This document shows positions 1-64,000 of a DNA stretch of 64,000 nt, in pieces. Where the stretch lies: the NCBI RefSeq assembly GCF_900110535.1, contig NZ_FOJA01000001.1, positions 2,019,393 to 2,083,392 of the forward strand, in the 5' to 3' direction. A program made the translations under genes and the position numbers. Source of the DNA: Halobacterium jilantaiense (GTDB lineage: Archaea > Halobacteriota > Halobacteria > Halobacteriales > Halobacteriaceae). Numbering within the stretch: the stretch's first letter is position 1; each line of letters starts with the position of its first letter. The notes under the pieces are model-generated. The model was not told the origin of the DNA. It saw nothing but the letters and a program-made list of their open reading frames with translations, and searched no databases.

Positions 1-465
1 GAAGACGGTCGATGTCGGATAGTCCGGGCCGACCACGAGGACCTGGCTGCCCGGCTTCGCCACGCGCCGAATCTCCCGCAGGCCCTCGACGGGATGCGGC
101 CAGTACTCGATGGACCCCGACGACCACACGAGGTCGAAGCTGTCGTCCTTGAACGGCAGCCGCTCGGCGTCTCCGAAGTGGAAAGCGACGGGGTCGCGTT
201 TGCCGAGTTTCGCCCACGCTTTCTCCAGCTGGTGAGGGCTCTGGTCGAGCCCGTAGACGTGCTCGGTGTGCTGGAGTAGCCCCTCGGTCCCGAAGCCCGT
301 GCCGCAGCCCACGTCCAGCACGCGGTCGTCGGCGTCGATGTCCAGCATCGACAGCGCCTCGGCGCGCATCTCCTCGGTCCAGATGAACGTGTTGACGCGG
401 TCGTACACCTTCGAGAGGTACTTGTAGAACGTCCGGGCCCGCGACTTGTCTTCGAGGACTCCCAT
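1..465 (-). CDS. SAM-dependent methyltransferase, class I (C-terminus beyond window)
   Basis: The first 155 codons of a methyltransferase read leftward off the window edge, so its C-terminus is not visible. The SAM-binding motif I, LDVGCGTG, lies at about residues 50-57, and an acidic post-motif (FGDAERLPFKDDSFD) follows near residue 95. The N-terminus (GVLEDKSRARTFYKYLSKVY) resembles haloarchaeal methyltransferases of the UbiE/quinone-methylating type, but the substrate cannot be read from this. An in-frame ATG at 492 would add nine residues; the start at 465 fits the family better. The gene is divergent from the ATP synthase operon. Confidence 0.85.
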   Translation of the reverse strand, partial: MGVLEDKSRARTFYKYLSKVYDRVNTFIWTEEMRAEALSMLDIDADDRVLDVGCGTGFGTEGLLQHTEHVYGLDQSPHQLEKAWAKLGKRDPVAFHFGDAERLPFKDDSFDLVWSSGSIEYWPHPVEGLREIRRVAKPGSQVLVVGPDYPTSTVF

Positions 466-526
466 CGGCCGAATGTTGGCCTGAACACGCATAATAGCTT
501 CCGATGGCCCCGGAACTTCGCAACTA

Positions 527-536
527 CCATATAGCC
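527..536 (+). promoter_or_regulatory. Possible TATA element of the atp operon
   Basis: CCATATAGCC lies about 35 bases before the atpH ATG in the short divergent gap. It is the only AT-rich hexamer there. Assignment by position only. Confidence 0.35.
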
Positions 537-566
537 CGTAGGCTAACTCCCGGCTGGTTAGAGCGT

Positions 567-899
567 ATGCCAAGGCCAGAGGTTCTCGACGACATCAAAT
601 CGGCAGAGTCTGACGCCGACGACATCGTGGCCGAGGCGGAGGAGGACCGCGAGCAGCGGCTCTCCGAAGCCCGGTCGCGGGCCGATGAAATCCGCAGCGA
701 GGCGGAGCAGGAGGCCCGCGAACTGAGAGACGAACGACTCGAGACGGCTCGAGAAGACATCGAGGCCGAGCGCAGCGACCTCCTCGAGGACGGCGAGGCG
801 GAACGCGAGGAACTCGTCGCCGAAGCCGAAGCCAGCGAGGACGAGGCGGTCGAGTTCGCGCTCGAACGGTTCACGGAGGCGGTACATGCTCAGACCTGA
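567..899 (+). CDS. atpH: A-type ATP synthase subunit H
   Basis: First gene of the A1Ao ATP synthase operon. The 110-residue product is almost entirely a charged coiled coil rich in E, R, A and D, typical of subunit H, which pairs with subunit E to form a peripheral stalk on the cytoplasmic side. The ATG at 567 (MPRPEVLDDI) is chosen over an in-frame ATG at 504, because the extra residues are not coiled-coil-like and would run into the promoter. It overlaps the next gene by 14 bases, suggesting coupled translation. Subunit identity rests on position and composition, since coiled coils diverge quickly. Confidence 0.85.
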   Translation: MPRPEVLDDIKSAESDADDIVAEAEEDREQRLSEARSRADEIRSEAEQEARELRDERLETAREDIEAERSDLLEDGEAEREELVAEAEASEDEAVEFALERFTEAVHAQT

Positions 900-3084
900 G
901 CAGATGAGCAAGGTCTCGGTGGCGGGCTCCCAGCGCGTGCTGGGCGATGTCATCGAGGCCATCCACGACCTCGACCTCGTCCACCTCTCGGACTACGACG
1001 GCGGCATCGAGGGGTTCGACAACGGCGACCCCCTCGAGGGTGCCGACGAGGCCGCGGAGAAACTCGTCACCGTCCGCTCCCTGAAATCCATCCTCGAAGT
1101 CTCCGGAGACGACGCGGGCCCGACCCGCATCGTCACCGACGAGGCACTCGAGGAGGAACTCGAGGAGATTCGCGTCGAGGCGAACGAACTCGACGACCGG
1201 CGGGGCGACCTCGAAGACGAGCTCCGCGACGTCGAGGAGCGCATCGACGAGGTCGAGCCGTTCGCGGACCTCGGCGTCGACCTCGACCTGCTGCAGGGCT
1301 ACGAGACCCTTCAGGTCGCCGTCGGAACGGGTAACGGAGACAGCGTTCGCGCCGCTCTCGCGGAGTCCGAACGCGTCGACGCGTTCGAGGTCTTCGCGGG
1401 CGACGACACGCTCGCCGCCTTCGTCTACCCCGATGGCGACGACGACACGGCGCTCGACGACGCGCTCGTCGGCGTCGACTTCACGCGCATCGAAGTGCCC
1501 GAGGACGCCGAGGCGAGTCCGGGCGAGTACGTCGCGAAGCTCCGAGACGAACGGAACACCATCGAGACGAAACTCGACCGCGTCGAAGCCGAGCTCGCGG
1601 AGTTCCGTCAGGAGCACGCGGGCTTCCTGCTCGCTGCCGAGGAGAAACTCGCCATCGACGTCCAGAAGGCCGAGGTGCCGCTGCAGTTCGCCAGCACCGA
1701 GCGCGCGTTCGTCGCCGAGGGCTGGATTCCGTCCGACGAGTACGACGCGTTCGACGAGTCGGTGCGGGCGGCCGTCGGCGAGCACGCCGCGGTCGAGGAA
1801 CTGGAGCGAGCGGACTACGAGCCCGCGGGCCACGGCCAGCACGCGCCGGCCGAGGACCACGACGCCGAGGCCGCCACCGACGGCGGCACGAGCGCCGAGT
1901 TCGACGAGAGCGACAGTCCGCCCGTCGTTCAGGACAACCCCGGCCCGGTGACGCCGTTCGAGTCGCTCACCGAGGTCATCAACCGGCCGAAGTACACGGA
2001 GCTCGACCCGACGGTCATCCTGTTCCTGACGTTCCCGGCGTTCTACGGGTTCATGATCGGGGACCTCGGGTACGGTATCCTGTACACGGCAATCGGCTTC
2101 TGGCTGTACCGCAGCTTCGACAGCGAGATGATCACGAAGCTCGGCGGCGTCGCGATGTGGGCCGGCGGCTTCACGGCGCTGTTCGGCGTGCTGTACGGCG
2201 AGATATTCGGACTCCATCTGGTCACGGAGTACCTCTGGCACGGTGCGCTCGGACTGGCCGACGCGCCCCTGAAGAAGGGGCTGCACGTCGGCGCGTTCGC
2301 CGAACTCTGGCTCGCGGCGAGTCTCGTGTTCGGTATCGTGCACCTCGCCATCGGGTACGTGTTCGGGCTCGTCAACGAGTCCCGCTCGCACGGCGTGAAG
2401 ACCGCCATCACCGAGAGCGGCGGCCAGATGCTGCTGATGCTGGGTGTCGGTACCTGGCTGTTCAGCACGCACATGCAGTCCGGTGGCGGCCCGCGCCCCG
2501 AACTGCTGTACCGCGTCGTCGACCTCGTGCCCGGCATCGCCGGCGGGCTGCCGCCGATTGTCGGCAAGGTCGCTCTGGTCGCGGCGCTCGCTGGACTGGT
2601 GCTGGTCACCATCGGCGAGGGCGCAGCCGGGTTCCTCGAGAGCCCGACCTACGCGCTCGTCAACACCGTCTCCTACACGCGTATCGCCGCGGTCCTGCTC
2701 GCGAAGGCGGGGATGGCGTACGTCGTGAACCTCCTCGTGTTCGGTGCGTACGAGACGCACCTGGAGAACCCCGAGACTATCGACTACATGTTCGGGCTGT
2801 TCACCACCACAATCGAACACGAGACGCACTTCATGGTATTCAGTGGCGCACACGGACACGAGCCGCTGTTCCCCGGCCTGATTCACATGGGCTGGGGCGG
2901 CGTCCTCGCCGGTGTCGTCGTGCTGGTCCTCGGGCACCTTCTGGTGCTGGCGCTCGGGGTCACATCGGCCGGCTTACAGACGCTACGCCTCGAATACGTG
3001 GAGTTCTTTAACAAGTTTTATGAAGGCGGTGGCGAGAAGTACAACCCGTTCGGTTACACACGCAACTACACCACTGAGGACTAA
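886..3084 (+). CDS. atpI: A-type ATP synthase subunit I (stator / a subunit)
   Basis: The 732-residue membrane subunit forms the proton half-channels against the c ring. The first 370 or so residues are soluble, acidic and partly coiled coil (the arm that holds the E/H stalks). A long membrane domain starting near TELDPTVILFLTFPAFYGFM carries the usual 7-8 hydrophobic helices, with the conserved segment GYGILYTAIGFW. The acidic linker (residues 310-345) is a haloarchaeal trait. Start MLRPEQMSKV lies inside the end of atpH; the internal ATG at 904 (MSKVSV) is an alternative start. Confidence 0.93.
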   Translation: MLRPEQMSKVSVAGSQRVLGDVIEAIHDLDLVHLSDYDGGIEGFDNGDPLEGADEAAEKLVTVRSLKSILEVSGDDAGPTRIVTDEALEEELEEIRVEANELDDRRGDLEDELRDVEERIDEVEPFADLGVDLDLLQGYETLQVAVGTGNGDSVRAALAESERVDAFEVFAGDDTLAAFVYPDGDDDTALDDALVGVDFTRIEVPEDAEASPGEYVAKLRDERNTIETKLDRVEAELAEFRQEHAGFLLAAEEKLAIDVQKAEVPLQFASTERAFVAEGWIPSDEYDAFDESVRAAVGEHAAVEELERADYEPAGHGQHAPAEDHDAEAATDGGTSAEFDESDSPPVVQDNPGPVTPFESLTEVINRPKYTELDPTVILFLTFPAFYGFMIGDLGYGILYTAIGFWLYRSFDSEMITKLGGVAMWAGGFTALFGVLYGEIFGLHLVTEYLWHGALGLADAPLKKGLHVGAFAELWLAASLVFGIVHLAIGYVFGLVNESRSHGVKTAITESGGQMLLMLGVGTWLFSTHMQSGGGPRPELLYRVVDLVPGIAGGLPPIVGKVALVAALAGLVLVTIGEGAAGFLESPTYALVNTVSYTRIAAVLLAKAGMAYVVNLLVFGAYETHLENPETIDYMFGLFTTTIEHETHFMVFSGAHGHEPLFPGLIHMGWGGVLAGVVVLVLGHLLVLALGVTSAGLQTLRLEYVEFFNKFYEGGGEKYNPFGYTRNYTTED

Positions 3085-3096
3085 GTAAAATTAAAA
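3085..3096 (+). promoter_or_regulatory. AU-rich leader before the c-subunit gene
   Basis: The 12 bases between atpI and atpK (GTAAAATTAAAA) contain a single G and no C, in an otherwise very GC-rich operon. The c subunit is needed in many copies per complex, so an unstructured, AU-rich initiation region is a plausible way to raise its translation. An internal promoter is the alternative. Confidence 0.4.
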
Positions 3097-3357
3097 ATGT
3101 TCGAAACTTTGTCGACGATCCTGACCCAGACCGGAGGTAACATGCCCGCAATCACGCCGAAGTCCGCGGCCGCTCTCGCAGTGGGCCTCGCCGCGCTCGC
3201 CGCCGGGTACGCGGAGCGAGGTATCGGTTCCGCCGCAGTCGGCGCAATCGCCGAGGACCAGGACCTCTTCGGTACGGGCCTCATCCTGACGGTCCTCCCG
3301 GAGACGCTCGTCATCCTCGCGCTGGTCGTCGTCTTCGTCGTCCCGACCCCGTTCTAA
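3097..3357 (+). CDS. atpK: A-type ATP synthase subunit K (c-ring proteolipid)
   Basis: The 86-residue two-helix hairpin forms the rotating c ring. Helix 1 is the Ala/Gly-rich AAALAVGLAALAAGYAERGIG. Helix 2 holds the proton-carrying glutamate in LTVLPETLVILALV near residue 73. The length is that of a single hairpin, not a fused multi-hairpin form. The start is the ATG at 3097, giving a short N-terminal extension as in other haloarchaea. A second ATG at 3142 is preceded by GGAGGT only three bases away and is less likely. Confidence 0.93.
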   Translation: MFETLSTILTQTGGNMPAITPKSAAALAVGLAALAAGYAERGIGSAAVGAIAEDQDLFGTGLILTVLPETLVILALVVVFVVPTPF

Positions 3358-3378
3358 CCACCCCCGCAGTCTCCACTT

Positions 3379-3963
3379 ATGAGTCTGGAAACAGTAGTTG
3401 AGGATATCCGAGACGAGGCCCGCGAGCGCGCGAAGGAGATTCGTGCAGACGCCGAAGAGCGCGCCGACGACATCGTGGCAGAGGCGGAAGCCGACGCCGA
3501 CGAGATCGTCGCCGAAGCCGAGGCTGACGTCGAGGCCGAGATCGAGCAGGAGCGCGAGCAGAAGCTCTCCAGCGCGAAACTCGAGGCCAAGCAGATGCGC
3601 CTCGAAGCGCGCCGAGACGCGCTCCAGTCGGTCCGGTCGACCGTCGAAGACCGCATCGCGGCCATCGACGGCGACGAGCGCGAGGAGCTCACCCGCGAGC
3701 TGCTCGACGCCGCCAGCACGGAGTTCGGCGACGAGGACGTCCGCGTGTTCGGTCGCGCGGACGACGAGGCTCTCCTCTCCGACATCCTCGACGACTACGA
3801 CGGCTACGAGTACGCCGGCGAGTACGACTGTCTCGGCGGCGTGGTCGTAGAGAGTGACGCGTCCCGGGTCCGGGTGAACAACACGTTCGACTCGGTCCTC
3901 GAGGACGTCTGGGAGAACAACCTGAAAGCAATCAGCGCCCGCCTGTTCGACGAGGAGCAATGA
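3379..3963 (+). CDS. atpE: A-type ATP synthase subunit E (peripheral stalk)
   Basis: The 194-residue protein has an N-terminal coiled coil with repeated EAEAD(A/V) blocks, followed by a globular C-terminal domain ending VNNTFDSVLEDVWENNLKAIS. That is the E-subunit fold that caps the A3B3 head. It overlaps atpC by four bases. The name follows the archaeal atpHIKECFAB order; it is not the bacterial c subunit that shares the symbol atpE. Confidence 0.92.
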   Translation: MSLETVVEDIRDEARERAKEIRADAEERADDIVAEAEADADEIVAEAEADVEAEIEQEREQKLSSAKLEAKQMRLEARRDALQSVRSTVEDRIAAIDGDEREELTRELLDAASTEFGDEDVRVFGRADDEALLSDILDDYDGYEYAGEYDCLGGVVVESDASRVRVNNTFDSVLEDVWENNLKAISARLFDEEQ

Positions 3964-5012
3964 GCGCGTCCGGACCGGCCAACTACGAGTACGTGGTCGC
4001 CCGGGTCCGCCACCGCCGAGCCAGCCTGTTCGGCGACGACGAGTACCGGAAGCTCCTGCGCATGGGCACCGGCGAAATTGCGCGGTTCATGGAGGACACC
4101 GCGTACGAGGAGTCCGTGAACCGCCTCGGTTCCCGGTACAGCGGCGTCGACCTCGTGGAGTACGCGCTCAACGACACGCTGGCGCTCGAGTTCGACTCGC
4201 TGCTCCGCTGGAGCGACGGCCGGCTGTACGAGCAGGTCGTGAAGTACCTCCGGAAGTTCGACGCGTGGAACGTGAAGACGGTGTTCCGCGGGCTGTACTC
4301 CGATTCGAGCCCCGAGGAGATCCGTACTGACTTCGTCGACGCCGGCGAGTTCAGCGACGACCTCCTCGACCGTCTGGTCGCCGCCGACTCCATCGAGACG
4401 GTCGTCGAGACCCTCGACGGGACGCTGTTCGAGCCGTACCTCGAGTCCGCGTTCGCGGACTACGAGGAGACCGGGACGCTCGTCCCGCTGGAGAACGCCG
4501 TCGACCGCGCGTACTACGAGAACCTCGTGCCCAAGCGGGTCACGAATCAGGACAGTCCGCAGGCGCTGTACGCGGAGTTCCTGACCGCCGAGATCGACTT
4601 CCGGAACGTTCGGAACGCGCTGCGGCTGGCGCGCTCGGGGGCGTCCGTCGACCCCGAGGAGTACTTCATCGAGGGCGGGACGCTGTTCGACGCGTCCGAA
4701 CTCGGCGCGCTCGTCGAGCGGAAGTCCGACCTCGTCGACCGCGTCCGGGACAGCCGGTACGGCGACGAGCTCTCGGCCGCGCTCACCGACCTCGAGGAGG
4801 CAGACAGCCTCATCGGGTTCGAGCACGCGCTCGACCGCGCGCTCTTGGAGTACTCGGACCACCTCTCGTACGTCTACCCGCTGTCGGTCTGTCCGGTACT
4901 GGCGTACGTGCTCGCGAAGGAACGGGAAGTAGACAACATTCGCGCCATCGCTCGCGGTCGGGAGGCCGGCCTGAGCGAGGACGAGATTCAGGAGGAGCTG
5001 GTCATCCTATGA
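3960..5012 (+). CDS. atpC: A-type ATP synthase subunit C (central stalk-ring connector)
   Basis: The 350-residue soluble subunit is homologous to V-ATPase subunit d. It is shaped as three helical repeats that dock the central stalk D/F onto the c ring. The segment NYEYVVARVRHRRASLF at the start and the repeated RN(V/A)R helices are typical. Four-base overlaps at both ends (with atpE and atpF) tie it into the operon. Confidence 0.92.
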   Translation: MSASGPANYEYVVARVRHRRASLFGDDEYRKLLRMGTGEIARFMEDTAYEESVNRLGSRYSGVDLVEYALNDTLALEFDSLLRWSDGRLYEQVVKYLRKFDAWNVKTVFRGLYSDSSPEEIRTDFVDAGEFSDDLLDRLVAADSIETVVETLDGTLFEPYLESAFADYEETGTLVPLENAVDRAYYENLVPKRVTNQDSPQALYAEFLTAEIDFRNVRNALRLARSGASVDPEEYFIEGGTLFDASELGALVERKSDLVDRVRDSRYGDELSAALTDLEEADSLIGFEHALDRALLEYSDHLSYVYPLSVCPVLAYVLAKEREVDNIRAIARGREAGLSEDEIQEELVIL

Positions 5013-5347
5013 GCCAGGAGATCGCCGTGGTCGGCAGCCCGGAGTTCACCACCGGGTTCCGACTGGCGGGCGTTCGGAAGTTCGAGAACGTCCCGCAGGA
5101 CGAGAAAGACGAACAGCTGGACGGTGCCGTGGAGGCGGTTCTCGAGGACGACGACGTCGGCATCGCCGTGATGCACGACGACGACCTCGACCACCTCTCG
5201 CGGACCGTCCGGCAGTCCGTCGAGACCAGCGTGGAACCGACGTTCGTGACCATCGGCGGCGGAGCCGCCGGCGGCAGCGGACTTCGAGACCAGATCAAGC
5301 GCGCCATCGGGATCGACCTGATGGGCGACGAGGAGGAAGGTGAGTAA
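5009..5347 (+). CDS. atpF: A-type ATP synthase subunit F (central stalk)
   Basis: The 112-residue protein has the CheY-like alpha/beta fold of subunit F: IAVVGSPEFTTGFRLAG at the N-terminus and DDDVGIAVMHDDDL in the middle. It binds subunit D to form the rotor shaft. The C-terminal tail is acidic. It overlaps atpC by four bases, with atpA six bases downstream. Confidence 0.92.
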   Translation: MSQEIAVVGSPEFTTGFRLAGVRKFENVPQDEKDEQLDGAVEAVLEDDDVGIAVMHDDDLDHLSRTVRQSVETSVEPTFVTIGGGAAGGSGLRDQIKRAIGIDLMGDEEEGE

Positions 5348-5353
5348 CTTCGA

Positions 5354-7111
5354 ATGAGTCAAGCAGAGACAATCACCGACACCGGCGAGATCGAGAGCGT
5401 GAGCGGTCCGGTCGTGACCGCCACGGACCTCGACGCCCAGATGAACGACGTCGTCTACGTGGGCGACGAGGGTCTGATGGGCGAGGTCATCGAGATAGAG
5501 GGCGACGTAACCACCATCCAGGTGTACGAGGAGACGTCCGGCATCGGGCCGGGCGAGCCCGTCGAGAACACGGGCGAGCCGCTCACCGTGGACCTGGGTC
5601 CGGGCATGCTGGACTCCATCTACGACGGCGTCCAGCGCCCGCTGGACGTCCTCGAAGACGAGATGGGGGCGTTCCTCGACCGCGGCGTCGACGCGCCCGG
5701 CATCGACCTGGAGAAGGAGTGGGACTTCGAGCCCGCCGTCGAGGAGGGCGACGAGGTCGAGGCCGGCGACGTCGTCGGCAGCGTCGACGAGACCGTCAGC
5801 ATCGAGCACAAGGTCCTCGTCCCGCCCCGAAGCGAGGGCGGCGAGGTCGTGAGCGTCGAGTCCGGGTCGTTCACCGTCGAGGAGACGGTCGTCGAGCTGG
5901 ACACCGGCGAGGAGATCGCGATGCACCAGGAGTGGCCGGTGCGCCGCCAGCGGCCGACCGTCGAGAAGCAGACGCCGACGGAGCCGCTGGTGTCCGGCCA
6001 GCGCATCCTCGACGGCCTGTTCCCGCTCGCGAAGGGCGGGACGGCCGCGATTCCGGGGCCGTTCGGCTCCGGGAAGACGGTCACCCAGCAGTCCCTGGCA
6101 AAGTTCGCGGACGCGGACATCGTCGTCTACATCGGCTGCGGTGAGCGCGGCAACGAGATGACCGAGGTCATCGAGGACTTCCCGGAGCTGCCCGACCCGC
6201 AGACCGGGAACCCGCTGATGGCTCGGACGTGTCTCATTGCGAACACGTCCAACATGCCGGTCGCGGCCCGCGAGTCCTGCATCTACACGGGTATCACCAT
6301 CGGCGAGTACTACCGCGACATGGGGTACGACGTGGCCCTGATGGCCGACTCCACCTCGCGGTGGGCCGAGGCGATGCGCGAGATCTCCTCCCGGCTCGAA
6401 GAGATGCCCGGCGAGGAGGGCTACCCGGCCTACCTGGCCGCGCGGCTCTCGCAGTTCTACGAGCGCGCCGGCTACTTCGAGAACCAGAACGGCACCGAGG
6501 GCTCCATCTCCGTCATCGGCGCGGTCAGCCCGCCGGGCGGTGACTTCTCCGAGCCCGTCACCCAGAACACGCTGCGTATCGTGAAGACGTTCTGGGCGCT
6601 GGACTCCGACCTGGCAGAGCGCCGGCACTTCCCGGCGATCAACTGGGACGAGTCCTACAGCCTGTACAAGGACCAGCTCGACCCGCACTTCGAGGAGAAC
6701 GTCGTCAGCGACTGGTCGGAGCAGCGCCAGTGGGCCGTCGACATCCTCGACGAGGAGTCCGAACTGGAGGAGATCGTGCAGCTCGTCGGCAAGGACGCGC
6801 TGCCGGAAGACCAGCAGCTCACCCTCGAGGTCGCACGCTACATCCGCGAGGCGTGGCTCCAGCAGAACGCGCTCCACGACGTGGACCGCTACTGCCCGCC
6901 GGAGAAGACGTACGCCATCCTCTCGGGTATCAAGTCGTTCCACGACGAGGCCTTCGAGGCGCTGGAGGCCGGCGTCCCGGTCGACGAGATTACGGCCATC
7001 GACGCCGCGCCCCGCCTGAACCGCCTCGGCACGACGCCCGACGACGAGTACGAGGCGGAGGTCGAGGAGATCGAACAGCAGATTAGCGAACAGCTCCGGG
7101 AGCTCTACTGA
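5354..7111 (+). CDS. atpA: A-type ATP synthase catalytic subunit A
   Basis: The 585-residue catalytic subunit of the A1 head. The P-loop GPFGSGKT lies near residue 235, and the Walker B/arginine region [16 protein letters not shown] near residue 330. The non-homologous insertion peculiar to A/V-type A subunits (about residues 110-200) is present. There is no intein: the P-loop region reads straight through. It is separated from atpB by two bases. Confidence 0.97.
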
Positions 7112-7113
7112 CA

Positions 7114-8526
7114 ATGAAAGAGTACCAGACGATCACCGAAGTCAGCGGCCCGCTGGTGTACGTCGAGACCGACGAGCCAATCGGGTACGACGAGATCGTC
7201 GAGATCGAGACGCCGGACGGCGAAGTCAAGCGCGGACAGGTGCTGGAGTCCAGTCAGGGCTTCGTCGCCATCCAGGTCTTCGAGGGCACCGAGGGCATCG
7301 GGCAGGACGCCTCGGTGCGGTTCCTCGGCGAGACCCTGAAGATGCCCGTGACCGAGGACCTCCTCGGGCGCGTGCTGGACGGGTCCGGCAACCCCATCGA
7401 CGGCGGTCCCGACATCGTCCCCGACGAGCGACTCGACATCGTCGGCGAAGCAATCAACCCGCACGCTCGCGAGTACCCCGAGGAGTTCATCCAGACCGGC
7501 GTGTCCGCCATCGACGGCATGAACACGCTGGTCCGCGGGCAGAAACTCCCCATCTTCTCCGGGTCCGGGCTGCCGCACAGCGACCTCGCGCTCCAGATTG
7601 CGCGACAGGCGTCCGTGCCGGAGGAGGAAGAAGAGGGCGGCGAGGGCAGTGAGTTCGCCGTCGTCTTCGGCGCGATGGGTATCACGGCGGAGGAAGCCAA
7701 CGAGTTCATGGAGGACTTCGAGCGCACCGGTGCGCTGGAGCGCTCCGTGGTCTTCATGAACCTCGCTGACGACCCGGCCGTCGAGCGGACGGTCACGCCG
7801 CGGATGGCGCTGACCACGGCGGAGTACCTCGCGTTCGAGAAGGACTACCACGTCCTCGTCATCCTGACGGACATGACGAACTACTGCGAGGCGCTCCGCG
7901 AGATCGGCGCGGCGCGCGAGGAGGTGCCGGGTCGACGTGGCTACCCCGGCTACATGTACACGGACCTGGCGCAGCTCTACGAGCGCGCCGGCCGCATCGA
8001 GGGCGAGGAGGGGTCTGTCACCCAGATTCCCATCCTCACGATGCCGGGTGACGACGACACGCACCCGATTCCGGACCTCACCGGGTACATCACCGAGGGT
8101 CAGATTATGATGAACCGCGACCTGAACAGCCAGGGCGTGACGCCGCCCGTGAACGTCCTGCCGAGCCTCTCCCGCCTGATGGACGACGGTATCGGCGAGG
8201 GGCTGACGCGGGACGACCACGGCGACGTCTCCGACCAGCTGTACGCGGCGTACGCGGAGGGCGAGGAGCTCCGCGACCTCGTGAACATCGTCGGCCGCGA
8301 GGCCCTGAGCGAGCGGGACAACCGCTACCTGGACTTCGCGGATCGCTTCGAGGCGGAGTTCGTCGACCAGGGCTTCAAGACGAGCCGCGACATCGAGGAG
8401 ACGCTGGACCTCGGCTGGGAGCTGCTGTCGATGTTCCCGAAGGCCGAGCTGAACCGCGTCGACGAGGACCTCATCGACGAGTACTACGTCGAGGACGAGA
8501 CCGAGGAAGCCGCGACCGCCGACTGA
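7114..8526 (+). CDS. atpB: A-type ATP synthase regulatory subunit B
   Basis: The 470-residue non-catalytic nucleotide-binding subunit. At the place of the P-loop it has [19 protein letters not shown], which lacks the GKT triad, as expected for B. It contributes SRLMDDGIG and the arginine-rich interface. It is the last gene of this block, because atpD, normally next, lies 4.6 kb downstream. The 3' end is followed by pyrimidine-rich TTCTCTCAGTTCTCTCTTTC (8539-8558), which could act as a T-rich terminator. Confidence 0.96.
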
Positions 8527-8670
8527 CTGCGGCACCCGACGTTCTCTCAGTTCTCTCTTTCGGTCCGCCGCGGAGCGACGCGTCGGCCAAACGCACTTGT
8601 CGCTTCGCTTCTAACGTGAGTCAGTGACACGCACGGCTGTGGGTCGTCGAGCGCGGTTCCGGGTGGTGGC

Positions 8671-10320
8671 GTGACCGAGCCCGAGTCGGTTCGCGAGGCT
8701 GCACGCGCTGTCGACGTAGACGAATCGCTGAAGGAGCGCGCGATGGACGAAGCACCGGTCGGCATCACCATCTCGGACCCGTCGCTGCCGGACAATCCGC
8801 TGGTGTACGTCAACGACGCCTACGAGCGGTTGACGGGGTACAGCCGCGAGGAGGTCATCGGGCGGAACTGCCGCTTGCTTCAGGGGCCGGACACCCGCGA
8901 GGAGCCGGTGGCGGAGATGCGGCGCGCCATCGACGCCGGCGAGCGCGTCTCCGTGGAACTCCGGAACTACCGGAAGGACGGCACGGAGTTCTGGAACCGG
9001 GTGGAGGTCGCGCCCATCTACGAGGACGGCGCGGTGACGAACTACGTCGGGTTCCAGACAGACGTGACTCGCCGGGTGCTCGCCGAGCGCGCCGCCCGCG
9101 AGCGGGCGCACGGCCTGCGTGACGAGCGCGCGACCCTGGCGCGCGTTCTCGACCGCGTGAACGGCCTGCTGGGGGATGTGACGACGGCGCTCGTTCAGGC
9201 GACCACGCGAGAGGGTCTCCAGCGGGCGGTCTGCCGGCGCGTCAGCAGCGGCGATTCGTACGCGTTCGCGTGGATCGGCGAGTACGACTACGCGTCGGAG
9301 GCCGTGAAGCCGGCCGTCGCGGTGGCCGGGGACGGCACGGAGTTGACGGACTTCGAGGTGTCGCTCGGCGACGACGACCCGGCGGTGCGCGCCGTCGAGA
9401 CCGACACCGTCCAGGTGGTCGACGCGTCGACGGGCGGCGGGCTTCCCGGAGTGGCGCTGCCGAGTCGGTTCGAGTCGATGGCGGTCGTCCCGCTGACGTA
9501 CCACGACTCGACCTACGGCGTGCTCTGTATCTGTGCCACCACCGAGGCGTTCGACGACCACGAGCGCGTGGTGTTGCGCGCCATCGGCCGCGCGACCGCC
9601 ACTGGCATCAACGCGGTGGAGAGCCACCGGCGCGTGGAGACCGACGAGCGCACGGAACTCACCTACGACCTCTCGTCCGCGACGTGGTTCGTCACCGACC
9701 TGGCGGCGGCCGCCGACTGCGACTTGGAGTACGTCGGTGCCGAGCGGACCGACGGCTCGCTCACGCTCCTGTTCGACGCCTCGGCGTTCGACGGGGACCC
9801 GGGTGGACTCGCGGACGAGGTCGACGGCGTCCGCGCGTCGTCGCTGGTCGCCGACCACTCCAACGGCACGCTGCTGGCGTTCGAGGTGCTGGACTCGTCG
9901 CTGGTCGCGGCGCTGGCCGAGCGCGGCGTCGACGTCGACGCCATCGAGGCGACCCCCGACGATGCGGAGCTGGTTCTGGACGCGCCCGGAGACGCCGACC
10001 CGCGGTCGCTCACCGACGTCGTCGAGGACCGCTGTCCGGGTGCGGAGCTCGCCGCCATCCAGGAGCACGCCTCACCGCCGTCCAGCGAGCGCGCAGCGCT
10101 GGCGTCGGTCGCCGACGACCTGACCGAGCGCCAGCGCGTGGTCCTCAAGCGGGCGTACGCCGCGGGGTTCTTCGATTCGACCCGGGACGTCTCCGGAGCC
10201 GAGCTAGCGGACTCGATGGGGCTGTCGCCGTCGACGTTCCACCAGCACCGGCGGGCGGCGCTCCGGAAGCTCGTCGGTGCCGCCATCGAGTGCGACGACC
10301 TCGACGACACCCTCACTTGA
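8671..10320 (+). CDS. bat: Bat-type light/redox-responsive regulator (LOV-PAS, GAF, HTH_10)
   Basis: The 549-residue regulator sits 72 bases ahead of the bacteriorhodopsin gene. Residues about 25-135 form a PAS domain of the LOV class: the flavin-binding signature GRNCRLLQGPDTRE carries the photoactive cysteine near residue 67. A GAF-type domain follows (about 160-310), then a bacterio-opsin-activator middle region. A C-terminal HTH_10 lies at about 483-545 (LTERQRVVLKRAYAAGFFDSTR). This is the architecture of Halobacterium Bat, which activates bop, crtB and brp. The start is GTG; no ATG is available upstream in frame. The DNA target is inferred. Confidence 0.88.
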   Translation: MTEPESVREAARAVDVDESLKERAMDEAPVGITISDPSLPDNPLVYVNDAYERLTGYSREEVIGRNCRLLQGPDTREEPVAEMRRAIDAGERVSVELRNYRKDGTEFWNRVEVAPIYEDGAVTNYVGFQTDVTRRVLAERAARERAHGLRDERATLARVLDRVNGLLGDVTTALVQATTREGLQRAVCRRVSSGDSYAFAWIGEYDYASEAVKPAVAVAGDGTELTDFEVSLGDDDPAVRAVETDTVQVVDASTGGGLPGVALPSRFESMAVVPLTYHDSTYGVLCICATTEAFDDHERVVLRAIGRATATGINAVESHRRVETDERTELTYDLSSATWFVTDLAAAADCDLEYVGAERTDGSLTLLFDASAFDGDPGGLADEVDGVRASSLVADHSNGTLLAFEVLDSSLVAALAERGVDVDAIEATPDDAELVLDAPGDADPRSLTDVVEDRCPGAELAAIQEHASPPSSERAALASVADDLTERQRVVLKRAYAAGFFDSTRDVSGAELADSMGLSPSTFHQHRRAALRKLVGAAIECDDLDDTLT

Positions 10321-10333
10321 AGCAACCGCGGCG

Positions 10334-10350
10334 ATACCGGAAATTTGGGC
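10334..10350 (+). promoter_or_regulatory. Candidate Bat upstream activating sequence for bop
   Basis: ATACCGGAAATTTGGGC starts 59 bases before the bop ATG. The Halobacterium UAS is recalled as ATACCNNACTAGTTNGG: an ATACC block, a palindromic AT core and a GG end. Here the ATACC block and a palindromic AAATTT core followed by GGG are present, but the core bases differ. The match is partial. Confidence 0.35.
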
Positions 10351-10374
10351 TGTCACGCTTACGACGTGTTCATC

Positions 10375-10389
10375 CCAACTACCGGTTGG
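10375..10389 (+). repeat. Inverted repeat just ahead of the bop start
   Basis: CCAAC-TACCG-GTTGG has a perfect 5-bp stem with a 5-base loop. It ends three bases before the bop ATG, with a smaller palindrome (ACCGGT) inside it. It could be an mRNA hairpin at the start codon or an operator. Confidence 0.5.
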
Positions 10390-10392
10390 ACC

Positions 10393-11154
10393 ATGGCAGC
10401 ACCAGGCACTGAATCGACGTGGCTGTGGCTCGGGACGGCTGGAATGTTCCTCGGGATGGTGTACTTCATCGCCCGAGGGTGGGGTATCGAGAACGAACGA
10501 CGACAGAAGTTCTACATCGCCACGATCTTCATCACGGCAATCGCGTTCGCGAACTATCTGGCGATGGCGCTCGGATACGGCTTGACAACCGTGACAGTCG
10601 CCGGGGAGGAACTCCCCATCTACTGGGCGCGGTACACGGACTGGCTGTTCACTACCCCGCTGTTGCTGTACGACCTCGGCCTGCTCGCGGGCGCAGACCG
10701 GAACACCATCGCGACCCTCGTCGGCCTCGACGTGCTGATGATCGGGACCGGTGCCGTCGCGACGCTGACCGGTGCCGGAACCGACGCAATCGGGACCGAG
10801 GGCGCGCGCCTCGTCTGGTGGGGCATCAGCACGGGCTTCCTGCTGGTGCTACTGTACATCCTGTTCGGGTCGCTGACCTCGCAGGCGAAGTCGCTGTCGA
10901 GTGACGCCCGGGGAACGTTCGGGACGCTCAGAAACATGATTCTCGTGCTGTGGCTGGTCTACCCGGTGTGGTGGCTGGTCGGCACCGAGGGCCTCTCCGC
11001 CGTCGGCATCGGCGTCGAGACGGCCGGCTTCATGGTGCTGGACCTCACCGCGAAGGTCGGGTTCGGCTACATCCTGCTGCGCAGTCACAGCATCCTCGAC
11101 GCGGCCGAGACTCGTCGGGAGGCACCCACCGGCGGCCAGCCCGCGGACGCCTGA
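10393..11154 (+). CDS. bop: Bacteriorhodopsin (light-driven proton pump)
   Basis: The 253-residue seven-helix retinal protein. The pump residues are all present: [16 protein letters not shown] holds the arginine, the Schiff-base counter-ion Asp (residue 83, Asp85 of H. salinarum) and the proton-donor Asp (residue 94, Asp96). The release-site glutamates lie in GTEG and VETAG. The retinal lysine is in [11 protein letters not shown] near residue 221. The Asp/Thr/Asp pattern excludes halorhodopsin and sensory rhodopsins. Start [14 protein letters not shown] matches cruxrhodopsin-type N-termini; a longer TTG start at 10345 is rejected. It pumps H+ outward across the cell membrane to power ATP synthase. 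Confidence 0.96.
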
Positions 11155-11162
11155 CGTGCCCC

Positions 11163-11193
11163 GGCGAGGGTCGAGTGGACTCGCCAATCTTTT
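11163..11193 (+). terminator. Stem-loop with T run after bop
   Basis: GGCGAG and CTCGCC pair around an 11-base loop (11163-11185), followed within five bases by TTTT. It starts nine bases after the bop stop codon. It may partly separate abundant bop mRNA from crtY-brp. Confidence 0.55.
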
Positions 11194-11313
11194 CGACGTG
11201 CGCGCGAAACACGAGCCGACAGTGACACGAACCGCCGCCGCTCGCACCGTGACCCGCTCCGGGAGCCGGTCTCTTCGGGAGACGCCCGGCGGACAGCACC
11301 GGAGGCGTGGCCG

Positions 11314-12027
11314 GTGACGACGACGTACGTGGCGTTCCTCGCGGCGTTCGTTCTGCCGCCGCTCGCGGTGCTCGCCGCGCTCCGCGTCGCTCGCTGGGAC
11401 GGTGACTACCGCCGCCTGGGCGGCATCGGGGTGCTGGTCGTGCTCGCGATGGTGTACACGACGCCCTGGGACAACTACCTCGTCGCGCGCGGCGTCTGGT
11501 GGTACGGCGACGGCACCGTGGCGGCGTCGCTCTGGCACGCGCCCGTCGAGGAGTACATCTTCGTCGCCGCGCAGACGCTACTGACGGGACTCTGGGTGCA
11601 GTCGCTGCCGGTCCGCGACGACCCCGACTTCCTGCCGACGCGCCGCGACGCCGCTGCCGGCCTGCTCGCCGGCGTCCTCGTCGCCGCCGTCGGCGTCGCG
11701 TTCCTCGCTCGTGACGCCACGTTCTATCTGGGTGCCATCCTCGCGTGGGCCGCGCCCGTGCTCGCGCTCCAGTGGGCGGTCGGCTGGCGGTACCTCTGGG
11801 CGCGCCGCCGGCTGTACGGCGTCGCCGTCGCCGTCCCGACCCTCTACCTGTCCACCATCGACCAGTGGGCCATCGCGGACGGCATCTGGGTGCTCGCCGA
11901 CCAGTACACGACCGGCCTGTCCGTCCTCGGGCTGCCGGTCGAGGAGGGCGCGTTCTTCCTCGTGACGAACGTCTTCGTGACACAGGGGCTGGTTCTCTAC
12001 GCGTGGGTGGTCGCGCGGTGGCGCTGA
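11314..12027 (+). CDS. crtY: Lycopene beta-cyclase (fused CrtYcd type)
   Basis: The 237-residue integral membrane enzyme makes beta-carotene from lycopene. It is the archaeal fusion of the two heterodimeric cyclase halves, and the hallmarks occur once per half: TTPWDNYLVARGVWWY and HAPVEEYIF near residues 50-78, then DQWAIADGIWVL and LPVEEGAFF near residues 188-214. About seven hydrophobic helices are visible. Start GTG at 11314 (MTTTYVAFLAAF). It overlaps brp by ten bases, so the two steps leading to retinal are translationally linked. Confidence 0.93.
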   Translation: MTTTYVAFLAAFVLPPLAVLAALRVARWDGDYRRLGGIGVLVVLAMVYTTPWDNYLVARGVWWYGDGTVAASLWHAPVEEYIFVAAQTLLTGLWVQSLPVRDDPDFLPTRRDAAAGLLAGVLVAAVGVAFLARDATFYLGAILAWAAPVLALQWAVGWRYLWARRRLYGVAVAVPTLYLSTIDQWAIADGIWVLADQYTTGLSVLGLPVEEGAFFLVTNVFVTQGLVLYAWVVARWR

Positions 12028-13049
12028 CCGCCCTCGGCTCCCGGGAGCGAGCCACGCTCGCGGGCCCGGCGCTCGCTGTCGGCTGGCTCGCCGTCGCGCT
12101 CACCGCAGTGCCTGTGCTCGCGGGCGTCGAGCTGTCGCCGACGGTCCGGTACGCGCCGCTGGTGGCGAGCGCGGTGCTGTTCGGGATGCCCCACGGTGCC
12201 ATCGACTACGTCGCGCTCCCGCGAGCCGTCGACGGCGAGGTGTCGGGCCGCTGGCTCGCGGCCGTCGGCGTTCTCTACCTCGTCCTCGGCGGCGCGTACG
12301 CCGCGACGTGGTTCGCGTTCCCGGTGGCCGCCGCGCTCGCGTTCGTCGCAATCACGTGGCTGCACTGGGGACAGGGCGACCTCTACCCGCTGCTGGAGTT
12401 CCTGGATACGGACTACCTCGACACGCGCACGCGACGCGCGGGGACGCTGCTCGTGCGCGGCGGCCTCCCGATGCTCGTCCCGCTGCTCGGCCACCCCGAG
12501 CGCTACCGGGCGGTCGTCGCGGCGTTCGCGGCTCCGTTCGGTGCGAGCGCCGACGACGTCGCCGCGCTCGCGCTGTTCGACCCGGCGGTCCGACTCGGGC
12601 TCGGCGTCGGATTCGCCGCGCTCACCGTCGGCGTACTCGCAGTTGGGCGACGGCGCACCCGGAATCCGCGGGCGTGGCGCGTGGACGCCGCCGAGACGCT
12701 GGCGCTGTGGGCGTTCTTCTACGTCGTCCCGCCGGTGTTCGCGGTCGGCGTCTACTTCTGCGTCTGGCACTCGGTGCGGCACGCCGCGCGCGCCATCGCC
12801 GTCGACGACTCGGTGCGGCCGTCGCTGCGTGCGGGCGACGTGCTCGGGCCGCTCGCGCGCTTCGGGAAAGAGGCGGCTCCCCTGACGGCGGTCGCGCTCG
12901 CACTCGTCGGTGGACTCTGGGTCGCGGTGCCGGACCCTCCGACCACGCTGGAGGGCGGTGCCGCGCTCTACCTCGTCCTGATTGCGGTGCTGACGCTCCC
13001 GCACGTCGTCGTGGTGACGTTGATGGACCGCGCGCAGGGCGTGCTCTGA
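12018..13049 (+). CDS. brp: Brp/Blh beta-carotene 15,15'-dioxygenase (retinal formation)
   Basis: The 343-residue membrane protein cleaves beta-carotene into two retinals for bacteriorhodopsin. The family's conserved iron-binding histidines are visible in GMPHGAIDYVALPR, WLHWGQGDLYPL and YFCVWHSVRHAARAI. Many hydrophobic helices are present. The GTG at 12018 overlaps the end of crtY; upstream reading frame in this phase is only antisense-like shadow. Together with bop, crtY and bat it forms a complete unit from lycopene to working pump. Confidence 0.93.
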   Translation: MALTALGSRERATLAGPALAVGWLAVALTAVPVLAGVELSPTVRYAPLVASAVLFGMPHGAIDYVALPRAVDGEVSGRWLAAVGVLYLVLGGAYAATWFAFPVAAALAFVAITWLHWGQGDLYPLLEFLDTDYLDTRTRRAGTLLVRGGLPMLVPLLGHPERYRAVVAAFAAPFGASADDVAALALFDPAVRLGLGVGFAALTVGVLAVGRRRTRNPRAWRVDAAETLALWAFFYVVPPVFAVGVYFCVWHSVRHAARAIAVDDSVRPSLRAGDVLGPLARFGKEAAPLTAVALALVGGLWVAVPDPPTTLEGGAALYLVLIAVLTLPHVVVVTLMDRAQGVL

Positions 13050-13060
13050 AGCGGGACTGA

Positions 13061-13070
13061 AAACGTTTAC
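13061..13070 (+). promoter_or_regulatory. Possible promoter of the detached atpD
   Basis: AAACGTTTAC lies 37-46 bases ahead of the atpD ATG, directly after brp. It is the only AT-rich stretch in the gap, and atpD needs a promoter once it is separated from atpHIKECFAB. Position-based call. Confidence 0.35.
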
Positions 13071-13106
13071 CTCCCCGCAGGGCGAACACCGCTCCAAGAG
13101 ACCAGT

Positions 13107-13802
13107 ATGGCCCAGGACATCAAGCCCACCCGGAAGAACCTCATGGAGATCGAGGACCGCATCGAACTCTCCGAGCGAGGCCACGACACGCTCGAACAGA
13201 AGCGCGACGGCCTCATCATGGAGTTCATGGACATCCTCGACCAGGCACAGGACGTCCGGGAGGACCTCGAGGGCGACTACCAGACGGCCCAGAAGAAGAT
13301 CAACATGGCGCGCGCGATGGAGGGCGACATCGCCGTCCGCGGCGCTGCCGCCGCCCTCGAAGAGCACCCCGAAATCACCGTCGAGTCCCGGAACATCATG
13401 GGCGTCGTCGTCCCTCAGATCGAGTCCACGAAGGTCAGCAAGAGCCTCGACGAGCGCGGCTACGGCATTCTCGGGACGAGCGCCCGCATCGACGAGGCCG
13501 CCGAGGCCTACGAGGACCTGCTGGAGTCCATCGTGCTCGCGGCGGAGGTCGAGACCGCGATGAAGAAGATGCTCACGGAAATCGAGACGACCAAGCGCCG
13601 CGTGAACGCTCTGGAGTTCAAGCTCCTGCCCGAACTGTACGACGGCCAGGAGTACATCGAGCAGAAACTCGAGGAGCAGGAACGCGAGGAGATCTTCCGC
13701 ATGAAGAAGGTCAAAGCGAAGAAAGAGGAGGACGAGGAAGAGGAAGACGAGGCGGCCGACGCCTACTACCTCGGCGAGGAAGACGCGCCGGCCGACGACT
13801 AG
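13107..13802 (+). CDS. atpD: A-type ATP synthase subunit D (central rotor shaft)
   Basis: The 231-residue protein forms the long antiparallel coiled coil of the rotor. It has the family N-terminus [16 protein letters not shown], the middle segment [11 protein letters not shown] and the C-terminal helix [20 protein letters not shown] strongly acidic tail ([12 protein letters not shown]) is a halophilic addition. It normally follows atpB directly, but here four photobiology genes intervene. The subunit is essential, so the gene must still be expressed in balance with the main operon. Confidence 0.95.
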
Positions 13803-13967
13803 TACCACTCGCTGCACTCGCCCGGCCCGTTCGAGTTGCTTTCTGGAACTCTCTCCGTCTGCTGCAGTCGAAACCAGCTGGTTCGTGTCGACGTGGCCGC
13901 GAGCAGCGACCGCCGACCACCACGTCGGCCCGCGCCACTTAGGGGCCCGCCGGCCGTCGTGCGAGCC

Positions 13968-14360
13968 ATGGACTGTCCGAACTGCGGCGCTGACCTCCTG
14001 GCGTTCCCCGTTCCCGACGCTGTCCGCGAGCACCTGCCCGACGACCGGGCGAGCGCCACCGTCTGCACGCACTGTCTCCGGGTCGCGCCGAGCGACGACA
14101 CCGTCGCCGAGTACCCCGACTTCTCCCGCGCGAGCGAGGCGTTCCCCGACGACGGCGAGACGGCCGCCGTGCTGGCGAGCCTGCTCGCGCTCCTCGACCG
14201 GCTCGTGCTCCACCGGCAGGACGCCGATGCCGTCGCCGACATCGCGGAGCGCCGGGGCGTCGACGTTCTCCTCTTCTTGGACCGGGTCGCCGCGGACGAC
14301 ACAGTCGACCCGGAACTCGACGTGACTCGACGCCGCACGCAACTCGAACAGCTCATCTGA
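13968..14360 (+). CDS. Small zinc-ribbon haloarchaeal protein (DUF6276-like)
   Basis: The 130-residue protein opens with a zinc-binding knuckle CPNCGADLLAFPVP and a second pair CTHCLRVAPSD (about residue 36), giving a four-cysteine site. The C-terminal half is an acidic helical region with LLALLDRLVLHRQD. The family is restricted to haloarchaea and has no known role. ATG 13968 is chosen because the cysteine motif starts immediately after it. Downstream of atpD on the same strand with its own gap. Confidence 0.75.
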   Translation: MDCPNCGADLLAFPVPDAVREHLPDDRASATVCTHCLRVAPSDDTVAEYPDFSRASEAFPDDGETAAVLASLLALLDRLVLHRQDADAVADIAERRGVDVLLFLDRVAADDTVDPELDVTRRRTQLEQLI

Positions 14361-14407
14361 GTGCCGGCAGGCCAGCAGTTAGGGGGCTGGCCGCCGACCG
14401 TCAGTAC

Positions 14408-15964
14408 ATGGACACTGAGTGGGCTGACGCCGACCGGCTGGCCGGCTTGCGCGACGACCTCGTCGTCACTGGGGACCGCGCCAGTATCTCGGTCGAAGCA
14501 CCGTACACGGGCGATGAACTCGCGGAGATTCCCGCGGGCACCGAGGCGGACATCGAGGCCGCGGTCGAGCGCGTCGAGACGGCGCAGGAGGCGTGGGCCG
14601 AGCGACCCGTCGAGGAGCGGACCGCCGTCCTCGACCGGTACGCCGACCGGGTGCTCGACGCTCAGGCCGACGTGCTGGACCTCGCGCAACTGGAGGCCGG
14701 GAAGTCCCGGCGGGACGCCTTCGAGGAGGTGCTGGACGTGGCGGCGACCGCCGACCACTACGCGACCGTCGCCGACGACCTGCTCGCCAGCGAGGGCCGC
14801 CGCGGCGTGCTTCCGGGGCTCACGAAGGCGACCGTCCACCGCCACCCGAAGGGCGTCGTGGGCATCATCTCGCCGTGGAACTACCCCGTCACGCTCGCCA
14901 TCTCGGACGCGCTGCCCGCGCTGGCGGCCGGCAACGGCGTCGTGCTCAAGCCCGCCGAGCAGACAACGCACGTCGCGCTGCTGGCCCGCCGACTGCTCGT
15001 GGACGCGGGCCTGCCGCCCGAGCTGTTCCAGGTCGTCTCCGGGGAGGGCGAGCGCGTCGGCGCGGCGCTCGTCGACCACGTCGACTACGTGGCGTTCACG
15101 GGGTCGACGCGCGCAGGCCGGGAAGTCGCGGCCGCTGCGGGCCGGAATCTCGTGGACTGCTCGCTGGAACTCGGCGGGAAGAACCCCCTGCTCGTCCTCG
15201 ACGACGCCGACCCCGAGAAGGCGGCGAGGGGCGCGGCCCGGGCCTGCTACGCGAACGCGGGCCAGCTCTGCATCAGCACCGAACGCCTCTACGTCCACGA
15301 CGACATCTACGACGAGTTCCGGGACGCGTTCGTCGCGGCCGCCCGCGACCTCCGGCTCGGCGGCGGGTTCTCGTACGGCCCCGAGGTCGGCAGCCTCCAG
15401 AACGAGGCGCAGTTGCGGAAGACCGTCGAGCACGTCGAGGACGCCGTCGAGAAGGGCGCTGACGTGCTCGCCGGTGGCCGTGAGCGCCCCGACCTCGGCC
15501 CGTACTTCTACGAACCCACCGTACTGGAGGGGGTCACGCCGGAGATGACTGCCTTCGACGAGGAGACGTTCGGGCCCGTCGCCTCGCTGTACCGGGTTGA
15601 CAGCACGGAGGCGGCAATCGAGCGCGCGAACGACTCGGAGTACGGCCTGAACGCGTCCGTCTGGACGAGCGACCCCGAGCGCGGCGCGGCGGTGGGCCAG
15701 CGAATCGACTGCGGGACAGTGAACGTCAACGAGGGGTACGCGGCCGCGTGGGCGTCTATCGACGCTCCGATGGGCGGGATGGGCGACTCCGGGGTCGGCC
15801 GGCGGCACGGCGACGAGGGCCTGCTGCGGTTCACGGAAGCCCAGACCGTCGCGGTCCAGCGCGGCCTCCGCATCGACCCCGGGCCGCTTCCGCAGGCGCT
15901 CTGGGCGAAGGCGATGTCCGGCGGGCTACGGCTGCTCGGGCGGCTCCCGGGGTGGGCGCGGTGA
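14408..15964 (+). CDS. NAD(P)-dependent aldehyde dehydrogenase (succinate-semialdehyde dehydrogenase-like)
   Basis: The 518-residue ALDH-superfamily enzyme oxidises an aldehyde to the acid. The cofactor segment SPWNYPVTLAI is near residue 155. The general-base glutamate is in LELGGKNPLLV near residue 255, and the catalytic cysteine in NAGQLCISTERL near residue 289. The closest family is succinic-semialdehyde dehydrogenase, but the natural substrate is not decided by sequence. Its stop overlaps the GTG of the SDR gene by four bases (GTGA), so the two are translated together. Confidence 0.88.
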   Translation: MDTEWADADRLAGLRDDLVVTGDRASISVEAPYTGDELAEIPAGTEADIEAAVERVETAQEAWAERPVEERTAVLDRYADRVLDAQADVLDLAQLEAGKSRRDAFEEVLDVAATADHYATVADDLLASEGRRGVLPGLTKATVHRHPKGVVGIISPWNYPVTLAISDALPALAAGNGVVLKPAEQTTHVALLARRLLVDAGLPPELFQVVSGEGERVGAALVDHVDYVAFTGSTRAGREVAAAAGRNLVDCSLELGGKNPLLVLDDADPEKAARGAARACYANAGQLCISTERLYVHDDIYDEFRDAFVAAARDLRLGGGFSYGPEVGSLQNEAQLRKTVEHVEDAVEKGADVLAGGRERPDLGPYFYEPTVLEGVTPEMTAFDEETFGPVASLYRVDSTEAAIERANDSEYGLNASVWTSDPERGAAVGQRIDCGTVNVNEGYAAAWASIDAPMGGMGDSGVGRRHGDEGLLRFTEAQTVAVQRGLRIDPGPLPQALWAKAMSGGLRLLGRLPGWAR

Positions 15965-17031
15965 GCGTCTTCCTCACCGGCTTCCCGGGCTTTCTGGGGT
16001 CGGCGCTCGTCGACCGGCTGCTCGACCGCCGGGAGACGGTCCGCTGTCTCGTCCAGCCGAAGTTCCGGGACGCCGCGGAATCCCGGGCGGCAGAGATCGC
16101 GGGCGACGACTGGCAGGACGCCATCGAACTCTACGAGGGCGACATCACGGAGCCCGGGCTCGGCCTCTCCGACGACGCCCGCGAGACGATTCTGGCGGAG
16201 ACTGACGAGCTGTTCCACCTCGCGGCCGTCTACGACCTGGCGGTCGACCGCGCGGTCGGCGAAGCCGTCAACGTCGACGGCACCAGACACGTCCTCGACG
16301 TCGCCGAGAACTGCGACCTCGACCGCCTGCACTACGTCAGCACCTGCTACGTCAGCGGCCGCCACGACGGCGTCTTCGGGCCAGACGACCTCGACGTCGG
16401 GCAGTCGTTCAACAACCACTACGAGGCGACGAAGTTCGAGGCCGAGGTGCTCGTGCAGGACCGGATGGCCGACGGCCTGCCGGCGACCGTCTACCGGCCC
16501 GCCATCACGGTCGGAGACAGCGAGACCGGCGAGACCCAGAAGTACGACGGGCCGTACTTCGTCATGCGGTGGCTCCAGCGCTGCCCCGGCGTCGCGCCGC
16601 TCCCGGCGTTCCCGGGGCGGGCCGGCACCGAACTGAACGTCGTCCCCCGGAACTTCGTCGTCGACGCCATCGACCACCTCAGCGAGCACGGCGACGCGGA
16701 CACCGTCTACCAGCTCTGCGACGCGAACCCGCCGACGATTCCCGAACTCACGCGGGTGCTCGCCGACGTCACCGACACCCGGGTGCTCCCGATTCCGGCC
16801 ACGCTCGACCTCGCGAAGCGCCTCCTCGGGACCGAGTTCGGGCGCTCGCTGGCCGGCATCCCCCCGGAGGCCCTCGACTACTTCACGCACCCGACGACGT
16901 ACGTCGCGCCGAACACCCGCCGCGACCTCGCCGGGTCCGGCGTCTCGTGTCCGGCCTTCGAGAGCTACGTCGACGTGCTCGCGGCGTACGCCCGCGAGCA
17001 CCCCGAGGTCGGCAGCGCGGCGATGACGTAG
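15961..17031 (+). CDS. Extended SDR oxidoreductase (thioester reductase / epimerase type)
   Basis: The 356-residue NAD(P)-dependent enzyme. The glycine motif TGFPGFLGSALVDRL is at residues 6-20, LFHLAAVYDL near residue 85, and the catalytic Tyr-Lys pair in NNHYEATKFEAEV near residue 158. The overall shape is like the NAD_binding_4 group that includes acyl-thioester and fatty acyl reductases, which release aldehydes. That would fit its coupling to the aldehyde dehydrogenase; this is inference. Start GTG overlaps the previous stop. Confidence 0.85.
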   Translation: MSVFLTGFPGFLGSALVDRLLDRRETVRCLVQPKFRDAAESRAAEIAGDDWQDAIELYEGDITEPGLGLSDDARETILAETDELFHLAAVYDLAVDRAVGEAVNVDGTRHVLDVAENCDLDRLHYVSTCYVSGRHDGVFGPDDLDVGQSFNNHYEATKFEAEVLVQDRMADGLPATVYRPAITVGDSETGETQKYDGPYFVMRWLQRCPGVAPLPAFPGRAGTELNVVPRNFVVDAIDHLSEHGDADTVYQLCDANPPTIPELTRVLADVTDTRVLPIPATLDLAKRLLGTEFGRSLAGIPPEALDYFTHPTTYVAPNTRRDLAGSGVSCPAFESYVDVLAAYAREHPEVGSAAMT

Positions 17032-17095
17032 CGACGACTCCGGCGACGCCAGCCCCAGCGGTGACGCTTATCCGGCTCTGCACCCAATCCCGACT

Positions 17096-17758
17096 GTGGA
17101 CTCCCCGTTCGAGATTCTCGGCGTCGACCCGGACGCCGACGACGAGGCGGTCGAGCGAGCGTACCGCCGCCGCGTGATGGAGACCCACCCCGACCAGGGC
17201 GGGTCGCTGGAGGCCTTCCAGGTCGTCAGGGCCGCCTACGAGTCCATCGAGTCCGGCGACGCCGAGACGTTCGCTGAGAGCGACGTAGAGACCGACCCCG
17301 AGTCCGACGGCTTCGACCGGCGGCCCGAGTCCGCCGAGACGCGCGTCGAGTACTTGAACTACGACGCGCTCGCCGACGCCGGCTGGAGTCTCGGCGACGC
17401 CGACCTCTTCGAGAAGGCGGCGGCCGCCGACCTCGACCCCATCGACCACGGCGAGTTCACGGTCGAACCCGGCGAGTCACTGCTGGAGGCCGCCGAGCGC
17501 CGCGGCTGGGCGTGGCCGTACGCGTGCCGCGGCGGCGCGTGCGCGAACTGCGCGGTCGCGGTCACCGCCGGCGAACTCTCGATGCCGACCGACCACATCC
17601 TCACCGAGGACCTCACCGGACAGGGGTTCCGGCTGTCCTGCAACGGCGTCCCGCTGTCCAGTGACCTCCGGGTCGTCTACAACGTCAAACACCTCCCGGG
17701 GCTCGACGAACTCCGGCTCCCGCCGTACCCCTTCGAGCAAGCGCACGCCGACGACTGA
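17096..17758 (+). CDS. J-domain / 2Fe-2S ferredoxin fusion protein
   Basis: The 220-residue two-domain protein. Residues 1-55 are a DnaJ-type J domain (FEILGVDPDADDEAVERAYR and the HPD motif in METHPDQGG). Residues 120-220 are a plant-type ferredoxin with the cluster ligands in YACRGGACANCAVAV and a fourth cysteine in RLSCNGVP. The ferredoxin half matches the halophilic electron carrier family. The J domain implies a link to Hsp70 (DnaK), perhaps in iron-sulfur delivery. Such fusions are known in haloarchaea. Start GTG. Confidence 0.9.
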   Translation: MDSPFEILGVDPDADDEAVERAYRRRVMETHPDQGGSLEAFQVVRAAYESIESGDAETFAESDVETDPESDGFDRRPESAETRVEYLNYDALADAGWSLGDADLFEKAAAADLDPIDHGEFTVEPGESLLEAAERRGWAWPYACRGGACANCAVAVTAGELSMPTDHILTEDLTGQGFRLSCNGVPLSSDLRVVYNVKHLPGLDELRLPPYPFEQAHADD

Positions 17759-17759
17759 G

Positions 17760-18143
17760 TCAGCACTGCGTGAACCGGAACTCGACGCCTTCGCCGCCAA
17801 CCGCGACGCTCACGTGGTTCGAACAGGGGGTCACGTCCCAGTCGGTCTCGCCGGCGACGCCGTCGTTCGCCTCGACGGCCAGCGTGTAGTCGTCGTCGGG
17901 CTCTTGGACCTCGAATTCGGCCGTCTCGTAGTCCCCGAGTTCGTAGGTCTCCTCGAGGTCGGCCCCGCCGCCGCTCGTCACGAGCCGGGCCGTGACCGTC
18001 CGCTGTTCCGTCGCGTCGTTGGTCACCTTCCCGGAGACGGAGTCGGCGCGGCCGCGGTGAGCGGACCCGAACAGGCACCCCGAGCCGGCGGTCAACGCGG
18101 TGCCGGCCGCCGCCACCACCGCACGACGTGATACCTCGTTCAC
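17760..18143 (-). CDS. Small Tat lipoprotein, function unknown
   Basis: The 127-residue secreted protein carries a twin-arginine signal (SRRAVVAAAGTALTAGSGC) with a lipobox cysteine at residue 23. It is therefore exported folded and lipid-anchored on the cell surface. The mature part resembles an Ig-like beta sandwich (FxLYD-type: VTNDATEQRTVTARLV). It contains a second cysteine pair near the C-terminus. The start is GTG at 18143. Convergent with the ferredoxin fusion gene. Confidence 0.75.
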   Translation of the reverse strand: MNEVSRRAVVAAAGTALTAGSGCLFGSAHRGRADSVSGKVTNDATEQRTVTARLVTSGGGADLEETYELGDYETAEFEVQEPDDDYTLAVEANDGVAGETDWDVTPCSNHVSVAVGGEGVEFRFTQC

Positions 18144-18244
18144 AATTATCTCGGCGCTCGGCTCGGTAATGTGTCTTGTGTCGGCGTCGAAGCGTCGCTC
18201 GCGGTCAGTTCGCAGCGAGGTGGAAAGAGACGGGGTCGCCGTCC

Positions 18245-19495
18245 TTACACGCCGGTCCGGTACCGGAGGAGGCCCGCGTAGCCGCCGAACGCCGTCAGGA
18301 GCTGTTCGCCCTTCTCGAAGTCCGTGGAGATGAAGTGGGTCTCCGTGCCGCGCTGGTCGGCGATCTCCATCAGGTGGTCGATGGCGTCCTCGCGCTCGAC
18401 TTCCTCGGCGTCCTCGCCGCACTCCGTGCAGGTGTGGTCGGGACTGGAGTTCCGGCGGTCGACGGTCTCGTACTCCTCGTGTTCGTTCGGGCACTCGTAG
18501 ACGACGACGTCCTCGCGGAGGTCCTCGGAGACGAGCAGCCGGTCGACCGAGCCCATGATGAGGTTCTCGCGGGTCGGCTCGAAGCCGTACGTGGCCTGGT
18601 CGCCGCCGTTGAGCTCCTCGAAGAACTCCTCCATGTCGGACTTGTCGTCCATCAGGTCGGCTTCCGCGAGCGCGTCCTGCCCGGCGTCGACGAGGTCCGA
18701 CAGCCCGGACTCGTCGGTGTAGGAGACGTCGAACTTCCCGAGGACTTTGTCCCGGAGTTCGTGGTGGAGGTAGTCGCCGTCGAGGAACTCGTCTTTCGTC
18801 GGCGAGGGACCGCCGACGAGGATGCCGTCGAGTTCGTGGCGCTTGGCGACGAAGAGATCGTCGGCCATCCCCGCGACCTCCTGATAGAAGTTGTCGATGG
18901 CCTCCAGCCGCAGGCGGGCGAACCGCTGTGCGGACTGGCCACCCTTCCGCTGCTTGCCGGGGACCAGCGACTCGGCGGACTTCACGGGGACGACGCGCTT
19001 GCCCTTCAGCCAGCCGACGTTCGCCTCGCGGCGGTCGAGGACGATGAGGCCGTACAGCCCCTTGTCCCCGAGCATCTCTTCGAGGGGTTCGGTGAGGAAC
19101 GCCGAGTCGCAGTGGTAGCGGAACGACTCGATGGGCTGGGGCGGCGATTCGAGGACTTCGGTGACCATGTCGGTCTGACCGCCGCCGGAGTCGACCGCGC
19201 CGGAGAAGATGACCATGCCGTTGTCCGGCGGGAACGTGTCGTAGTACCGCAGCCGGTCCTTGATGGACGTCAGCGCGTCCTGGACCGCCGTCCGCGTCTG
19301 CTTGGACTTGATGTTGGAGGCTTCCGAGTGCTCCTGGGTGACGTGTGCGACGACGTCGGAGACCTGCCGCTCCGGAGGAATGTAGATGGTGACCAGTTGG
19401 GTGCCGCTGCCCTCGTAGTCCTTGAGCTCCTCGATGACCTTCCGGAACTCGTACTTGCGTCGGTCCTCGGACGGTACCTCCTCTTGCTCGCTCAT
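18245..19495 (-). CDS. prf1: Peptide chain release factor aRF1
   Basis: The 416-residue archaeal/eukaryotic class I release factor. It recognises all three stop codons and triggers peptide release in the ribosome. The stop-recognition motif NIKS is in EASNIKSKQTR near residue 60, and the catalytic GGQ in RKGGQSAQRF near residue 180. A mini zinc-finger domain (CPNEHEEYE and HTCTECGED) is near residue 330. ATG 19495 (MSEQEEVPSED) is chosen over an in-frame ATG 48 codons upstream. AAGCTTACTTA lies about 30 bases upstream as a possible TATA. Confidence 0.97.
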   Translation of the reverse strand: MSEQEEVPSEDRRKYEFRKVIEELKDYEGSGTQLVTIYIPPERQVSDVVAHVTQEHSEASNIKSKQTRTAVQDALTSIKDRLRYYDTFPPDNGMVIFSGAVDSGGGQTDMVTEVLESPPQPIESFRYHCDSAFLTEPLEEMLGDKGLYGLIVLDRREANVGWLKGKRVVPVKSAESLVPGKQRKGGQSAQRFARLRLEAIDNFYQEVAGMADDLFVAKRHELDGILVGGPSPTKDEFLDGDYLHHELRDKVLGKFDVSYTDESGLSDLVDAGQDALAEADLMDDKSDMEEFFEELNGGDQATYGFEPTRENLIMGSVDRLLVSEDLREDVVVYECPNEHEEYETVDRRNSSPDHTCTECGEDAEEVEREDAIDHLMEIADQRGTETHFISTDFEKGEQLLTAFGGYAGLLRYRTGV

Positions 19496-19640
19496 TGCAC
19501 TAAAGTAGCCGACCAGCCGGTAAGTAAGCTTTGACCCTCCGAGGCCGGCGGTGCCGGGTGCCAGCAGCGGGGGCGCTACTCTCCGTCGGTCGATTCTCTC
19601 TATCGAATCCCTGCGGGCGAACTGACCTGTCTCTATCAAT

Positions 19641-19666
19641 ATGTATAATTGGAGATAACGTTTATC
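19641..19666 (+). promoter_or_regulatory. Promoter and inverted repeat of the PH-domain gene
   Basis: ATGTATAATT (19641-19650) is a good haloarchaeal TATA-like element about 45 bases before the ATG. Directly after it, GATAA-CGT-TTATC (19654-19666) is a 5-bp inverted repeat that could bind a regulator at the transcription start. Confidence 0.5.
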
Positions 19667-19692
19667 ACTCGGAATCTGATTGCTCGGGCTGC

Positions 19693-20181
19693 ATGTCAGA
19701 AACGGCGACGACGAACGAACAGACGACGCATCAGGCGGACACGGACGGCATCGACCTGATGCAAGACGAATCGGTGTTACAGAATCGTCGGCCGGGCTGG
19801 TCGCTTTGGCTGAAAGAGATAGTCCTCGCGGCGCTCGTGTTGCTATTCGGCGTGGCGGGCGACGCGGCAGCCGGTGGCTTCCTCATCGCGGCGGTCATCT
19901 TCGGGTACGTGGTGCTTTCCCGGATGCAGTCGCGGTACCTCGTCACCGACGAGCGCGTGAAGATGAAACTTGGTCTCCTGTCCAAGAAGGGCCGTGAGTA
20001 CCGCATCTCCGACCTCAACAGCATCACGACGACCCAATCGCTGTTCGAGCGGCTCCTCGGTCACGGCTCCATCACGCTCCGAACCGCCAGCAACGACGAG
20101 ATTACCTGGCACGGCGTCCCCGACTACAAAGACGTCTCCCACTCGATTCGGGAGGAACAGCGGAAGTACGACCAACAGTGA
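19693..20181 (+). CDS. Membrane protein with bacterial PH domain (YdbS/DUF304-like)
   Basis: The 162-residue protein has two adjacent hydrophobic helices (LWLKEIVLAALVLLFGV and AAAGGFLIAAVIFGYVVL), followed by a bPH_2 domain with its typical strands YLVTDERVKMKLGLLSKKG and ISDLNSITTTQSLFERLLG. The role of these proteins is not settled; some sense envelope state. ATG 19693 gives a free polar N-terminus. It overlaps the YccF-like gene by four bases. Confidence 0.82.
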   Translation: MSETATTNEQTTHQADTDGIDLMQDESVLQNRRPGWSLWLKEIVLAALVLLFGVAGDAAAGGFLIAAVIFGYVVLSRMQSRYLVTDERVKMKLGLLSKKGREYRISDLNSITTTQSLFERLLGHGSITLRTASNDEITWHGVPDYKDVSHSIREEQRKYDQQ

Positions 20182-20570
20182 GCGACGACAGCCCGTCCAT
20201 TATCGTCCGCGCGATCTGGTTCGTCGCGGTCGGCTGGTGGCTCACTGGCCTGCTGCTCTCCGCGGCGTGGGCGATCAGTCTCACCATCGTGGGGCTGCCT
20301 GTCGGCGTCAAGCTCGTGAACTACGTCCCGAAGGCGCTGACGCTGAAGTCGTCCGAGGACAGCGACGTGAACCGAATCGAGGTCGGCAGGAGCAGTGGTA
20401 GCTCCCCCGGGCTCCTGGTCCGCGGCGCGTACTTCGTGTTCGTCGGCTGGTGGGCGAGTCTGGCGTGGACGGTGGTGGCGTACGTCCTCTGCCTGAGCGT
20501 ACTCGGGCTCCCGGTCGGCATCAAGATGTTCAACAAGCTCCCGAAGGTCCTCTCGCTCTACGAGGAGTAA
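20178..20570 (+). CDS. YccF-domain inner membrane protein
   Basis: The 130-residue membrane protein consists of two copies of the YccF repeat. Each has a hydrophobic hairpin ending in the motif (I/L)GLPVG(V/I)K: one at about residue 40, one at about residue 113. Function unknown in the family. The GTG start overlaps the stop of the PH-domain gene, so the two probably act together at the membrane. Confidence 0.85.
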   Translation: MSDDSPSIIVRAIWFVAVGWWLTGLLLSAAWAISLTIVGLPVGVKLVNYVPKALTLKSSEDSDVNRIEVGRSSGSSPGLLVRGAYFVFVGWWASLAWTVVAYVLCLSVLGLPVGIKMFNKLPKVLSLYEE

Positions 20571-20713
20571 CCCCGAACGCCCTCCTGCGGTTCTTCATAG
20601 CGTTCGACGTGCAGCGCCGTCGCTGATTGTCGCAGTACGGCCAAGGGTAACTTAGCGCCCGATTTGTCGGTCACCGCCAAACGCTTTATGTGACGGTGTG
20701 CGAAGATGTAGCC

Positions 20714-21568
20714 ATGAGTGGCCGTGTGTTCGCCGTCGCCTCGGGGAAAGGCGGCGTCGGGAAGACGACGACCGCCGTAAACGTGGCTGCGGCGATGGCG
20801 GAGGCGGACCGGTCGGTGGTGCTCGTCGACTACGACCTGGGGATGGCGAACGTCGGCCAGGTGCTGGACGTCGAGGCCGCCGACGCGACCCTCCACGACG
20901 TGCTGGCGGGGGACGCGAAGCCGCTGGACGCCGTGGCGTCGGTGCCCAGCGGATTCGACGTGGTGGTCGGCGGCACCGCAATCGAGGACTTCGGGCGGGC
21001 AGACCCCTCGAAACTCCGGGGCGTAGCGGACGCGCTGCGGTCGGAGTACGACGTGACCATCGTCGACACCGGCGGCGGGCTGAGCCACGACACGACTGTG
21101 CCGCTGGGGCTGGCCGACGAGACGGTGCTGGTGTCGACGCGGCAGGCGGCGGCCCTGGAGAACACGGCGAAGACCCGGGACCTCGTGGAGCGCGTCGGCG
21201 GCAGCGTGACGGGGCTGGTCGTCACGCGCGTCTCCGGCAGCGACGTGGCGGACGACGACGAGGTGGCGGCCCTCGACGTGAAGATTCTGGGGTCGATTCC
21301 CGAGGACAGCACGGTCGCCGACAGCGAGCGCGCGGGCGAACCGCTCGTGGCGTTCGCGCCCGAGAGTCCGGCCGGGCAGTCGTACCGCGAACTCGGCTAC
21401 GAACTGCTCGGCGAGTCGCCGCCGCTGTCGTTCCGGGACGGCGACGGGGACGCTGAACCCGGAGCGGCGATGGCGGAGATGATGACCGAGGACGTCGAGG
21501 GGACGGAGAGCCGGTCGCTGCTATCGCGGGTGACCGGCGGCCTCCTCGGGTCGAACGGGAAGGATTAA
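20714..21568 (+). CDS. MinD/ParA-family ATPase
   Basis: The 284-residue deviant Walker ATPase. The P-loop ASGKGGVGKTTTAVN contains the signature lysine (KGGVGKT), the switch region is DYDLGMANVGQVLD, and Walker B is VTIVDTGGGLSHDT. It is a haloarchaeal MinD-like paralogue involved in positioning or assembling surface structures; which one cannot be told from sequence. ATG 20714 lies seven residues before the P-loop strand; an upstream in-frame start (20690) would add eight residues. Confidence 0.88.
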   Translation: MSGRVFAVASGKGGVGKTTTAVNVAAAMAEADRSVVLVDYDLGMANVGQVLDVEAADATLHDVLAGDAKPLDAVASVPSGFDVVVGGTAIEDFGRADPSKLRGVADALRSEYDVTIVDTGGGLSHDTTVPLGLADETVLVSTRQAAALENTAKTRDLVERVGGSVTGLVVTRVSGSDVADDDEVAALDVKILGSIPEDSTVADSERAGEPLVAFAPESPAGQSYRELGYELLGESPPLSFRDGDGDAEPGAAMAEMMTEDVEGTESRSLLSRVTGGLLGSNGKD

Positions 21569-21594
21569 GCGAGAGCGCACTCCGAGAGACGCGT

Positions 21595-21702
21595 ATGGCA
21601 ACTGAGAGCGACTCGATGTCGACCGGCTGGCTGCTGTTCTACGTCCTGCTAGCAATCGGTATCACGTACGGTGCCCTCGCGTACGTCGGCGCACCGATCT
21701 AG
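21595..21702 (+). CDS. 35-residue single-span membrane peptide
   Basis: A short frame 26 bases after the MinD-like gene encodes a polar 11-residue start and one hydrophobic helix (WLLFYVLLAIGITYGALAYV). It begins at an ATG and ends just before the convergent argS stop. Small single-helix proteins of this kind are common and conserved in haloarchaea. No function is known. Support is from composition and the neat fit between two genes. Confidence 0.6.
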   Translation: MATESDSMSTGWLLFYVLLAIGITYGALAYVGAPI

Positions 21703-21711
21703 ACGCCTCTT

Positions 21712-23466
21712 CTACATCGATTCGGGCGCGTCGATGCCGAGCGCGTCGAGCGCGTTCGCGAGTGTCTGGCGCGCCGCGTCGACGAGCGCGAGCCGCGCCG
21801 CCCGGACCTCGGGCGCGACGTCGTCGGCGAGCACCGGGCACTCCCGGTAGAACGCGTTGAAGTCGTCGGCGAACTCCCGCGTGTACGTCGCGACCTGGTG
21901 GGGTTCGAGGTCCTCGGCGGCCGCCTCGACGACGAGCGGGAACCGCGCGACCGAGGCGAGCAGCGCGCGCTCGGCGTCCTCGTCCAGCACGTCGGCGTCC
22001 AGTTCGGGCTCGACGTCGCCGGCCTCGTCGAGGATGCCGCAGGCGCGGGCGTGGGCGTACTGGACGAACGGCGCGCTCTGCCCCTCGAAATCCAGCGCGT
22101 CCTCCCAGTCGAACGTGATGGCTTTCGTCGGCTGCTTGGAGACGATGTCGTAGCGGACTGCACCGATGCCGACCTGCTCGGCGATGCGGTCGACGTCGTC
22201 GTCGGAGAGGCCGTCGCCGCGCACGCGGTCGCCCATCCGGGAGCGGACGGCCTCTTCCGCCCGCGAGACCGCTTCGTCCAGCAGGTCGTCCATGTCGACG
22301 CCGGTGCCCTGGCGGGTGCTCATGGACTCGCCGCCGGGGAGGTTCACCCACGCGTAGAACTGCTCTTCGAGGCGGTCGGTGTCGTTGCCGAGGATGTCGA
22401 GGGCGGCGTTGAGCTTGTTCGCGTGCAGTTCCTGGTCCTCGCCGAGGACGGTGATGGCGCGGTCGAACGCCTCGAACTTCCACTCGTGGTGGGCCAAATC
22501 GCGGGTCGTGTAGAGGGTGGTGTCGTCCGAGCGCAGGAAGACGAACGACTGTTCGATGTCCCAGTTGTCGAGGTCGAGCTGCCACGCGCCCTCCTCCTCG
22601 TAGGCGTACTCGGAGTCCTTCAGCCGGTCGACGACCTCGTGCGTCGAGCCGTCGCGGAGGAACTCGGTCTCCTTGACGAACTCGTCGAACTCGGCCGGCA
22701 GCCGCCCGAGGGTCTCCTGCATCCCGCCGAGGACGGTGTCGACGACTTCCTCGACGCGTTCGTAGGTGTCCTCGTCGCCACGATCGAGCCCCTCGATGAT
22801 GGCCGCAATCTCGGCCTCGGCGGCGTCGACTTCTTCCCCGGGGCCCTCTTCGAGGAATTCGTTGCCCTTCCGGTAGTACCGAACGAGGTCGTAGTCGGGC
22901 TTCTCGCGGCCCGGCTCCGGCAGGTCGCTCTCGTCGAACGTCTCGTAGGCCCACGTGAACACCGCCATCTGGCGGCCGGCGTCGTTCACGTAGTACTCGC
23001 GGGTCACGTCGTTGCCCGCGTACTCCAGGACGCGAGCGAGCGCGTCCCCCAGAATCGGGTTCCGGGCGCGGCCGACGTGGACCGGCCCCGTCGGGTTCGC
23101 GCTCGTGTGCTCGACGACGACGGACTCGCCGGTGTCTTCGAGATGCCCCCAGTCGTCGTTCTGGGCCGCGGCGAGCGTGTCCGCGAAGTACGCGTCGCTC
23201 GGCGCGAAGTTCACGTACGGGCCCTGCGAGCGCGCGTCGGCGACGTACTCCGCGTCCGAAACGTCGATAGCGTCGGCGAGTTCGCCGGCGACCTGGGGCG
23301 GCGGCGCACCCGCCTCGCTGGCGAGCCGGAACGCCGCGCTCGACGCGAGCACGGCGGGCACGTCACCTGGCGGTTCCTCGATGCCGAGGTCCCCGGTCGG
23401 GTAGCCGAGGTCGTCGAGGGCCGCCTCGACGGCGGCCTCGACTTCCCGGCGGAAAGCGATGAACAT
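21712..23466 (-). CDS. argS: Arginyl-tRNA synthetase
   Basis: The 584-residue class I synthetase charges tRNA-Arg. The HIGH-type signature is [13 protein letters not shown] near residue 125, and the KMSKS-type loop is [12 protein letters not shown] near residue 380. The N-terminal Arg-S domain (tRNA D-loop contact) and the C-terminal DALR anticodon domain ending LGIDAPESM are both present, so the gene is intact. ATG 23466 ([13 protein letters not shown]) is chosen; an in-frame ATG 38 codons upstream gives a non-family extension. Divergent from the stranded taw1 5' end. Confidence 0.97.
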
Positions 23467-23578
23467 GCCCGTGTGGTGGACGCCGCCGACAAAAGGTGTT
23501 CTGAAGCGCGGCCGGCGTGGCTCGCGCGGCTGTGTCGCTGACGCCACGCTTTTCCCCGCGAGCGCCGAACTCGGTGCC

Positions 23579-23698
23579 ATGCCGAAGCAGGTGGACGACC
23601 CGGACTACCACCACGAGAACCACACGGCCGCCCAGACGTGTGGCTGGACCGCGAACGCGATGCGCGGCGAGGGCACCTGCTACAAGCACGCCTTATAG
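23579..23698 (+). pseudogene. taw1: Stranded 5' end of the host taw1 gene
   Basis: The 39 codons from ATG 23579 ([18 protein letters not shown]...) match the first residues of the intact Taw1 at 32842 almost position for position, up to CYKHA. Then the frame meets the element junction and stops (TTA TAG). The DNA is high-GC and host-like. The upstream CCACGCTT motif (23546-23553) also recurs ahead of the intact gene. It is therefore the original host start of taw1, cut off by integration. It may still be transcribed, making a useless peptide. Confidence 0.88.
23681..23694 (+). repeat. attL core, inside the taw1 coding sequence
   Basis: TACAAGCACGCCTT is identical to the copy at 32962. With one mismatch the match extends to 17 bases (from 23678). 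It encodes Tyr-Lys-His-Ala of Taw1 plus the start of the next codon. To its left is host taw1 5' sequence, to its right element DNA. Confidence 0.88.
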
Positions 23699-23701
23699 TC
23701 G

Positions 23702-23735
23702 TACCAAACTGCTATAAGCACGGCGCGTATTGGTA
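23702..23735 (+). promoter_or_regulatory. Integrase promoter with att-like repeat
   Basis: CTATAAGC (23712-23719) is a TATA-like element 32 bases before the integrase ATG. It lies within CTGCTATAAGCACGG (23709-23723), which differs from the attL copy CTGCTACAAGCACGC (23677-23691) by two bases. TACCAA (23702-23707) and TTGGTA (23730-23735) form an inverted repeat around it. Integrase binding here could repress its own gene. Confidence 0.5.
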
Positions 23736-23750
23736 TGCGTAGAACTCAGT

Positions 23751-25058
23751 ATGTCCTCGATAGACGACCCCGAACGCCGCTACCAGCTTTCACGGGACCG
23801 ACTGAAAGACGCCGACCTCCACCCCGACGACATAGACGCCGCGCTCGAATTCCTAGACGCAATCAATCCCGACATATCCACAGTCAATTTCACGGGTGAA
23901 AACGGGGAACGCGAGACGAAAGCCTACGGGACGCTCGCAGCGTACGCGCAAGCCCTGAAACGCGTTGGCGAACTGGCGAACACGCCGCTTGTTGAGATGC
24001 CGGACACGCGCGCTGTCAACGCGTTCTTTGACGAGATTGGTAGTGGCACCCACCCAGACGTGAAGGAGGGCGGCTACGCCAAGAGCACGCTCTCACAGTG
24101 GCAGAGCGGCGTTACAAAGTTCTACGAATACCACGACGACCTCGGGATTAACCACACTGAAGTTGTGGTGAAACGCCAGCCGAAGTCGTCAGTGGACGAA
24201 CGCGATATGTACACTCGGGAGGAAATTCAGGAACTCCGGGACGCCGTGAACAACACACGGGATCGGTGTGTGCTTGAGCTCTTATTGAATACGGGCCAGC
24301 GGATTCGAGCAATTCAGACGCTCCGCGTGAAGGACGTCGACACTGACGAGGGGGTTTACTACTTGAACACGGACGAAGCCGGGTTGAAGGGCGCGGACAA
24401 GAACGGCTCGAAGCGTCCACTCCTCGGCGCGGCCCGGCCCGTCTATGACTGGTTGAAAGACCATCCCACGGGGGAGCCCGACGACTATCTGATTACGTGC
24501 CTCCCGACCGCGCAGCGTGGGACAGCCGGGGAGAAACTGTCACAGTCAACGATTCGCTCGCAACTCAAGAAGGTAGCCAAGAACGCGGGAGTGGACAAAC
24601 CACCAAACCCTCACAACTTCCGGCATTACTTCGTCACAGCGTGTAAGCGCGACTACGGCATGGACGAATCGACGATTAAGCACCTAATCGGACACGGCCC
24701 GAACAGTAAGGTAATGGAAACGACCTACCAGCACCTGACTGACGACGACCATATTCGCGCGGCGGAAGTCGCAGCGGACATGCGGGAGCCTGAAGAGGAA
24801 AGTCCGTTGACGCCGCAGGTGTGTCCGACGTGTGGCGAACAGTTAGAGCCGGAGGCGAAGGCGTGTCCGGGGTGTGGGACGGTGTTCGCGCCGGACGCGA
24901 AGGCGGCCGAGGACCAAATACAGGACGACATGAAACAGTCCTATGCGGAGACGGACCCGGAGGATTCGGATACGCAGGAGAAGCTGGATACGCTCGATGA
25001 GATTCTTGATGACCCGGAGGTGAAGGCGGCGCTCGCGGAGAAACTTGGCGAGGACTAA
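23751..25058 (+). CDS. Tyrosine recombinase (integrase) of the element
   Basis: The 435-residue site-specific recombinase catalyses insertion and excision of the element. An N-terminal SAM-like core-binding domain covers about residues 60-150. The catalytic set is complete: the first arginine in NTGQRIRAIQTL near residue 185, HNFRHYF (His-x-x-Arg) near residue 287, HLIGHG near residue 308, and the nucleophile tyrosine in TTYQHL near residue 325. The C-terminus adds a zinc ribbon CPTCGEQLEPEAKACPGCG, common in haloarchaeal integrases. ATG 23751 is chosen over 23730 because it follows the TATA element at a normal distance. It sits 57 bases inside attL. Confidence 0.93.
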   Translation: MSSIDDPERRYQLSRDRLKDADLHPDDIDAALEFLDAINPDISTVNFTGENGERETKAYGTLAAYAQALKRVGELANTPLVEMPDTRAVNAFFDEIGSGTHPDVKEGGYAKSTLSQWQSGVTKFYEYHDDLGINHTEVVVKRQPKSSVDERDMYTREEIQELRDAVNNTRDRCVLELLLNTGQRIRAIQTLRVKDVDTDEGVYYLNTDEAGLKGADKNGSKRPLLGAARPVYDWLKDHPTGEPDDYLITCLPTAQRGTAGEKLSQSTIRSQLKKVAKNAGVDKPPNPHNFRHYFVTACKRDYGMDESTIKHLIGHGPNSKVMETTYQHLTDDDHIRAAEVAADMREPEEESPLTPQVCPTCGEQLEPEAKACPGCGTVFAPDAKAAEDQIQDDMKQSYAETDPEDSDTQEKLDTLDEILDDPEVKAALAEKLGED

Positions 25059-25792
25059 TTCCTTCCGTCACGGGCCAAAAACCGGGCTATTGCGGATTCA
25101 GCCTCTTTGGGGTCAAAGGAACTAGAGCCCTCAATAATGGTTGCGCTTTCCCCCTCTTCCCCTTCAGGCGAGGATGGCTCCCAGTCTGTCTGACGGGAGT
25201 ACGCTTTGATTTTCTCCGCGTTCTTTTCTTCGGACCAAGACCGTACATCCACCAATCGATTTTCTTCTGTTGGGTGCGTCCGATAGTATCGCTCAACTCC
25301 ACGCTCAATCAGGTCGTGGATGTCTAACTCTCCGGCTTCGGCAGCCCGGCATAGGAACCCAATACAATCAATCAGTGTCTTCTGCATCTCCGGGGTCGCT
25401 TTGTTTGACTGCTTGAGTTCTTCGCGGTACCGCTCATACGGTATTTTGGCGTCGGGGTTTTGGTCCGGGGGCCAAATCCTCCCGTCTTGGTCCCGTTGTT
25501 TCGTGAAGAACTCCCTGGCATTGTCCCATTCGAGATCGGCCAAGTCCATATCTCGACTATCATGGGCCACAGGTCCGTCTTCGGAATCCGCTTCTCCACC
25601 GATGATATCCGCTAAGTCTTCTTGGTCTACGTGGTTGAAGAGGAATTGGTAGTCTTGGAGCCCTAATTGGGTGTTTTCTTCAATCGCGTCTTTATGGTCC
25701 TGTTCTGCCTGCCTGCTAGGTCTGTCGTAGTCACCCTGGAGTACGTCCCGGCGCGTTGACGTGAGAATCGGGCCATTTGCTCGCTCTCCCAT
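25055..25792 (-). CDS. Element protein of unknown function (245 aa)
   Basis: An acidic, soluble protein with no recognised catalytic motif. The N-terminus (GPILTSTRRDVLQGDYDRPSRQ) resembles, from memory, a short segment found at the start of many haloarchaeal plasmid and virus proteins thought to be DNA-associated. The C-terminal helix contains FDPKEAESAIARFLARDG. It converges on the integrase with a four-base overlap and is divergent from the micro-ORF operon, the position a repressor often takes. That role is inference only. Confidence 0.65.
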   Translation of the reverse strand: MGERANGPILTSTRRDVLQGDYDRPSRQAEQDHKDAIEENTQLGLQDYQFLFNHVDQEDLADIIGGEADSEDGPVAHDSRDMDLADLEWDNAREFFTKQRDQDGRIWPPDQNPDAKIPYERYREELKQSNKATPEMQKTLIDCIGFLCRAAEAGELDIHDLIERGVERYYRTHPTEENRLVDVRSWSEEKNAEKIKAYSRQTDWEPSSPEGEEGESATIIEGSSSFDPKEAESAIARFLARDGRN

Positions 25793-25823
25793 GTAAAGTG
25801 AATATACTTGCGTTTATGTAAAG
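25791..25823. promoter_or_regulatory. Divergent promoter/operator of the element
   Basis: The 57-base gap between the 245-aa gene (leftward) and the micro-ORF operon (rightward) is AT-rich. ATGTAAAG occurs twice (25791-25798 and 25816-25823), 25 bases apart and on one face of the helix for about 2.4 turns. AAGT/ACTT arms (25796-25809) lie between. It looks like a shared control region. Confidence 0.45.
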
Positions 25824-25849
25824 GTTTGTACGCCCGTTACACCCTGTGT

Positions 25850-25984
25850 ATGCCAAAGGCGAACACCCGACTCCCGTGCTCCCGGCAAACACGGGACAAT
25901 ATCCTGTACCCACTCAAGCAGCCACAGGAGAGTTACGACGACCTGCTGCGGCGGTTAGCAGAAGAATACGAGGGAGAACCATGA
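25850..25984 (+). CDS. Micro-ORF 1 of the replication operon (44 aa)
   Basis: A short protein (MPKANTRLPCSRQTRDNILYPLKQ...) with a basic first half and an acidic helix SYDDLLRRLAEEYEG. The pattern of a short strand followed by two helices resembles haloarchaeal VapB-like or CopG-like antitoxin/DNA-binding peptides. Similarity is weak, and no toxin partner is evident. The stop overlaps the next ATG (ATGA). Confidence 0.55.
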   Translation: MPKANTRLPCSRQTRDNILYPLKQPQESYDDLLRRLAEEYEGEP

Positions 25985-26100
25985 TCGACGCGGTCGAAGA
26001 ACACCGCGAGGACCTCGCCGACCTCACGGACACCGACCTTCCCGCAGCCGGCCTCGCGGAGGCACTCCTCGAACTATCCGAACAGGAGGCTGAAGCGTAA
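25981..26100 (+). CDS. Micro-ORF 2 of the replication operon (39 aa)
   Basis: A very acidic peptide (MIDAVEEHREDLADLTDTD...) predicted to be helical throughout, with no recognised domain. Its start overlaps micro-ORF 1 by four bases, and its TAA shares one base with the next ATG. Support comes from the unbroken chain of overlaps and the acidic composition. Confidence 0.5.
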   Translation: MIDAVEEHREDLADLTDTDLPAAGLAEALLELSEQEAEA

Positions 26101-26186
26101 TGTACGGAAACGAGACGGCCGTTGGCGCGGCCGCCACTGCGACGATGGGGATGACGACGAACACCGAGTGGGTGATTCGCCTGTGA
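26100..26186 (+). CDS. Micro-ORF 3 of the replication operon (28 aa)
   Basis: A very short Ala/Thr/Met-rich peptide (MYGNETAVGAAATATMGMTT...). It could be translated, because its ATG overlaps the previous stop and its stop overlaps the next GTG. It may equally be only a ribosome bridge that keeps the operon coupled. An AGGAGG lies about 15 bases upstream. Confidence 0.35.
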   Translation: MYGNETAVGAAATATMGMTTNTEWVIRL

Positions 26187-26320
26187 CTGACTACAGAAGC
26201 CAGCCACAAAGTCGTTACGGAAAACAATTCTGTGGCGGATGCTGGGAACCCGCGCACACCGAAATTGACGGAACGCCAGTGTGTGAATCGCACGCCCGCG
26301 CCTACGGGGTGATTCGGTGA
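26183..26320 (+). CDS. Small zinc-finger protein (45 aa)
   Basis: The peptide contains a compact metal site: CGGC at residues 17-20 and CESH at residues 34-37, i.e. CxxC...CxxH. The rest is basic and glycine-poor. Small zinc fingers next to replication genes are frequent in haloarchaeal viruses and plasmids and usually bind DNA or a partner protein. GTG start, overlapping micro-ORF 3 by four bases and the primase gene by four bases. Confidence 0.65.
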   Translation: MTDYRSQPQSRYGKQFCGGCWEPAHTEIDGTPVCESHARAYGVIR

Positions 26321-28743
26321 GCATTCAAAAACCCCCACGCCCAGAGCCATTAGATGTAACCCCCAGCGCAATCCCCGACACACTCACCAATCAGGATGCG
26401 TGGGTGTGCTGGCGGTACGAATGGGACGCCGACCGCGAAGATTGGACGAAACTCCCCGTCGACGTCAACACCGGAGGGATTGCCAAATCCACGGACGGCG
26501 AAACGTGGACGTCGTTCGAGGACGCGGTCAGCTACCACGCCAAGCAAACCACGGACACGGATGGGATCGGATTCGTTCTTCACGACGAGGCTACCATTCT
26601 GGGCCTTGACCTTGATGATTGCCGCGACCCCGAAACAGGCGACCGCGAGGCATGGGCCGACCACGTGCTTGAGAAGGTCCCCACGTATGCGGAGGTATCC
26701 CCGTCCGGAACCGGATTGCGGTTACTCGGCCTGGGGTTCGTCCCTGAGGGAGGGAACCGCGCGGACGTCGAGGATGAACCCGGCCACATTGAGATGTACG
26801 ATACCGGCCGATATCTGACTGTGACCGGCCACCGGATTGAGGACACGCCGGCGGACGTGACGCAAGTCCATCAAGCAGTGAAGGACGTCCACGGTGAGTA
26901 TATCGCTAGTGACGCTGAATCCGCCGGCTCGGAGGATGGACCTGGCGGCGTGAACCCCACCCCTAAGGCCGGCAAGACCGGGTCGGTCCCCCTATCGGAC
27001 GCCGACCTTATCGAGAAGGCGAAGAACGCCGAGAACGGTGAGAAGTTCCGCCGGCTGTGGAACGGAGATACGGCGGGGTATCCGTCACAGAGCGAAGCGG
27101 ATCAGGCGCTCGTGAATCTGCTGGCGTTCTGGACGGGCGGTGACCGTTCGAGGATTGACAGTCTGTTCCGCGAATCCGGTTTGTACCGGGAGAAGTGGGA
27201 TGCCGACCGTGGCGACCGGACGTATGGGGAGCGAACGATACGGACGGCGCTAGAGGGTCAAACTGAGTTCTACGACCCGGACGCCACAGAGAACACTTCC
27301 CCGGAGCGTGACGCCGGCGAGAACGTCACAGACGGCGACAAGCGAACCGGCACGCACGACGTGACGTGGTCGGACGTATACGAGCGGTATCAGAACGCGG
27401 AGAACAGCGACGGGAAGAACGCCGCACGGTATGACGCCGCCGAAGTTCTCCTACAAAACCACTATTGGCGGACCTTCGAGGAAGACGATACGCTATGGTG
27501 GTACGATCCGAACGACGGGATTTACCGGCAAACCGGAGAGTCACAAGCCCGCCAAATCGTCCGTGACCGCCTGCGTGACAAGTACGCGCGTAACGAGGTC
27601 CGCGAGGTCTTATCCCACCTTCGAGCGGCTACGACAGTCACACAAGACGATATGGGTGGGCCTGCAGAGAAAGTTGCCGTGGCCAACGGCGTGTTGGACG
27701 TATCCGACCGTGAGTTATCCGACCACGACCCCGAGTATAATTTCTTGAGCCGTCTCGGAACGGAATACGATCCGGACGCGGATTGTCCCCGGTTCAAACA
27801 ATTCCTTGACGAAGTGGTGTCCGACGAAACAGCCAAGAAGAAACTGCAGGAGTTCGCGGGCTTCACGCTAATGCACTGGCGGCTAAAGTGGCATAAGAGC
27901 CTCTTCATCGTCGGTCCACGGAATAGCGGGAAATCCACGTTTGCCGATACGATACGCGCTCTTCACGGTGAGGACACCGTGGCTAGTCTCTCCCCACAGG
28001 AAATGACCCAACGGTTCGGCGGCGCGGAACTGTACGGGAAGTGGGTGAATATCCGGAACGATATTCCCGCGAGCGCGGTGAAGAAAACCGGGACGTTCAA
28101 AGAGATTATCGCGGGCGACCCCATCAAGGCTGAGCGGAAGGGCAAAGACCCGTTCATGTTCACGCCAACCGCGAAACACATTTTCGCAGCGAACCAGCTC
28201 CCCGATACGGAGAACGACGACGGGGCGTTCTATCGCCGGATTCTCCTCGCGGCATTTCCTCGAACAATCCCACAGGACGACCGCGACGGTGATTTAGACG
28301 AGAAACTCGAATCGGAGCTTCCCGGTATCTTAAACTGGGCGCTTGACGGCCTGCAGCGGCTTCGGGAACAGGGTGGCTTCACGGGTGACTTGACGCCGTC
28401 CCTAACAGCCGAGAAGTGGGATAAATGGGGGAGTACAGTGGACCGATTCGCGTCTACGTGCCTTGACGTGGGTGACGTAGGTAACACCGAACCGATTCCG
28501 AAAAAGACCGTGCATCAAGTGTATAAGAACTTCTGCGAGCAAGAGTCCATGCCGGCGGAAATGCAGAGTGAAATGACCACGCGGCTGAAAACAGACCACA
28601 ACGTGAGTGACGGCCGTGCGACTGTGAACGGAACACAGAAACGGTGTTTTCTGAATGTCTCGTTCACGGCGCGAGCAGACGCCTATCGGTCGGACACAGA
28701 CGCAGGTGGCCGGTCATCCAGTGGCTTCGGCGGCTTCGAGTAG
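26317..28743 (+). CDS. Primase-polymerase / SF3 helicase replication protein
   Basis: The 808-residue replication initiator-type protein. The N-terminal 200 residues are an archaeo-eukaryotic primase-polymerase (prim-pol) domain. Its catalytic acidic motif is GLDLDDCRD near residue 97, with SPSGTGLRLLG and GHIEMYDTGRYLTVTGH further on. A linker follows, then a D5/P4-type SF3 helicase. Walker A is GPRNSGKSTFADTI near residue 535, the B region YGKWVNIRNDIP, and sensor/arginine segments HIFAANQLPDTENDDGAFYRRI. A winged-helix tail follows. It should prime and unwind the element's DNA at the adjacent repeat region. GTG start (MSIQKPPRPE). Confidence 0.9.
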   Translation: MSIQKPPRPEPLDVTPSAIPDTLTNQDAWVCWRYEWDADREDWTKLPVDVNTGGIAKSTDGETWTSFEDAVSYHAKQTTDTDGIGFVLHDEATILGLDLDDCRDPETGDREAWADHVLEKVPTYAEVSPSGTGLRLLGLGFVPEGGNRADVEDEPGHIEMYDTGRYLTVTGHRIEDTPADVTQVHQAVKDVHGEYIASDAESAGSEDGPGGVNPTPKAGKTGSVPLSDADLIEKAKNAENGEKFRRLWNGDTAGYPSQSEADQALVNLLAFWTGGDRSRIDSLFRESGLYREKWDADRGDRTYGERTIRTALEGQTEFYDPDATENTSPERDAGENVTDGDKRTGTHDVTWSDVYERYQNAENSDGKNAARYDAAEVLLQNHYWRTFEEDDTLWWYDPNDGIYRQTGESQARQIVRDRLRDKYARNEVREVLSHLRAATTVTQDDMGGPAEKVAVANGVLDVSDRELSDHDPEYNFLSRLGTEYDPDADCPRFKQFLDEVVSDETAKKKLQEFAGFTLMHWRLKWHKSLFIVGPRNSGKSTFADTIRALHGEDTVASLSPQEMTQRFGGAELYGKWVNIRNDIPASAVKKTGTFKEIIAGDPIKAERKGKDPFMFTPTAKHIFAANQLPDTENDDGAFYRRILLAAFPRTIPQDDRDGDLDEKLESELPGILNWALDGLQRLREQGGFTGDLTPSLTAEKWDKWGSTVDRFASTCLDVGDVGNTEPIPKKTVHQVYKNFCEQESMPAEMQSEMTTRLKTDHNVSDGRATVNGTQKRCFLNVSFTARADAYRSDTDAGGRSSSGFGGFE

Positions 28744-28778
28744 CCCCGAATTGTTTATTTCACTTCTTTTCCTTACCC

Positions 28779-28990
28779 TGGTGAAAGTATAACTTGCCGG
28801 ATCCAGGCATCACACACCACAGTACGCCAATATAAGTATTTTAACTAGACAACCCCCGGCATATCTACGCGCGTATGCGTATGCATGCCCGCCCGCCTGT
28901 GTGGTTCATCGGGGTTTGTCTAGTCAACTAGATTATATTGGCGGAAGCGTGGTTATACTCTCTGTATTACGGTGGTAACACTTTCACCAC
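28779..28990. other. Nested inverted repeats, probable replication origin
   Basis: Arms nest around a GC-rich centre. GGTGAAAGT (28780-28788) pairs with ACTTTCACC (28980-28988), AGTATAAC (28786-28793) with GTTATACT (28952-28959), CGCCAATATAA (28825-28835) with TTATATTGGCG (28933-28943), and ACTAGACAACCCC (28844-28856) with GGGGTTTGTCTAGT (28911-28924, one extra T). A palindrome TCTAGTCAACTAGA sits at 28919-28932. There is no gene between 28744 and 29216. It lies directly after the replication gene. Confidence 0.6.
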
Positions 28991-29051
28991 GGTGCAGACC
29001 ACGGCCGATGACCCTTGTAACGGCCGAGTACCAACAACGGTTGTGGGCTGG

Positions 29052-29100
29052 ATGATAACATTTCTATCTATTTATTGATGTATATTCCATTTCCATTCAA
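29052..29100. other. AT-rich stretch in the origin region
   Basis: From 29052 to about 29100 the sequence is mostly A and T (for example CTATCTATTTATTGATG), the most AT-rich segment of the window. It could be the DNA-unwinding part of the origin beside the inverted repeats. No coding frame fits it. Confidence 0.45.
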
Positions 29101-29184
29101 AGTGACTCATAGTAACTCCCTGTGCTCGGAAGGTCGCGTTTCCGTTCTGAACTACATGCCCTTATACCACTATCCTGACACAGA

Positions 29185-29194
29185 AATATAAGTG
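29185..29194 (+). promoter_or_regulatory. Promoter of the second element operon
   Basis: AAATATAAGT is a strong TATA-like element about 30 bases before the ATG at 29217, and it is followed by another AT-rich run (GTGTATATCACACATATG). It would drive the long rightward operon. Confidence 0.5.
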
Positions 29195-29216
29195 TATATC
29201 ACACATATGTCTGCGT

Positions 29217-29372
29217 ATGGATCGAACCTCAATCCCCCTGGGGACGTCGACCCGTGACGACCTCAAGGCGTACAAAGAACAGCACGACCTCCGGAACTAC
29301 AACCGCGCCATACAGTCACTACTCGCGGACCAGGAGGAACCGGCAGAGAACGACGGCCGTGGCCGTGCGTGA
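29217..29372 (+). CDS. Ribbon-helix-helix-like peptide (51 aa)
   Basis: The sequence IPLGTSTRDDLKAYKEQHDLRNYNRAIQSLL has the strand-helix-helix pattern of small RHH (CopG/VapB-type) DNA-binding proteins: T-x(2)-DLK followed by a second helix with a hydrophobic end. No toxin gene follows. Lying right after the origin-like repeats, it may control copy number or the downstream operon. This is inference from pattern. Confidence 0.65.
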   Translation: MDRTSIPLGTSTRDDLKAYKEQHDLRNYNRAIQSLLADQEEPAENDGRGRA

Positions 29373-29402
29373 AATAGCCCTCCTACAACTCCCTCAAATC
29401 AC

Positions 29403-29849
29403 ATGACTGCGTCTAATCAAACGGTTGTAAACGGTGGTAGTGAACCCGACTATTCCAACGTGGAAATCCCAGCGAAGCCACCCGAGGAGTTCACGTACCA
29501 AGAGCGGCGGGCGGACCTACTCTCACAGATTGAGGACCTCGGCCATCCGAAACTCCTCAATCAGTCGGAGCAAGCCGAGCGATTCGGCGTTAGTCAGACG
29601 CAGATTCACAAGGACTTAGACCGAATCGCTGAATCCAGCCGCGAGCACGTTGCGGACCGCGACCGCCGGGCGCTCACCGTGGAGAGTGTCGTGAACCGCG
29701 CGGTGATTGGGTTGCTGCGCGAGGAGAAATACCGGAAGGCCGCTCGCACGGTCATGGAGTTCGACGAGTGGTGCCAGGAGTTCCAGGAGCTCGAGGAGTT
29801 GGCGGCCCGTATCTCGGCGCTTGAAGAAGCGCAAGGAGGTGGCCGATAA
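29403..29849 (+). CDS. HTH DNA-binding protein (148 aa)
   Basis: Residues 35-75 form a helix-turn-helix (LLNQSEQAERFGVSQTQIHK with DLDRI after it). The C-terminal half is a charged coiled-coil-like region ending ELEELAARISALEEAQ. The shape recalls small-terminase or partition-adaptor proteins, as well as simple regulators. None can be preferred. The TAA shares a base with the next ATG, and AAGGAGGTG precedes that start, so the operon continues. Confidence 0.7.
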   Translation: MTASNQTVVNGGSEPDYSNVEIPAKPPEEFTYQERRADLLSQIEDLGHPKLLNQSEQAERFGVSQTQIHKDLDRIAESSREHVADRDRRALTVESVVNRAVIGLLREEKYRKAARTVMEFDEWCQEFQELEELAARISALEEAQGGGR

Positions 29850-30070
29850 TGCGGCACTCCAAGCGGGAGCTCGAGCGCGCGGTCGATGACTTGGACCCCA
29901 CGGCCGACTACGACGGGCCGTCGAAGATCGTGATAAACGACTACGTGGTTCCGACGGACTGGGACGGCGGGGAGAGCGACGACGGCGAGAAGCGGCTGGC
30001 ATCCCGGACGCGGATCACCCGCGACGCCGTCGGCGACTGGCACACCGAACGGGAGGACTTCGACTCATGA
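29849..30070 (+). CDS. Small SKRE-motif protein 1 (73 aa)
   Basis: The first of three neighbouring small proteins that start with the same motif: here RHSKRELERAVDDLD. The rest is acidic (VPTDWDGGESDDGEKR) and unlike the other two. No known domain. It overlaps the next gene by four bases. GGAGG (30052-30056) lies ten bases ahead of that start. Confidence 0.65.
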   Translation: MRHSKRELERAVDDLDPTADYDGPSKIVINDYVVPTDWDGGESDDGEKRLASRTRITRDAVGDWHTEREDFDS

Positions 30071-30333
30071 CTCGGCACTCAAAGCGCGAGCTAGAACGCG
30101 CGCTTGATGACCTCACGACTGAGGCCACGACTCCCGGGGACGTCCCCGACCGCGTCCGTGAGGCGTTTCGCGCAGCGCTCGCGTATCGGTATGCGAACTA
30201 TGGGAGTGTCGCCGGCGACCCGGACGGCGACAGCGAGGAGATGGGCGCGTTCCTTCGGGACGCCAGTGACCACGTTGAGGAGCCGTACGCGACGGCGCTC
30301 CGGGAACTGATTGACGCGAGGCGGTCGACATGA
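30067..30333 (+). CDS. Small SKRE-motif protein 2 (88 aa)
   Basis: N-terminus TRHSKRELERALDDLT is near-identical to that of the preceding protein. It is followed by a helical segment (DRVREAFRAALAYRYANYG) and a second helix pair near the end (EPYATALRELIDARRS). Probably all-alpha. Role unknown. Four-base overlaps on both sides. Confidence 0.65.
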   Translation: MTRHSKRELERALDDLTTEATTPGDVPDRVREAFRAALAYRYANYGSVAGDPDGDSEEMGAFLRDASDHVEEPYATALRELIDARRST

Positions 30334-30581
30334 CGCGCCGGTCGAAGCGTGAGATTGCGCGGAAGGTCGACAGCCTAGAGACGCCGTCTGACGCGACGAC
30401 GCCACACCACGGAATTGTCTATACTGACGGCGACGGGGACGGGTACGTGACGCCGGACGGCGACCGCGTGCCAGCCGACGCGGCGGGGAACCCCGACCTC
30501 TCCCATAGTGGGCCGACGGTGGTTCTTCGCGGGGAGTACGCCGAGAACGCGCCGCGTGTTCCGGAGGACGTCGACGAATGA
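30330..30581 (+). CDS. Small SKRE-motif protein 3 (83 aa)
   Basis: N-terminus TRRSKREIARKVDSLE is the third version of the shared motif. The remainder is strand-like and acidic (IVYTDGDGDGYVTPDGDRVPAD), different from the other two, so only the first 15 residues are common. Overlaps its neighbours by four bases each way. Confidence 0.65.
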   Translation: MTRRSKREIARKVDSLETPSDATTPHHGIVYTDGDGDGYVTPDGDRVPADAAGNPDLSHSGPTVVLRGEYAENAPRVPEDVDE

Positions 30582-30847
30582 CTTGGTCCGTGATGACCCC
30601 CCGGGTTCGCCGGCACCCGGGGGCGAGCATCCACGCCGGCCGTCGGACGTCGTCGTTTCGGTCATGGATCCAGTACCCCGTTCGTGTGTCACAGCACGGC
30701 GGGGCATGCGACGACCCCGAGGTTTCGGCACTCTCGGGCGAGCCACCGCGCCGACCCAATTCGACTATGAACGATTCGAATCGAACGACCACGCTAGTAC
30801 AGTCCCATGAACACACGCCGACCCTATTCGGTGGTCAGAATGAGTGA
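30578..30847 (+). CDS. Element protein of unknown function (89 aa)
   Basis: An unusually basic, Arg/Ser/Pro-rich small protein (MTWSVMTPRVRRHPGASIHAG...) in an otherwise acidic proteome, without recognisable domains. The ATGA overlap with the gene before it, and GGAGG (30563-30567) ten bases ahead, support translation. The composition is a warning that it could be a non-coding frame. Confidence 0.45.
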   Translation: MTWSVMTPRVRRHPGASIHAGRRTSSFRSWIQYPVRVSQHGGACDDPEVSALSGEPPRRPNSTMNDSNRTTTLVQSHEHTPTLFGGQNE

Positions 30848-31262
30848 CGAATACCTGTTCGCGCTCCGCGAGGGCCATCCGGGGATCAAATTCCATCGGG
30901 GCGTAAGTTTCGACTACGGCCGCACGGGCGGCGACCCGATTCAGTTCATCGATGACGAGGACACCGTCAACCGTCTCAAGAACAAGACCGACAAGTCCGG
31001 GAACCACGTGTTCCGGTGGGTGGCAACCTCGGAGCTTGAGGCGGTCCTCGATGCAGCGGACGACGCGGCTGCGGCGATTGAAGCGGGCGAGCATGACGCA
31101 ATTCTCGACCTGCTGCTGGCGGCCGAGCAAAAGCGGTACGGCCCCCGCGTCACCGTCCTCGACGCGATAGGGGAGCGGTCCCGCCAAATCGAGGCTGAAT
31201 CGAACCCGGACGACCTCGCCGATTCGGTGACGGTGGCGGACGTCCGCGCGAGCATCCAGTAA
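30840..31262 (+). CDS. Element protein of unknown function (140 aa)
   Basis: An acidic soluble protein with a mixed N-terminal half (YLFALREGHPGIKFHRGVSF) and a helical C-terminal half (ATSELEAVLDAADDAAAAIE). No known domain. The ATG at 30840 overlaps the previous gene by eight bases; an in-frame ATG at 30807 would add 11 residues. Continues the operon. Confidence 0.65.
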   Translation: MSDEYLFALREGHPGIKFHRGVSFDYGRTGGDPIQFIDDEDTVNRLKNKTDKSGNHVFRWVATSELEAVLDAADDAAAAIEAGEHDAILDLLLAAEQKRYGPRVTVLDAIGERSRQIEAESNPDDLADSVTVADVRASIQ

Positions 31263-31266
31263 CCCG

Positions 31267-31953
31267 ATGAGTGTTGGCGAGGACCCATTCCCGGACCTGG
31301 ACCCCTATCCGGAGGGGTTGGATTTCTGGGAGCGCGACCACCTCGGCGGCCTGTTCTCCCAGGCCGCGCACGGTGATTGCGCGTCCCACGTAGCCATGCC
31401 CCGGCCGAATTCCAGTGAGATTGCTGGCGCGCAGGACCTCCCGAGTGAAGCCACCCCGGACGATACCGAGCGACAGTATTTCTGGGCGGGAGATAGCAGC
31501 TGGAATAGAGACGGCGACCGGTTTGACGCGCCCGCATTAGGCGACCGGCTCGCCGACACCGTCGCCGACGTGAATAACCCGTTACTGGATGATAGCACAG
31601 TGGCGTTCGACATCTTCCCGACCCAAACGGGCGGCGACTACACTAGTCGCGTGATCGTCGAGAACGGCAAGGTGACGGACTACACTGTGGCGCTCCCGTT
31701 CTTCCCGATTGAGGACTACGTTGGGAAGTACAAGTTCATCCAACTCCGGTATCTCCTCAAGCGGGACGCCCCACTCCTCCGGCCGCATAACACGGCCACC
31801 ATTCGCGGAGGCGTTCCGTATCTCTACTATGGCCGCGACAGTACCCCGAGTGCTCCCTCGGGTGCGCTCGCCGGCTTGGTGGCGGATATTGTAGAGGCGT
31901 ACGTGGGAGAGTCGACGGGGGACACCCTGGATGGCTACCCCGAGGACTACTAG
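31267..31953 (+). CDS. Element protein of unknown function (228 aa)
   Basis: An acidic, largely beta-like soluble protein (TVAFDIFPTQTGGDYTSRVIVENGKVTDYTVALPF) with a Pro/Tyr-rich C-terminus. No transmembrane segment, signal or nucleotide-binding motif is visible. It begins four bases after the preceding stop. The late-operon position would suit a structural or cargo protein, but nothing in the sequence proves either. Confidence 0.65.
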   Translation: MSVGEDPFPDLDPYPEGLDFWERDHLGGLFSQAAHGDCASHVAMPRPNSSEIAGAQDLPSEATPDDTERQYFWAGDSSWNRDGDRFDAPALGDRLADTVADVNNPLLDDSTVAFDIFPTQTGGDYTSRVIVENGKVTDYTVALPFFPIEDYVGKYKFIQLRYLLKRDAPLLRPHNTATIRGGVPYLYYGRDSTPSAPSGALAGLVADIVEAYVGESTGDTLDGYPEDY

Positions 31954-32004
31954 TCGGGGGAACCAATCCGTAGTTATTTTCGTATTGATGAGAACGACTG
32001 GGAT

Positions 32005-32754
32005 ATGAACCGACGGCGATTCCTTGCTACTGCAGCTACAATCGGTGCGGCAGGACTCGCTGGTTGTACCAGTAGTGGCGACTCGGCGAATCCAGCAACC
32101 GCGTCACAAACATCGATTGGGCAACAGACAACCTCGACATCTACTGACTCACAGACGCAAACCTCCTCAACCTCGGTTGAGGCGAGTGTGACCTCGGCGG
32201 AGTACCGAGTCCAATCACCAAACGGCTACGAGGAAGGCGCGATTGTGGGGCACGTCAAGAATACGGGCACTAAACGGCTGAGGTCGGTCGCTGTCACTGG
32301 GAAATTCTACGACGGGCAGGACAACCTATTGACCACGCGCGTGGTAAAAATCAGTGACCTAGCTCCTGGCGAAGTATGGGACGCCTTCGTCATATACGTT
32401 GACAACCCCTCAAAGGTTGAGCGAGGCGAGCTTGTAATCACTCAAGCGACTACAACGCCACGCACCTATTTCCCCGATGGATTTAGCGTCACTGAGTCAG
32501 GTATGGAGGTGCCACAGGACGACAATCGCCCTATCATCTCAGCAACGGTCGAGAATACAAGCGGTGTTGACGATGCTTTCCTAATGGCTGTCCCGAAGGT
32601 GTATGCAGAAAACGGGAACGTCCTCGGAACTGCCATCACGTCAAAGAGTGGTCTGTCTGACGGTAAAACTTGGAACTTCAATAGCCGCGTTCGGATTCTA
32701 AACGGTGAATGGACAGATAGGGCCGCCGATCACGAGGTTGTTCTTCTCCAATAA
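32005..32754 (+). CDS. Tat lipoprotein with FxLYD-like domains (element cargo)
   Basis: The 249-residue exported protein has a twin-arginine signal and lipobox (RRRFLATAATIGAAGLAGC), a low-complexity Thr/Ser/Gln linker (residues 25-60), and two Ig-like domains. The first has the FxLYD pattern (IVGHVKNTGTKRLRSVAVTGKFYD), and the second (ISATVENTSGVDDAFLMAVP) looks related. It sits on the cell surface. It is the only element gene with an obvious envelope location, with its own gap before it, so it is likely cargo rather than part of replication. Confidence 0.8.
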   Translation: MNRRRFLATAATIGAAGLAGCTSSGDSANPATASQTSIGQQTTSTSTDSQTQTSSTSVEASVTSAEYRVQSPNGYEEGAIVGHVKNTGTKRLRSVAVTGKFYDGQDNLLTTRVVKISDLAPGEVWDAFVIYVDNPSKVERGELVITQATTTPRTYFPDGFSVTESGMEVPQDDNRPIISATVENTSGVDDAFLMAVPKVYAENGNVLGTAITSKSGLSDGKTWNFNSRVRILNGEWTDRAADHEVVLLQ

Positions 32755-32841
32755 CGCTTGGCCATCCCCGATACTTGGAGGGCATGACCGTTCTGGGTGG
32801 GATGGACGGGCTTTTTGCCGTTCCCACGCTTGCCTCCCTGT

Positions 32842-33819
32842 ATGAGCGAGGGCGAGTCCGGACCGAAGCAAGTCGATGATCCGGACTACCATAGCGTGAA
32901 TCACACGGCGGCCCAGGCCTGCGGATGGACGAAGAATGCACTTACAGAAGGTCGGTCGTGTTACAAGCACGCCTTCTACGGCATCCGCTCGCACCGCTGC
33001 ATCCAGATGACGCCGGTGGTGCGGTGCAACGAGCGCTGCGTGTTCTGCTGGCGGGACCACTCCGGGCACACGTACGAACTCGACGGCGTCGAGTGGGACG
33101 ACCCGGAGGCCGTCGTCGACGCCTCGATTCGCCTCCAGCGGAAGCTGCTGTCGGGGTTCGGCGGGAACGACGAGGTTCCCAGAGAGCGCTTCGAGGAGGC
33201 GCTGGAGCCCCGGCACGTCGCCATCTCTCTGGACGGCGAGCCGACGCTCTACCCGCACCTCCCGGAACTCATCGAGGCGTTCCACGACCGCGGGCTGACG
33301 ACGTTCCTCGTGTCGAACGGCACTCGGCCGGAGGTGTTGCGGGAGTGCGACCCGACGCAGCTCTACGTCTCCGTGGACGCGCCGGAGCGCGCGACGTTCG
33401 ACGACGTGGTCGGGGCTCAGGAGGACGACGCGTGGGAGAAGCTCGTGGACACGATGGACGTGCTCTACGAGAAAGACGAGACGCGGACGGTGCTGCGGAC
33501 GACGCTCGTTGGCGGCGAGAACATGGCGAACCCGGACTGGTACGCGGGGTTCTTCGAGCGCGCGGACCCGGACTTCGTGGAGCTGAAGGCGTACATGCAC
33601 GTCGGCGACAGCCGGGACCGCCTCGGCCGGGAGGCGATGCCGAGCCCCGAGCGCGTCACGGCGTTCGCCGAGACGGTGCAGGAGCACATGTCGAGTCTCC
33701 CGGTGCTGAAGACCGACGAGTCTTCGCGAATCGCGTTGCTGGCGCGCGACGAGGACACGTGGGTGCCGGAACTGGAACACGGCTCCGAGTTCTGGGCGGA
33801 GGGCGCGCAGGCTGACTGA
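32842..33819 (+). CDS. taw1: 4-demethylwyosine synthase (chimeric, rebuilt gene)
   Basis: The 325-residue radical SAM enzyme makes 4-demethylwyosine on tRNA-Phe position 37 from N1-methylguanosine and pyruvate. The SAM cluster motif CNERCVFCWRDH is near residue 62, followed by AISLDGEPTLYPHL and FVELKAYMHVG. A further conserved cysteine pair lies in the N-terminal 45 residues. The first 40 codons come from the element and differ from the stranded host copy at 23579. From codon 41 (in the att core) onward the gene is host sequence. The reading frame is intact, so the enzyme should work. Confidence 0.93.
   Translation: MSEGESGPKQVDDPDYHSVNHTAAQACGWTKNALTEGRSCYKHAFYGIRSHRCIQMTPVVRCNERCVFCWRDHSGHTYELDGVEWDDPEAVVDASIRLQRKLLSGFGGNDEVPRERFEEALEPRHVAISLDGEPTLYPHLPELIEAFHDRGLTTFLVSNGTRPEVLRECDPTQLYVSVDAPERATFDDVVGAQEDDAWEKLVDTMDVLYEKDETRTVLRTTLVGGENMANPDWYAGFFERADPDFVELKAYMHVGDSRDRLGREAMPSPERVTAFAETVQEHMSSLPVLKTDESSRIALLARDEDTWVPELEHGSEFWAEGAQAD
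32962..32975 (+). repeat. attR core, inside taw1
   Basis: TACAAGCACGCCTT, the exact match of attL at 23681. Left of it is the element's replacement taw1 start, right of it the host taw1 body (CTACGGCATCC...). Confidence 0.88.
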
Positions 33820-33872
33820 GGGAAGCCTAGCCAAAAAACCATTTTCGCGGAAAGCAAACCCATATAGTGGCA

Positions 33873-34646
33873 ATGAAGATTGGTCCCCGAACAGCGTGCG
33901 TGCTCCTCATCGTCGTCTCCGCGGGTTGTCTCGGTACAACCGGGGGCGGCACCGATTCGAACGGGGGGCAACTGACTCCGCCACTAGAACAGCCACAGGA
34001 ACTCAACAACTCTTCCGTGAAATCGTACGCGCTGGAGTACGAGCAACAGTTCTTGGAGCAACACCTCGAAGACCGCTACGAGGAGGGGAAGTACGGCGTC
34101 GGATGCTGCACGACGACGAGAGACGCCGTCGTCGTGGCCGAAGACCGAGGTACATACTACGCTCAGGTCCGATACCCGTACTATTACTCGACGAGCGGCG
34201 GGGAGACTGACGCCGCATCGATGGCTATCTACGGTGTTTCGCGGGAAACGACGACTCGAATCGAACTGAGCCACCACACCGTGACGGCCGAAGACCCGTA
34301 CAGTGGGCCGAACCAGTCGACAAACGCGGCTCCGCCGACGATATGGGTCGTAAATACGGGGAGTGAAAACCAGGAGTTCTCGTTGTCGATGCGGCACGAG
34401 GGCCAAGACGAACTCGCGTACGATTATCGCAGGGCACTGTCCGGCAACGAAAGCGTGGAGTTCAGTCAGGTCGTGTCCCGAACCGGGGCGTACCAATTGA
34501 CAGCCTCTGTCGGGGCCGAGCGGAGAACGACCACCTACACGAATGAAGACGCTGATTACACCGATGTGGCCGCTGCCCCCGACCACGTAGTCGTCCTGGT
34601 CACGGACCAGGGGTTGATCATCCACGAAGTTCCTCGGAACCTCTGA
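33873..34646 (+). CDS. Sec-type lipoprotein, function unknown
   Basis: The 257-residue protein has a Sec signal with lipobox (ACVLLIVVSAGCLG), then a beta-rich domain: a metal-free-looking CC pair in YGVGCCTTTRD, and a second Ig-like part (TIWVVNTGSENQEFSLSMRH). GC is lower than in the genes after it. ATG 33873 is preferred to the GTG six bases before it. It lies just right of the element boundary and might be an older insertion. No function is inferred. Confidence 0.75.
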   Translation: MKIGPRTACVLLIVVSAGCLGTTGGGTDSNGGQLTPPLEQPQELNNSSVKSYALEYEQQFLEQHLEDRYEEGKYGVGCCTTTRDAVVVAEDRGTYYAQVRYPYYYSTSGGETDAASMAIYGVSRETTTRIELSHHTVTAEDPYSGPNQSTNAAPPTIWVVNTGSENQEFSLSMRHEGQDELAYDYRRALSGNESVEFSQVVSRTGAYQLTASVGAERRTTTYTNEDADYTDVAAAPDHVVVLVTDQGLIIHEVPRNL

Positions 34647-34743
34647 GGGGGTCGTGAGCGCCCGCCCGAGCGCCGACTAGCTCAATTCCGAGACGCGTTC
34701 CACATCCGGTATCCTTATGCGGGCCGCGGGCCAACGCCGAGAC

Positions 34744-35469
34744 ATGTCAGGAGCCACGGGCACCGGCGACGTCGGCTACGACGAACTCGCCGTGCTCAAA
34801 CTGCTCGCGCTCGACGGCGGCCACCGCGGCGAGGTGAAGGTGTCGTGTGGCGACCTCGCCGGCCGCCTCGACGCCTCCAACCAGACCGCCTCCCGCCGCC
34901 TCCAGGCGCTGGAGGACGCCGACTACGTCACCCGCGACCTCGTCAGCGACGGCCAGTGGGTCGCACTCACCGAGGCCGGCGAGCGCGCGCTCGAACGAGA
35001 GTACGAGGACTACCGCCGCATCTTCGACGACCCCGGCGAACTCGACCTCACCGGCGTCGTCACCAGCGGCATGGGCGAGGGCCGACACTACATCAGTCTC
35101 CCCGGCTACAACCGCCAGTTCGTCGACAAGCTCGGCTACGACCCCTACCCGGGCACGCTGAACGTCGACCTCGACGCCGAGAGCCAGCGCGCCCGCTCCG
35201 CGATGGAGTCACTCGGCGGCGTCCCCATCGACGGCTGGGAGGACGAGGAGCGCACGTACGGGTCCGCGACCTGCTACCGCTGTACGGTCGTCGTCCGCGA
35301 GGACCACCCGGACGCCCCCGCCGGCGAGTTCGACGGCGCGCACGTCATCGTCCCGGACCGCACGCACCACGACGAGAGCCAACTCGAGGTCATCGCCCCG
35401 GAGAAGCTCCGCGACGAACTCGGCCTCCTGGACGACGACGAGGTGACCATCCGTGTCGAAGAGCAGTAA
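34744..35469 (+). CDS. ribK: CTP-dependent riboflavin kinase with N-terminal HTH
   Basis: The 241-residue protein. Residues 15-85 are a winged HTH ([21 protein letters not shown]). Residues 100-241 are the archaeal riboflavin kinase, recognised by [20 protein letters not shown] and [14 protein letters not shown]. The kinase uses CTP to make FMN. The HTH fusion suggests it also regulates riboflavin genes (as in RbkR-type regulators). It overlaps ribB by 17 bases, tying kinase and synthesis steps. Confidence 0.93.
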
Positions 35470-36112
35470 CGCCACCGCCGTCGCCAGCGCGGTCGCCGCG
35501 TTCCGCGACGGCGACCCCGTACTGGTTCACGACGCCGCCGACCGCGAGGGCGAGGTCGACCTCGTCTACCCGGCTGCGTCCGTCGAGCCCGCTGACGTCG
35601 CCCGGATGCGCAACGACGCGGGCGGCCTCGTCTGCGTCGCGCTCGCCGAGCCGGTCGCCGACGCGTTCGAGCTGCCGTTCGTGGTGGACGAACTCGACCA
35701 CCCGGCAGCCGACCACGGCCACCTCGGCTACGACGACCGGTCGTCGTTCTCGCTGACCGTGAACCACCGCGACACCTACACCGGCATCACGGACGACGAC
35801 CGCGCGCTCACCATCTCGGAACTCGGCCGCGCGGCCGCAGACCCCGACGCCGTCGCGTTCGCCGACGCGTTCCGCGCGCCCGGCCACGTCCACGTCCTCC
35901 GCGCCGCCCCGTCGCTGGCCGACCGGCAGGGCCACACCGAACTCGGCGTCGCGCTCGCCCGCGAGGCCGGCGTCCCGCCCGCCGTCGTCGTCTGCGAGAT
36001 GCTCGACGACGAGACCGGCGGCGCGCTCTCCGTCGACGACGCGAAGGCGTACGCCGACCGCCACGACTTCGCGTACGTCGAAGGCAGCGAGCTGCTCGAC
36101 GCACTCCAGTAA
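35453..36112 (+). CDS. ribB: 3,4-dihydroxy-2-butanone 4-phosphate synthase
   Basis: The 219-residue riboflavin pathway enzyme makes the four-carbon unit from ribulose 5-phosphate. The acidic metal/substrate loop is [12 protein letters not shown] near residue 25. [24 protein letters not shown] near residue 160 holds the conserved histidine and glutamate. Start is GTG inside the ribK end. Full length for the stand-alone archaeal form. Confidence 0.93.
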
Positions 36113-36156
36113 GGGTTGCCACTGGTATTTTCCGGGTAGCAAGTGTTGTGTACCGT

Positions 36157-36573
36157 ATGGTTACTCCCGAGGTTCCTCCAGAGAGGGTGGAGCGAAAAAT
36201 CGAGGACTGGAAAGAACGCTACTCTGTGGAAAACTTGGAGGAGTTGCCTGCCTCCGAGATTACTTCTGTACGGCTGGAGTTCACGAATGAGGTTCGGGAA
36301 CTCAAAAGGAAGTACAATCGTGGAAGACTCGTAACTCCAGAGATGGCCGAAGTTGCTGGAAAGGAGCCGTACACTCACTCTCAACTCCAAGAGATTCGTC
36401 GCCACATCCGTGACGAGGCAGACAACATCAGGATAAACTTCAGACGCGCCCGAGGACGTATTGAGCGCGAAAAATCAGATAGACGCTCACGAACGATAGT
36501 TAGCGGCGTTAGAGCGGCGGCTGAGGGACTGACTGGAATAACCGACATGTCTCTGTCTATCAAGCTCCCATAG
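36157..36573 (+). CDS. Small helical protein, unknown, lower GC
   Basis: The 138-residue charged protein is predicted to be mostly helical (VERKIEDWKERYSVENLEEL and LQEIRRHIRDEADNIRINFRR). The base composition is clearly lower in GC than ribB before and the reductase after, suggesting recent arrival. No domain recognised. ATG 36157 chosen; a GTG nine bases upstream is possible. Confidence 0.6.
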   Translation: MVTPEVPPERVERKIEDWKERYSVENLEELPASEITSVRLEFTNEVRELKRKYNRGRLVTPEMAEVAGKEPYTHSQLQEIRRHIRDEADNIRINFRRARGRIEREKSDRRSRTIVSGVRAAAEGLTGITDMSLSIKLP

Positions 36574-36661
36574 AAGAAATAGCCATGCTCTCAAACCTTA
36601 CGCAGGGCGATTTTCACAGATTCTCCGTCCTCGGTGACGGCGGCCCGTAGTCCCGAATTCG

Positions 36662-37705
36662 TTACCCGAACCCCTCTGACTCGATGCGGCCGGCCGGCAC
36701 GCCGAGCCGTTCGGCCGCGGTGACGAGGCTGTACACCATCGCGTTGATGCCGCAGGCGTAGACGTCGGCGTTCGACGGGTCGATGCGCGCCCGAACGCCG
36801 GACCGCGGCTCCTCCTGCAGCCAGCGCTCCAGCCGACGGCCGAGCGGCGCGGTGACGGCGCTCGCGTCGGTGTGCTTGAGAAGGGCGTGCTGGACGTAGT
36901 CGGTTTCGCCGTCCCAGTCCGAGAGCACTGGCTCGCGGCTCAGACACGGCACGAAGTGGAAGTTCTCGCGCTCGCGGGCGAGCGCCCGGAACGCCGCCCG
37001 GTACGGGAGGTCGTCGGCCCACGCCGCGCCGAGGAACAGCCAGACGTCCCGGCGCTCGCCGCCGTACTCGTCGCGGCCCGTCTCGAAGACGTAGTCGAGC
37101 ATGCTCTTCATCGGCGCGACGCCCGTGCCGGTCGCGAGGAAGATGAGGTCCCGTTCGGACTGCTCGCCGAGCACGAGGTCGCCGTACGGCCCCCGGACGC
37201 TCACGTCGTCGCCGACCGCGAGCCCGTCACAGATTCGGGGCGAGAGCCGGCCGCCCGGCACGCGCCGCACGCAGATTTCGAGTTCGTCTTCGGTCGGCGA
37301 GTTCGCCAGCGAGTACGCCCGCGAGGTGCCGTCGTAGCGCAGGCCGACGTACTGGCCGGCGAGGAAGTCGACGTCCTGGTGGGTGTCGAAGCGCGCCCGC
37401 GCCAGCATCGGCTTCGGGCGGTCGTAGCGCTCCGCGACGGTCGCGACCTTCCGCGCGAGCCCCGGATACCCGGCGTCGCCGAGGTCGCCGGCCAGACCGC
37501 CGAGGTCGGTGTCCCGCGTGACCTCGGGGTAGTCGCCGTCCAGCCCGCGGTCCGCCAGCCACTCGCGGACGGCCGCGACGACCTCCGGCCGCCGGTCCTG
37601 GTCCATCGTCTCGACCTCGGTGACGGTCGCCGACCTCGTCACCAGCGGGAGGTCGCCGATGGCGTCGTGTTGCGACGCGTGCGGACGGACGTCGGCGTCT
37701 GTCAT
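36662..37705 (-). CDS. FAD-dependent NAD(P)H oxidoreductase (ferredoxin reductase family)
   Basis: The 347-residue flavoprotein. A helical N-terminal region (about 1-95) precedes the FAD domain with RAYSLANSP (RxYS) and GPYGDLVL. The NAD domain follows with ATGTGVAPMKSMLDY and the C-terminal DVYACGINAM. This is the layout of phenol hydroxylase/ferredoxin reductases without the 2Fe-2S domain. The electron partner is not encoded nearby. ATG 37705. Confidence 0.85.
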   Translation of the reverse strand: MTDADVRPHASQHDAIGDLPLVTRSATVTEVETMDQDRRPEVVAAVREWLADRGLDGDYPEVTRDTDLGGLAGDLGDAGYPGLARKVATVAERYDRPKPMLARARFDTHQDVDFLAGQYVGLRYDGTSRAYSLANSPTEDELEICVRRVPGGRLSPRICDGLAVGDDVSVRGPYGDLVLGEQSERDLIFLATGTGVAPMKSMLDYVFETGRDEYGGERRDVWLFLGAAWADDLPYRAAFRALARERENFHFVPCLSREPVLSDWDGETDYVQHALLKHTDASAVTAPLGRRLERWLQEEPRSGVRARIDPSNADVYACGINAMVYSLVTAAERLGVPAGRIESEGFG

Positions 37706-37779
37706 ACAGGTACCCCGTCGGCCACCCGTTTCAGGCTGTCGCCGGTCACGGGAACCAGCGAGCCACAGCGAGTCGTCGG

Positions 37780-39252
37780 TCAGTCGTCCGCGACGATGCC
37801 GCTCTCTCCGACCTCGTCGGTGTCCACGTCGGCGGGCGTCTGGTCGAAGCCGTGGCCGGAGAACGCCATCGCGAACAGCACGAGCGGCGAGAGGATGCCG
37901 AAGAAGTAGTACGGAGCCCACCACCACGAGATGGCGGCGGGCTGGTTGATGTACAGGATACCGGTCATGTAGACGGCACCGGCGTGCCACGGGAAGAACG
38001 GGCCGGTGGGCGTGCCGGCGGCCTCGACGGCGCGGGAGAGGTCCCGCTCGTTCAGGCCGTACTCGTCGTAGAGGTTCCGCAGGCTGACTCCGGGGATGAC
38101 GATGCTCATGTACTGCTGGGCGGAGAACGCGTTCGTCGCGATGGCGGCGACACCGGTCCCAGCGACCAGCGACCCCGGCGACCAGATGGCCTGCGTCAGG
38201 TGGTGCGTGAGCGTCGGGAGGACGCCGGTGCGTTCGAGGAGGCCGCCGAGCGAGAGGGCGGCGACGACGACCGAGATGGTCCACGCCGAGCCCGCGAGGC
38301 CGTCAGCGTTCAGGAGCCTGTTCACGGCTTCGCTGCCGGTGGCTGGCTCGGTGCCGTTGAGGAAGATGTCCCAGGCGGCAGTGAAGCCGACGCCCTGCAC
38401 GACCGCGGTGGTGAGCGCGCCCGCGAAGACGCCGGCGACGAGCGACGGGAGCGCGGGGTAGCCCCGTAGTGCGAGGCCGAACGTCACCACGAGCGGCAGG
38501 AAGACGAGCGGACCGAGCGCGTAGCTGTCGGCGAGCGGGCCGCTGATGGCGGCGACGTTCGTGGCACCGCCCTCGACGAAGTAGACGCCGAGGACGGCGT
38601 ACGCGAGCACGGAGAGCCCGAACGCGATGGCGGTGCCGACGCGCATCCCCTTGATGTGGTCGTAGAGGTTCGTGTTCGTGACGGCGGCCGCGAGGTTCGT
38701 GGTGTCAGAGAGGGGGCTCTGCTTGTCGCCGGCGTACGCGCCGGAGACGATGGCACCCGCGGTCATCGCGATGGGGATGCCGAGGCCGTTCCCGATGCCG
38801 ACGAACGCCACGCCGAGGGTGCCGACCGTGGTCCACGAGGAGCCGATGGCGAACGCCACGATAGCGGACAGCACCGCCGTGGCGGGCAGGAAGACGGCGG
38901 GCGTGAGCGCGCCGAGCCCGTAGTACATCAGGCCGGGGATGGTGCCGGCGCTGATCCAGGTGGCGATGAGGCCGTAGATGACGAAGAGGATGAGAATGGC
39001 CTGCAGCCCCATGCGGAGGCCGGCGGCGGCCGCGTCGTAGACCGAGTCCCAGTCGTAGCCGAGCCGGTAGCGCGCGAACAGCCCGGTGAACGCGATGCTC
39101 CACAGCAGCGGTGCGTGCGGCGCGAGCCCGAGGTAGCCCGAGCCGACGCCCAGAGAGAGGACGACGGCCAGCACCGGGACCAGCGCCTCCCGGAGACTGG
39201 GCCGGTGGGCCTCGTCGATGTCCTCGTAGGCAAGCGGTGTGAACTCGCTCAT
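37780..39252 (-). CDS. nhaC: Na+/H+ antiporter, NhaC family
   Basis: The 490-residue membrane protein has about 11-12 hydrophobic segments. The family signature AIGSSWTTVGTLGVAFVGIG and the drug/ion-site region SGAYAGDKQSPLSDTTNLAA near residue 190 are clear. It exchanges cytoplasmic Na+ for H+ (some relatives exchange other ion pairs such as malate/lactate), so in a halophile it helps salt and pH balance. ATG 39252 (MSEFTPLAYED) is preferred to a start six codons upstream. Upstream DNA is AT-rich (GGGTAATTAAGC). Confidence 0.9.
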   Translation of the reverse strand: MSEFTPLAYEDIDEAHRPSLREALVPVLAVVLSLGVGSGYLGLAPHAPLLWSIAFTGLFARYRLGYDWDSVYDAAAAGLRMGLQAILILFVIYGLIATWISAGTIPGLMYYGLGALTPAVFLPATAVLSAIVAFAIGSSWTTVGTLGVAFVGIGNGLGIPIAMTAGAIVSGAYAGDKQSPLSDTTNLAAAVTNTNLYDHIKGMRVGTAIAFGLSVLAYAVLGVYFVEGGATNVAAISGPLADSYALGPLVFLPLVVTFGLALRGYPALPSLVAGVFAGALTTAVVQGVGFTAAWDIFLNGTEPATGSEAVNRLLNADGLAGSAWTISVVVAALSLGGLLERTGVLPTLTHHLTQAIWSPGSLVAGTGVAAIATNAFSAQQYMSIVIPGVSLRNLYDEYGLNERDLSRAVEAAGTPTGPFFPWHAGAVYMTGILYINQPAAISWWWAPYYFFGILSPLVLFAMAFSGHGFDQTPADVDTDEVGESGIVADD

Positions 39253-39394
39253 CGACGCGAGATAATTCACTCGGGTAATTAAGCTCGACGGTTAGATTAT
39301 TCATGGATATTTCCGCCGGTTGTCGAGACTACCGGCGAGCATCGCGGGAACCGTCACTCGTGGTTTTATGACTGACTAGTGCGTCCCGCCGCAC

Positions 39395-40321
39395 ATGGCC
39401 AGTTTCAGCGAGATGGATGTCGACACCATCTGGATGGACGGCGAATTCGTCGACTGGGAGGACGCGCAAGTGCACGTTCTCACTCACGCGCTCCACTACG
39501 GCTCGGGCATCTTCGAGGGCGTCCGCGTCTACGACACCGACAACGGCCCCGCCATCTTCCGGTGGGACGAACACCTCGACCGCTTCTATCAGTCCGCGAA
39601 GCCCTACGACCTCGACATCGAGTTCACCCGCGAGGAACTCACCGAGGCCACCGTCGAACTCGTCGACCGCCAGGACCTCCGGTCGTGTTACATCCGGCCG
39701 CTCGCCTACTACGGCTACGAGTCGCTGGGCGTCTCCCCGGGCGACTGCCCGACCGACGTCGCCATCGCCGCCTGGCCGTGGGGCACCTACCTCGGCGACG
39801 ACGCCCTCGAAAACGGCGTCGACGTGATGGTGTCGTCGTGGCGCAAGCACGCCTCCAGTCAGATTCCGACGAACGCCAAGACCACCGGCCTCTACGTCAA
39901 CAGCATGCTCGCCGGCGAGGAAGCCCGCCGCAACGGCTTCGTCGAGGCCATCGTCCTCAACAAGGAGGGTAACGTCGCCGAAGGCCCCGGCGAGAACCTC
40001 TTCCTCGTCCGCGACGGTGAACTCTACACGCCCGGGCTCTCCGAGAGCATCCTCGACGGCATCACGCGGGACACCGTCATCACACTCGCCGAGGAGCGCG
40101 GCTACACCGTCCACGACAACGTCTCCATCTCCCGCGGCGAACTCCACACCGCCGACGAGCTGTTCTTCACGGGCTCCGCCGCCGAGGTCACGCCCATCAA
40201 GCAGGTCGACAACGTCGAAATCGGTAACGGTGGCCGCGGCCCCATCACCGAGGAACTCCAGACCGCGTTCTTCGACCTCGTCGAGGCCGGCGACCGCGAG
40301 GAGTGGTTCCACTACGTCTAG
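39395..40321 (+). CDS. ilvE: Branched-chain amino acid aminotransferase
   Basis: The 308-residue fold-type IV PLP enzyme. HALHYGSGIFEGVRVY is near residue 32, and the PLP lysine in TNAKTTGLYVNSML near residue 160. NVAEGPGENLFLVRDG and FFTGSAAEVTPI complete the site. It transfers the amino group in the last step of Ile/Leu/Val synthesis. Length is normal. Stand-alone gene with its own upstream gap of about 140 bases. Confidence 0.95.
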   Translation: MASFSEMDVDTIWMDGEFVDWEDAQVHVLTHALHYGSGIFEGVRVYDTDNGPAIFRWDEHLDRFYQSAKPYDLDIEFTREELTEATVELVDRQDLRSCYIRPLAYYGYESLGVSPGDCPTDVAIAAWPWGTYLGDDALENGVDVMVSSWRKHASSQIPTNAKTTGLYVNSMLAGEEARRNGFVEAIVLNKEGNVAEGPGENLFLVRDGELYTPGLSESILDGITRDTVITLAEERGYTVHDNVSISRGELHTADELFFTGSAAEVTPIKQVDNVEIGNGGRGPITEELQTAFFDLVEAGDREEWFHYV

Positions 40322-40456
40322 GACAGCCACGGACGCTCTTTCTCGGCGGCTCGCGACGCCGCCGACCCGCTACGTCGTCGTCGATGTCGCGCACCGCTCC
40401 GCGACGTGCATCGACGCGGGCGACTAGACTGCGACGAGAACTGTGGGGCCGTTACG

Positions 40457-41059
40457 CTACTCGCTGTCGTCGTCCGAGACCAGATTGTCGATGGCGACTT
40501 CGTCGTCGTTCTCCCCGAACCCGGCGCTCAACACCCTCGTCAGCGCGTCCTCGACGGACTCGTCGACCTCCTGGACGTCCTCCGGTTCGAGCTCCATCAC
40601 GAACCCCGTCGTGATGTTCGGCGCGGTCGGCATGAACACGACCTCGCGGCCGTCGTCGGTCGTCTTCCCGGTCTTGAACGCCGTCAGCCGCATTCCCGGC
40701 CACGGCTCGACTTTCACCGGCTTCTGGAACTCGCTCGCGCCGTCCGACAGCACCGTCTCCACCGCCATCTTCGAGGCGTTGTAGACGATGCGCAACACCG
40801 GCAGCCGGTTCATCAGGTCGTCGATGACGGCCTCCACGATGCCGCCGACGGCCGTCCGCATCAGGTAGCCGACGGAGAACACCACGAGCACGAAGACGAC
40901 CAGCGTCAGACCGACGGCCTGTGCCGGGTCGCTGATCTGGGTCGCGAACAGCGAGAGCCTGGAGAGCAGCCCGAACAGCCAGTAGATGACGTACAGCGTG
41001 ACGAGAATCGGGACGAGCACGACGAGCCCGCTCGCGAAGTCCCGCTTCCAGGAACTCAT
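40457..41059 (-). CDS. DUF502 membrane protein
   Basis: The 200-residue protein has two hydrophobic helices (FASGLVVLVPILVTLYVIYWLF and GLTLVVFVLVVFSVGYLM). The DUF502 core follows: NRLPVLRIVYNASKMAVETV and EVVFMPTAPNITTGFVMEL. The acidic tail is cytoplasmic. Relatives are found in archaea, bacteria and plants (COV proteins, linked to membrane traffic), but no biochemical role is established. ATG 41059. Confidence 0.88.
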   Translation of the reverse strand: MSSWKRDFASGLVVLVPILVTLYVIYWLFGLLSRLSLFATQISDPAQAVGLTLVVFVLVVFSVGYLMRTAVGGIVEAVIDDLMNRLPVLRIVYNASKMAVETVLSDGASEFQKPVKVEPWPGMRLTAFKTGKTTDDGREVVFMPTAPNITTGFVMELEPEDVQEVDESVEDALTRVLSAGFGENDDEVAIDNLVSDDDSE

Positions 41060-41106
41060 ACCGGAACCCACAGACGGACCACGTATAGTGATTTCGAGCT
41101 TTCTCC

Positions 41107-41946
41107 CTACCGGCCGACGACTGCGCGAACCGCGAACAGGAGGTTCTCCTTGCGCTCCATCGCGCGCCGGTAGAAGTACGAGAACCACTTGCCGCCGTAC
41201 GGAACGTACTGCCAGGTCTCCACGCCGTCGGCCGCCAGCTCCGTCTGGGCGTCTTCCCGCACGCCCATCAGCATCTGGACCTCGTAGTCGGTGCCGTACT
41301 CGTCGTGGAGGTCGGCGGCGTACTCGATCATCGCGGGGTCGTGGCTGCCGACCGCCACGCCGTCGTCGAACGCTTCGAACATGTACTCCAGGTAGTCGCG
41401 GTACGCCTCGTTCACGCGCTCTTTCCGACTGTACGCGATGTCACCGGGCTCGTCGTACGCGCCCTTCACGAGCCGGACCTTCCCCGGCACGTCCGCGAGC
41501 CGTTCGAGGTCGTCCTCGGTGCGCTTGAGGTTCGCCTGAATGCAGACGCCGACGTCGCCCTCGTACTTCCGGGCGAAGTCCTCGAAGGCGTCGAGGGTCG
41601 CGTCCGTCGTCTCGTGGTCCTCCATGTCCACCCACGTGAACACGCCGTGGTCGTCGGCGGCCTCGACGATGCTCTCGAGGTTCTCCCGGAATACGTCCAC
41701 GCCGACGTCGAGTCCGATCTGGGAGGGCTTCACCGAGACGCAGGCGTCGACGTCCGTGTCCGCGATGTCCCGCACCAGATCGCGGTACTGCCGTGCGTCA
41801 TCGTCTGCGGGCGGGCGCTCGTGGTAGTGCTCCCCGAGGAGGTTCAGAATCGCCTTCACGTCCCTGTCGTTCAGGTCGTCGGCGTGCTGGATTGCCTCTG
41901 CCGGCGTCTCCCCCGCGACGAACCGGCTCGCGATGGGCGGAATCAT
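41107..41946 (-). CDS. Proline dehydrogenase
   Basis: The 279-residue TIM-barrel flavoenzyme oxidises proline to pyrroline-5-carboxylate. The family signatures SVKPSQIGLD, WVDMEDHETTDATLDAF, CIQANLKRTEDDLERL, GKVRLVKGAYDEP and, near the end, YVPYGGKWFSYFYRRAMER (the proline-binding arginines) are all present. ATG 41946 is chosen; the reading frame extends far upstream but only as antisense to carS. Divergent from carS across 85 bases. Confidence 0.92.
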   Translation of the reverse strand: MIPPIASRFVAGETPAEAIQHADDLNDRDVKAILNLLGEHYHERPPADDDARQYRDLVRDIADTDVDACVSVKPSQIGLDVGVDVFRENLESIVEAADDHGVFTWVDMEDHETTDATLDAFEDFARKYEGDVGVCIQANLKRTEDDLERLADVPGKVRLVKGAYDEPGDIAYSRKERVNEAYRDYLEYMFEAFDDGVAVGSHDPAMIEYAADLHDEYGTDYEVQMLMGVREDAQTELAADGVETWQYVPYGGKWFSYFYRRAMERKENLLFAVRAVVGR

Positions 41947-42031
41947 ACACGAACCTGGGGGTCGCCGTCCCTTAAGTACCCCGCTCGCGGGAACCCGCGG
42001 CTTTTTGAGTGGTGCGCGACCACCGACCCGC

Positions 42032-42577
42032 ATGGACCTGGTCGGCACCGTCGCCGTCGCCGTGTGGGCGATGCTCCCCGCGTACGTCCCGAACAACGCC
42101 GCCGTTCTCGCCGGCGGCGGCCGCCCAATCGACGGCGGCCGCACGTGGGGCGACAGCCGCCTCTTGGGGGACGGCAAGACGTGGCGTGGCACCGCCGTCG
42201 GCACCGTCGTCGGCGTCGCCCTCGCCGTCGCGCTCAACGCCGCCCGCCCCGCCGCAGCCGACGCACTCGGCGTCACGCTCCCCGAGTTCCCCGCCGCCGC
42301 GATGCTCACGCTCGCGTTCGGCGCGATGCTCGGCGACGTCCTCGCCTCCTTCCTCAAGCGCCGGACTGGTCGCGAGCGCGGCGCTGCCTTCCCGCTCGTC
42401 GACCAGCTCGACTTCGTCGTCGTCGCGCTCGCGCTCACCGCCGCCGCCGCCCCCGCGTGGTTCGGCGAGACGTTCACCATCCCCGTTCTGGTCGCCGTCG
42501 TCGTCCTCACGCCCGCGCTCCACCTCCTCACGAACGGCATCGCGTACGCGCTCGGCCTCAAGGACGAGCCGTGGTAG
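42032..42577 (+). CDS. carS: CDP-archaeol synthase
   Basis: The 181-residue integral membrane enzyme activates the archaeal phospholipid precursor with CTP. The family's cytoplasmic motifs YVPNNAAVLAGGGRPIDGG and LLGDGKTWRG appear in the first 55 residues, and GDVLASFLKRRTGRERG and PLVDQLDF near residue 105. About five hydrophobic segments. ATG 42032 (MDLVGTVAVAVW). Confidence 0.93.
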   Translation: MDLVGTVAVAVWAMLPAYVPNNAAVLAGGGRPIDGGRTWGDSRLLGDGKTWRGTAVGTVVGVALAVALNAARPAAADALGVTLPEFPAAAMLTLAFGAMLGDVLASFLKRRTGRERGAAFPLVDQLDFVVVALALTAAAAPAWFGETFTIPVLVAVVVLTPALHLLTNGIAYALGLKDEPW

Positions 42578-42587
42578 TACCGTCGGC

Positions 42588-42705
42588 CTCGCGGCGAAGC
42601 CGCGAGTGAACCGCGTCGTTCGGGTCCTGCGGACCGTCCTCAGAAACGCGGAGCGTTTCTGATGGGCTGCACGAGAGCTCCGCTCTCGTGAACGCTCACT
42701 CGCGG
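42588..42705. repeat. Row of four perfect triloop hairpins
   Basis: Between convergent carS and the GNAT gene there are four back-to-back palindromes, each with a 3-base loop: CTCGCGGC-GAA-GCCGCGAG (42588-42606), GGTCC-TGC-GGACC (42623-42635), a 10-bp stem TCAGAAACGC/GCGTTTCTGA around GGA (42640-42662), and CACGAGAGC-TCC-GCTCTCGTG (42670-42690). CCGCGAGTGA (42600-42609) can also pair with TCACTCGCGG (42696-42705), enclosing the others. Possibly a two-way terminator. Confidence 0.75.
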
Positions 42706-42730
42706 ATGCTCGGTGTTACCGGCTGTGGCG

Positions 42731-43213
42731 TCAGTCGAGCCGCTTCTCGTAGATGCAGTTCTGGACGCCCAACTCCGAGTCGTAGTCGTCGTCGGCGTGC
42801 TCGAAGCCGTGTGCCTCGTAGAAGCCGCGCGACGAATCGTTGTCGGCCATCACGACCAGTCGGAGCGTGTCGTAGTCGGTCTCGCGGGCCCGCGACTCGA
42901 CTGTCTCGACCAGCCGGCTGCCGACGCCCTCGCTCTGACGGTCCGGGTGGACGTAGATGGCTGCGAGGTCGTAGGCGTCGTCGGTTGGCACGCCGGTCGC
43001 GTACCCGACGACCTCGCCGTCCTCGGCGACGAACGTCGTGCTGCCGTCGTCCTCCGCGTAGCGCGCTCGCAGGTCCGCCACGTCGTAGTAGTTGGCGAGG
43101 AACTCCTCGACTGTCTCCGGGCCGACGATGGGCGCGTGGGCGTCGTGCCAGGCGGCGTCCGCGACCCGGCGGACGGCCGACGCGTCTCCGGGCCTGGCCT
43201 CACGAACGTTCAT
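42731..43213 (-). CDS. GNAT-family N-acetyltransferase
   Basis: The 160-residue acetyl-CoA-dependent transferase. The acetyl-CoA motif A is DLAAIYVHPDRQSEGVGSRLVETVE (core Q-x-x-G-x-G/S near residue 96). The C-terminal DNDSSRGFYEAHGFEHAD is the usual beta-bulge segment. N-terminus MNVREARPGDASAVRRVAD is typical of the family. The substrate is not predictable. Convergent with carS, divergent from pyrE. Confidence 0.88.
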   Translation of the reverse strand: MNVREARPGDASAVRRVADAAWHDAHAPIVGPETVEEFLANYYDVADLRARYAEDDGSTTFVAEDGEVVGYATGVPTDDAYDLAAIYVHPDRQSEGVGSRLVETVESRARETDYDTLRLVVMADNDSSRGFYEAHGFEHADDDYDSELGVQNCIYEKRLD

Positions 43214-43295
43214 GTCGTGACGTTCGTGGACACACGGCATAGCGTTTGGGCGGGGACCGGGGGGCTTTTGTCCGACGGGCACGCCGTGTCCACCG

Positions 43296-43820
43296 ATGCC
43301 CACCGACGACCTCGTGGCCGCCCTGCGGGCCGCAGACGCCGTCAAGTACGGCGAGTTCGAACTCTCGCACGGCGGCACCTCGGAGTACTACGTCGACAAG
43401 TACCGATTCGAGACGGACCCCGACTGCCTGAGCGCCATCGCCGAGGCGTTCGCCGACCGCATCGATACGGACACCAAGCTGGCGGGCGTCGCGCTCGGCG
43501 GCGTGCCGCTGGCCGCCGCGACCGCGACCGAGGCCGGCGTCCAGTACGTCATCGCGCGCAAGCAGGCCAAGGAGTACGGCACCGCGAACCGAATCGAGGG
43601 ACGGCTCGACGACGGCGAGGAGGTCGTCGTCGTGGAGGACATCGTCACCACCGGCCAGTCCGCCGTCGACGCTGTGGAGGCGCTCCGGGACGCGGGCGCG
43701 ACCGTGAACCGCGCGCTCATCGTCGTGGACCGCGAGGAGGGCGGCCGCGAACTGCTCGCCGAGCACGGCGTCGAGATGGAGGCGCTGGCCACGGCGAGCG
43801 ACCTGCTGGACGCCGAGTAG
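43296..43820 (+). CDS. pyrE: Orotate phosphoribosyltransferase
   Basis: The 174-residue enzyme of pyrimidine synthesis joins orotate and PRPP. Substrate loop [20 protein letters not shown] is in the N-terminal 35 residues, the catalytic loop [15 protein letters not shown] near residue 95, and the PRPP signature [14 protein letters not shown] near residue 112. Standard length. Followed 83 bases later by a second PRTase-fold gene. Confidence 0.94.
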
Positions 43821-43903
43821 CGACGCGACGTGAGCGCGTTTGTGGTTCCTTCCCGCACGCTGCGCTTCGAGGTATTCAAGTTTGTGGAAACGTGTGTATC
43901 GAT

Positions 43904-44623
43904 ATGAATCGAGCCGAGAAGGCCGCCCTGCAGTTGCAGGCGGTCGACGTCCTCCGCACGCTGAAAGAGACCCGCACCTACGACGAACTCTCCGCGGATA
44001 CCGGGCTGCCGGCCGGCGACCTGAACCGCTACGTGAACGGCCACGTCCTCCCGAGCGCGGACCGCGCCCGCGAGGTCGTTCGCGACGCCGGCGCTGACCT
44101 CCTGCGCGACGAACTCGCCGCACGCATCCACGTCGACGACGACGGCTACGTCGACAACTCCGGCGTCGTCTTCGACCAGTCCTTCCTCGACCTGGTCGCG
44201 CCCGTCGCCGCCGAGACGTTCGACTTCGAGGTGCCGGACGTCGTCCTGACGGCCGCCACCGACGGCATCACGCTCGCCGCCGCGCTCGCCTCCTACTACG
44301 GTGCGGACTGCGCGTACGCCAAGCAGTCCAAGGAGACCGCCGTCGAGGAGTTCGTGGAGGCCCGCCAGCGCCTCGAATCCGGCATCGAGTTCACCTACTA
44401 CCTGCCGGCATCGGCCCTCGACGACGGCGACACCGTGCTCGTCGTCGACGACCTCATCCGCTCCGGGGAGACCCAGGAACTCCTGCTGGACATCGCCGAC
44501 TCGGCCGACGCCGACGTCACGGGCGTGTTCGCGCTCATCGCCGCCGGCGACGAGGGCATCGACCGGGCGCGCGAGCGAACGGACGCCCCGGTCGGCGCGC
44601 TCACGGAACTCGACGCGCTGTAA
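43904..44623 (+). CDS. PRTase-domain transcriptional regulator with N-terminal HTH
   Basis: The 239-residue protein has an HTH at residues 20-55 (ETRTYDELSADTGLPAGDLNRYVNG) and a phosphoribosyltransferase-fold domain. Its PRPP motif is DTVLVVDDLIRSGETQEL near residue 180, and LTAATDGITLAAALA and CAYAKQSKETAVEEF flank it. This design parallels the purine repressor PurR of Bacillus (HTH plus PRTase sensing PRPP). The purine-type permease gene and repeated boxes follow directly. Related haloarchaeal proteins include GfcR, but the N-terminus differs, so no symbol is given. ATG 43904. Confidence 0.85.
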   Translation: MNRAEKAALQLQAVDVLRTLKETRTYDELSADTGLPAGDLNRYVNGHVLPSADRAREVVRDAGADLLRDELAARIHVDDDGYVDNSGVVFDQSFLDLVAPVAAETFDFEVPDVVLTAATDGITLAAALASYYGADCAYAKQSKETAVEEFVEARQRLESGIEFTYYLPASALDDGDTVLVVDDLIRSGETQELLLDIADSADADVTGVFALIAAGDEGIDRARERTDAPVGALTELDAL

Positions 44624-44637
44624 CGCCGAATTCTATA

Positions 44638-44742
44638 CATGTTCGCGCATCGTTCGAGGATGAGGAAACTGTTACTCGACACGAACGTCGAACGTGCATA
44701 ACAAGCCTCAAGTATCGCGGTAGGATGTGGCCGAACGTGCAT
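44638..44742 (+). promoter_or_regulatory. Repeated CGAACGT boxes upstream of the purine permease
   Basis: CGAACGT occurs as a tandem pair at 44682-44695, with the second copy extended to CGAACGTGCAT (44689-44699), and again as CGAACGTGCAT at 44732-44742, ending at the permease start. Reverse-oriented relatives (GTTCGCGCAT and CGTTCG) lie at 44641-44656. The core CGAAC is also the heart of the Bacillus PurBox (recalled as AWWWCCGAACWWT). Likely operator for the neighbouring PRTase regulator; inference. Confidence 0.5.
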
Positions 44743-44743
44743 C

Positions 44744-46180
44744 ATGGGGCTCGCTGACTACTTCGGCTTCGACGAACACGACACGGACCTGCGCACGGAA
44801 GTCGTCGCAGGCGTGACGACGTTCCTCGCGATGTCCTACATCGTCGTCGTCAACCCCGCCGTCATGACCCAGATAACGCAGGACGGCGAGGTCGTCAAAC
44901 CCGGAATCGCGCTCGCCAACTACAGCTACGCCGAGACCGTCCAGATGCTGGCGGTCGTCACCCTGCTGGCGTCCGCGGTCGCCATGCTCGTCATGGCGTT
45001 CTACGCGAACCGCCCGTTCGGGCTCGCGCCCGGCCTCGGCCTCAACGCCTTCTTCGCGTTCACCGTCGTCGGCGCGCTCGGCGTCCCCTGGCAGACCGCG
45101 CTCGCGGCCGTCTTCGTGGAGGGCATCCTGTTCATCGCCCTCACCGCGGTCGGCGCTCGCGAGTACGTCATCAAACTGTTCCCCGAACCGGTGAAGTTCG
45201 CGGTCGGCACCGGTATCGGGCTCTTCCTCGCTATCATCGGCCTGGAGGCGATGGGTATCGTCGTCGGTGACGCCGGAACCATCCTCGCGCTCGGCGACCT
45301 CGCCCAGAACCCGGTCGCCATCCTCGCCGTCGTCGGCCTGTTCTTCACGGTCGCGCTGCAGGCCCGCGGCGTCACCGGCAGCATCATTATCGGCATCGTC
45401 GCCACCACCGTCACCGGCGCGGCGCTCACGTACGCCGGCGTCGTCGACCCCGGCGTGCTCGCCGGCGAGTTCGTCCGCAACGGCGGATTCGCCGCCAGCG
45501 AACTCCCGAAAGCCCAGTACGACGTGACGCCGCTGGCCGGCGCGTTCATCGAAGGGTTCCGGAACGTCGAAGCGTTCAGCTTCGCGCTCATCGTGTTCAC
45601 GTTCTTCTTCGTGGACTTCTTCGACACCGCCGGCACGCTCGTCGGCGTCGGGCAGGCCGGCGGCTTCCTGAACGACGACGGCGACCTCCCGGACGCCGAC
45701 GAGCCGCTGATGGCGGACGCCGTCGGCACCACGTTCGGCGCGATGCTCGGCACGTCGACGGTCACGACGTACGTCGAGTCCGCGACCGGCGTCGAAGAGG
45801 GCGGCCGCACCGGCATGGTCGCGCTCGTCGTCGCGGTCCTCTTCTTGCTGTCGCTGGCGGTCGTCCCGCTGGCCGCCGCCATCCCCCAGTACGCGAGCCA
45901 CATCGCGCTCGTCGTCGTCGCGCTGCTGATGCTCGCGAACGTCACGGCCGTCGACTGGGACGACATCACGCAGTCCATCCCGGCCGGCCTCACCATCCTC
46001 GTGATGCCGTTCACGTACTCAATCGCCTACGGCATCGCCGCCGGCATCATCTCCTACCCCATCGCGAAGGTCGCTGCCGGCGAGTTCGACGACGTGGAAC
46101 TGGGCCAGTGGCTGCTCGCTGGCGCGTTCGTCGTCTACTTCTACGTCCGCACGAGCGGCGTGCTCGCGGCCGCAGTGTAG
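44744..46180 (+). CDS. NCS2-family permease (guanine/hypoxanthine type)
   Basis: The 478-residue transporter has about 13-14 hydrophobic segments, closest to the AzgA/GhxP branch. The start TDLRTEVVAGVTTFLAMSYI and VVNPAVM are branch hallmarks. TFFFVDFFDTAGTLVGVG and GTSTVTTYVESATGVEEGGRTG are the substrate-region motifs near residues 290 and 345. It takes up purine bases with protons, feeding salvage. Gene order after a PRTase regulator supports purines rather than uracil. Confidence 0.9.
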   Translation: MGLADYFGFDEHDTDLRTEVVAGVTTFLAMSYIVVVNPAVMTQITQDGEVVKPGIALANYSYAETVQMLAVVTLLASAVAMLVMAFYANRPFGLAPGLGLNAFFAFTVVGALGVPWQTALAAVFVEGILFIALTAVGAREYVIKLFPEPVKFAVGTGIGLFLAIIGLEAMGIVVGDAGTILALGDLAQNPVAILAVVGLFFTVALQARGVTGSIIIGIVATTVTGAALTYAGVVDPGVLAGEFVRNGGFAASELPKAQYDVTPLAGAFIEGFRNVEAFSFALIVFTFFFVDFFDTAGTLVGVGQAGGFLNDDGDLPDADEPLMADAVGTTFGAMLGTSTVTTYVESATGVEEGGRTGMVALVVAVLFLLSLAVVPLAAAIPQYASHIALVVVALLMLANVTAVDWDDITQSIPAGLTILVMPFTYSIAYGIAAGIISYPIAKVAAGEFDDVELGQWLLAGAFVVYFYVRTSGVLAAAV

Positions 46181-46270
46181 CGGTCGCCGCCACTCGCCCG
46201 CAGTGCCGTCGAAGCGGCCGTCCCCGCTCGGTCCACCGCACTCTTGGGGCTCGCTCGTCTACGGCACACC

Positions 46271-46516
46271 ATGGCACTCGAACTGTACAAGCTCCCGGGC
46301 TGCCCGTACTGCGCGAAAGTCGAGACGAAACTGGACGAACTCGACCTCGACTACGTCGAACACGAGGTCCCGAGTTCGCACAGCGAACGCGGCGAAGTCG
46401 AGGACGTCAGCGGCCAGACCGGCGTTCCCGTACTCGTCGACACCGACAACGGCATCGACGGGATGGCAGAGAGCGACGATATCGTCGAGTACCTCGAAGA
46501 GACGTACGGCGCATAG
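46271..46516 (+). CDS. Glutaredoxin-like protein
   Basis: The 81-residue thioredoxin-fold protein has the redox motif CPYC in LYKLPGCPYCAKVE (residues 10-14), the cis-proline in QTGVPVLVD and the glycine-rich end AESDDIVEYLEETYG. It reduces disulfides; haloarchaea lack glutathione and use gamma-glutamylcysteine, so it may be a mycoredoxin-like variant. The last 32 bases of the gene are repeated downstream. Confidence 0.92.
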   Translation: MALELYKLPGCPYCAKVETKLDELDLDYVEHEVPSSHSERGEVEDVSGQTGVPVLVDTDNGIDGMAESDDIVEYLEETYGA

Positions 46517-46614
46517 GTCGTTTTGGTCCAGGTTTTGCGCGGAGAGCGCGTGAGCGCTCGGAGCGGAAAAGCTGGGCGACCTGATATCGTCGAGTACCTC
46601 GAAGAGACGTACGG
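46478..46614 (+). repeat. Duplicated 3' end of the glutaredoxin gene
   Basis: A 32-bp sequence at 46478-46509 recurs exactly at 46583-46614, 105 bases on. The second copy is still followed by an in-frame end (DIVEYLEETYGA then TGA) but has no upstream gene body. Between them, GCGCGGAGAGCGCGTGAGCGC forms short palindromes. It is a scar of a partial duplication or of a deleted second gene. Confidence 0.85.
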
Positions 46615-46691
46615 GGCCTGAGAACGGCAGCGAACCGCCGTCGCCGGTATCCACGCTTTTTTGCGGTAGCACTGGCTTATGAACCTTGTCT

Positions 46692-47855
46692 GTGAACGCC
46701 GTCCAGCAAATCAGCTCGATACTCGAGGAGCTCGCGTCGACGCAAGCCCGGGTCGGCGCGACGGTGATCCTCGCGGCCATCGCGGCGCTGCTCGCGTGGC
46801 TGTTCGCGCCGCGAATCGTCCGGACGGTCCACCGGGAAGTGACCGGCCGCATCCTCTCCGACGAACGCGTCCCGGTCGACCTCGACTCCTTCGACGTCGG
46901 GTTCCCGGTGACGCTCGTCGTCCGCACCATCCAGCTCGCGCTGTTCGTGCTGGTGTCCCTGATGGTGCTCGTCATCTGGGGGTACGTCGACGTCGCCGTG
47001 GCGGCCGTCGAAACTATCCTCGGGACGATTCCGCTGTTCGTGCGCGTGCTCATCACCGTCTCGCTGGTGGCGGCGACGCTCGTCGGCATCGACGTTCTCG
47101 AAGACCGCGTGGACGCGTACGCCGAGCAGTCCGACGCGCTGAACCAGCACCAGAAGGGCGTGGTGTTCCGCGTGCTGCAGGTGAGCGTGCTCGTCGCGGC
47201 GACCATCGCGTCGCTGTCCGTCTGGGGCGTGAATCTCGGCGGGCTGCTGGTCGGCGCGGGCTTCCTCGGCATCGTCATCGGTACGGCCGCCCGGACGACT
47301 ATCGGGTCGCTCATCGCGGGGTTCGTGTTGATGGTCGCGCGGCCGTTCGAGATCGGTGACTGGGTCGCCATCGGCGACGACGAGGGCACCGTCACCGACA
47401 TCACCATCATCAACACCCGCATCCGGAACCCGAACGGCGAGGAGGTCGTCATCCCGAACGAGAACGTCCTGAACGCGACGGTGACGAACCGCACGAGCCT
47501 CGACCGCCTGCGGCTGTCCGTGGACGTCGGCGTGGACTACGACGCCGATATCGAAGCGGCCGAGGCAGTCGTTCAGGACGCGCTCGAAGACGTCGACCAC
47601 GTACTCTCGAATCCGACGCCGCAGGTGGTGCCGACGTCGCTGGGCGACTCGGCGGTCGTCCTGGAGTGCCGGTTCTGGATCGACCACCCGAGCCCCGCGA
47701 AGCGCGCGATGGCGACCGCGAACGTGGTCCGGGACGTGAAGGGGGCGCTCGACGACGCCGGCATCAAGATTCCGTACCCGCAGCGCGAACTGCTCGGCCG
47801 CGAGGAGACTGGCGGCTTCCGCGTCGAACAGCAGGACCGACAGACGCAGCGCTGA
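46692..47855 (+). CDS. Mechanosensitive channel, MscS family
   Basis: The 387-residue membrane protein has four hydrophobic segments in the first 200 residues. The pore helix and beta domain read LGGLLVGAGFLGIVIGTAARTTIGSLIAG, then FVLMVARPFEIGDWVAIGDDEGTV, and the exit motif NPNGEEVVIPNENVLNATVTN. It opens under membrane tension to release solutes after dilution, important for a halophile. The start is uncertain: GTG 46692 chosen, TTG 46686 possible. Confidence 0.9.
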   Translation: MNAVQQISSILEELASTQARVGATVILAAIAALLAWLFAPRIVRTVHREVTGRILSDERVPVDLDSFDVGFPVTLVVRTIQLALFVLVSLMVLVIWGYVDVAVAAVETILGTIPLFVRVLITVSLVAATLVGIDVLEDRVDAYAEQSDALNQHQKGVVFRVLQVSVLVAATIASLSVWGVNLGGLLVGAGFLGIVIGTAARTTIGSLIAGFVLMVARPFEIGDWVAIGDDEGTVTDITIINTRIRNPNGEEVVIPNENVLNATVTNRTSLDRLRLSVDVGVDYDADIEAAEAVVQDALEDVDHVLSNPTPQVVPTSLGDSAVVLECRFWIDHPSPAKRAMATANVVRDVKGALDDAGIKIPYPQRELLGREETGGFRVEQQDRQTQR

Positions 47856-47957
47856 CGGGCTGGGAACTCGCGTCTGGAGCGGTCGCTCGCCGGGCGTGAC
47901 TTCGCTGATTGCGCCGTCGCTACGGCTGTGTCGAAGGAAACTCGGTGGCCGGACCGC

Positions 47958-48266
47958 TCACTCGTCGAGGTCGTACAGGGTGATCTGTCCGGACTGTCGG
48001 ACGACGACGAAGAACTCCTGATACGAGAACGAGACGCGGAGGTTGCCGCTGGCGTTCGGTTCGGTCGGTTCGACGACTCGGTTCAGCGCGTCGGGGTCGA
48101 TGGCGTCGTGAAGCGGGTCGAGAGCAGTCGGGTTTTCGTCCGTGGCCTCTGCGACGAGTTCGACGACGGCGGTTGCCGGCCTCACGTCCGTCCACGCGAA
48201 GTTTCGGCTGAGTGGACTCGACTCGGCAAGCGCAGCATCGGTGGCTCCTCGATTCGTGCTCAACAT
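47958..48266 (-). CDS. HalOD1-domain output protein
   Basis: The 102-residue single-domain protein. TAVVELVAEATDENPTALDPLH, DPDALNRVVEP and VSFSYQEFFVVVRQSGQITLYD are the HalOD1 pattern, a haloarchaeal output domain often attached to or near response regulators. Its target is unknown. A TATA-like GTTATATTTG (minus strand, about 48291-48300) lies 25-34 bases upstream of the ATG at 48266, consistent with a leaderless mRNA. Confidence 0.82.
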   Translation of the reverse strand: MLSTNRGATDAALAESSPLSRNFAWTDVRPATAVVELVAEATDENPTALDPLHDAIDPDALNRVVEPTEPNASGNLRVSFSYQEFFVVVRQSGQITLYDLDE

Positions 48267-48534
48267 TCTGCGTACTCTGCTTGTGACCGCACCTCAAATA
48301 TAACTTCCGTGACTAGTGTACAGGGTTCTGGTAACCAACTCGCAATAACCCCCGGAGAGCGGCGTGTTCGCGGCCCCTCGGAGACTGATTGGAAATCCAA
48401 CTACAATGCGTGTACGACTTCGGGCACCGCTGCTGCCGGAAATAAATTGCACTGCTCTAACAAGACTGCGGGCACGCGGTGTCGTCTCCTGTGCGCTAAT
48501 AGAACCCCTCGACTCCGGACTGTGGTGTAACGGC
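48267..48534. other. Gene-free stretch, lower GC
   Basis: Apart from the HalOD1 gene promoter at its left end I see no coding frame, RNA or repeat. The composition is lower in GC than the flanks (for example GCCGGAAATAAATTGCAC near 48437), so it may be the remains of a decayed gene. Confidence 0.5.
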
Positions 48535-49641
48535 TCAGGACAGCAGGGCCACGCTGTCGCGTGCCGTCTTCGCGTAGAGCCCCTCGTCGGAGACGGTGAC
48601 TGGATTTCCACCGTCCGGGAGCGCCCGCCAGCGCTCCTCGCCCGTCGCTGCGTCGAGCGCCACGAGCGGTCGGTCGTATCCGTCCTCCAGCAGGAGTGTG
48701 TCGTCAGCGAGCAGCGCCCGGTCGGCGTAGGACTCCCGCTCCCACTGTACCGTGCCAGTCGTCTTCTCGATGGCGACGAGACGCCCGGGCTGCTCGGGTC
48801 CATCAGTCAACTCCGTGCTGCCCGCGAACACGTACGTCTCGCCGACTGTCGGCGTCCCGACAGCCATCGACATCGGGACGCTCCACAGTTCCTCGCCGGA
48901 CGCCGCGTCGAGCGCGACGACGCGCCCGCCGCCCGATTCGGTCGTGCCGACGTAGACGCGGTCGCCGTCCGCCGACGCCGCGCTCGGATTCGCCAGCGAC
49001 CGGGACCACGTAATCTCTGGACCCGGACCGACCGCTGCCGTCCCGCCGCTCCAACTCACTACTCGCTGCTTCCCAGCGACCGCACCGACGCGCGTGGGCT
49101 GCCCGACGTCGACGCGCCACTCCTCGCCGTCGCTGAGCCGCAGTATCCGCACGGCTCCGCTGTCCTCAGTCGAGTAGTAGAGGTGTTCGCTATCGACTCT
49201 CGGGTGCCGTGCGTCGTCTGCGACCGACTGTTCGTGCCGAACGCTCCCAGACGCTAGGTCGTACACGAGAACCGCTCCCGACGACAGCACGACAGCCCTG
49301 TCGCCGGGGAGACCGCGCAACCACCCGGATTCCGCCATCGTTTCGTTCTCGCTCTCGCTTGCCGAGGCCCGAACACACCGCACACCCGGCCCAAAACACG
49401 CTCGCGAGTCCGTCGTGAGTACCCCCCTCGCCTCGAACGTTTCGCTGACTCCGTCCGGCTGCCGCACGGAGACATCCGAGGAGCCGGACAGGCGCGCGTC
49501 GCTCCTGTGGAACCGCCAGCCGCCCGGCTCGGCCTCCGACACTGCGCCGCCCCACTCGGTCTCCGACTCGCCTCCGGTGCATCCGGAGACGACACCCAGG
49601 GACGCGACGCTCGCGGTCGCGAGGAACTCCCGTCTGTTCAT
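48535..49641 (-). CDS. Tat lipoprotein, PQQ-like beta-propeller (368 aa)
   Basis: A surface-anchored protein: twin-arginine signal RREFLATASVASLGVVSGC with lipobox cysteine at residue 21, then tryptophan-docking-type repeats. The repeats appear as (L/V)(V/Y)AxDxxTGxxxW units: VVALDAASGEELWSVP, LVAIEKTTGTVQWERE, PLVALDAATGEERWRA. About five to seven blades. Enzyme activity is not shown; such proteins often act as scaffolds. A similar lipoprotein lies at 53844. Confidence 0.88.
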   Translation of the reverse strand: MNRREFLATASVASLGVVSGCTGGESETEWGGAVSEAEPGGWRFHRSDARLSGSSDVSVRQPDGVSETFEARGVLTTDSRACFGPGVRCVRASASESENETMAESGWLRGLPGDRAVVLSSGAVLVYDLASGSVRHEQSVADDARHPRVDSEHLYYSTEDSGAVRILRLSDGEEWRVDVGQPTRVGAVAGKQRVVSWSGGTAAVGPGPEITWSRSLANPSAASADGDRVYVGTTESGGGRVVALDAASGEELWSVPMSMAVGTPTVGETYVFAGSTELTDGPEQPGRLVAIEKTTGTVQWERESYADRALLADDTLLLEDGYDRPLVALDAATGEERWRALPDGGNPVTVSDEGLYAKTARDSVALLS

Positions 49642-49710
49642 ACAGAGGCGATACCGGCCGGCAAGAAAAGTGTACTTTCAGACAGGACTGGCCGCAGACG
49701 ACGCGCGGAA

Positions 49711-50673
49711 CTACGCCTCCTGCGGGTCGCCGCGGTCCATCAGGAGGTCCCGGAGGTCCTCGGAGTCGTCGATGTCCTCCAGTTCCTCGCGCTCCACGAT
49801 GGCGGTGTCGTCGACGGCCTCCCGGCTCGCCTCGTCGACGACGTAGACGGCCCGCGTGTGCGTCACCTCGCCGACGGAACTCATGATGCGAGCGCGCTTC
49901 ACCGCGGCCTCGGTGAACGACGAGTGCCCGGTGAGCAGGCGGTCAGGGCCCGCCGACTCCTCGCTGACGGCCTTGAACGGCGCGCGAACCGTCGGGTGGA
50001 CCTCGAAGCCGACGCGGGCGAGCACCGACAGTACCGGCACGTCCTCGGGCGCGGCCTCTGGGTCCTCGGGCGTCGGGTCGGCGTCCCGGACGTCCTCGGC
50101 CCCCTCCATCACGTCCACAGGCGACGTGAGGTCGCCGCCGAACAGCTCTTCGAGTCGCATCGCCACGTCGATGCTGGCGTTCATGCCGTCCTCGTACTTC
50201 GAGACGGTCCGCCGGGAGACGCCGAGTTCGGTCGCCAGCTTCCCCAGACTCAGGTCCTCTTCCTCTCGGCGGTCCGAGAGCACGTCGCCGTCGATGTTCA
50301 CGTAGAGGCCGCCCGGCGCGGCGTAGACCAGCGGCGACAGTCCCTCCACGAACAGCTCCATCGCGGTGTCCGGGCTGAACACGGGGACGCCGTGCCGGAA
50401 GTACACGACGCCCGGTTCCAGTTTCTCGTCGCGCGTGCGGAGCCCCACGACGAGCGGGGTCGCCTGCAGGTAGGTGCCGAGCCGCCGCATCTCCGCGCCG
50501 GTCTCGGCGTCGAAGGCGTCGATGTTCCCGAGAATCTTCAGCAGCACCACGTCGTCGCCGCGGCGCGCGGCGACGTCGAAGCTCTTCGGGCGCGTCGCAC
50601 ACCGGTCGCTCACCGAAAAGCCCGCGTCTGCGAGCATCGCGGTGACGTTCTCGATGAGAGCCGACCGTGACAT
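49711..50673 (-). CDS. COG1395-type archaeal HTH regulator
   Basis: The 320-residue protein. The N-terminal domain ([33 protein letters not shown]) resembles a restriction-like/nuclease-fold module in this family. A clear lambda-repressor-type HTH is near residue 130 ([23 protein letters not shown]). The C-terminal half ends with a regulatory region [17 protein letters not shown]. Conserved in archaea; target unknown. ATG 50673 chosen. Divergent from tiaS. Confidence 0.85.
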
Positions 50674-50827
50674 ACTGCGTGGTAAGTCTTTCGGGCCATA
50701 TATGCGTTGTGACGGGCGAGACGCCCGCCTGCCCCGGGTTTCGACAGTCACGCCACCGAACCATCACGTCCGACGCCGCGGCCGCCCGACCGCAACCGGA
50801 AAACCGCTGCCCGCCGTACGCCCGGGC

Positions 50828-52090
50828 ATGACCGTCGTGGCGCTCGACGACACGGACTCCCGGACGGCGGGGATGTGTACGACGTACGCCGCCCACCTCG
50901 TCGCCGAAGAACTCCGGGCCGCGGGCGTCGACGTTCACCGAATCCTGCTCGTCCGACTGAACCCAGCTGTCGCGTACAAGACGCGGGGGAACGCGGCGCT
51001 CGCCGTCCACGCCGACGTCGACCCCGCGGTCGGACTCGACGTGGCCTCGCGGGTCGTCGAGGAGTACGCCGAGGTCGACGACGAGCGCACGAACCCCGGC
51101 GTCGTCGTCGCCCACGAGGCCGACGCGCCGCCGGCAGTCGCTGCGTTTGCCGAGCGCGCACTCCGCGAGGATATCGACCCCGGCGAGGCCGAGTCGCTCG
51201 CCGCCGCCCACGGCTACCAGACCGCGGGCTGGGGGAACGGTCGCGGCGTCGTCGGCGCGCTCGCCGCCGTCGGCGCGTGGACGGCGTTCGACGACTGGAC
51301 GTACGAGAGCATCCACTACCGGCCCCGCGAGCGCTGGGGAACCACCCGGGATGTCGACGCCGAGAGCGTCTTCGCCGCGGCCGACGCCGCCTACCCCGAC
51401 GCGTGGGACACGGTCGACCGGGCGGAGGGCGACCTCGTCTGCGTCCCGCACACACCCGGCCCAATCCTCTACGGGATTCGCGGCGACGACCCCGAGACCG
51501 TGCAGTGGGTCGCCGACAAAATCGACAGCGAGCGAGTCCACACCAGCGAACTGTTCGTGACGAATCAGGGCACCGACGCCCACCTCGCCGACGCCGCGCT
51601 CGCTGACGTGCAGGACGGCCGCGCGTACCGCGTCGACGCGACGGTCGCCGCCGACCCCGAGACCCGCGAGGGCGGCCACGTCTTCCTCGATGTCGAAGCC
51701 GACGGCGACCGTCTCGCCTGCGTGGCGTTCGAGCCGACCAAGCGCTTCCGCGGCCACGTCCGAGGGCTGCGTCCCGGCGACCGCGTCGCCGTCTGCGGGG
51801 AGGTCGCCGACGGCACGCTCAAACTGGAGAAGTTCGCGGTCCGGGACCTCGTGACGACCGAGCGCGTCACCCCCACGTGCCCGGACTGCGGGACTTCGAT
51901 GGAGAGCGCGGGCGCAGACCAGGGCTACCGCTGCCGGGACTGCCACACCAGCGCACCGGGCAAAGAGCGCCGCCCGCTCGGCCGCGACCTCGACCGCGGC
52001 TGGTACGAGGTGCCGCCGTGCGCGCGCCGGCACATCGCCCGCCCGCTCGTCCGCGGCGAGTGGGACGCGCCCACCCACCCCGAACGATAG
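50828..52090 (+). CDS. tiaS: tRNA(Ile2) 2-agmatinylcytidine synthetase
   Basis: The 420-residue enzyme adds agmatine to C34 of tRNA-Ile(CAU), letting it read AUA. The N-terminal kinase-like domain starts VVALDDTDSRTAGMCTTYAA. RLNPAVAYKTRGNAALAV is near residue 45 and GWGNGRGVVGALAAVG near residue 137. Then come an OB fold and a C-terminal zinc ribbon (CPDCGTSMESAGADQGYRC and RDCHTS). ATG 50828 (MTVVALDDTDS) is the family start. Confidence 0.95.
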   Translation: MTVVALDDTDSRTAGMCTTYAAHLVAEELRAAGVDVHRILLVRLNPAVAYKTRGNAALAVHADVDPAVGLDVASRVVEEYAEVDDERTNPGVVVAHEADAPPAVAAFAERALREDIDPGEAESLAAAHGYQTAGWGNGRGVVGALAAVGAWTAFDDWTYESIHYRPRERWGTTRDVDAESVFAAADAAYPDAWDTVDRAEGDLVCVPHTPGPILYGIRGDDPETVQWVADKIDSERVHTSELFVTNQGTDAHLADAALADVQDGRAYRVDATVAADPETREGGHVFLDVEADGDRLACVAFEPTKRFRGHVRGLRPGDRVAVCGEVADGTLKLEKFAVRDLVTTERVTPTCPDCGTSMESAGADQGYRCRDCHTSAPGKERRPLGRDLDRGWYEVPPCARRHIARPLVRGEWDAPTHPER

Positions 52091-52167
52091 GTAAGTGTTT
52101 TGCGGGGATTTTCGGTCCGCCGCAAGGGGCCCCAACCCTTTACCGTACGGTCGTGGAACGTGGAAAT

Positions 52168-52386
52168 ATGACGCCGGGCAGCCGCACTCGCTCCGACGAC
52201 GCCGCTGCACAGCCCGACGACCAGCCCGAGAGCGCTGCCGCCGGGCAGGTCATCGCCCGGGTGGAGTCGGCCGACGACGGCGAGGAGTGTACGCTGTTCC
52301 CGGCGGACGCCGACGCCGAGGAGCTCGTCACCACGTGGCTGACGGCGGCCGACGACTCGTTCGTCGACCTCTCGGACTGCCGCTAG
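52168..52386 (+). CDS. Small haloarchaeal protein (DUF7511-like, 72 aa)
   Basis: The acidic small protein has a flexible start and the conserved block CTLFPADADAEELVTTWLTA followed by DSFVDLSDCR. The family name is from memory; no function known. It converges on the threonine synthase-like gene with a four-base overlap. A promoter-like AACGTGGAAATATG runs up to the ATG. Confidence 0.7.
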   Translation: MTPGSRTRSDDAAAQPDDQPESAAAGQVIARVESADDGEECTLFPADADAEELVTTWLTAADDSFVDLSDCR

Positions 52387-53510
52387 TCCGCCTTCAGCCC
52401 GCTCCCGGTCAGCGCGACGACGACGTCCTCGCCTCCGTCGAGCGTGCCGTTCTCGCGGTAGGCTTCGAGCCCAGCGACGGCCACCGCGCTCGTCGGTTCG
52501 ACGTAGAAGCCGCGCTCGTGGAGCGCCGACAGCGCGGCCTCCGTCTCCGACTCGCCGCACGCGATTGCGTCCCCGTCAGTCTCCCCGATGGCCGCCAGCA
52601 GCTGGTCGAGGCGTGCGGGCTCCCGAATCTGGATGCCGTCGGCCGCGTCGTTCGCGCCGGCCGCTGCTTCGCCGTGGCGCTCCTCGACGACCGGGGCGAC
52701 GCCCGCGGCCTGCACGCCGAGCAGCCGCGGCACGTCGTCCGTCCATCCGGCGTCACGGAGCTTCTGGAACCCCCGGTACGCGCCCAGGAACAGCGTGCCG
52801 TGGCCGAGCGGGAGCACGACGGCGTCCGGCACCGCCCAGTCGCGCTGCGCCGCGAGCTCGTACGCGAACGTCTCCGTGCCCGCGTAGAACGCCGGGTTCC
52901 AGGCGTGGCTCGCGTACCACGCCTCGTCGCCCACCGCCTCGTCTCGCGGCTCATCGCCGCTCGACCATTCCGTGGAGCGTTGCTCCACGCGCCTCACGCA
53001 GGCGTCTGTCACGTCCTGCCGGCTCCCCTCGATTCGCACGGGCGTCGCGCCCGCCGCCTCAATGGCGTCGAGCTTCGACTGTTTGGCGTCCGCCGGGACG
53101 TAGATGTCGGCGTCCACGCCGGCCCGTGCGGCGTACTGCGCGATGGCCGCGCCGGCGTTCCCCGAGGAGTCCTCGACGACGCGCTCGACGCCGAGTTCGG
53201 CGGCCCGCGAGAGCGTGAGCGCCGCGCCGCGGTCCTTGTAGCTGCCCGACGGGAACACGTAGTCGAGCTTGAACTGGGCGTCCCACTCGGCCGACTCGGT
53301 GACGGGCGTCCAGCCCTCTCCGAGGGTGACCTCCGGACCGACCGGGAGGAAGTCGGCGAACGCCCACAGCCCGCGCTGGCGGGCCACGTCGGGCTCGTCG
53401 GTGTCCGGCACCGGCGACTCGGCGAAGTCGAGCGCGTGCCCGCACTCGCAGCGCCACGGCTCGTCGGGTCCCGACTCGTAGGTCGCGCCACAGGACCGGC
53501 ATTCGAGCAT
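52383..53510 (-). CDS. Threonine synthase-like PLP enzyme
   Basis: The 375-residue fold-type II PLP enzyme has a zinc-ribbon N-terminus (LECRSCGATY and WRCECGHALD). The PLP lysine is in FPSGSYKDRGAALTL near residue 110, the substrate loop is SSGNAGAAIAQYAARAG, and VALTGSGLKA closes the C-terminus. It fits threonine synthase (O-phosphohomoserine to threonine) or a close relative; several paralogues occur in haloarchaea, so the exact substrate is open. ATG 53510. Confidence 0.85.
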   Translation of the reverse strand: MLECRSCGATYESGPDEPWRCECGHALDFAESPVPDTDEPDVARQRGLWAFADFLPVGPEVTLGEGWTPVTESAEWDAQFKLDYVFPSGSYKDRGAALTLSRAAELGVERVVEDSSGNAGAAIAQYAARAGVDADIYVPADAKQSKLDAIEAAGATPVRIEGSRQDVTDACVRRVEQRSTEWSSGDEPRDEAVGDEAWYASHAWNPAFYAGTETFAYELAAQRDWAVPDAVVLPLGHGTLFLGAYRGFQKLRDAGWTDDVPRLLGVQAAGVAPVVEERHGEAAAGANDAADGIQIREPARLDQLLAAIGETDGDAIACGESETEAALSALHERGFYVEPTSAVAVAGLEAYRENGTLDGGEDVVVALTGSGLKAD

Positions 53511-53620
53511 GCGTCGACACACGCGGCCGTTCCACCTGAGCGTGGCGGTGCCGGCCAACGCATTCCCGCGCGGCAGGACTCGGAGCAGTCGTTTAGTGCC
53601 GGTGACGTGTACGCTCACGC

Positions 53621-53782
53621 ATGGAACTCCGCGTCAGCCGGCTCGGCGTCCTCGGCGTGTTCGGTGTGTTGGGCGTGCTCACGGGTACGGAAGAACTGTA
53701 CGCCCTGTTCGCGCTGTTCGCGCTGTTCGCCGTCGACCGGACAATCACCGTCCCGGTCGCGCCGTCCCGCGGCGACGCCTGA
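53621..53782 (+). CDS. Tiny repeat-rich membrane protein (53 aa)
   Basis: Two hydrophobic helices, each built from a short repeat: LGVLGVFGVLGVL (residues 8-20) and LFALFALFAV (residues 29-38), joined by TGTEELYA. The repeats are visible in the DNA as GGCGT and CTGTTCGC units and may have grown by slippage. A basic, polar tail follows. No known family recognised. Confidence 0.6.
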   Translation: MELRVSRLGVLGVFGVLGVLTGTEELYALFALFALFAVDRTITVPVAPSRGDA

Positions 53783-53843
53783 GCCAGTCAGTACGCGTCC
53801 ACGTCGATGGCGTCCGAACCGACGTGCTCGCGGCCTTCCGTAG

Positions 53844-55253
53844 TCACGACCGGCGAGTCCCCAGCGCCACGACTCCACCCCGCTGCCCGCCGACGTAGAG
53901 CCGGTCGCGCGTCACCATCACGCCCTCGGGTGCGACGGGGATGTCGGCGCGCCACCGGACGCGGCCCGCGTCGCGTGAGAGGGCGAGTATCGCCCCGCGG
54001 TCCATCGCCCCGTCAGTCCGCTGGCCGAACCCGACGACAACCGAATCACCCGCCACCACGGTCTGACAGAGCCGGAACGTCTGCCCGTCGGCGACTCGAA
54101 CGTCGCGGTCCGCGAGCGACTCGCGGTGGCTCCACTCTAGTTTCCCGGTCTCTGTGCGGAGCGCGGAGACGACCATCCGCTCGGGCTGCTCTGTGGCCTG
54201 GCAGACGAACGCCCGCTCGCCGTCGGTCGCCAGCCGCGAATACGCTGCTCCGCCTTCGCCCGTGTGCCCCGGAAACTGCCACTCCGTGTCGTTTGTCGTC
54301 GCTCCGACGGCCAGCGTTTCACCCGGCCTCGTTGACCACGTGACGCCGCTCGCGAGGACGACTGTCCGGTCGCTGACTGCGACTGGAGTGCCGGGGTAGT
54401 CCCGAAATGGCAGGCGGGTCCGCTGTATTCTCGGGCCATCCTCGCCCAGCTCAACCGCAAACAGCAGCGGTGCAGGCCAGGCGTAACTCGCCCACACCCC
54501 GCTGTCGGTCACCGCGAGGCCGACTGGTCGCGCAAGCACCGTGTCGCTCAACTCGGCAGTGAAGCGGAGCCGCCACTGTTCAGTCCCGTCCGACGGCGCG
54601 AGACCGTGAATCCCGTAGGGCGTCTGGACGTAGAGGGTCTCCGGGGTCGCCAGCAGCATCGCCGCGAAGTCTTCGGACGAGCCGTTCCGCAACAAGAACT
54701 TCGCTGGTACATCCTCGGCTACTTGCTCGTAGAGGTTTCGCCGCCAGCGCACCGTGCCGTCGGCCGCGTTCAGGGCGACGACATCGTTGCCAGCTCCGAC
54801 CAGGTACAGCGACCCGTCCACGAGGCCGCCGTACCGCGGGTTCGGGTGTTCGGACGGGAATTCGAGTCGGCGGTCCCACTGCCGCGTGCCGTCCGCGGCG
54901 AGCGCGCGCAGATGGACGCCGTCGTCGAACTGCCTCGCGGCGACCACTCGGCTCGGCGTCGCGGCGACCAGGTCGCCGCGTTCCTCGGCCGCCACCGAGT
55001 CGCCGCCAGTACCGTCGGTCCACTCGACGGTCGGCTGCGACGGGACGCCGTCCGGGCTCTGTGCGGTGTTCTGTGGGTCCCCGCTTGGGAACGGCCACGC
55101 GTCCTCGGACGGCGACCACGACGTGCCGAGTGACGCCGGTGGTTTCTCGTTCGGACTGCTCTTGCCGAGATTGAAAGAACTACAGCCGGCGAGGCCGGCG
55201 ACGCCGCCGGCAGCGAGCAAGCGGAGTGCATCACGGCGACTGGTGGAGGGCAT
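53844..55253 (-). CDS. Tat lipoprotein, PQQ-like beta-propeller (469 aa)
   Basis: A second exported propeller protein. The signal SRRDALRLLAAGGVAGLAGC has a lipobox cysteine at residue 24. Blade repeats include LRALAADGTRQWDRR, VVALNAADGTVRWRRN, VSALRTETGKLEWSHR and ILALSRDAGRVRWRAD. The first part (WPFPSGDPQNTAQ) is typical of PQQ-binding-like repeat proteins. Not a close copy of the one at 48535, but the same type. Confidence 0.88.
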   Translation of the reverse strand: MPSTSRRDALRLLAAGGVAGLAGCSSFNLGKSSPNEKPPASLGTSWSPSEDAWPFPSGDPQNTAQSPDGVPSQPTVEWTDGTGGDSVAAEERGDLVAATPSRVVAARQFDDGVHLRALAADGTRQWDRRLEFPSEHPNPRYGGLVDGSLYLVGAGNDVVALNAADGTVRWRRNLYEQVAEDVPAKFLLRNGSSEDFAAMLLATPETLYVQTPYGIHGLAPSDGTEQWRLRFTAELSDTVLARPVGLAVTDSGVWASYAWPAPLLFAVELGEDGPRIQRTRLPFRDYPGTPVAVSDRTVVLASGVTWSTRPGETLAVGATTNDTEWQFPGHTGEGGAAYSRLATDGERAFVCQATEQPERMVVSALRTETGKLEWSHRESLADRDVRVADGQTFRLCQTVVAGDSVVVGFGQRTDGAMDRGAILALSRDAGRVRWRADIPVAPEGVMVTRDRLYVGGQRGGVVALGTRRS

Positions 55254-55368
55254 CAGTGACCGTCCGTACTCCAGTCAGAACAATAACTGACGGGGGCCGT
55301 CTGCGCGCCCTGTAGACGCCGCGAGCGGGCGCGAGTTGTCGCGTGGCGGGACGCGAGCTGTAGACGTG

Positions 55369-56325
55369 TTAGTACGTGTCGACGTTGGTGCCGACCGAAC
55401 AGACGTACTCGCCGGTCGCGACCTGCGGGAGGCGGCGAGTGCGCCAGAAGATGCCGTCGTTGTCGGCGGTGACGGTGGCCTTCAGGGTGCCGAAGGCGTC
55501 CGTCACCTCGAACAGCGTGTCGCCCGCGCTCACGCGCTCGCCGAGGTCGACCTGGAAGTCGACGAGGCCGCCGACCGGGGAGCCGAAGCGGTCGAACTCC
55601 TTCGCGCGCGTCTGTGGCTCCGTCTGGACGTCGCCGTCGAGGAAGCCGTAGTGCGTGAGGACGTTGAAGACGCCGTCGACGCCGTACTGGATGGACTCCT
55701 CGTCCCAGCCGACGCAGCCGCCGAGCTCGGGGTCGATGGTGGGGATGCCGTCGTTCGGGCCGGCGCGCGCGAGCTGGCCCTCCGGCCCCTTCTGGTCGAG
55801 GACGTGACCCGTCCCGAACACCTTCGCGAGTTCGAGACACCGGGAGTGGAGGCGGTGGTGGCGGCCACACCGCACCCGCACCTCGTTGATCATCCGGGAC
55901 GTCGAGCCCTGGTGGAGGTCGAGGATGAGGTCGGCGTCCGACGCGGCGGAGAACGTCGCGTGCGCGATGCGCTCGCTGGAGGAGCCGTCCGCGTTCCCCG
56001 GGTACGCCCGATTCATCTTCGTGTCGTCGATGGGGTTGCGGTGTTCGGCGACGTTGAACGCGGGGAGGTTCGTGATGCCCACCACGCGAACTTCGCCCGC
56101 GAGCTCGGCGGGGTCGAGCTGGGGGACGACGCGCCGGACGACGCCGACGCCGTTCAGTTCGTCGCCGTCGCTGGCGGCCTGTACGTAGAGTGTCTTGCCG
56201 TCGCGTTCACCGTTCACGACCGCGACCGGCAGCCCCACGGTGGCACCGTCCCGGCTCTCGCCGACGGAGAGCCGACCGGTGTCGAATTCGCCGGGGGCCG
56301 CAGACGCGGTGCCGAGCGTCGTCAT
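55369..56325 (-). CDS. Succinylglutamate desuccinylase / aspartoacylase-family protein
   Basis: The 318-residue M14-like zinc hydrolase relative. The zinc ligands should lie in AEHRNPIDDTKMNRAYPG and in the His of LILDLHQGST. The C-terminal lipoyl-like beta domain (GLVDFQVDLGERVSAGDTLFEV) is present. Substrate unknown; relatives remove acyl groups from amino acids. ATG 56325 chosen next to an alternative GTG. Confidence 0.85.
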   Translation of the reverse strand: MTTLGTASAAPGEFDTGRLSVGESRDGATVGLPVAVVNGERDGKTLYVQAASDGDELNGVGVVRRVVPQLDPAELAGEVRVVGITNLPAFNVAEHRNPIDDTKMNRAYPGNADGSSSERIAHATFSAASDADLILDLHQGSTSRMINEVRVRCGRHHRLHSRCLELAKVFGTGHVLDQKGPEGQLARAGPNDGIPTIDPELGGCVGWDEESIQYGVDGVFNVLTHYGFLDGDVQTEPQTRAKEFDRFGSPVGGLVDFQVDLGERVSAGDTLFEVTDAFGTLKATVTADNDGIFWRTRRLPQVATGEYVCSVGTNVDTY

Positions 56326-56410
56326 CACCCCCTAATTCCGGCGGCCGTACCTTCAGCGATTCGGTACGGGAACCGACGCTGCTATTGCGGGGCCGCCACA
56401 ACTCCCGTCC

Positions 56411-56665
56411 ATGTCCGAGCGGCCCGGCGTACGGAACTTGATGCGGACGCTGGACGTCGTCACTCAGGCGAAGCGAGGGCTGGCGGTCGGCGTCCTGGTG
56501 GCGTTCGGGACGTACTGGCTGTTCGTGGTTGCGTCCGGCGGGTCGCCGTACCCGACCCCGTATCTCGCCGGGCTGGCGCTCGTCCTCGCGTTCACGACGA
56601 CGCTGCTGGCGACGGCGCTGTTCACCATCGGCGCGGCCTACCGGGTCAGCCGGTCACTCGACTAG
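56411..56665 (+). CDS. Small two-helix membrane protein (84 aa)
   Basis: Two strong hydrophobic helices (GLAVGVLVAFGTYWLFVVASG and YLAGLALVLAFTTTLLATALF) with a basic N-terminus, so both ends are likely cytoplasmic. It belongs to a haloarchaea-only group of uncharacterised proteins. Its stop overlaps, tail to tail, the end of the PhoU/TrkA_C gene by four bases. Confidence 0.72.
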   Translation: MSERPGVRNLMRTLDVVTQAKRGLAVGVLVAFGTYWLFVVASGGSPYPTPYLAGLALVLAFTTTLLATALFTIGAAYRVSRSLD

Positions 56666-57888
56666 GCGGCGAGGCCGCGCAGCCGGTCGGCACCACTTCT
56701 GGTTCCCTTCGCGAGCAGCACGTCGCCCGCCCGGACCGCCGTGTCGGGGCCGGGCTCGACCACCCACGTCTCGCCGCTGGTCGCCGTCTCCGCGCGCCGA
56801 ACGGCGACCACGCGCATGCCCGTCTGCGTCTTCACGCGCTCGTCGCCGAGCGTCGTCTCCGCGAGCATGCTGCCGGCCTCGACGGGGACGCGGACGACCA
56901 CCTCGTCCGAGGCCTCGACGGCCTCCTGCACGACGACGTGGGTGTCGAGCCCGCGGAGGACGCCCTCGCTGATTTCGACGGCGGCGTCGCTGATGACCTC
57001 GGTCGCCGTGGCGATGTGGACGAGGCCCCGCAGCGAGACCGGGTCCGGGACGTCGGCGGCCGCCCGCAGCGTCCACGCCTCGAACCGCGACTTCAGCTGG
57101 TCGACTTCGGCCTCCAGCTCGACGACTTCGCCCGCGAGCCCGTCGTCGTCGAACAGCACCGCGCCGTACGCGAGGTCGACGGCGAGTTCGCTCATGTTCT
57201 TCATCAGGACGACAGAGTCGACCGCGCGCTCCAGGTCCGCGACGTCCGGCTCCGGGGGTGCCGGCCGGTCGTACGCCACGCCGGTCACCGTCTCGAAGAC
57301 GCCCGCGACGCCGGTCTCGGGGCCGCGCAGCAGCAACACGTCGCCGGCCCGCAGCGTCGTCTCGCGGTCCGGGTTCGGGAGCCAGTCGGTGCCCGCGCCC
57401 GGCCCGGACTCGCCGTGGTTCTCGCGGCGGATGGCGATGACCCGCACCCCGGTCTCGGTCTCCAGGTCGACCTCGCCGAGCGTCCGGTCGGTGTACCGCG
57501 AGTCCGCACCGAGTTCGGCACGCACCAGCGACTCCGCGGCCTCCGGGAGCGCGGCGCGCATCGCGTCCGGCAGCCCGACGTCCTCACGCACGACCTTCGC
57601 GATGTCGCCGGCGGCGTCGCTCATCTTCTCCGTCGCCGCCACGACCCCGAGGACCGGTGCCAGCGACTCGGCGTCCTCGGGGCTGCGAGCCGCCATCAGG
57701 AGCGTCATCCGCGCCCGCAACTGGAGGATGTCCATGCGCTCCTCCAGCCGCAGGACTTCCTCGGCCACGTCGTCGCTGCCGTGCAGCACCGCCGAGAACG
57801 AGAGGTCCACCAGCAGCTCCGCGGTGTCTTTGAGCTCCACGAGGAGCTCCTTCGCGCTCGCCGGCTCGTACTCGACGCGGCCACCCAT
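56662..57888 (-). CDS. Tandem PhoU-like / TrkA_C (RCK_C) protein
   Basis: The 408-residue protein consists of two copies of the same unit. Each has a PhoU-like helical domain (LVELKDTAELLVDLSFSAVL; VVLMKNMSELAVDLAYGAVL) followed by an RCK_C ligand-binding domain (DRTLGEVDLETETGVRVIAI; ETTLGDERVKTQTGMRVVAV). No pore or Rossmann domain. It is the soluble regulator type that usually partners K+ channels or SLC13-like transporters, but no such membrane gene is adjacent. ATG 57888. Confidence 0.88.
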   Translation of the reverse strand: MGGRVEYEPASAKELLVELKDTAELLVDLSFSAVLHGSDDVAEEVLRLEERMDILQLRARMTLLMAARSPEDAESLAPVLGVVAATEKMSDAAGDIAKVVREDVGLPDAMRAALPEAAESLVRAELGADSRYTDRTLGEVDLETETGVRVIAIRRENHGESGPGAGTDWLPNPDRETTLRAGDVLLLRGPETGVAGVFETVTGVAYDRPAPPEPDVADLERAVDSVVLMKNMSELAVDLAYGAVLFDDDGLAGEVVELEAEVDQLKSRFEAWTLRAAADVPDPVSLRGLVHIATATEVISDAAVEISEGVLRGLDTHVVVQEAVEASDEVVVRVPVEAGSMLAETTLGDERVKTQTGMRVVAVRRAETATSGETWVVEPGPDTAVRAGDVLLAKGTRSGADRLRGLAA

Positions 57889-58006
57889 GCCAGACGGTTC
57901 GCTCCGGCCCGCGTTAAACGTTGGCGTGACCGGAACCGGAAGGAAACTCCGCAAATCCACACGAAAAACCGATACCCATTAGGACCGGCGCGGGCGACCC
58001 TAGCCT

Positions 58007-59143
58007 ATGTCCGACGAACTCAAGAAGGGTCTCGAGGGCGTGCTCGTGGCCGAATCCGAGCTGAGTTTCATCGACGGCGACGAGGGGAAGCTCGTCTACC
58101 GCGGGTACACCATCGAGGACCTCGCGCGGGACGCCAGCTACGAGGAAGTGCTGTACCTCCTCTGGCACGGCGACCTCCCGACACGCGACGAACTGGCGGA
58201 GTTCCGCGCGGACATGGCGAGCCACCGCGAGGTCGACGACGACGTCCTCGACCTGGTCGCCGACCTCGCCAACGCGGACGAGGACCCGATGGCGGCGCTG
58301 CGAACGGCCGTCTCGGAGCTCTCCGCGTTCGACGGCGACAGCGACGCCGACCCGACCGACCGCGAGGCGAATCTCCGGAAGGGCAAACGAATCACCGCCA
58401 AAATCCCCACCATCGTCGCGGCGTTCACGCGCCTGCGTGACGGCGACGACGTGGTCGACCCCCGCGAGGACCTCGACCACGCCGCGAACTTCCTCTACAT
58501 GCTGAACGACGAGGAGCCCGACGACGTGCTCGCCGACGTCTTCGATCAGGCGCTCGTGCTCCACGCCGACCACGGCCTGAACGCGTCGACATTCTCCGCG
58601 ATGGTCACGTCCAGCACGCTCGCTGACGTCCACTCCGCGGTCACGTCCGCCATCGGGACGCTCTCCGGGAGCCTCCACGGCGGCGCGAACGCGAACGTCA
58701 TGCGCATGCTCCAGGAGGTCGACGAGAGCGAGAAGGACGCCCTCGACTGGGTGCAGGACGCCCTCGACCGCGGCGACCGCGTGATGGGCTTCGGCCACCG
58801 CGTCTACAACGTCAAGGACCCGCGCGCGAAGATTCTCGGCGAGCGCAGCGAGGAACTCGGCGAGGCCGCGGGTGACACGAAGTGGTACCAGATGAGCGTC
58901 ACCATCGAGGACTACATGGCCGAGGAGAAGGGCCTCGCGCCGAACGTCGACTTCTACTCCGCGTCGACGTACTACCAGATGGGCATCCCCGTCGACATCT
59001 ACACGCCCATCTTCGCCATGTCTCGGGTCGGCGGTTGGGTCGGCCACGTTCTCGAACAGTTCGAGGACAACCGCCTCATCCGGCCGCGCGCCCGCTACGT
59101 CGGCGAGGAGGACCGCGACTTCCCGAGCGTCGACGAGCGGTAG
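58007..59143 (+). CDS. Citrate synthase
   Basis: The 378-residue TCA-cycle enzyme of the short archaeal/Gram-positive type. The catalytic histidines are in LHADHGLNAST near residue 187 and GFGHRVYNVKDPR near residue 262. The catalytic aspartate is in NVDFYSASTYYQMGI near residue 315. It joins acetyl-CoA and oxaloacetate. 2-methylcitrate synthase is a less likely alternative. Symbol usage varies (citZ/gltA), so none is given. Start MSDELKKGLEGVLVAES. Confidence 0.95.
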   Translation: MSDELKKGLEGVLVAESELSFIDGDEGKLVYRGYTIEDLARDASYEEVLYLLWHGDLPTRDELAEFRADMASHREVDDDVLDLVADLANADEDPMAALRTAVSELSAFDGDSDADPTDREANLRKGKRITAKIPTIVAAFTRLRDGDDVVDPREDLDHAANFLYMLNDEEPDDVLADVFDQALVLHADHGLNASTFSAMVTSSTLADVHSAVTSAIGTLSGSLHGGANANVMRMLQEVDESEKDALDWVQDALDRGDRVMGFGHRVYNVKDPRAKILGERSEELGEAAGDTKWYQMSVTIEDYMAEEKGLAPNVDFYSASTYYQMGIPVDIYTPIFAMSRVGGWVGHVLEQFEDNRLIRPRARYVGEEDRDFPSVDER

Positions 59144-59362
59144 ACCGGCGACGCACGCCCGCGGTTTTCTGCGGTAGCTCGTCGTGAGAGAGCGGAGCGA
59201 ACGCAGCGAAACGGTGCGACTGCGGCTTCCGTGGTTTACGTCCCGCTATCGCCTACGACAGCGTCGTCGCTAAGGCGTGAGTATCGTGAAAAACCGGGGC
59301 GGAGACACTCACGTCCGCAGCGTGACGAGACGCGCCGCTCGGAGCCGTTACGTCACGAGAAA
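59144..59362. other. Gene-free stretch between citrate synthase and tRNA-Ser
   Basis: Contains short GAGCG/AACGCAGCG repeats (around 59186-59212) and CCGCGG...CTGCGG (59160-59175), possibly a terminator for citrate synthase. No coding frame or RNA seen. Confidence 0.5.
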
Positions 59363-59444
59363 CGCCGGGACAGGGATTTGAACCCTGAACCCCGTAAGGG
59401 GACACGCTTTCCAGGCGTGCGCTTTGCCATTCGGCCATCCCGGC
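59363..59444 (-). tRNA. tRNA-Ser (anticodon GGA)
   Basis: An 82-base class II tRNA. The acceptor stem GCCGGGA pairs with TCCCGGC, with discriminator G. The anticodon stem CACGC/GCGTG encloses the loop CTGGAAA, giving anticodon GGA. The long variable arm CCCCTTACGGGG identifies serine, and the T arm is CAGGGTTCAAATCCCTG. No encoded CCA and no intron. It reads UCC and UCU codons. Confidence 0.95.
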
Positions 59445-59470
59445 CCAGTCTGTCGTACCCGGGTCGGGCG

Positions 59471-59476
59471 TTTAAA
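59471..59476 (-). promoter_or_regulatory. TATA box of tRNA-Ser
   Basis: TTTAAA, a textbook haloarchaeal TATA, lies 27-32 bases upstream of the tRNA 5' end on the minus strand. Confidence 0.7.
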
Positions 59477-59490
59477 CCCTTCTCTTCGCG

Positions 59491-59679
59491 TCAGGGGGCG
59501 CGGCCGGCCGCGACGCGCGCGGTGGCGGCGGCGGCCACGAACACGACGGCGGCGACCCCGAACAGCGCGGCGTAAGGGACCCGGTCGCCGGAAATCAGGA
59601 GGTAGCCCTGTGCGAGGACGAGGAAGGCGAGCGCGCCGACGACGCCCCAGAGGAGCGTGCCTTTCGTGCGCGCGTCCAT
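59491..59679 (-). CDS. Small two-helix membrane protein (62 aa)
   Basis: Two hydrophobic segments (GTLLWGVVGALAFLVLAQGYLL and YAALFGVAAVVFVAAAATARVA) separated by SGDRVP, with a basic N-terminus (MDARTKG). Family unknown to me. ATG 59679 lies four bases after the ridA stop, so it is probably the last gene of a ridA transcript. Confidence 0.7.
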   Translation of the reverse strand: MDARTKGTLLWGVVGALAFLVLAQGYLLISGDRVPYAALFGVAAVVFVAAAATARVAAGRAP

Positions 59680-59683
59680 CCCG

Positions 59684-60067
59684 TCAGTCGCGCTGGGCGG
59701 CGATGGCTTCGATTTCGACGCCGGCACCCTTCGGGAGCGCGCCGACCTCGACGGCCGAGCGGGCGGGCGGGTTGTCCTGGAAGTACTCCTTGTAGGCGTC
59801 GTTCATCTCGTCGAAGTCGCCCATGTCGTCCATGAACACGGAGACCTTGAGGACGTCCTGCATGTTGAGTCCCTCCTCTTCGAGGATGGCCTTGACGTTC
59901 TCGAGGCTCTGGCGGGTCTGGACGTCGATGGGTTCGTCGTCGAGGAGTTCGCCGTCCGGGGTCAGGGGAATCTGGCCGGCGGTGAAGACGACGTCGCCGT
60001 CGGTGGTCGCCTGACTGTACGCGCCGACAGCCGCGGGCGCGTCTGCGGTTTCGATGATGCGCTTCAT
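59684..60067 (-). CDS. ridA: RidA-type enamine/imine deaminase
   Basis: The 127-residue trimer-forming protein has the signatures GAYSQATTDGDVVFTAGQIPL near residue 15 and PPARSAVEVGALPKGAGVEIEAIA near residue 100, with the catalytic arginine in PARS. It hydrolyses the reactive enamine released by threonine dehydratase, whose gene is directly upstream on the same strand. Confidence 0.94.
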   Translation of the reverse strand: MKRIIETADAPAAVGAYSQATTDGDVVFTAGQIPLTPDGELLDDEPIDVQTRQSLENVKAILEEEGLNMQDVLKVSVFMDDMGDFDEMNDAYKEYFQDNPPARSAVEVGALPKGAGVEIEAIAAQRD

Positions 60068-60133
60068 GTGCGGGGAGTCGCTCCCCCACGTCTTAAACGT
60101 GGGAGGAACGGGTCGACCGGCAGCCGACCGCCG

Positions 60134-61363
60134 TCAGTCCTCGATGCGGGGGCCGTTGAGGACGGTGACCTCGAAGCCCTCGTCCTGGATGCGGGTGAGC
60201 AGTCGGTCGACGTGCTCGGGGCCGCGGGTCTCGAGGTCGAGTTCGACCTCGGTGGCGTTCATCGCGATCTGGCGGTTCGTGCGGTCGTGCTGGATGGCGT
60301 AGATGTTCGCGCGCTCGTCGGCGACGACGTTCAGGAGGTCGTTGAGGCTGCCCGGGCGGTCCTTGACGACGGTCCGGATCTTCACGTAGCGGCCCTGGTC
60401 GACGAGCCCGCGGACGATGACCGTGGTGAGGAGGTTGAGGTCGATGTTCCCGCCGCAGAGCGCGGGCACGATCGTCTCGTCGTCGTCGTAGTCGAACTTC
60501 CCCTCCAGAACCGCCGCGAGCGGGGTCGCGCCAGCGCCCTCGACGAGCGTCTTCCCGCGTTCGAGCATGAGCACGAGCGCGGTCGCAATCTCGTCGTCGG
60601 AGACGGTGACGACCTCGTCGACGCGCTCCTCGATGACCGGGAACGTCTGCTCGCCGACCTTCCGGACGGCGATGCCGTCGGCGATGGTGTCGACGTGGTC
60701 GACGCCCTGCGGCTCGCCCTTGTTCAGCGACTGGGCGACCGTCGACGCGCCCTCCGCCTGCACACCTATTACGCGCGTGTCGGGGTTTTGGCCCTTGACG
60801 GCGGTGGCGACGCCGGAGATGAGGCCGCCGCCACCGATGGGAACGACGACCGTGTCGACGTCCGGGCAGTCCTCGACAATTTCGAGGCCGAGGGTGCCCT
60901 GGCCGGCCATGACGTACTGGTCGTCGAAGGCGTGGACGTACGTGCGGCCCTCCGACGCCTCGAGCTCGTGGGCGTGGGCCTGGGCGTCGTCGTAGTCGGC
61001 ACCGTGGAGGACCACCTCTGCGCCGTAGCTCTTGGTCGCTTTCACTTTCGAGATGGGCGCGGTCTCCGGCATCACGACCTTCGAGTCTACGCCGGACCGG
61101 GAGGCGGCGAGCGCGACGCCCTGCGCGTGGTTGCCGGCAGAGGCCGTGACGACGCCGGCGGCCTGCTCCTCGTCGGAGAGCGTGCGGATGCGGTTGGTGG
61201 CTCCCCGAATCTTGAACGACCCGGTGCGCTGGAAGCACTCCAGTTTCGGGTGGATGTCGGCATCCGTCATCGCCGAGAAGGTGTGTGAGTAGTCCAGCGG
61301 TGTGTGCCGGGCCGTCTCGGCGACGCGGTCGCGCGCGGCGAGAACGTCGTCCAGTTCGAGCAT
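60134..61363 (-). CDS. ilvA: Threonine ammonia-lyase with ACT domain
   Basis: The 409-residue fold-type II PLP enzyme converts threonine to 2-oxobutanoate for isoleucine synthesis (or for breakdown). The PLP lysine is in TGSFKIRGATNRI near residue 53, the substrate loop is SAGNHAQGVALAA, and the PLP phosphate loop is VPIGGGGLISG. A C-terminal ACT-type regulatory domain (about 325-405: IRTVVKDRPGSLNDLLNVVAD) suggests allosteric control by an amino acid. A TTAAAT element about 25-30 bases before the ATG serves as promoter. ridA follows. Confidence 0.94.
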   Translation of the reverse strand: MLELDDVLAARDRVAETARHTPLDYSHTFSAMTDADIHPKLECFQRTGSFKIRGATNRIRTLSDEEQAAGVVTASAGNHAQGVALAASRSGVDSKVVMPETAPISKVKATKSYGAEVVLHGADYDDAQAHAHELEASEGRTYVHAFDDQYVMAGQGTLGLEIVEDCPDVDTVVVPIGGGGLISGVATAVKGQNPDTRVIGVQAEGASTVAQSLNKGEPQGVDHVDTIADGIAVRKVGEQTFPVIEERVDEVVTVSDDEIATALVLMLERGKTLVEGAGATPLAAVLEGKFDYDDDETIVPALCGGNIDLNLLTTVIVRGLVDQGRYVKIRTVVKDRPGSLNDLLNVVADERANIYAIQHDRTNRQIAMNATEVELDLETRGPEHVDRLLTRIQDEGFEVTVLNGPRIED

Positions 61364-61567
61364 ACGCCGCGGTACGGTGGTTCCGGATTTAACCGTTGGT
61401 GATGGACCGCGAAGAACGCGAAAATGGAGCGTGTGACAACTGGGACAACGCCCGCCGCTAACTTAAAACCGACCGAACCGGAGTGAAAGTGAAACTGGTC
61501 GCGGTTCCGCGGTCTCGAAGCCTGCTGGGACCGACAGGCCCATGCAGCGAGGCTGCGACGCCCCGGT

Positions 61568-62926
61568 GTGTACTCGCGGCTCCGGTCGGTGTGGCGGCGC
61601 GTGTTCGCGCTGGCGTGGCCGGTCATGGCCGAACAGACGCTGCGCACCCTGATGCGCACCGTCGACGTCGCCGTCACGGCCGCCATCTCGCCCGCCGCCG
61701 TCGTCGCCGTCGGGCTCGCAGACCTCTACGCGCGCTTCCCGCTCCGAGTGGGGCTCGGTCTGGGCGGCGGTGCCATCAGCCTCTCCAGTCAGGACACCGG
61801 CCGGGACGCCACCGCCACCCGCGACGAAGCCGTCACGCAGGCCGTCCTCGTCGGCGCGCTGGTCGGGATTCCGTTCGCCGCGTTCGGCCTCCTGTTCGGC
61901 GCGGACGCCATCCGGCTGCTCGGTGCCGACCCGGATGTCGTCCCGCTGGGCGGCACCTACCTCGCGGTCGTACTCGCCACCGCGCCCGCACGCCACGTCG
62001 CCCTCATCGCAGCGCGCTCGCTGCAGGGCACTGGCGACACGCGCACGCCCATGTACGTGAACGCCGTCGCAAACGTCGCGAACATCGTCGGGAGCGTCGG
62101 TTTGGGCCTCGGCTACTTCGGGCTCCCCGAACTCGGCGTCCTCGGCGTCGGGCTTGCGACTGCCGCGGGCAACGTCTTCACTGCGCTCGCGCTTATGGCC
62201 GCCATCGCGTCGGACGCGACCGAAGCCGGGTTCGCGCGCCCGGCGTCCGCGGTCATCACGAGACAGCTGTTCGTCGTCAGCCTCCCCAAAATCGCGGAGG
62301 GGTTGAGTTCCACGCTCGCCGAGTTCCCGTTCAACGCCGTGCTGCTGACGTTCGGCACGAACGTCAACGCGGCCTTCCAAGTCGGGCGGCGGGCCTACCA
62401 GCAGGTCACCGGCCCGCTCTCCCGGGGGTACAGCGTCGCCGCGAACGTCGTCGTCGGGCAGGCGCTCGGCGAGGGCGACTCCGAGGGCGCGCGGTACAAC
62501 GGCTGGGCGGTCGCCGCGCTCGGCGTTCTCACCGTCGGTCTGGTGGGCGTCCTGCTCGCCGTCTACGCCCGCCCGCTCGTCTCGCTGCTCGACGACACGC
62601 CGGCGACGCTCCGGTACGCCGTCCCGTTCGCGCAAGTGTACGGCCTGAGCGCGCCCTTCCTCGCCTCGTTCGTCGCGCTGTCCGGGGCTCTCCAGGGAGC
62701 CAGCGAGACCCGCATCCCGCTGCTCGCGCGCGCCACCGGCATGTTCGGGTTCCTCGTCGGGTTCGCGTACGTCGCCGGCGTCGCGCTCGGCTGGGGCGTC
62801 ACCGCCGCGTACTGGAGCGTCGTCCTCTCGAACGTCTGGATGGCACTGGTCGTCGCCCTCGGGTTCCACTACAGCGGGTGGGCCGACCGCGCCGCCGGTA
62901 TGATGGCCGAACGCGGTAACAGTTGA
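61568..62926 (+). CDS. MATE-family efflux transporter
   Basis: The 452-residue membrane protein has 12 hydrophobic segments in two homologous halves. The start FALAWPVMAEQTLRTLMRTVDVAVTA fits the first MATE helix. The second half has the matching NAVLLTFGTNVNAAFQVGRRAYQ and VVVGQALGEGDSEGARYNGW. It exports organic cations or drugs with Na+ or H+; the substrate is open. GTG start at 61568. Confidence 0.9.
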   Translation: MYSRLRSVWRRVFALAWPVMAEQTLRTLMRTVDVAVTAAISPAAVVAVGLADLYARFPLRVGLGLGGGAISLSSQDTGRDATATRDEAVTQAVLVGALVGIPFAAFGLLFGADAIRLLGADPDVVPLGGTYLAVVLATAPARHVALIAARSLQGTGDTRTPMYVNAVANVANIVGSVGLGLGYFGLPELGVLGVGLATAAGNVFTALALMAAIASDATEAGFARPASAVITRQLFVVSLPKIAEGLSSTLAEFPFNAVLLTFGTNVNAAFQVGRRAYQQVTGPLSRGYSVAANVVVGQALGEGDSEGARYNGWAVAALGVLTVGLVGVLLAVYARPLVSLLDDTPATLRYAVPFAQVYGLSAPFLASFVALSGALQGASETRIPLLARATGMFGFLVGFAYVAGVALGWGVTAAYWSVVLSNVWMALVVALGFHYSGWADRAAGMMAERGNS

Positions 62927-63042
62927 ACCACTGCCGAACTCTCGCAGAGAAACATATCGATACGTAGGCGAAGAGAGGGCTCTGTAGCGTCTCGCTACCT
63001 CTACCGGAACAAATACTTGAGCGGCCACTCAACTATACCGCG

Positions 63043-63444
63043 ATGGCAGACGCCACCCAGCGGCTGCGGCGCTACCTCGACGACGAACTCGAGGAGTGCC
63101 GGGACGAAGACGTGGACCAGCGCCTCGACGAGCTGACCGCGCTCGAAACCGCAATCGGCGAAGCGCGCGTCGACGCCGAACTCGACGTGCTGTCGGCGCT
63201 CGCCAGCGAGACCCGGTACTCGCTCGTCCGCGCGCTGGTCGCCGACGGCGACGAACTCTGCGTCTGCGAGCTGGACGCGCTCGTCGACGTCTCCGAGAGC
63301 GGGCTGAGCCACGCGCTCTCTCGGCTGGTCGACGCCGGCCTCGCCGACGCCCGGAAGGACGGCCGCTGGAAGAAGTACCGGGCGACGAACCGCGCGGTCG
63401 CGCTCGTCACCGTCCTCGACGGGAGCGTGACCGTCGATGAGTGA
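63043..63444 (+). CDS. arsR: ArsR-family repressor
   Basis: The 133-residue winged-helix protein. LDVLSALASETRYSLVRALV starts the DNA-binding domain. The metal-type cysteine motif is ELCVCELDALVDVSESGLSHALSRL, with CxC in the position used by arsenite sensors. The extra N-terminal helix is acidic. It overlaps the transporter gene by eight bases, so it should control its own operon and release it on arsenite. An AT-rich GGAACAAATACTTGAG lies just upstream. Confidence 0.9.
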   Translation: MADATQRLRRYLDDELEECRDEDVDQRLDELTALETAIGEARVDAELDVLSALASETRYSLVRALVADGDELCVCELDALVDVSESGLSHALSRLVDAGLADARKDGRWKKYRATNRAVALVTVLDGSVTVDE

Positions 63445-64000
63445 GCCCGTCCACGACCACGGCCCGGACTGCGGCTGCGAGGCCTGCGGCGACCCGCGGT
63501 CGATGGACGTCCTCGACAAGTACCTCACCGTCTGGATTCTGGCCGCGATGGCCGCCGGCGTCGCCCTCGGGTTCGCCGCGCCCTCCGTGACAGCCCCCAT
63601 TCAGGACCTCCACCTCGTCGAGGTCGGGCTGATTCTCATGATGTACCCGCCGCTGGCGAAAGCCGACTACTCGCAGCTCCGGACCGTCTTCTCGAACTAC
63701 CGCGTGCTGAGTCTGAGCCTCGTCCAGAACTGGCTCATCGGCCCCACGCTCATGTTCGCGCTCGCCGTCGTCTTCTTCGGTGGCGTCGTCCCCGGGCTGC
63801 CCGCCCGTCCCGAGTACTTCCTCGGGCTCGTGTTCATCGGGATGGCGCGCTGCATCGCGATGGTGCTCGTCTGGAACGAACTCGCCGAGGGTTCCACGGA
63901 GTACGTCACGGGCCTCGTCGCGTTCAACAGCCTCTTCCAGATTCTCACGTACGGCGTCTACGTCTGGCTGTTCGCGCTCGTGCTTCCGCCGCTGCTCGGC
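63437..64000 (+). CDS. ACR3-family arsenite efflux pump (C-terminus beyond window)
   Basis: The first 188 codons of a membrane transporter run off the end of the window. The N-terminal Cys/His-rich segment (HDHGPDCGCEACGDPR) may bind metal. Then come helices with the ACR3 hallmarks LILMMYPPLAKADYSQL and RCIAMVLVWNELA, the latter holding the essential cysteine. It pumps arsenite out of the cell. Translation is coupled to arsR. Confidence 0.92.
   Translation, partial: MSEPVHDHGPDCGCEACGDPRSMDVLDKYLTVWILAAMAAGVALGFAAPSVTAPIQDLHLVEVGLILMMYPPLAKADYSQLRTVFSNYRVLSLSLVQNWLIGPTLMFALAVVFFGGVVPGLPARPEYFLGLVFIGMARCIAMVLVWNELAEGSTEYVTGLVAFNSLFQILTYGVYVWLFALVLPPLLG

Follow-up and report, generated by a model that had tools for sequence, protein, structure and literature searches.

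Why does the attL junction of an integrated archaeal element carry a second, imperfect copy of its recombination core, placed where the promoter of the integrase gene would be expected? The question was raised by an earlier note on the 64,000-nt stretch of DNA analysed here (the window). The repeat is present as the note described it: CTGCTATAAGCACGG at 23709-23723 is a two-mismatch relative of CTGCTACAAGCACGC at 23677-23691, 32 bp apart. The copy contains the motif TATAAG, a putative TATA box of the integrase gene, which starts 38 bp upstream of the in-frame integrase ATG at 23751, a distance that is long for a leaderless transcript. This ATG is located 57 bp past the end of the 14-bp core with TATAAG in between, and the integrase gene is transcribed away from attL.

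The element measures 9281 bp from core to core (between 23681 and 32962) and has a GC content of 58.7%, compared to 68.9% and 67.3% in the flanks. We joined the host flanks at the core and aligned them to the TYW1 loci of two genus mates with an intact gene, which served as empty-site comparison. The alignments run uninterrupted across the junction (88.4% over 988 bp in G023 and 87.0% over 975 bp in G012), which places the insertion point of the 9.28-kb element in the 5′ part of TYW1, the gene for 4-demethylwyosine synthase. Furthermore, a 42-residue query from the host TYW1 fragment matched G023 at 100% with the frame uninterrupted. The locus thus shows both marks of a site-specific integrative element: the att sequence is duplicated, and relatives have the empty site without interruption. 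Its main features are:

23579-23698, + strand: 39 codons of the host TYW1 5′ end, truncated by the element at attL; continuous with intact TYW1 after joining of the flanks
23681-23694, + strand: attL copy of the 14-bp identity TACAAGCACGCCTT, common to attL and attR
23751-25058, + strand: tyrosine integrase of 435 aa; zinc ribbon at the C-terminus
26317-28743, + strand: replication protein, element cargo, with D5_N, DUF5906 and NrS-1 polymerase HBD domains
32842-33819, + strand: TYW1 restored at attR, element codons up to the core and the host 3′ part beyond (TIGR03972)
32962-32975, + strand: attR copy of TACAAGCACGCCTT, exact match at +9211

The integrase scores 79.1 bits against PF00589 (Phage_integrase, cutoff 27.1) over residues 155-331, which identifies it as a tyrosine recombinase, and the product of the attR-side gene scores 378 bits against TIGR03972 (4-demethylwyosine synthase TYW1, cutoff 318). 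As read from the sequence, strand exchange is located inside the 14-bp identity; the first TYW1 codons of the element are fused in frame at the core and the host 5′ fragment is left as a stub. The host fragment and the start of the attR-side TYW1 are diverged copies (80 of 114 bases over the stretch compared). On reading the sequence we saw TATA-like stretches upstream of the supplied TYW1 ATG, and by its position the promoter of the restored gene is predicted to be supplied by the element. The supplied TYW1 5′ end (32842-32975) reads unlike the host stub, so that the window element may come from another genus; in two related elements, those of G135 and G257, the supplied end is similar to the host's own. 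We also noted a 34-nt inverted repeat (28825-28943, 79% complementary, 51-nt loop) directly after the primase/helicase-like gene of the element, a possible replication origin.

How unusual is the repeat within the window? A second 15-mer with up to three mismatches anywhere in the 64 kb is not rare, as at least two matches occurred in 15 of 100 shuffles. At an offset of 32 bp, 12 of 13 bases agree. When the downstream tail was shuffled 20,000 times with dinucleotides preserved, no shuffle equalled this at the same offset, and one did so at any offset from 14 to 51. The flanking arms that the note had pointed out fared less well:

23702-23735, no strand: inverted arms TACCAA/TTGGTA on either side of the near copy, without conservation

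TACCAA (23702-23707) and TTGGTA (23730-23735) are indeed there, but three related elements do not conserve them. Arms of this length arise in 90 of 2000 shuffles, and they are probably incidental.

The note had suggested asking whether the repeat is conserved in related elements. A TYW1 N-terminus match was found in 236 of 391 genomes of the class, and two such matches in four of them (the window's own, G135, G257 and G238, as read from the table of 391). A fifth genome, G440, was added by a family search with an integrase profile (146 genomes); its integrase frame is interrupted. A related integrase starts directly beside attL in the window, G135, G257 and G440, with 71% (G135) and 63% (G257) identity to that of the window. 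Both ends, and with them the new in-frame N-terminus from the element, are seen for the window, G135 and G257, while in G440 the TYW1 fragment and the full gene are on separate contigs. Two further TYW1 genes, used as contrast only, lie beside integrases 40% and 37% identical to the window's (G383, L051 15401-15700; G238, L050 2481-6220). The element of G238 lies between a TYW1 stub and a complete copy, and its integrase gene is internal, at neither junction. In G383, about 100 bp separate the end of the integrase from TYW1, and we saw no stub. The same TYW1 codons may be the target of other integrases as well.

All four TYW1 elements with related integrases carry the copy exactly 32 bp from the core, that is, TATAA begins exactly 32 bp past the core TACAA in each of them; the copy is conserved in the comparison that the note had suggested. 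The distance from the copy to the integrase ATG varies (38, 26, 28 and 23 bp in the window, G135, G257 and G440). Summed over the four, 36 of 52 positions match at offset 32, a value reached by none of 20,000 base shuffles. The four elements have common ancestry; in column permutations preserving their relatedness the value was likewise not reached (0/5000), nor was the sum without the window (24/39, 0/5000). Pairwise identity sums of 50/78 for the copy, 34/90 for the linker and 17/78 after the copy show that the copy is better kept than its surroundings. G257 alone is weak (6/13, equalled at offset 32 by 509 of 5000 shuffles), and a strict two-copy pattern searched over the 391 genomes matched the window alone. 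A specific match between each near copy and the core of its own element was rejected, since 6 of 24 pairings, including the true one, score as high.

A competing explanation is that the copy is the TATA box of the integrase gene and nothing else: the Tyr-Lys codons of TYW1 (TAYAAG) resemble a TATA box, and the spacing would be inherited from the common ancestor. TATAA is present in all four copies; for three of them the distance to the ATG, 23-28 bp, is the one expected of a TATA box in haloarchaea, and G257 has just 3 matches in the 11 positions beyond TAYAA. Against it, the core spacing is fixed and the ATG spacing varies, and when the flanks of TAYAA are compared over the four elements, 24 of 44 positions agree (binomial, 3e-5). 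We regard this explanation as rather improbable, also in view of two observations described below, a mirror arm in coding sequence and the recurrence of the repeat elsewhere.

The core and the copy can be described in terms of one 7-bp half-site pattern, with the following half-sites at the two junctions:

23680-23686, + strand: half-site C in attL, host-derived, CTACAAG
23692-23698, − strand: half-site C′, inverted, CTTATAG (read as CTATAAG on the − strand), for the most part from the element
23712-23718, + strand: half-site P′, CTATAAG, heart of the near copy, 32 bp from C; overlaps the putative TATA element
32941-32947, − strand: half-site P, inverted, CTTACAG, in the TYW1 codons brought by the element; mirrors P′ across the centre of the core
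32961-32967, + strand: half-site C of the element, attR side, TTACAAG

On the circular element, attP would comprise four related half-sites, P-C-C′-P′ (CTTACAG, TTACAAG, CTTATAG and CTATAAG), and in the window their symmetry axis is the centre of the 5-bp CACGC. The C-P′ and P-C′ spacings are both 32 bp, about three helical turns. The attB site in the host TYW1 contains a weak counterpart of C and C′, while P and P′ are found only on the element. P is situated in coding sequence and not in a promoter, which the TATA box explanation leaves unaccounted for. As P-C and C′-P′ are mirror images about one centre, the arms could in principle act as a palindrome, with a cruciform or hairpin of attP as the true substrate; with arms this short and imperfect and linkers that are unpaired, such a structure is scarcely credible.

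Arm P could be followed in the related elements. CTTRYA is found exactly at -21 from the core TAYAA in the supplied TYW1 ends of all four (window, G135, G257 and G440), and at this position in none of five host fragments, two intact hosts and the two TYW1 genes beside distant integrases (G238 and G383). The residue encoded there is Thr or Val in the four elements, but the host fragments belonging to them have Arg, Asn, Gln and Arg, a difference that suggests a DNA-level constraint on the supplied codons. In a joint search for three arms, the best position coincided with the expected one in 4/4 TYW1 attL sites, with scores of 19, 16, 15 and 14 out of 21; in G135 and G440 the right arm (C′) matches poorly.

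Is the 32-bp phase restricted to TYW1? For the integrase relatives that the class and family searches had returned, we took the upstream regions and removed similar ones, which reduced 41 loci to 20 representatives (set 1), 37 to 32 (set 2) and 18 to 10 (set 3). Sets 2 and 3 were collected after the 32-bp idea arose, and L079, L124, L147 and L148 were left out. The most upstream in-frame ATG was taken as the start codon, and some starts are therefore wrong. A TYW1 motif was found in none of the 78 regions of sets 1 and 2 and in none of the 62 representatives, none of which resembled the four TYW1 attL regions either. Direct repeats were scanned as the best 12-mer self-match per offset and compared with dinucleotide shuffles. 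For sets 1 and 2 together (78 loci, 52 representatives) offset 32 gave a z of 4.8 and ranked first of 38 offsets; set 2 alone gave 4.0 and again the first rank, set 1 alone 2.6 and the eighth. Most of the other high offsets are divisible by three, a pattern that coding sequence in the flanks would produce; this does not hold for 32. With all 62 representatives and the zone from -95 to 0, z rose to 6.0 for offset 32, the next non-multiple of three reaching 1.1.

Among the non-multiples of three, 32 was the top offset at all widths from 6 to 20 (at width 20 offset 33 scored 4.8 against 4.7 for 32) and in the upstream zones tried, weakly so in the zone -135 to -45 (z 0.9); in set 3, zone -135 to 0, offset 29 came out above 32. 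The signal is spread over many loci, and an excess persists without the top 15. It is absent within the integrase gene, further upstream, and upstream of 350 other genes (z -1.4; contrast 0/5000 subsets).

The geometry of the window (C-C′ 12, C-P′ 32) was recorded before the joint three-arm scan. In a grid of 143 geometries over the 62 regions, 12/32 ranked first with a z of 6.5; a rerun gave 7.2, with 0/200 shuffles as high. By set the z values are 3.6, 5.0 and 1.75, set 3 alone being marginal (13/200 shuffles). For comparison, the 350 control upstream regions yielded a three-arm z of 1.4 and random subsets of 62 of them ranged from -0.1 to 2.1. The geometry that we had guessed first, 13/32 with gaps of 6 and 12, reached only 2.7 in the joint scan against 6.5 for 12/32 and was dropped.

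The repeat thus recurs with other sequences in regions without TYW1 motifs, which further argues against a TATA box alone. It also bears on the suggestion of the earlier note that the copy might be a former junction. Whether as a relic of an earlier insertion or as a secondary att site for tandem or imprecise integration, the copy can be read as degenerate TYW1 codons (Cys-Tyr-Lys-His). A relic would not hold a fixed 32-bp phase across so many elements, however; the phase is exact in 4/4 TYW1 elements, and away from TYW1 the repeat recurs with a copy unlike TYW1. We therefore consider a relic highly improbable. A different protein of the element or the host, such as a directionality factor or repressor, might bind the outer arms instead of the integrase, and fixed helical phasing would suit any DNA-bending partner; but the similarity of P and P′ to C and C′, and the return of the same phase ahead of many related integrases, make this assignment appear improbable.

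Individual families of integrase loci grouped by target gave a more mixed picture. In family B the copy is located at 33-34 bp (68/5000 permutations in an unrestricted scan, 14/5000 when restricted to 30-34 bp). Family C shows it at 32 bp only if offsets of 30-34 are considered and a 3-nt deletion in one member is bridged (15/5000), whereas in the unrestricted scan 1641 of 5000 permutations were as good. No significant copy was detected in family E (3467/5000 unrestricted, 1674/5000 at 30-34 bp) or in family Dd (1847/5000 at 30-34 bp). Six loci (L008-L012 and L017) have in common a target gene encoding KWYNYG on the opposite strand, upstream of the integrase; they carry the core-like AGGTGTAA 33-34 bp from the core, and this site does not look like an obvious TATA box. 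The cores of three integrase relatives (L129, L133 and L143) could be read visually as the anticodon arm of the 3′ half of a displaced tRNA, and a stretch similar to the core lies 32-34 bp off; this assignment as tRNA was not supported by ARAGORN (0 of 57 loci) or Rfam (0 matches). Two genomes, G375 and G223, contain two integrase copies each with near-identical upstream sequence in two places (L089/L090 and L083/L084). A short-repeat search for attR at 39 non-TYW1 integrase loci yielded mostly repeats expected by chance, and arm P is therefore checkable in the TYW1 elements alone. By the search method used, the viral contig collection yielded no integrase relative, and it matched the core pattern once, in an unrelated context; the plasmid and phage collections contained distant integrases only (34.7% and 39.5% identity at the best places).

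Taken together, the simplest account, which we think probable, is that the repeat is P′, an outer core-type integrase half-site of a four-armed attP that lies over the likely promoter. The integrase would bind all four half-sites, C and C′ flanking the crossover, whereas the outer arms would mark attP, attL and attR as element DNA, unlike attB, and help to assemble the synapse. In the least certain step, P′ occupancy would block TBP/TFB at TATAAG, and the integrase may in this way repress its own gene. The idea of the earlier note that the integrase binds beside its own promoter remains the best reading given the 32-bp conservation and its recurrence away from TYW1, with the binding itself and the feedback as its inferred parts.

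Beyond this locus, we put forward with some hesitation, at a little under even confidence, that many haloarchaeal tyrosine integrases share one attP geometry: four core-type half-sites, the outer two 32 bp from their partners, with varying sequence but fixed spacing, the integrase-side arm lying in the promoter region and the other writable into replacement codons of a host gene. If this holds, site recognition and integrase dosage would be wired together, and the outer arm opposite the integrase could sit in the replacement codons of the host gene. With such a rule, att sites and the specificity of half-sites could be predicted from sequence alone; the geometry would also suggest how the amount of integrase is coupled to how far its own site is occupied, and present a case of donated host-gene codons constrained by a recombinase as well as by the protein.

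Literature searches on TYW1 or wyosine together with integrases returned no such arrangement among the best-ranked titles and abstract openings, with most subscription papers outside the scope; those on extra core-type sites and on haloarchaeal integrases with a TATA box and attP gave no match by titles and abstract openings. Precedents for elements that replace the 5′ end of their target gene are described in the covered parts of PMC8409611, with IMEVchUSA3 in dusA and the ICE SXT in prfC (SXT as cited there). Those elements are bacterial and use other integrases and genes, in contrast to the archaeal TYW1 case, in which the supplied codons also hold the apparent integrase arm P. The closest parallel for the promoter is intS of the E. 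coli prophage KplE1, where, according to the sections of PMC2951348 covered, attL overlaps a negatively autoregulated int promoter. Both systems have the integrase gene beside attL, and in both the promoter (putative here) falls within the recombination region, with integrase sites (predicted here) over promoter elements. KplE1 differs in that distinct arm-type sites lie in the overlap and repression was measured (PMC2951348), whereas here the overlapping site is core-like, its distance of 32 bp is fixed, the putative promoter is of the archaeal type and repression is a prediction.

The arm-type sites of phage lambda have their own consensus and a separate binding domain, unlike the outer sites described here, which share the core half-site pattern. 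As in lambda, the proposed attP exceeds attB in length and has additional integrase sites, predicted ones in the present case, next to the core (PMC8371274, in part). In the parts covered, this review does not mention outer core-like arms or integrase autoregulation, and the terms 'direct repeat' and 'autoregulat' are absent from the text. It does report that archaeal sites need bases outside the identity block of attP and attB and that minimal sites are poorly defined (PMC8371274); for the integrases studied here, a fixed four-arm geometry would explain these extra bases. The element also resembles SSV1, pTN3, pT26-2 and SNJ2, as presented in the same parts of the review (PMC8371274), in its tyrosine recombinase and the inverted arms of its core, many of those systems targeting tRNA genes.

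Follow-up and report, generated by a model that had tools for sequence, protein, structure and literature searches.

A rep-then-ori layout is known from the Sulfolobus islandicus plasmid pRN1, the Streptococcus phage Sfi21, and the SaPI/PICI elements. In pRN1, a stem-loop of ∼100 nt located 3' of orf904 is described as required for replication (PMC4234260, PMC3869888), and its authors state that the stem-loop region lacks an iteron structure and that specific Rep binding to it was looked for but not seen (PMC4234260). SaPI origins are reported to lie directly downstream of rep and to contain iterons recognized by the Rep C-terminal domain (PMC7581432), with Rep apparently acting there as two hexamers (PMC7581432, PMC6092414), whereas PICI origins are described as two iteron sets placed around an AT-rich region, which together with rep maintain plasmids (PMC7581432, PMC6092414). 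In phage P4, a single protein, alpha, is described as priming, unwinding, and binding origin repeats through a winged-helix domain (PMC4234260).

For haloarchaeal elements, no description of an origin with such a layout was found in the literature searched, which covered few subscription papers; the paper on the Halorubrum tailed virus DL1, in its available portion, predicts a primase-helicase and describes no virus origin (PMC10544981). Here, we analyzed a 64-kb stretch of Halobacterium jilantaiense DNA (the window), in which an earlier note had proposed a new, Orc-independent origin beside a primase-helicase gene. Our analyses make it very probable that positions 28775–28993 comprise the replication origin of an integrated element, which would be bound, melted, and primed by the element's own PrimPol-SF3 Rep after excision. 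Computed support for the origin comes from its position, its symmetry, the covariation of its arms, its recurrence 3' of rep in homologues, and its agreement with the origins of pRN1 (mapped) and Sfi21 (annotated). The earlier proposal is thereby supported, with the qualifications that independence of Orc would be a prediction and that the origin is not of an unknown kind, since the candidate follows the known layout of SaPI/PICI, Sfi21, and pRN1.

The rep gene and its downstream gap lie in an integrated element

The element, of ∼9.3 kb, is inserted in the 5' part of a 4-demethylwyosine synthase (TYW1) gene. In same-genus genomes, the counterparts of window segments 21707–23697 and 32863–33799 overlap and run on without interruption, which represents the empty site (for example, G015:C204:9494-11485 and 11370-12306). 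At the element ends, an imperfect target duplication of ∼116 bp (23582–23697 and 32863–32978) was found, as was a 14-nt core, TACAAGCACGCCTT, which occurs at 23681 and at 32962, 9281 bp apart. Integration preserved the TYW1 reading frame (window 32797–33819), with the right end of the element supplying a related copy of the TYW1 5' part (68 bp, 79% identity to the left copy); the insertion therefore probably leaves the host gene undestroyed.

Rep resembles the SaPI5 primase-helicase

By Pfam, Rep contains an NrS-1-type PrimPol helicase-binding domain together with D5_N and an SF3 helicase core, and NCBIfam classifies Rep as a P4-family primase (TIGR01613, above cut-off). An AF2 model of the helicase half (447 aa, folded with 13 relatives) reached a pLDDT of 86.9, and its best PDB match was the SaPI5 primase-helicase 7ola (Foldseek E 4e-24), to which it aligned with a Z of 32.9 over 389 residues at an rmsd of 8.3. 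Moreover, a sequence-profile comparison matched Rep with the SaPI5 primase-helicase at an E of 2e-50. At fragment residues 368–422, corresponding to the Rep C-terminus, the model contains a helix-helix-beta-hairpin that looks like a winged helix, whereas the C-terminal domain folded alone gave a poor model (pLDDT 49).

Relatives of the helicase half are present in 42 of the 392 genomes drawn from the order, as well as in plasmids, including Salinibacter pSR11, and in haloarchaeal and bacterial phages. In the genome and viral contigs, a single-protein query returned no matches, whereas an alignment query did. Proteins of ∼330–460 aa in G013, G017, G023, G024, and other same-family genomes (loci L004–L008 and L010–L018), often on small contigs, match only the PrimPol half of Rep, and a PrimPol of the Rep type thus seems to travel also without a fused SF3 helicase.

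Coaxial inverted arms follow rep

As the earlier note had stated, the primase-polymerase/SF3 helicase is directly upstream of the gap (28744–29216), with the Rep stop codon ending at 28743 and the first arm beginning at 28775 (Table 1). The main inverted repeat, formed by the two inner arms around a 51-nt loop, scored 16.5, as compared with 8.5 ± 0.9 in dinucleotide shuffles (reached in 0/300), and it ranks first among all inverted repeats with a span of ≤260 bp in the whole window. The outer arms, of 19 nt and 84% complementary, share the centre of the main arms exactly (28884), and this coaxial outer pair was equalled in 0/20,000 shuffles of the flanks. The resulting layout reads A> <B (centre) B> <A. 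Nested symmetric arms over 210 bp, as described before, are therefore real, but three blocks rather than four are coaxial, namely two within the 34-nt arms and one outer; the GAAAGTATAAC/GTTATACTCTC pair (28783–28793 and 28952–28962) is off-axis. A crude count of nested arms scoring ≥6 was not above chance (95/300 shuffles), and significance accordingly rests on the main and the coaxial arms. Further, GTGAAAGTRTWA has only two occurrences in the 2.95-Mb genome, one in each outer arm, as expected of a candidate private initiator site. A 14-base palindrome claimed for this region was not recovered, the longest perfect palindrome being one of 10 nt, TACGCGCGTA, at 28866.

Table 1. Features of the integrated element and of the candidate origin region, in window positions (L003, L096, L083, and L026 are loci of relatives)
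Feature	Position	Strand	Remarks
Integrated mobile element, including both target-duplication copies	23582–32978	.	Empty site in same-genus genomes
Tyrosine integrase	23730–25058	+	PF00589, E 4e-22; phrog_1, E 1.5e-31
Rep, NrS-1-type PrimPol + D5_N + SF3 helicase, 808 aa	26317–28743	+	PF22763, PF08706, PF19263
Outer left arm, iteron A, GGTGAAAGTATAAC	28775–28793	+	Coaxial with 28975–28993
ACCACAGTA block	28816–28824	+	Common to L003 and L096; alignment register slightly off
Inner left arm, contains CTAGACAACCCCCG	28825–28858	+	34 nt, 79% complementary to 28910–28943; covariation
Alternating purine-pyrimidine tract, 23 nt, in loop	28866–28888	.	Sole run of ≥15 in the window
GGTTCA block beside right inner arm	28903–28908	+	In register in L003 and L096; GATTCG in L083 and L026
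Inner right arm	28910–28943	-	Pairs with 28825–28858
Second A-like copy, right side, off main axis	28952–28962	-	GTTATACTCTC, 91% complementary to 28783–28793
Outer right arm, inverted iteron A, GTAACACTTTCACC	28975–28993	-	Coaxial with 28775–28793
AT-rich stretch, 78% AT, candidate unwinding or promoter region	29052–29101	.
51-aa ORF after gap	29217–29372	+	Ribbon-helix-helix-like by eye

Two inverted 34-nt arms around about 50 bp would also be the form of a MITE, or of another terminal inverted repeat that landed behind rep by chance. This reading is contradicted by the gap DNA being single copy in its own genome and by relatives having different letters at the same place, and a nucleotide search of plasmid and phage collections gave no match to the gap DNA; we assign the MITE a practically negligible probability.

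Within the loop (28859–28909; GC 59%), the length of the strictly alternating tract was reached by 0/500 shuffled loops. The strongly AT-rich stretch noted earlier lies outside the arms, at the sole spot of the 64 kb with ≥70% AT over 50 bp. The gap of ∼470 bases also proved to be without a convincing gene, its longest stop-to-stop frame having 61 codons, and the 51-aa ORF that follows it matched no Pfam or NCBIfam family above cut-off.

An Orc1/Cdc6 (ORB) origin was considered and rejected. The ORB core, which we take to be TCCAGTGGAAAC, matched the window at 19 places when up to three mismatches were allowed, fewer than the 32 that chance would give; two of the matches, both with three mismatches, fall near the region, at 28717 and 28968. 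The orc1/cdc6 family is absent among the element proteins scanned. Both absences, of obvious ORB boxes and of a cdc6 gene, agree with the earlier reading of this DNA.

The arms covary among close relatives

For covariation analysis, we aligned the window with L003 (G025), L096 (Haloferax massiliensis), L083 (Halorientalis marina), and L026 (a Halobacteriales MAG), whose helicase halves are 54–59% identical to that of the window (alignment A5). These five sequences were picked from the relatives of >50% identity because their DNA behind rep could be aligned; L092 and L025, whose Reps are also >50% identical and which have no such inverted repeat directly behind rep, were left out. All five aligned sequences carry (i) outer blocks with AAAGT and ACTTT, (ii) inner blocks around TAGACA and TGTCTA, and (iii) a middle in which purines and pyrimidines often alternate.

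Two-sided changes occurred in 14 of the 42 arm pairs (8.2 ± 2.0 in shuffles; as high in 2/500), and the covariation score was 0.279, as compared with 0.148 in shuffles (reached in 0/500) and with ≤0.131 when the partners were slid by 1–3 columns. At 28848:28920, for instance, three sequences have G-C, one has C-G, and one has T-A, and the pair 28845:28923 is C-G or T-A. The signal became clear with the five sequences; an alignment of three had given weak values (two-sided pairs 55/500, score 17/500). The compensating changes that the earlier note had named beforehand as a check were thus found in the relatives. Moreover, in L003 and L096, one AAAGTGTCT-like iteron is common to the four blocks, in outer and inner arms alike, a form to which the A> <B ... 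B> <A arrangement of the window is close. Arm similarity also tracks Rep similarity between loci (Mantel-type test, 0/2000 permutations); in the same type of test, it was not attributable to the C-terminal region over the helicase core (632/2000).

Covarying pairs, together with a strand that folds better than 200/200 shuffles (DNA parameters, z −4.7), would also suit a structured RNA located where the rep transcript ends, such as a terminator with a long hairpin or an RNA with a regulatory role. The covariation is equally expected from two opposite-orientation copies of one binding site, which is why we reject an RNA hairpin as the main reading. Tandem ∼9-bp repeats within arms (see below) and iterons shared by the outer and inner arms of L003 and L096 are features of binding sites, and Rfam gave no match up to E = 1 for the region. 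We therefore regard a structured RNA as very unlikely and retain the paired Rep-binding sites of an origin as the preferred reading.

Among the Rep relatives, a Natronomonas aquatica contig (L188/L025) of 28,822 bases, with a coverage of 326, carries a 51–55% identical Rep and is possibly a multicopy plasmid or virus.

Inverted repeats recur directly behind rep in homologues

To assess recurrence, we took the 350 bp that follow the stop codon of each homologue, scored their best inverted repeat, and compared it with 100 dinucleotide shuffles, in two sets of loci. Set 1 comprised haloarchaeal genomes, named plasmids, and phages, with the window included (65 loci, 64 with enough downstream DNA; from the genomes of the order, only the usable loci were taken, rather than all 46 places). 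Set 2 comprised mostly IMG/VR contigs (68 of 78 loci, ten being dropped as duplicates or for too little downstream DNA; 67 were long enough). Directly 3' of rep, 32 of 64 loci in set 1 and 32 of 67 in set 2 beat all 100 shuffles. By comparison, the controls gave 6/52 and 2/59 upstream of rep, 0/65 and 0/68 in mid-gene, and 3/57 and 3/66 at 550–900 bp downstream, for sets 1 and 2, respectively. When duplicates were dropped with a hand-made list, the counts became 31/60 and 28/61 behind rep, as compared with 6/49 and 2/53 upstream, 0/61 and 0/62 in mid-gene, and 2/54 and 2/60 further on. A strong inverted repeat is thus missing from the 350-bp segment in roughly half of the homologues (32/64 and 35/67 fell short of 0/100). 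In the same inverted-repeat test, the positive controls, pRN1 and the annotated Sfi21 ori, each gave 0/200.

Within the arms, tandem repeats (p ≤ 0.05) were present in 31 of 54 arms, as compared with 5 of 125 control arms, with a period of 9 in 23 of the 31. The 54 arms, deduplicated with a hand-made list of this kind, all beat 100/100 shuffles, had a loop of about 20 or more, and were long enough; these tandem figures, like the recurrence figures, are counts rather than tree-corrected values, and related loci are not independent. The 9-bp tandem form found in the majority does not extend to the left arm of the window (p 0.54). The median loop between arms is 67. An alternating tract is not universal: p ≤ 0.05 was reached by 5/31 and 7/25 loops when shuffled loops served as the reference, and by 9/31 and 12/25 when neighboring DNA did.

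These data also bear on whether the repeats might be operators in a promoter, through which a dimeric regulator (the product of 29217–29372 or an autoregulating Rep) would control the downstream operon. The gap does lie upstream of a same-strand operon, has an AT-rich stretch, and is followed by a small, possibly DNA-binding ORF. However, the layout recurs directly after rep though the next gene differs between records, being, for example, a hypothetical protein gene and then terminase in pSR11, a DEAD/DEAH helicase gene in Alicyclobacillus, and VRR-NUC in a Listeria phage. Furthermore, the arms are far apart, and the pRN1 and Sfi21 origins give the same signal. Operators are thus an unlikely reading, and an origin remains the preferred one.

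The locus of the Halorubrum tailed virus DL1 (L082) has such repeats behind its primase-helicase gene. In the natural 14.6-kb Halarchaeum plasmid pCBA1220-05 (L080), a very large inverted array of CGTCCA repeats (score 37.5, 0/100 shuffles) lies upstream of the primase gene rep and is probably the plasmid origin, on the other side of rep.

Comparison with described origins and a proposed mechanism

The window element shares with the described SaPI/PICI pri-rep-ori systems (including SaPI5 and SCCmec Cch2) (i) the placement of the ori, here a candidate one, directly 3' of rep in an integrative element; (ii) two sets of short repeats on either side of a middle, which here are the A and B blocks flanking 28859–28909 coaxially; and (iii) a primase joined by a D5/SF3 helicase, with SaPI5 7ola being the closest solved structure to Rep. 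It differs in being archaeal, in having an NrS-1-type PrimPol fused to the helicase, and in having arms that are coaxial inverted blocks. The middle is described as AT-rich in SaPI/PICI, whereas that of the window is GC-rich (0.59) and alternating, with the AT-rich stretch outside; for PICI, the layout is taken from the papers' descriptions rather than from sequence controls. In addition, the element proteins scanned give no sign of phage induction or packaging genes (no packaging gene recognized at E 0.001 or better).

In pRN1, a PrimPol-SF3 Rep is likewise followed directly 3' by a large stem-loop, described for pRN1 as required; by our reading, each arm of the pRN1 stem contains two tandem TGTCCA repeats in inverted orientation (TGTCCATAG TGTCCAACT, read by eye). 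The likeness rests on layout, not on DNA similarity. pRN1 differs in having a copy-control (ORF56) gene upstream of rep. Among the small frames scanned in the window element, the only RHH-like ORF, 29217–29372, is downstream. The pRN1 stem-loop was once proposed to be a rolling-circle origin (PMC3869888), and a double-strand origin nicked at the stem-loop might be considered here also. However, the other pRN1 study argues against such an origin (PMC4234260), and no rolling-circle Rep family was matched among the element proteins scanned, which leaves rolling-circle replication extremely unlikely and an origin unwound by Rep as the favored reading.

In Sfi21, the annotated ori, with tandem inverted repeats, occupies the gap directly after a putative primase gene, and its arms are tandem TTAGTTAC TTAGTTAC (read by eye). 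Unlike the window element, Sfi21 is a tailed phage of bacteria whose DNA helicase is encoded by a separate upstream gene, and the middle of its ori is AT-rich. With P4 alpha, which has a Toprim-type primase, the comparison concerns the protein, in that a single protein is described as combining priming, unwinding, and repeat binding.

We propose that, after excision of the element, the PrimPol-SF3 Rep would bind the inverted repeats, presumably through its C-terminal region, as two mirror-image sets of initiator sites, and would assemble as helicase rings on either side of the centre. Melting by Rep might then take place in the ∼51-bp middle, where the alternating tract lies, in the AT-rich DNA of the arms and their surroundings, or in both, and either is a candidate site for its start. 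The PrimPol domain would prime synthesis, and host polymerases would take over, in a process presumably independent of Orc1/Cdc6.

A broader proposal, which we hold to be about equally likely to be right or wrong, is that D5/SF3 replicons of archaea and bacteria share one architecture, in which initiator sites of ∼9 bp, repeated in tandem and mirrored (or nested in a derived form, like those of the window), lie directly behind rep around a 40–100-bp middle that often has an alternating tract. The pRN1 stem-loop, the Sfi21 ori, and the origins of PICI and haloarchaeal elements would then be versions of it. Since the iteron letters would drift with Rep while the geometry stays, the identity of a replicon should be readable from the DNA behind rep. 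If the origin reading of the repeats in the window is right, (i) origins of many plasmids, proviruses, and satellites could be found from sequence alone; (ii) the pRN1 stem-loop, described as iteron-free, would be linked to iteron origins; and (iii) compact replicons for haloarchaeal genetics could be obtained. Our results point to a far wider sharing of such layouts.

Other motifs and reading frames in related elements

A hairpin-like motif, CCGATGACCC-(few nt)-GGCGAGG, is present in the window (29003–29028) and in L003, L035, L084, L087, and L098, with variants in L049 and L092. The motif recurs in the gaps of related elements: L003 has three copies behind rep, and L035, L084, and L087 have two each. 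Inspected by eye, the motif looks like a kink-turn (GAT-GA ... GA, adjoined by C.C or T.T); it had no Rfam match, and the gapped pattern has many matches elsewhere in the genomes. Finally, a short ORF for a small hydrophobic protein, with a core like 'ANGTVAVVVIG' (read by eye from the DNA), is located downstream of rep in L003, L087, L084, L035, L098, L101, and L048, often close behind rep or the origin region.
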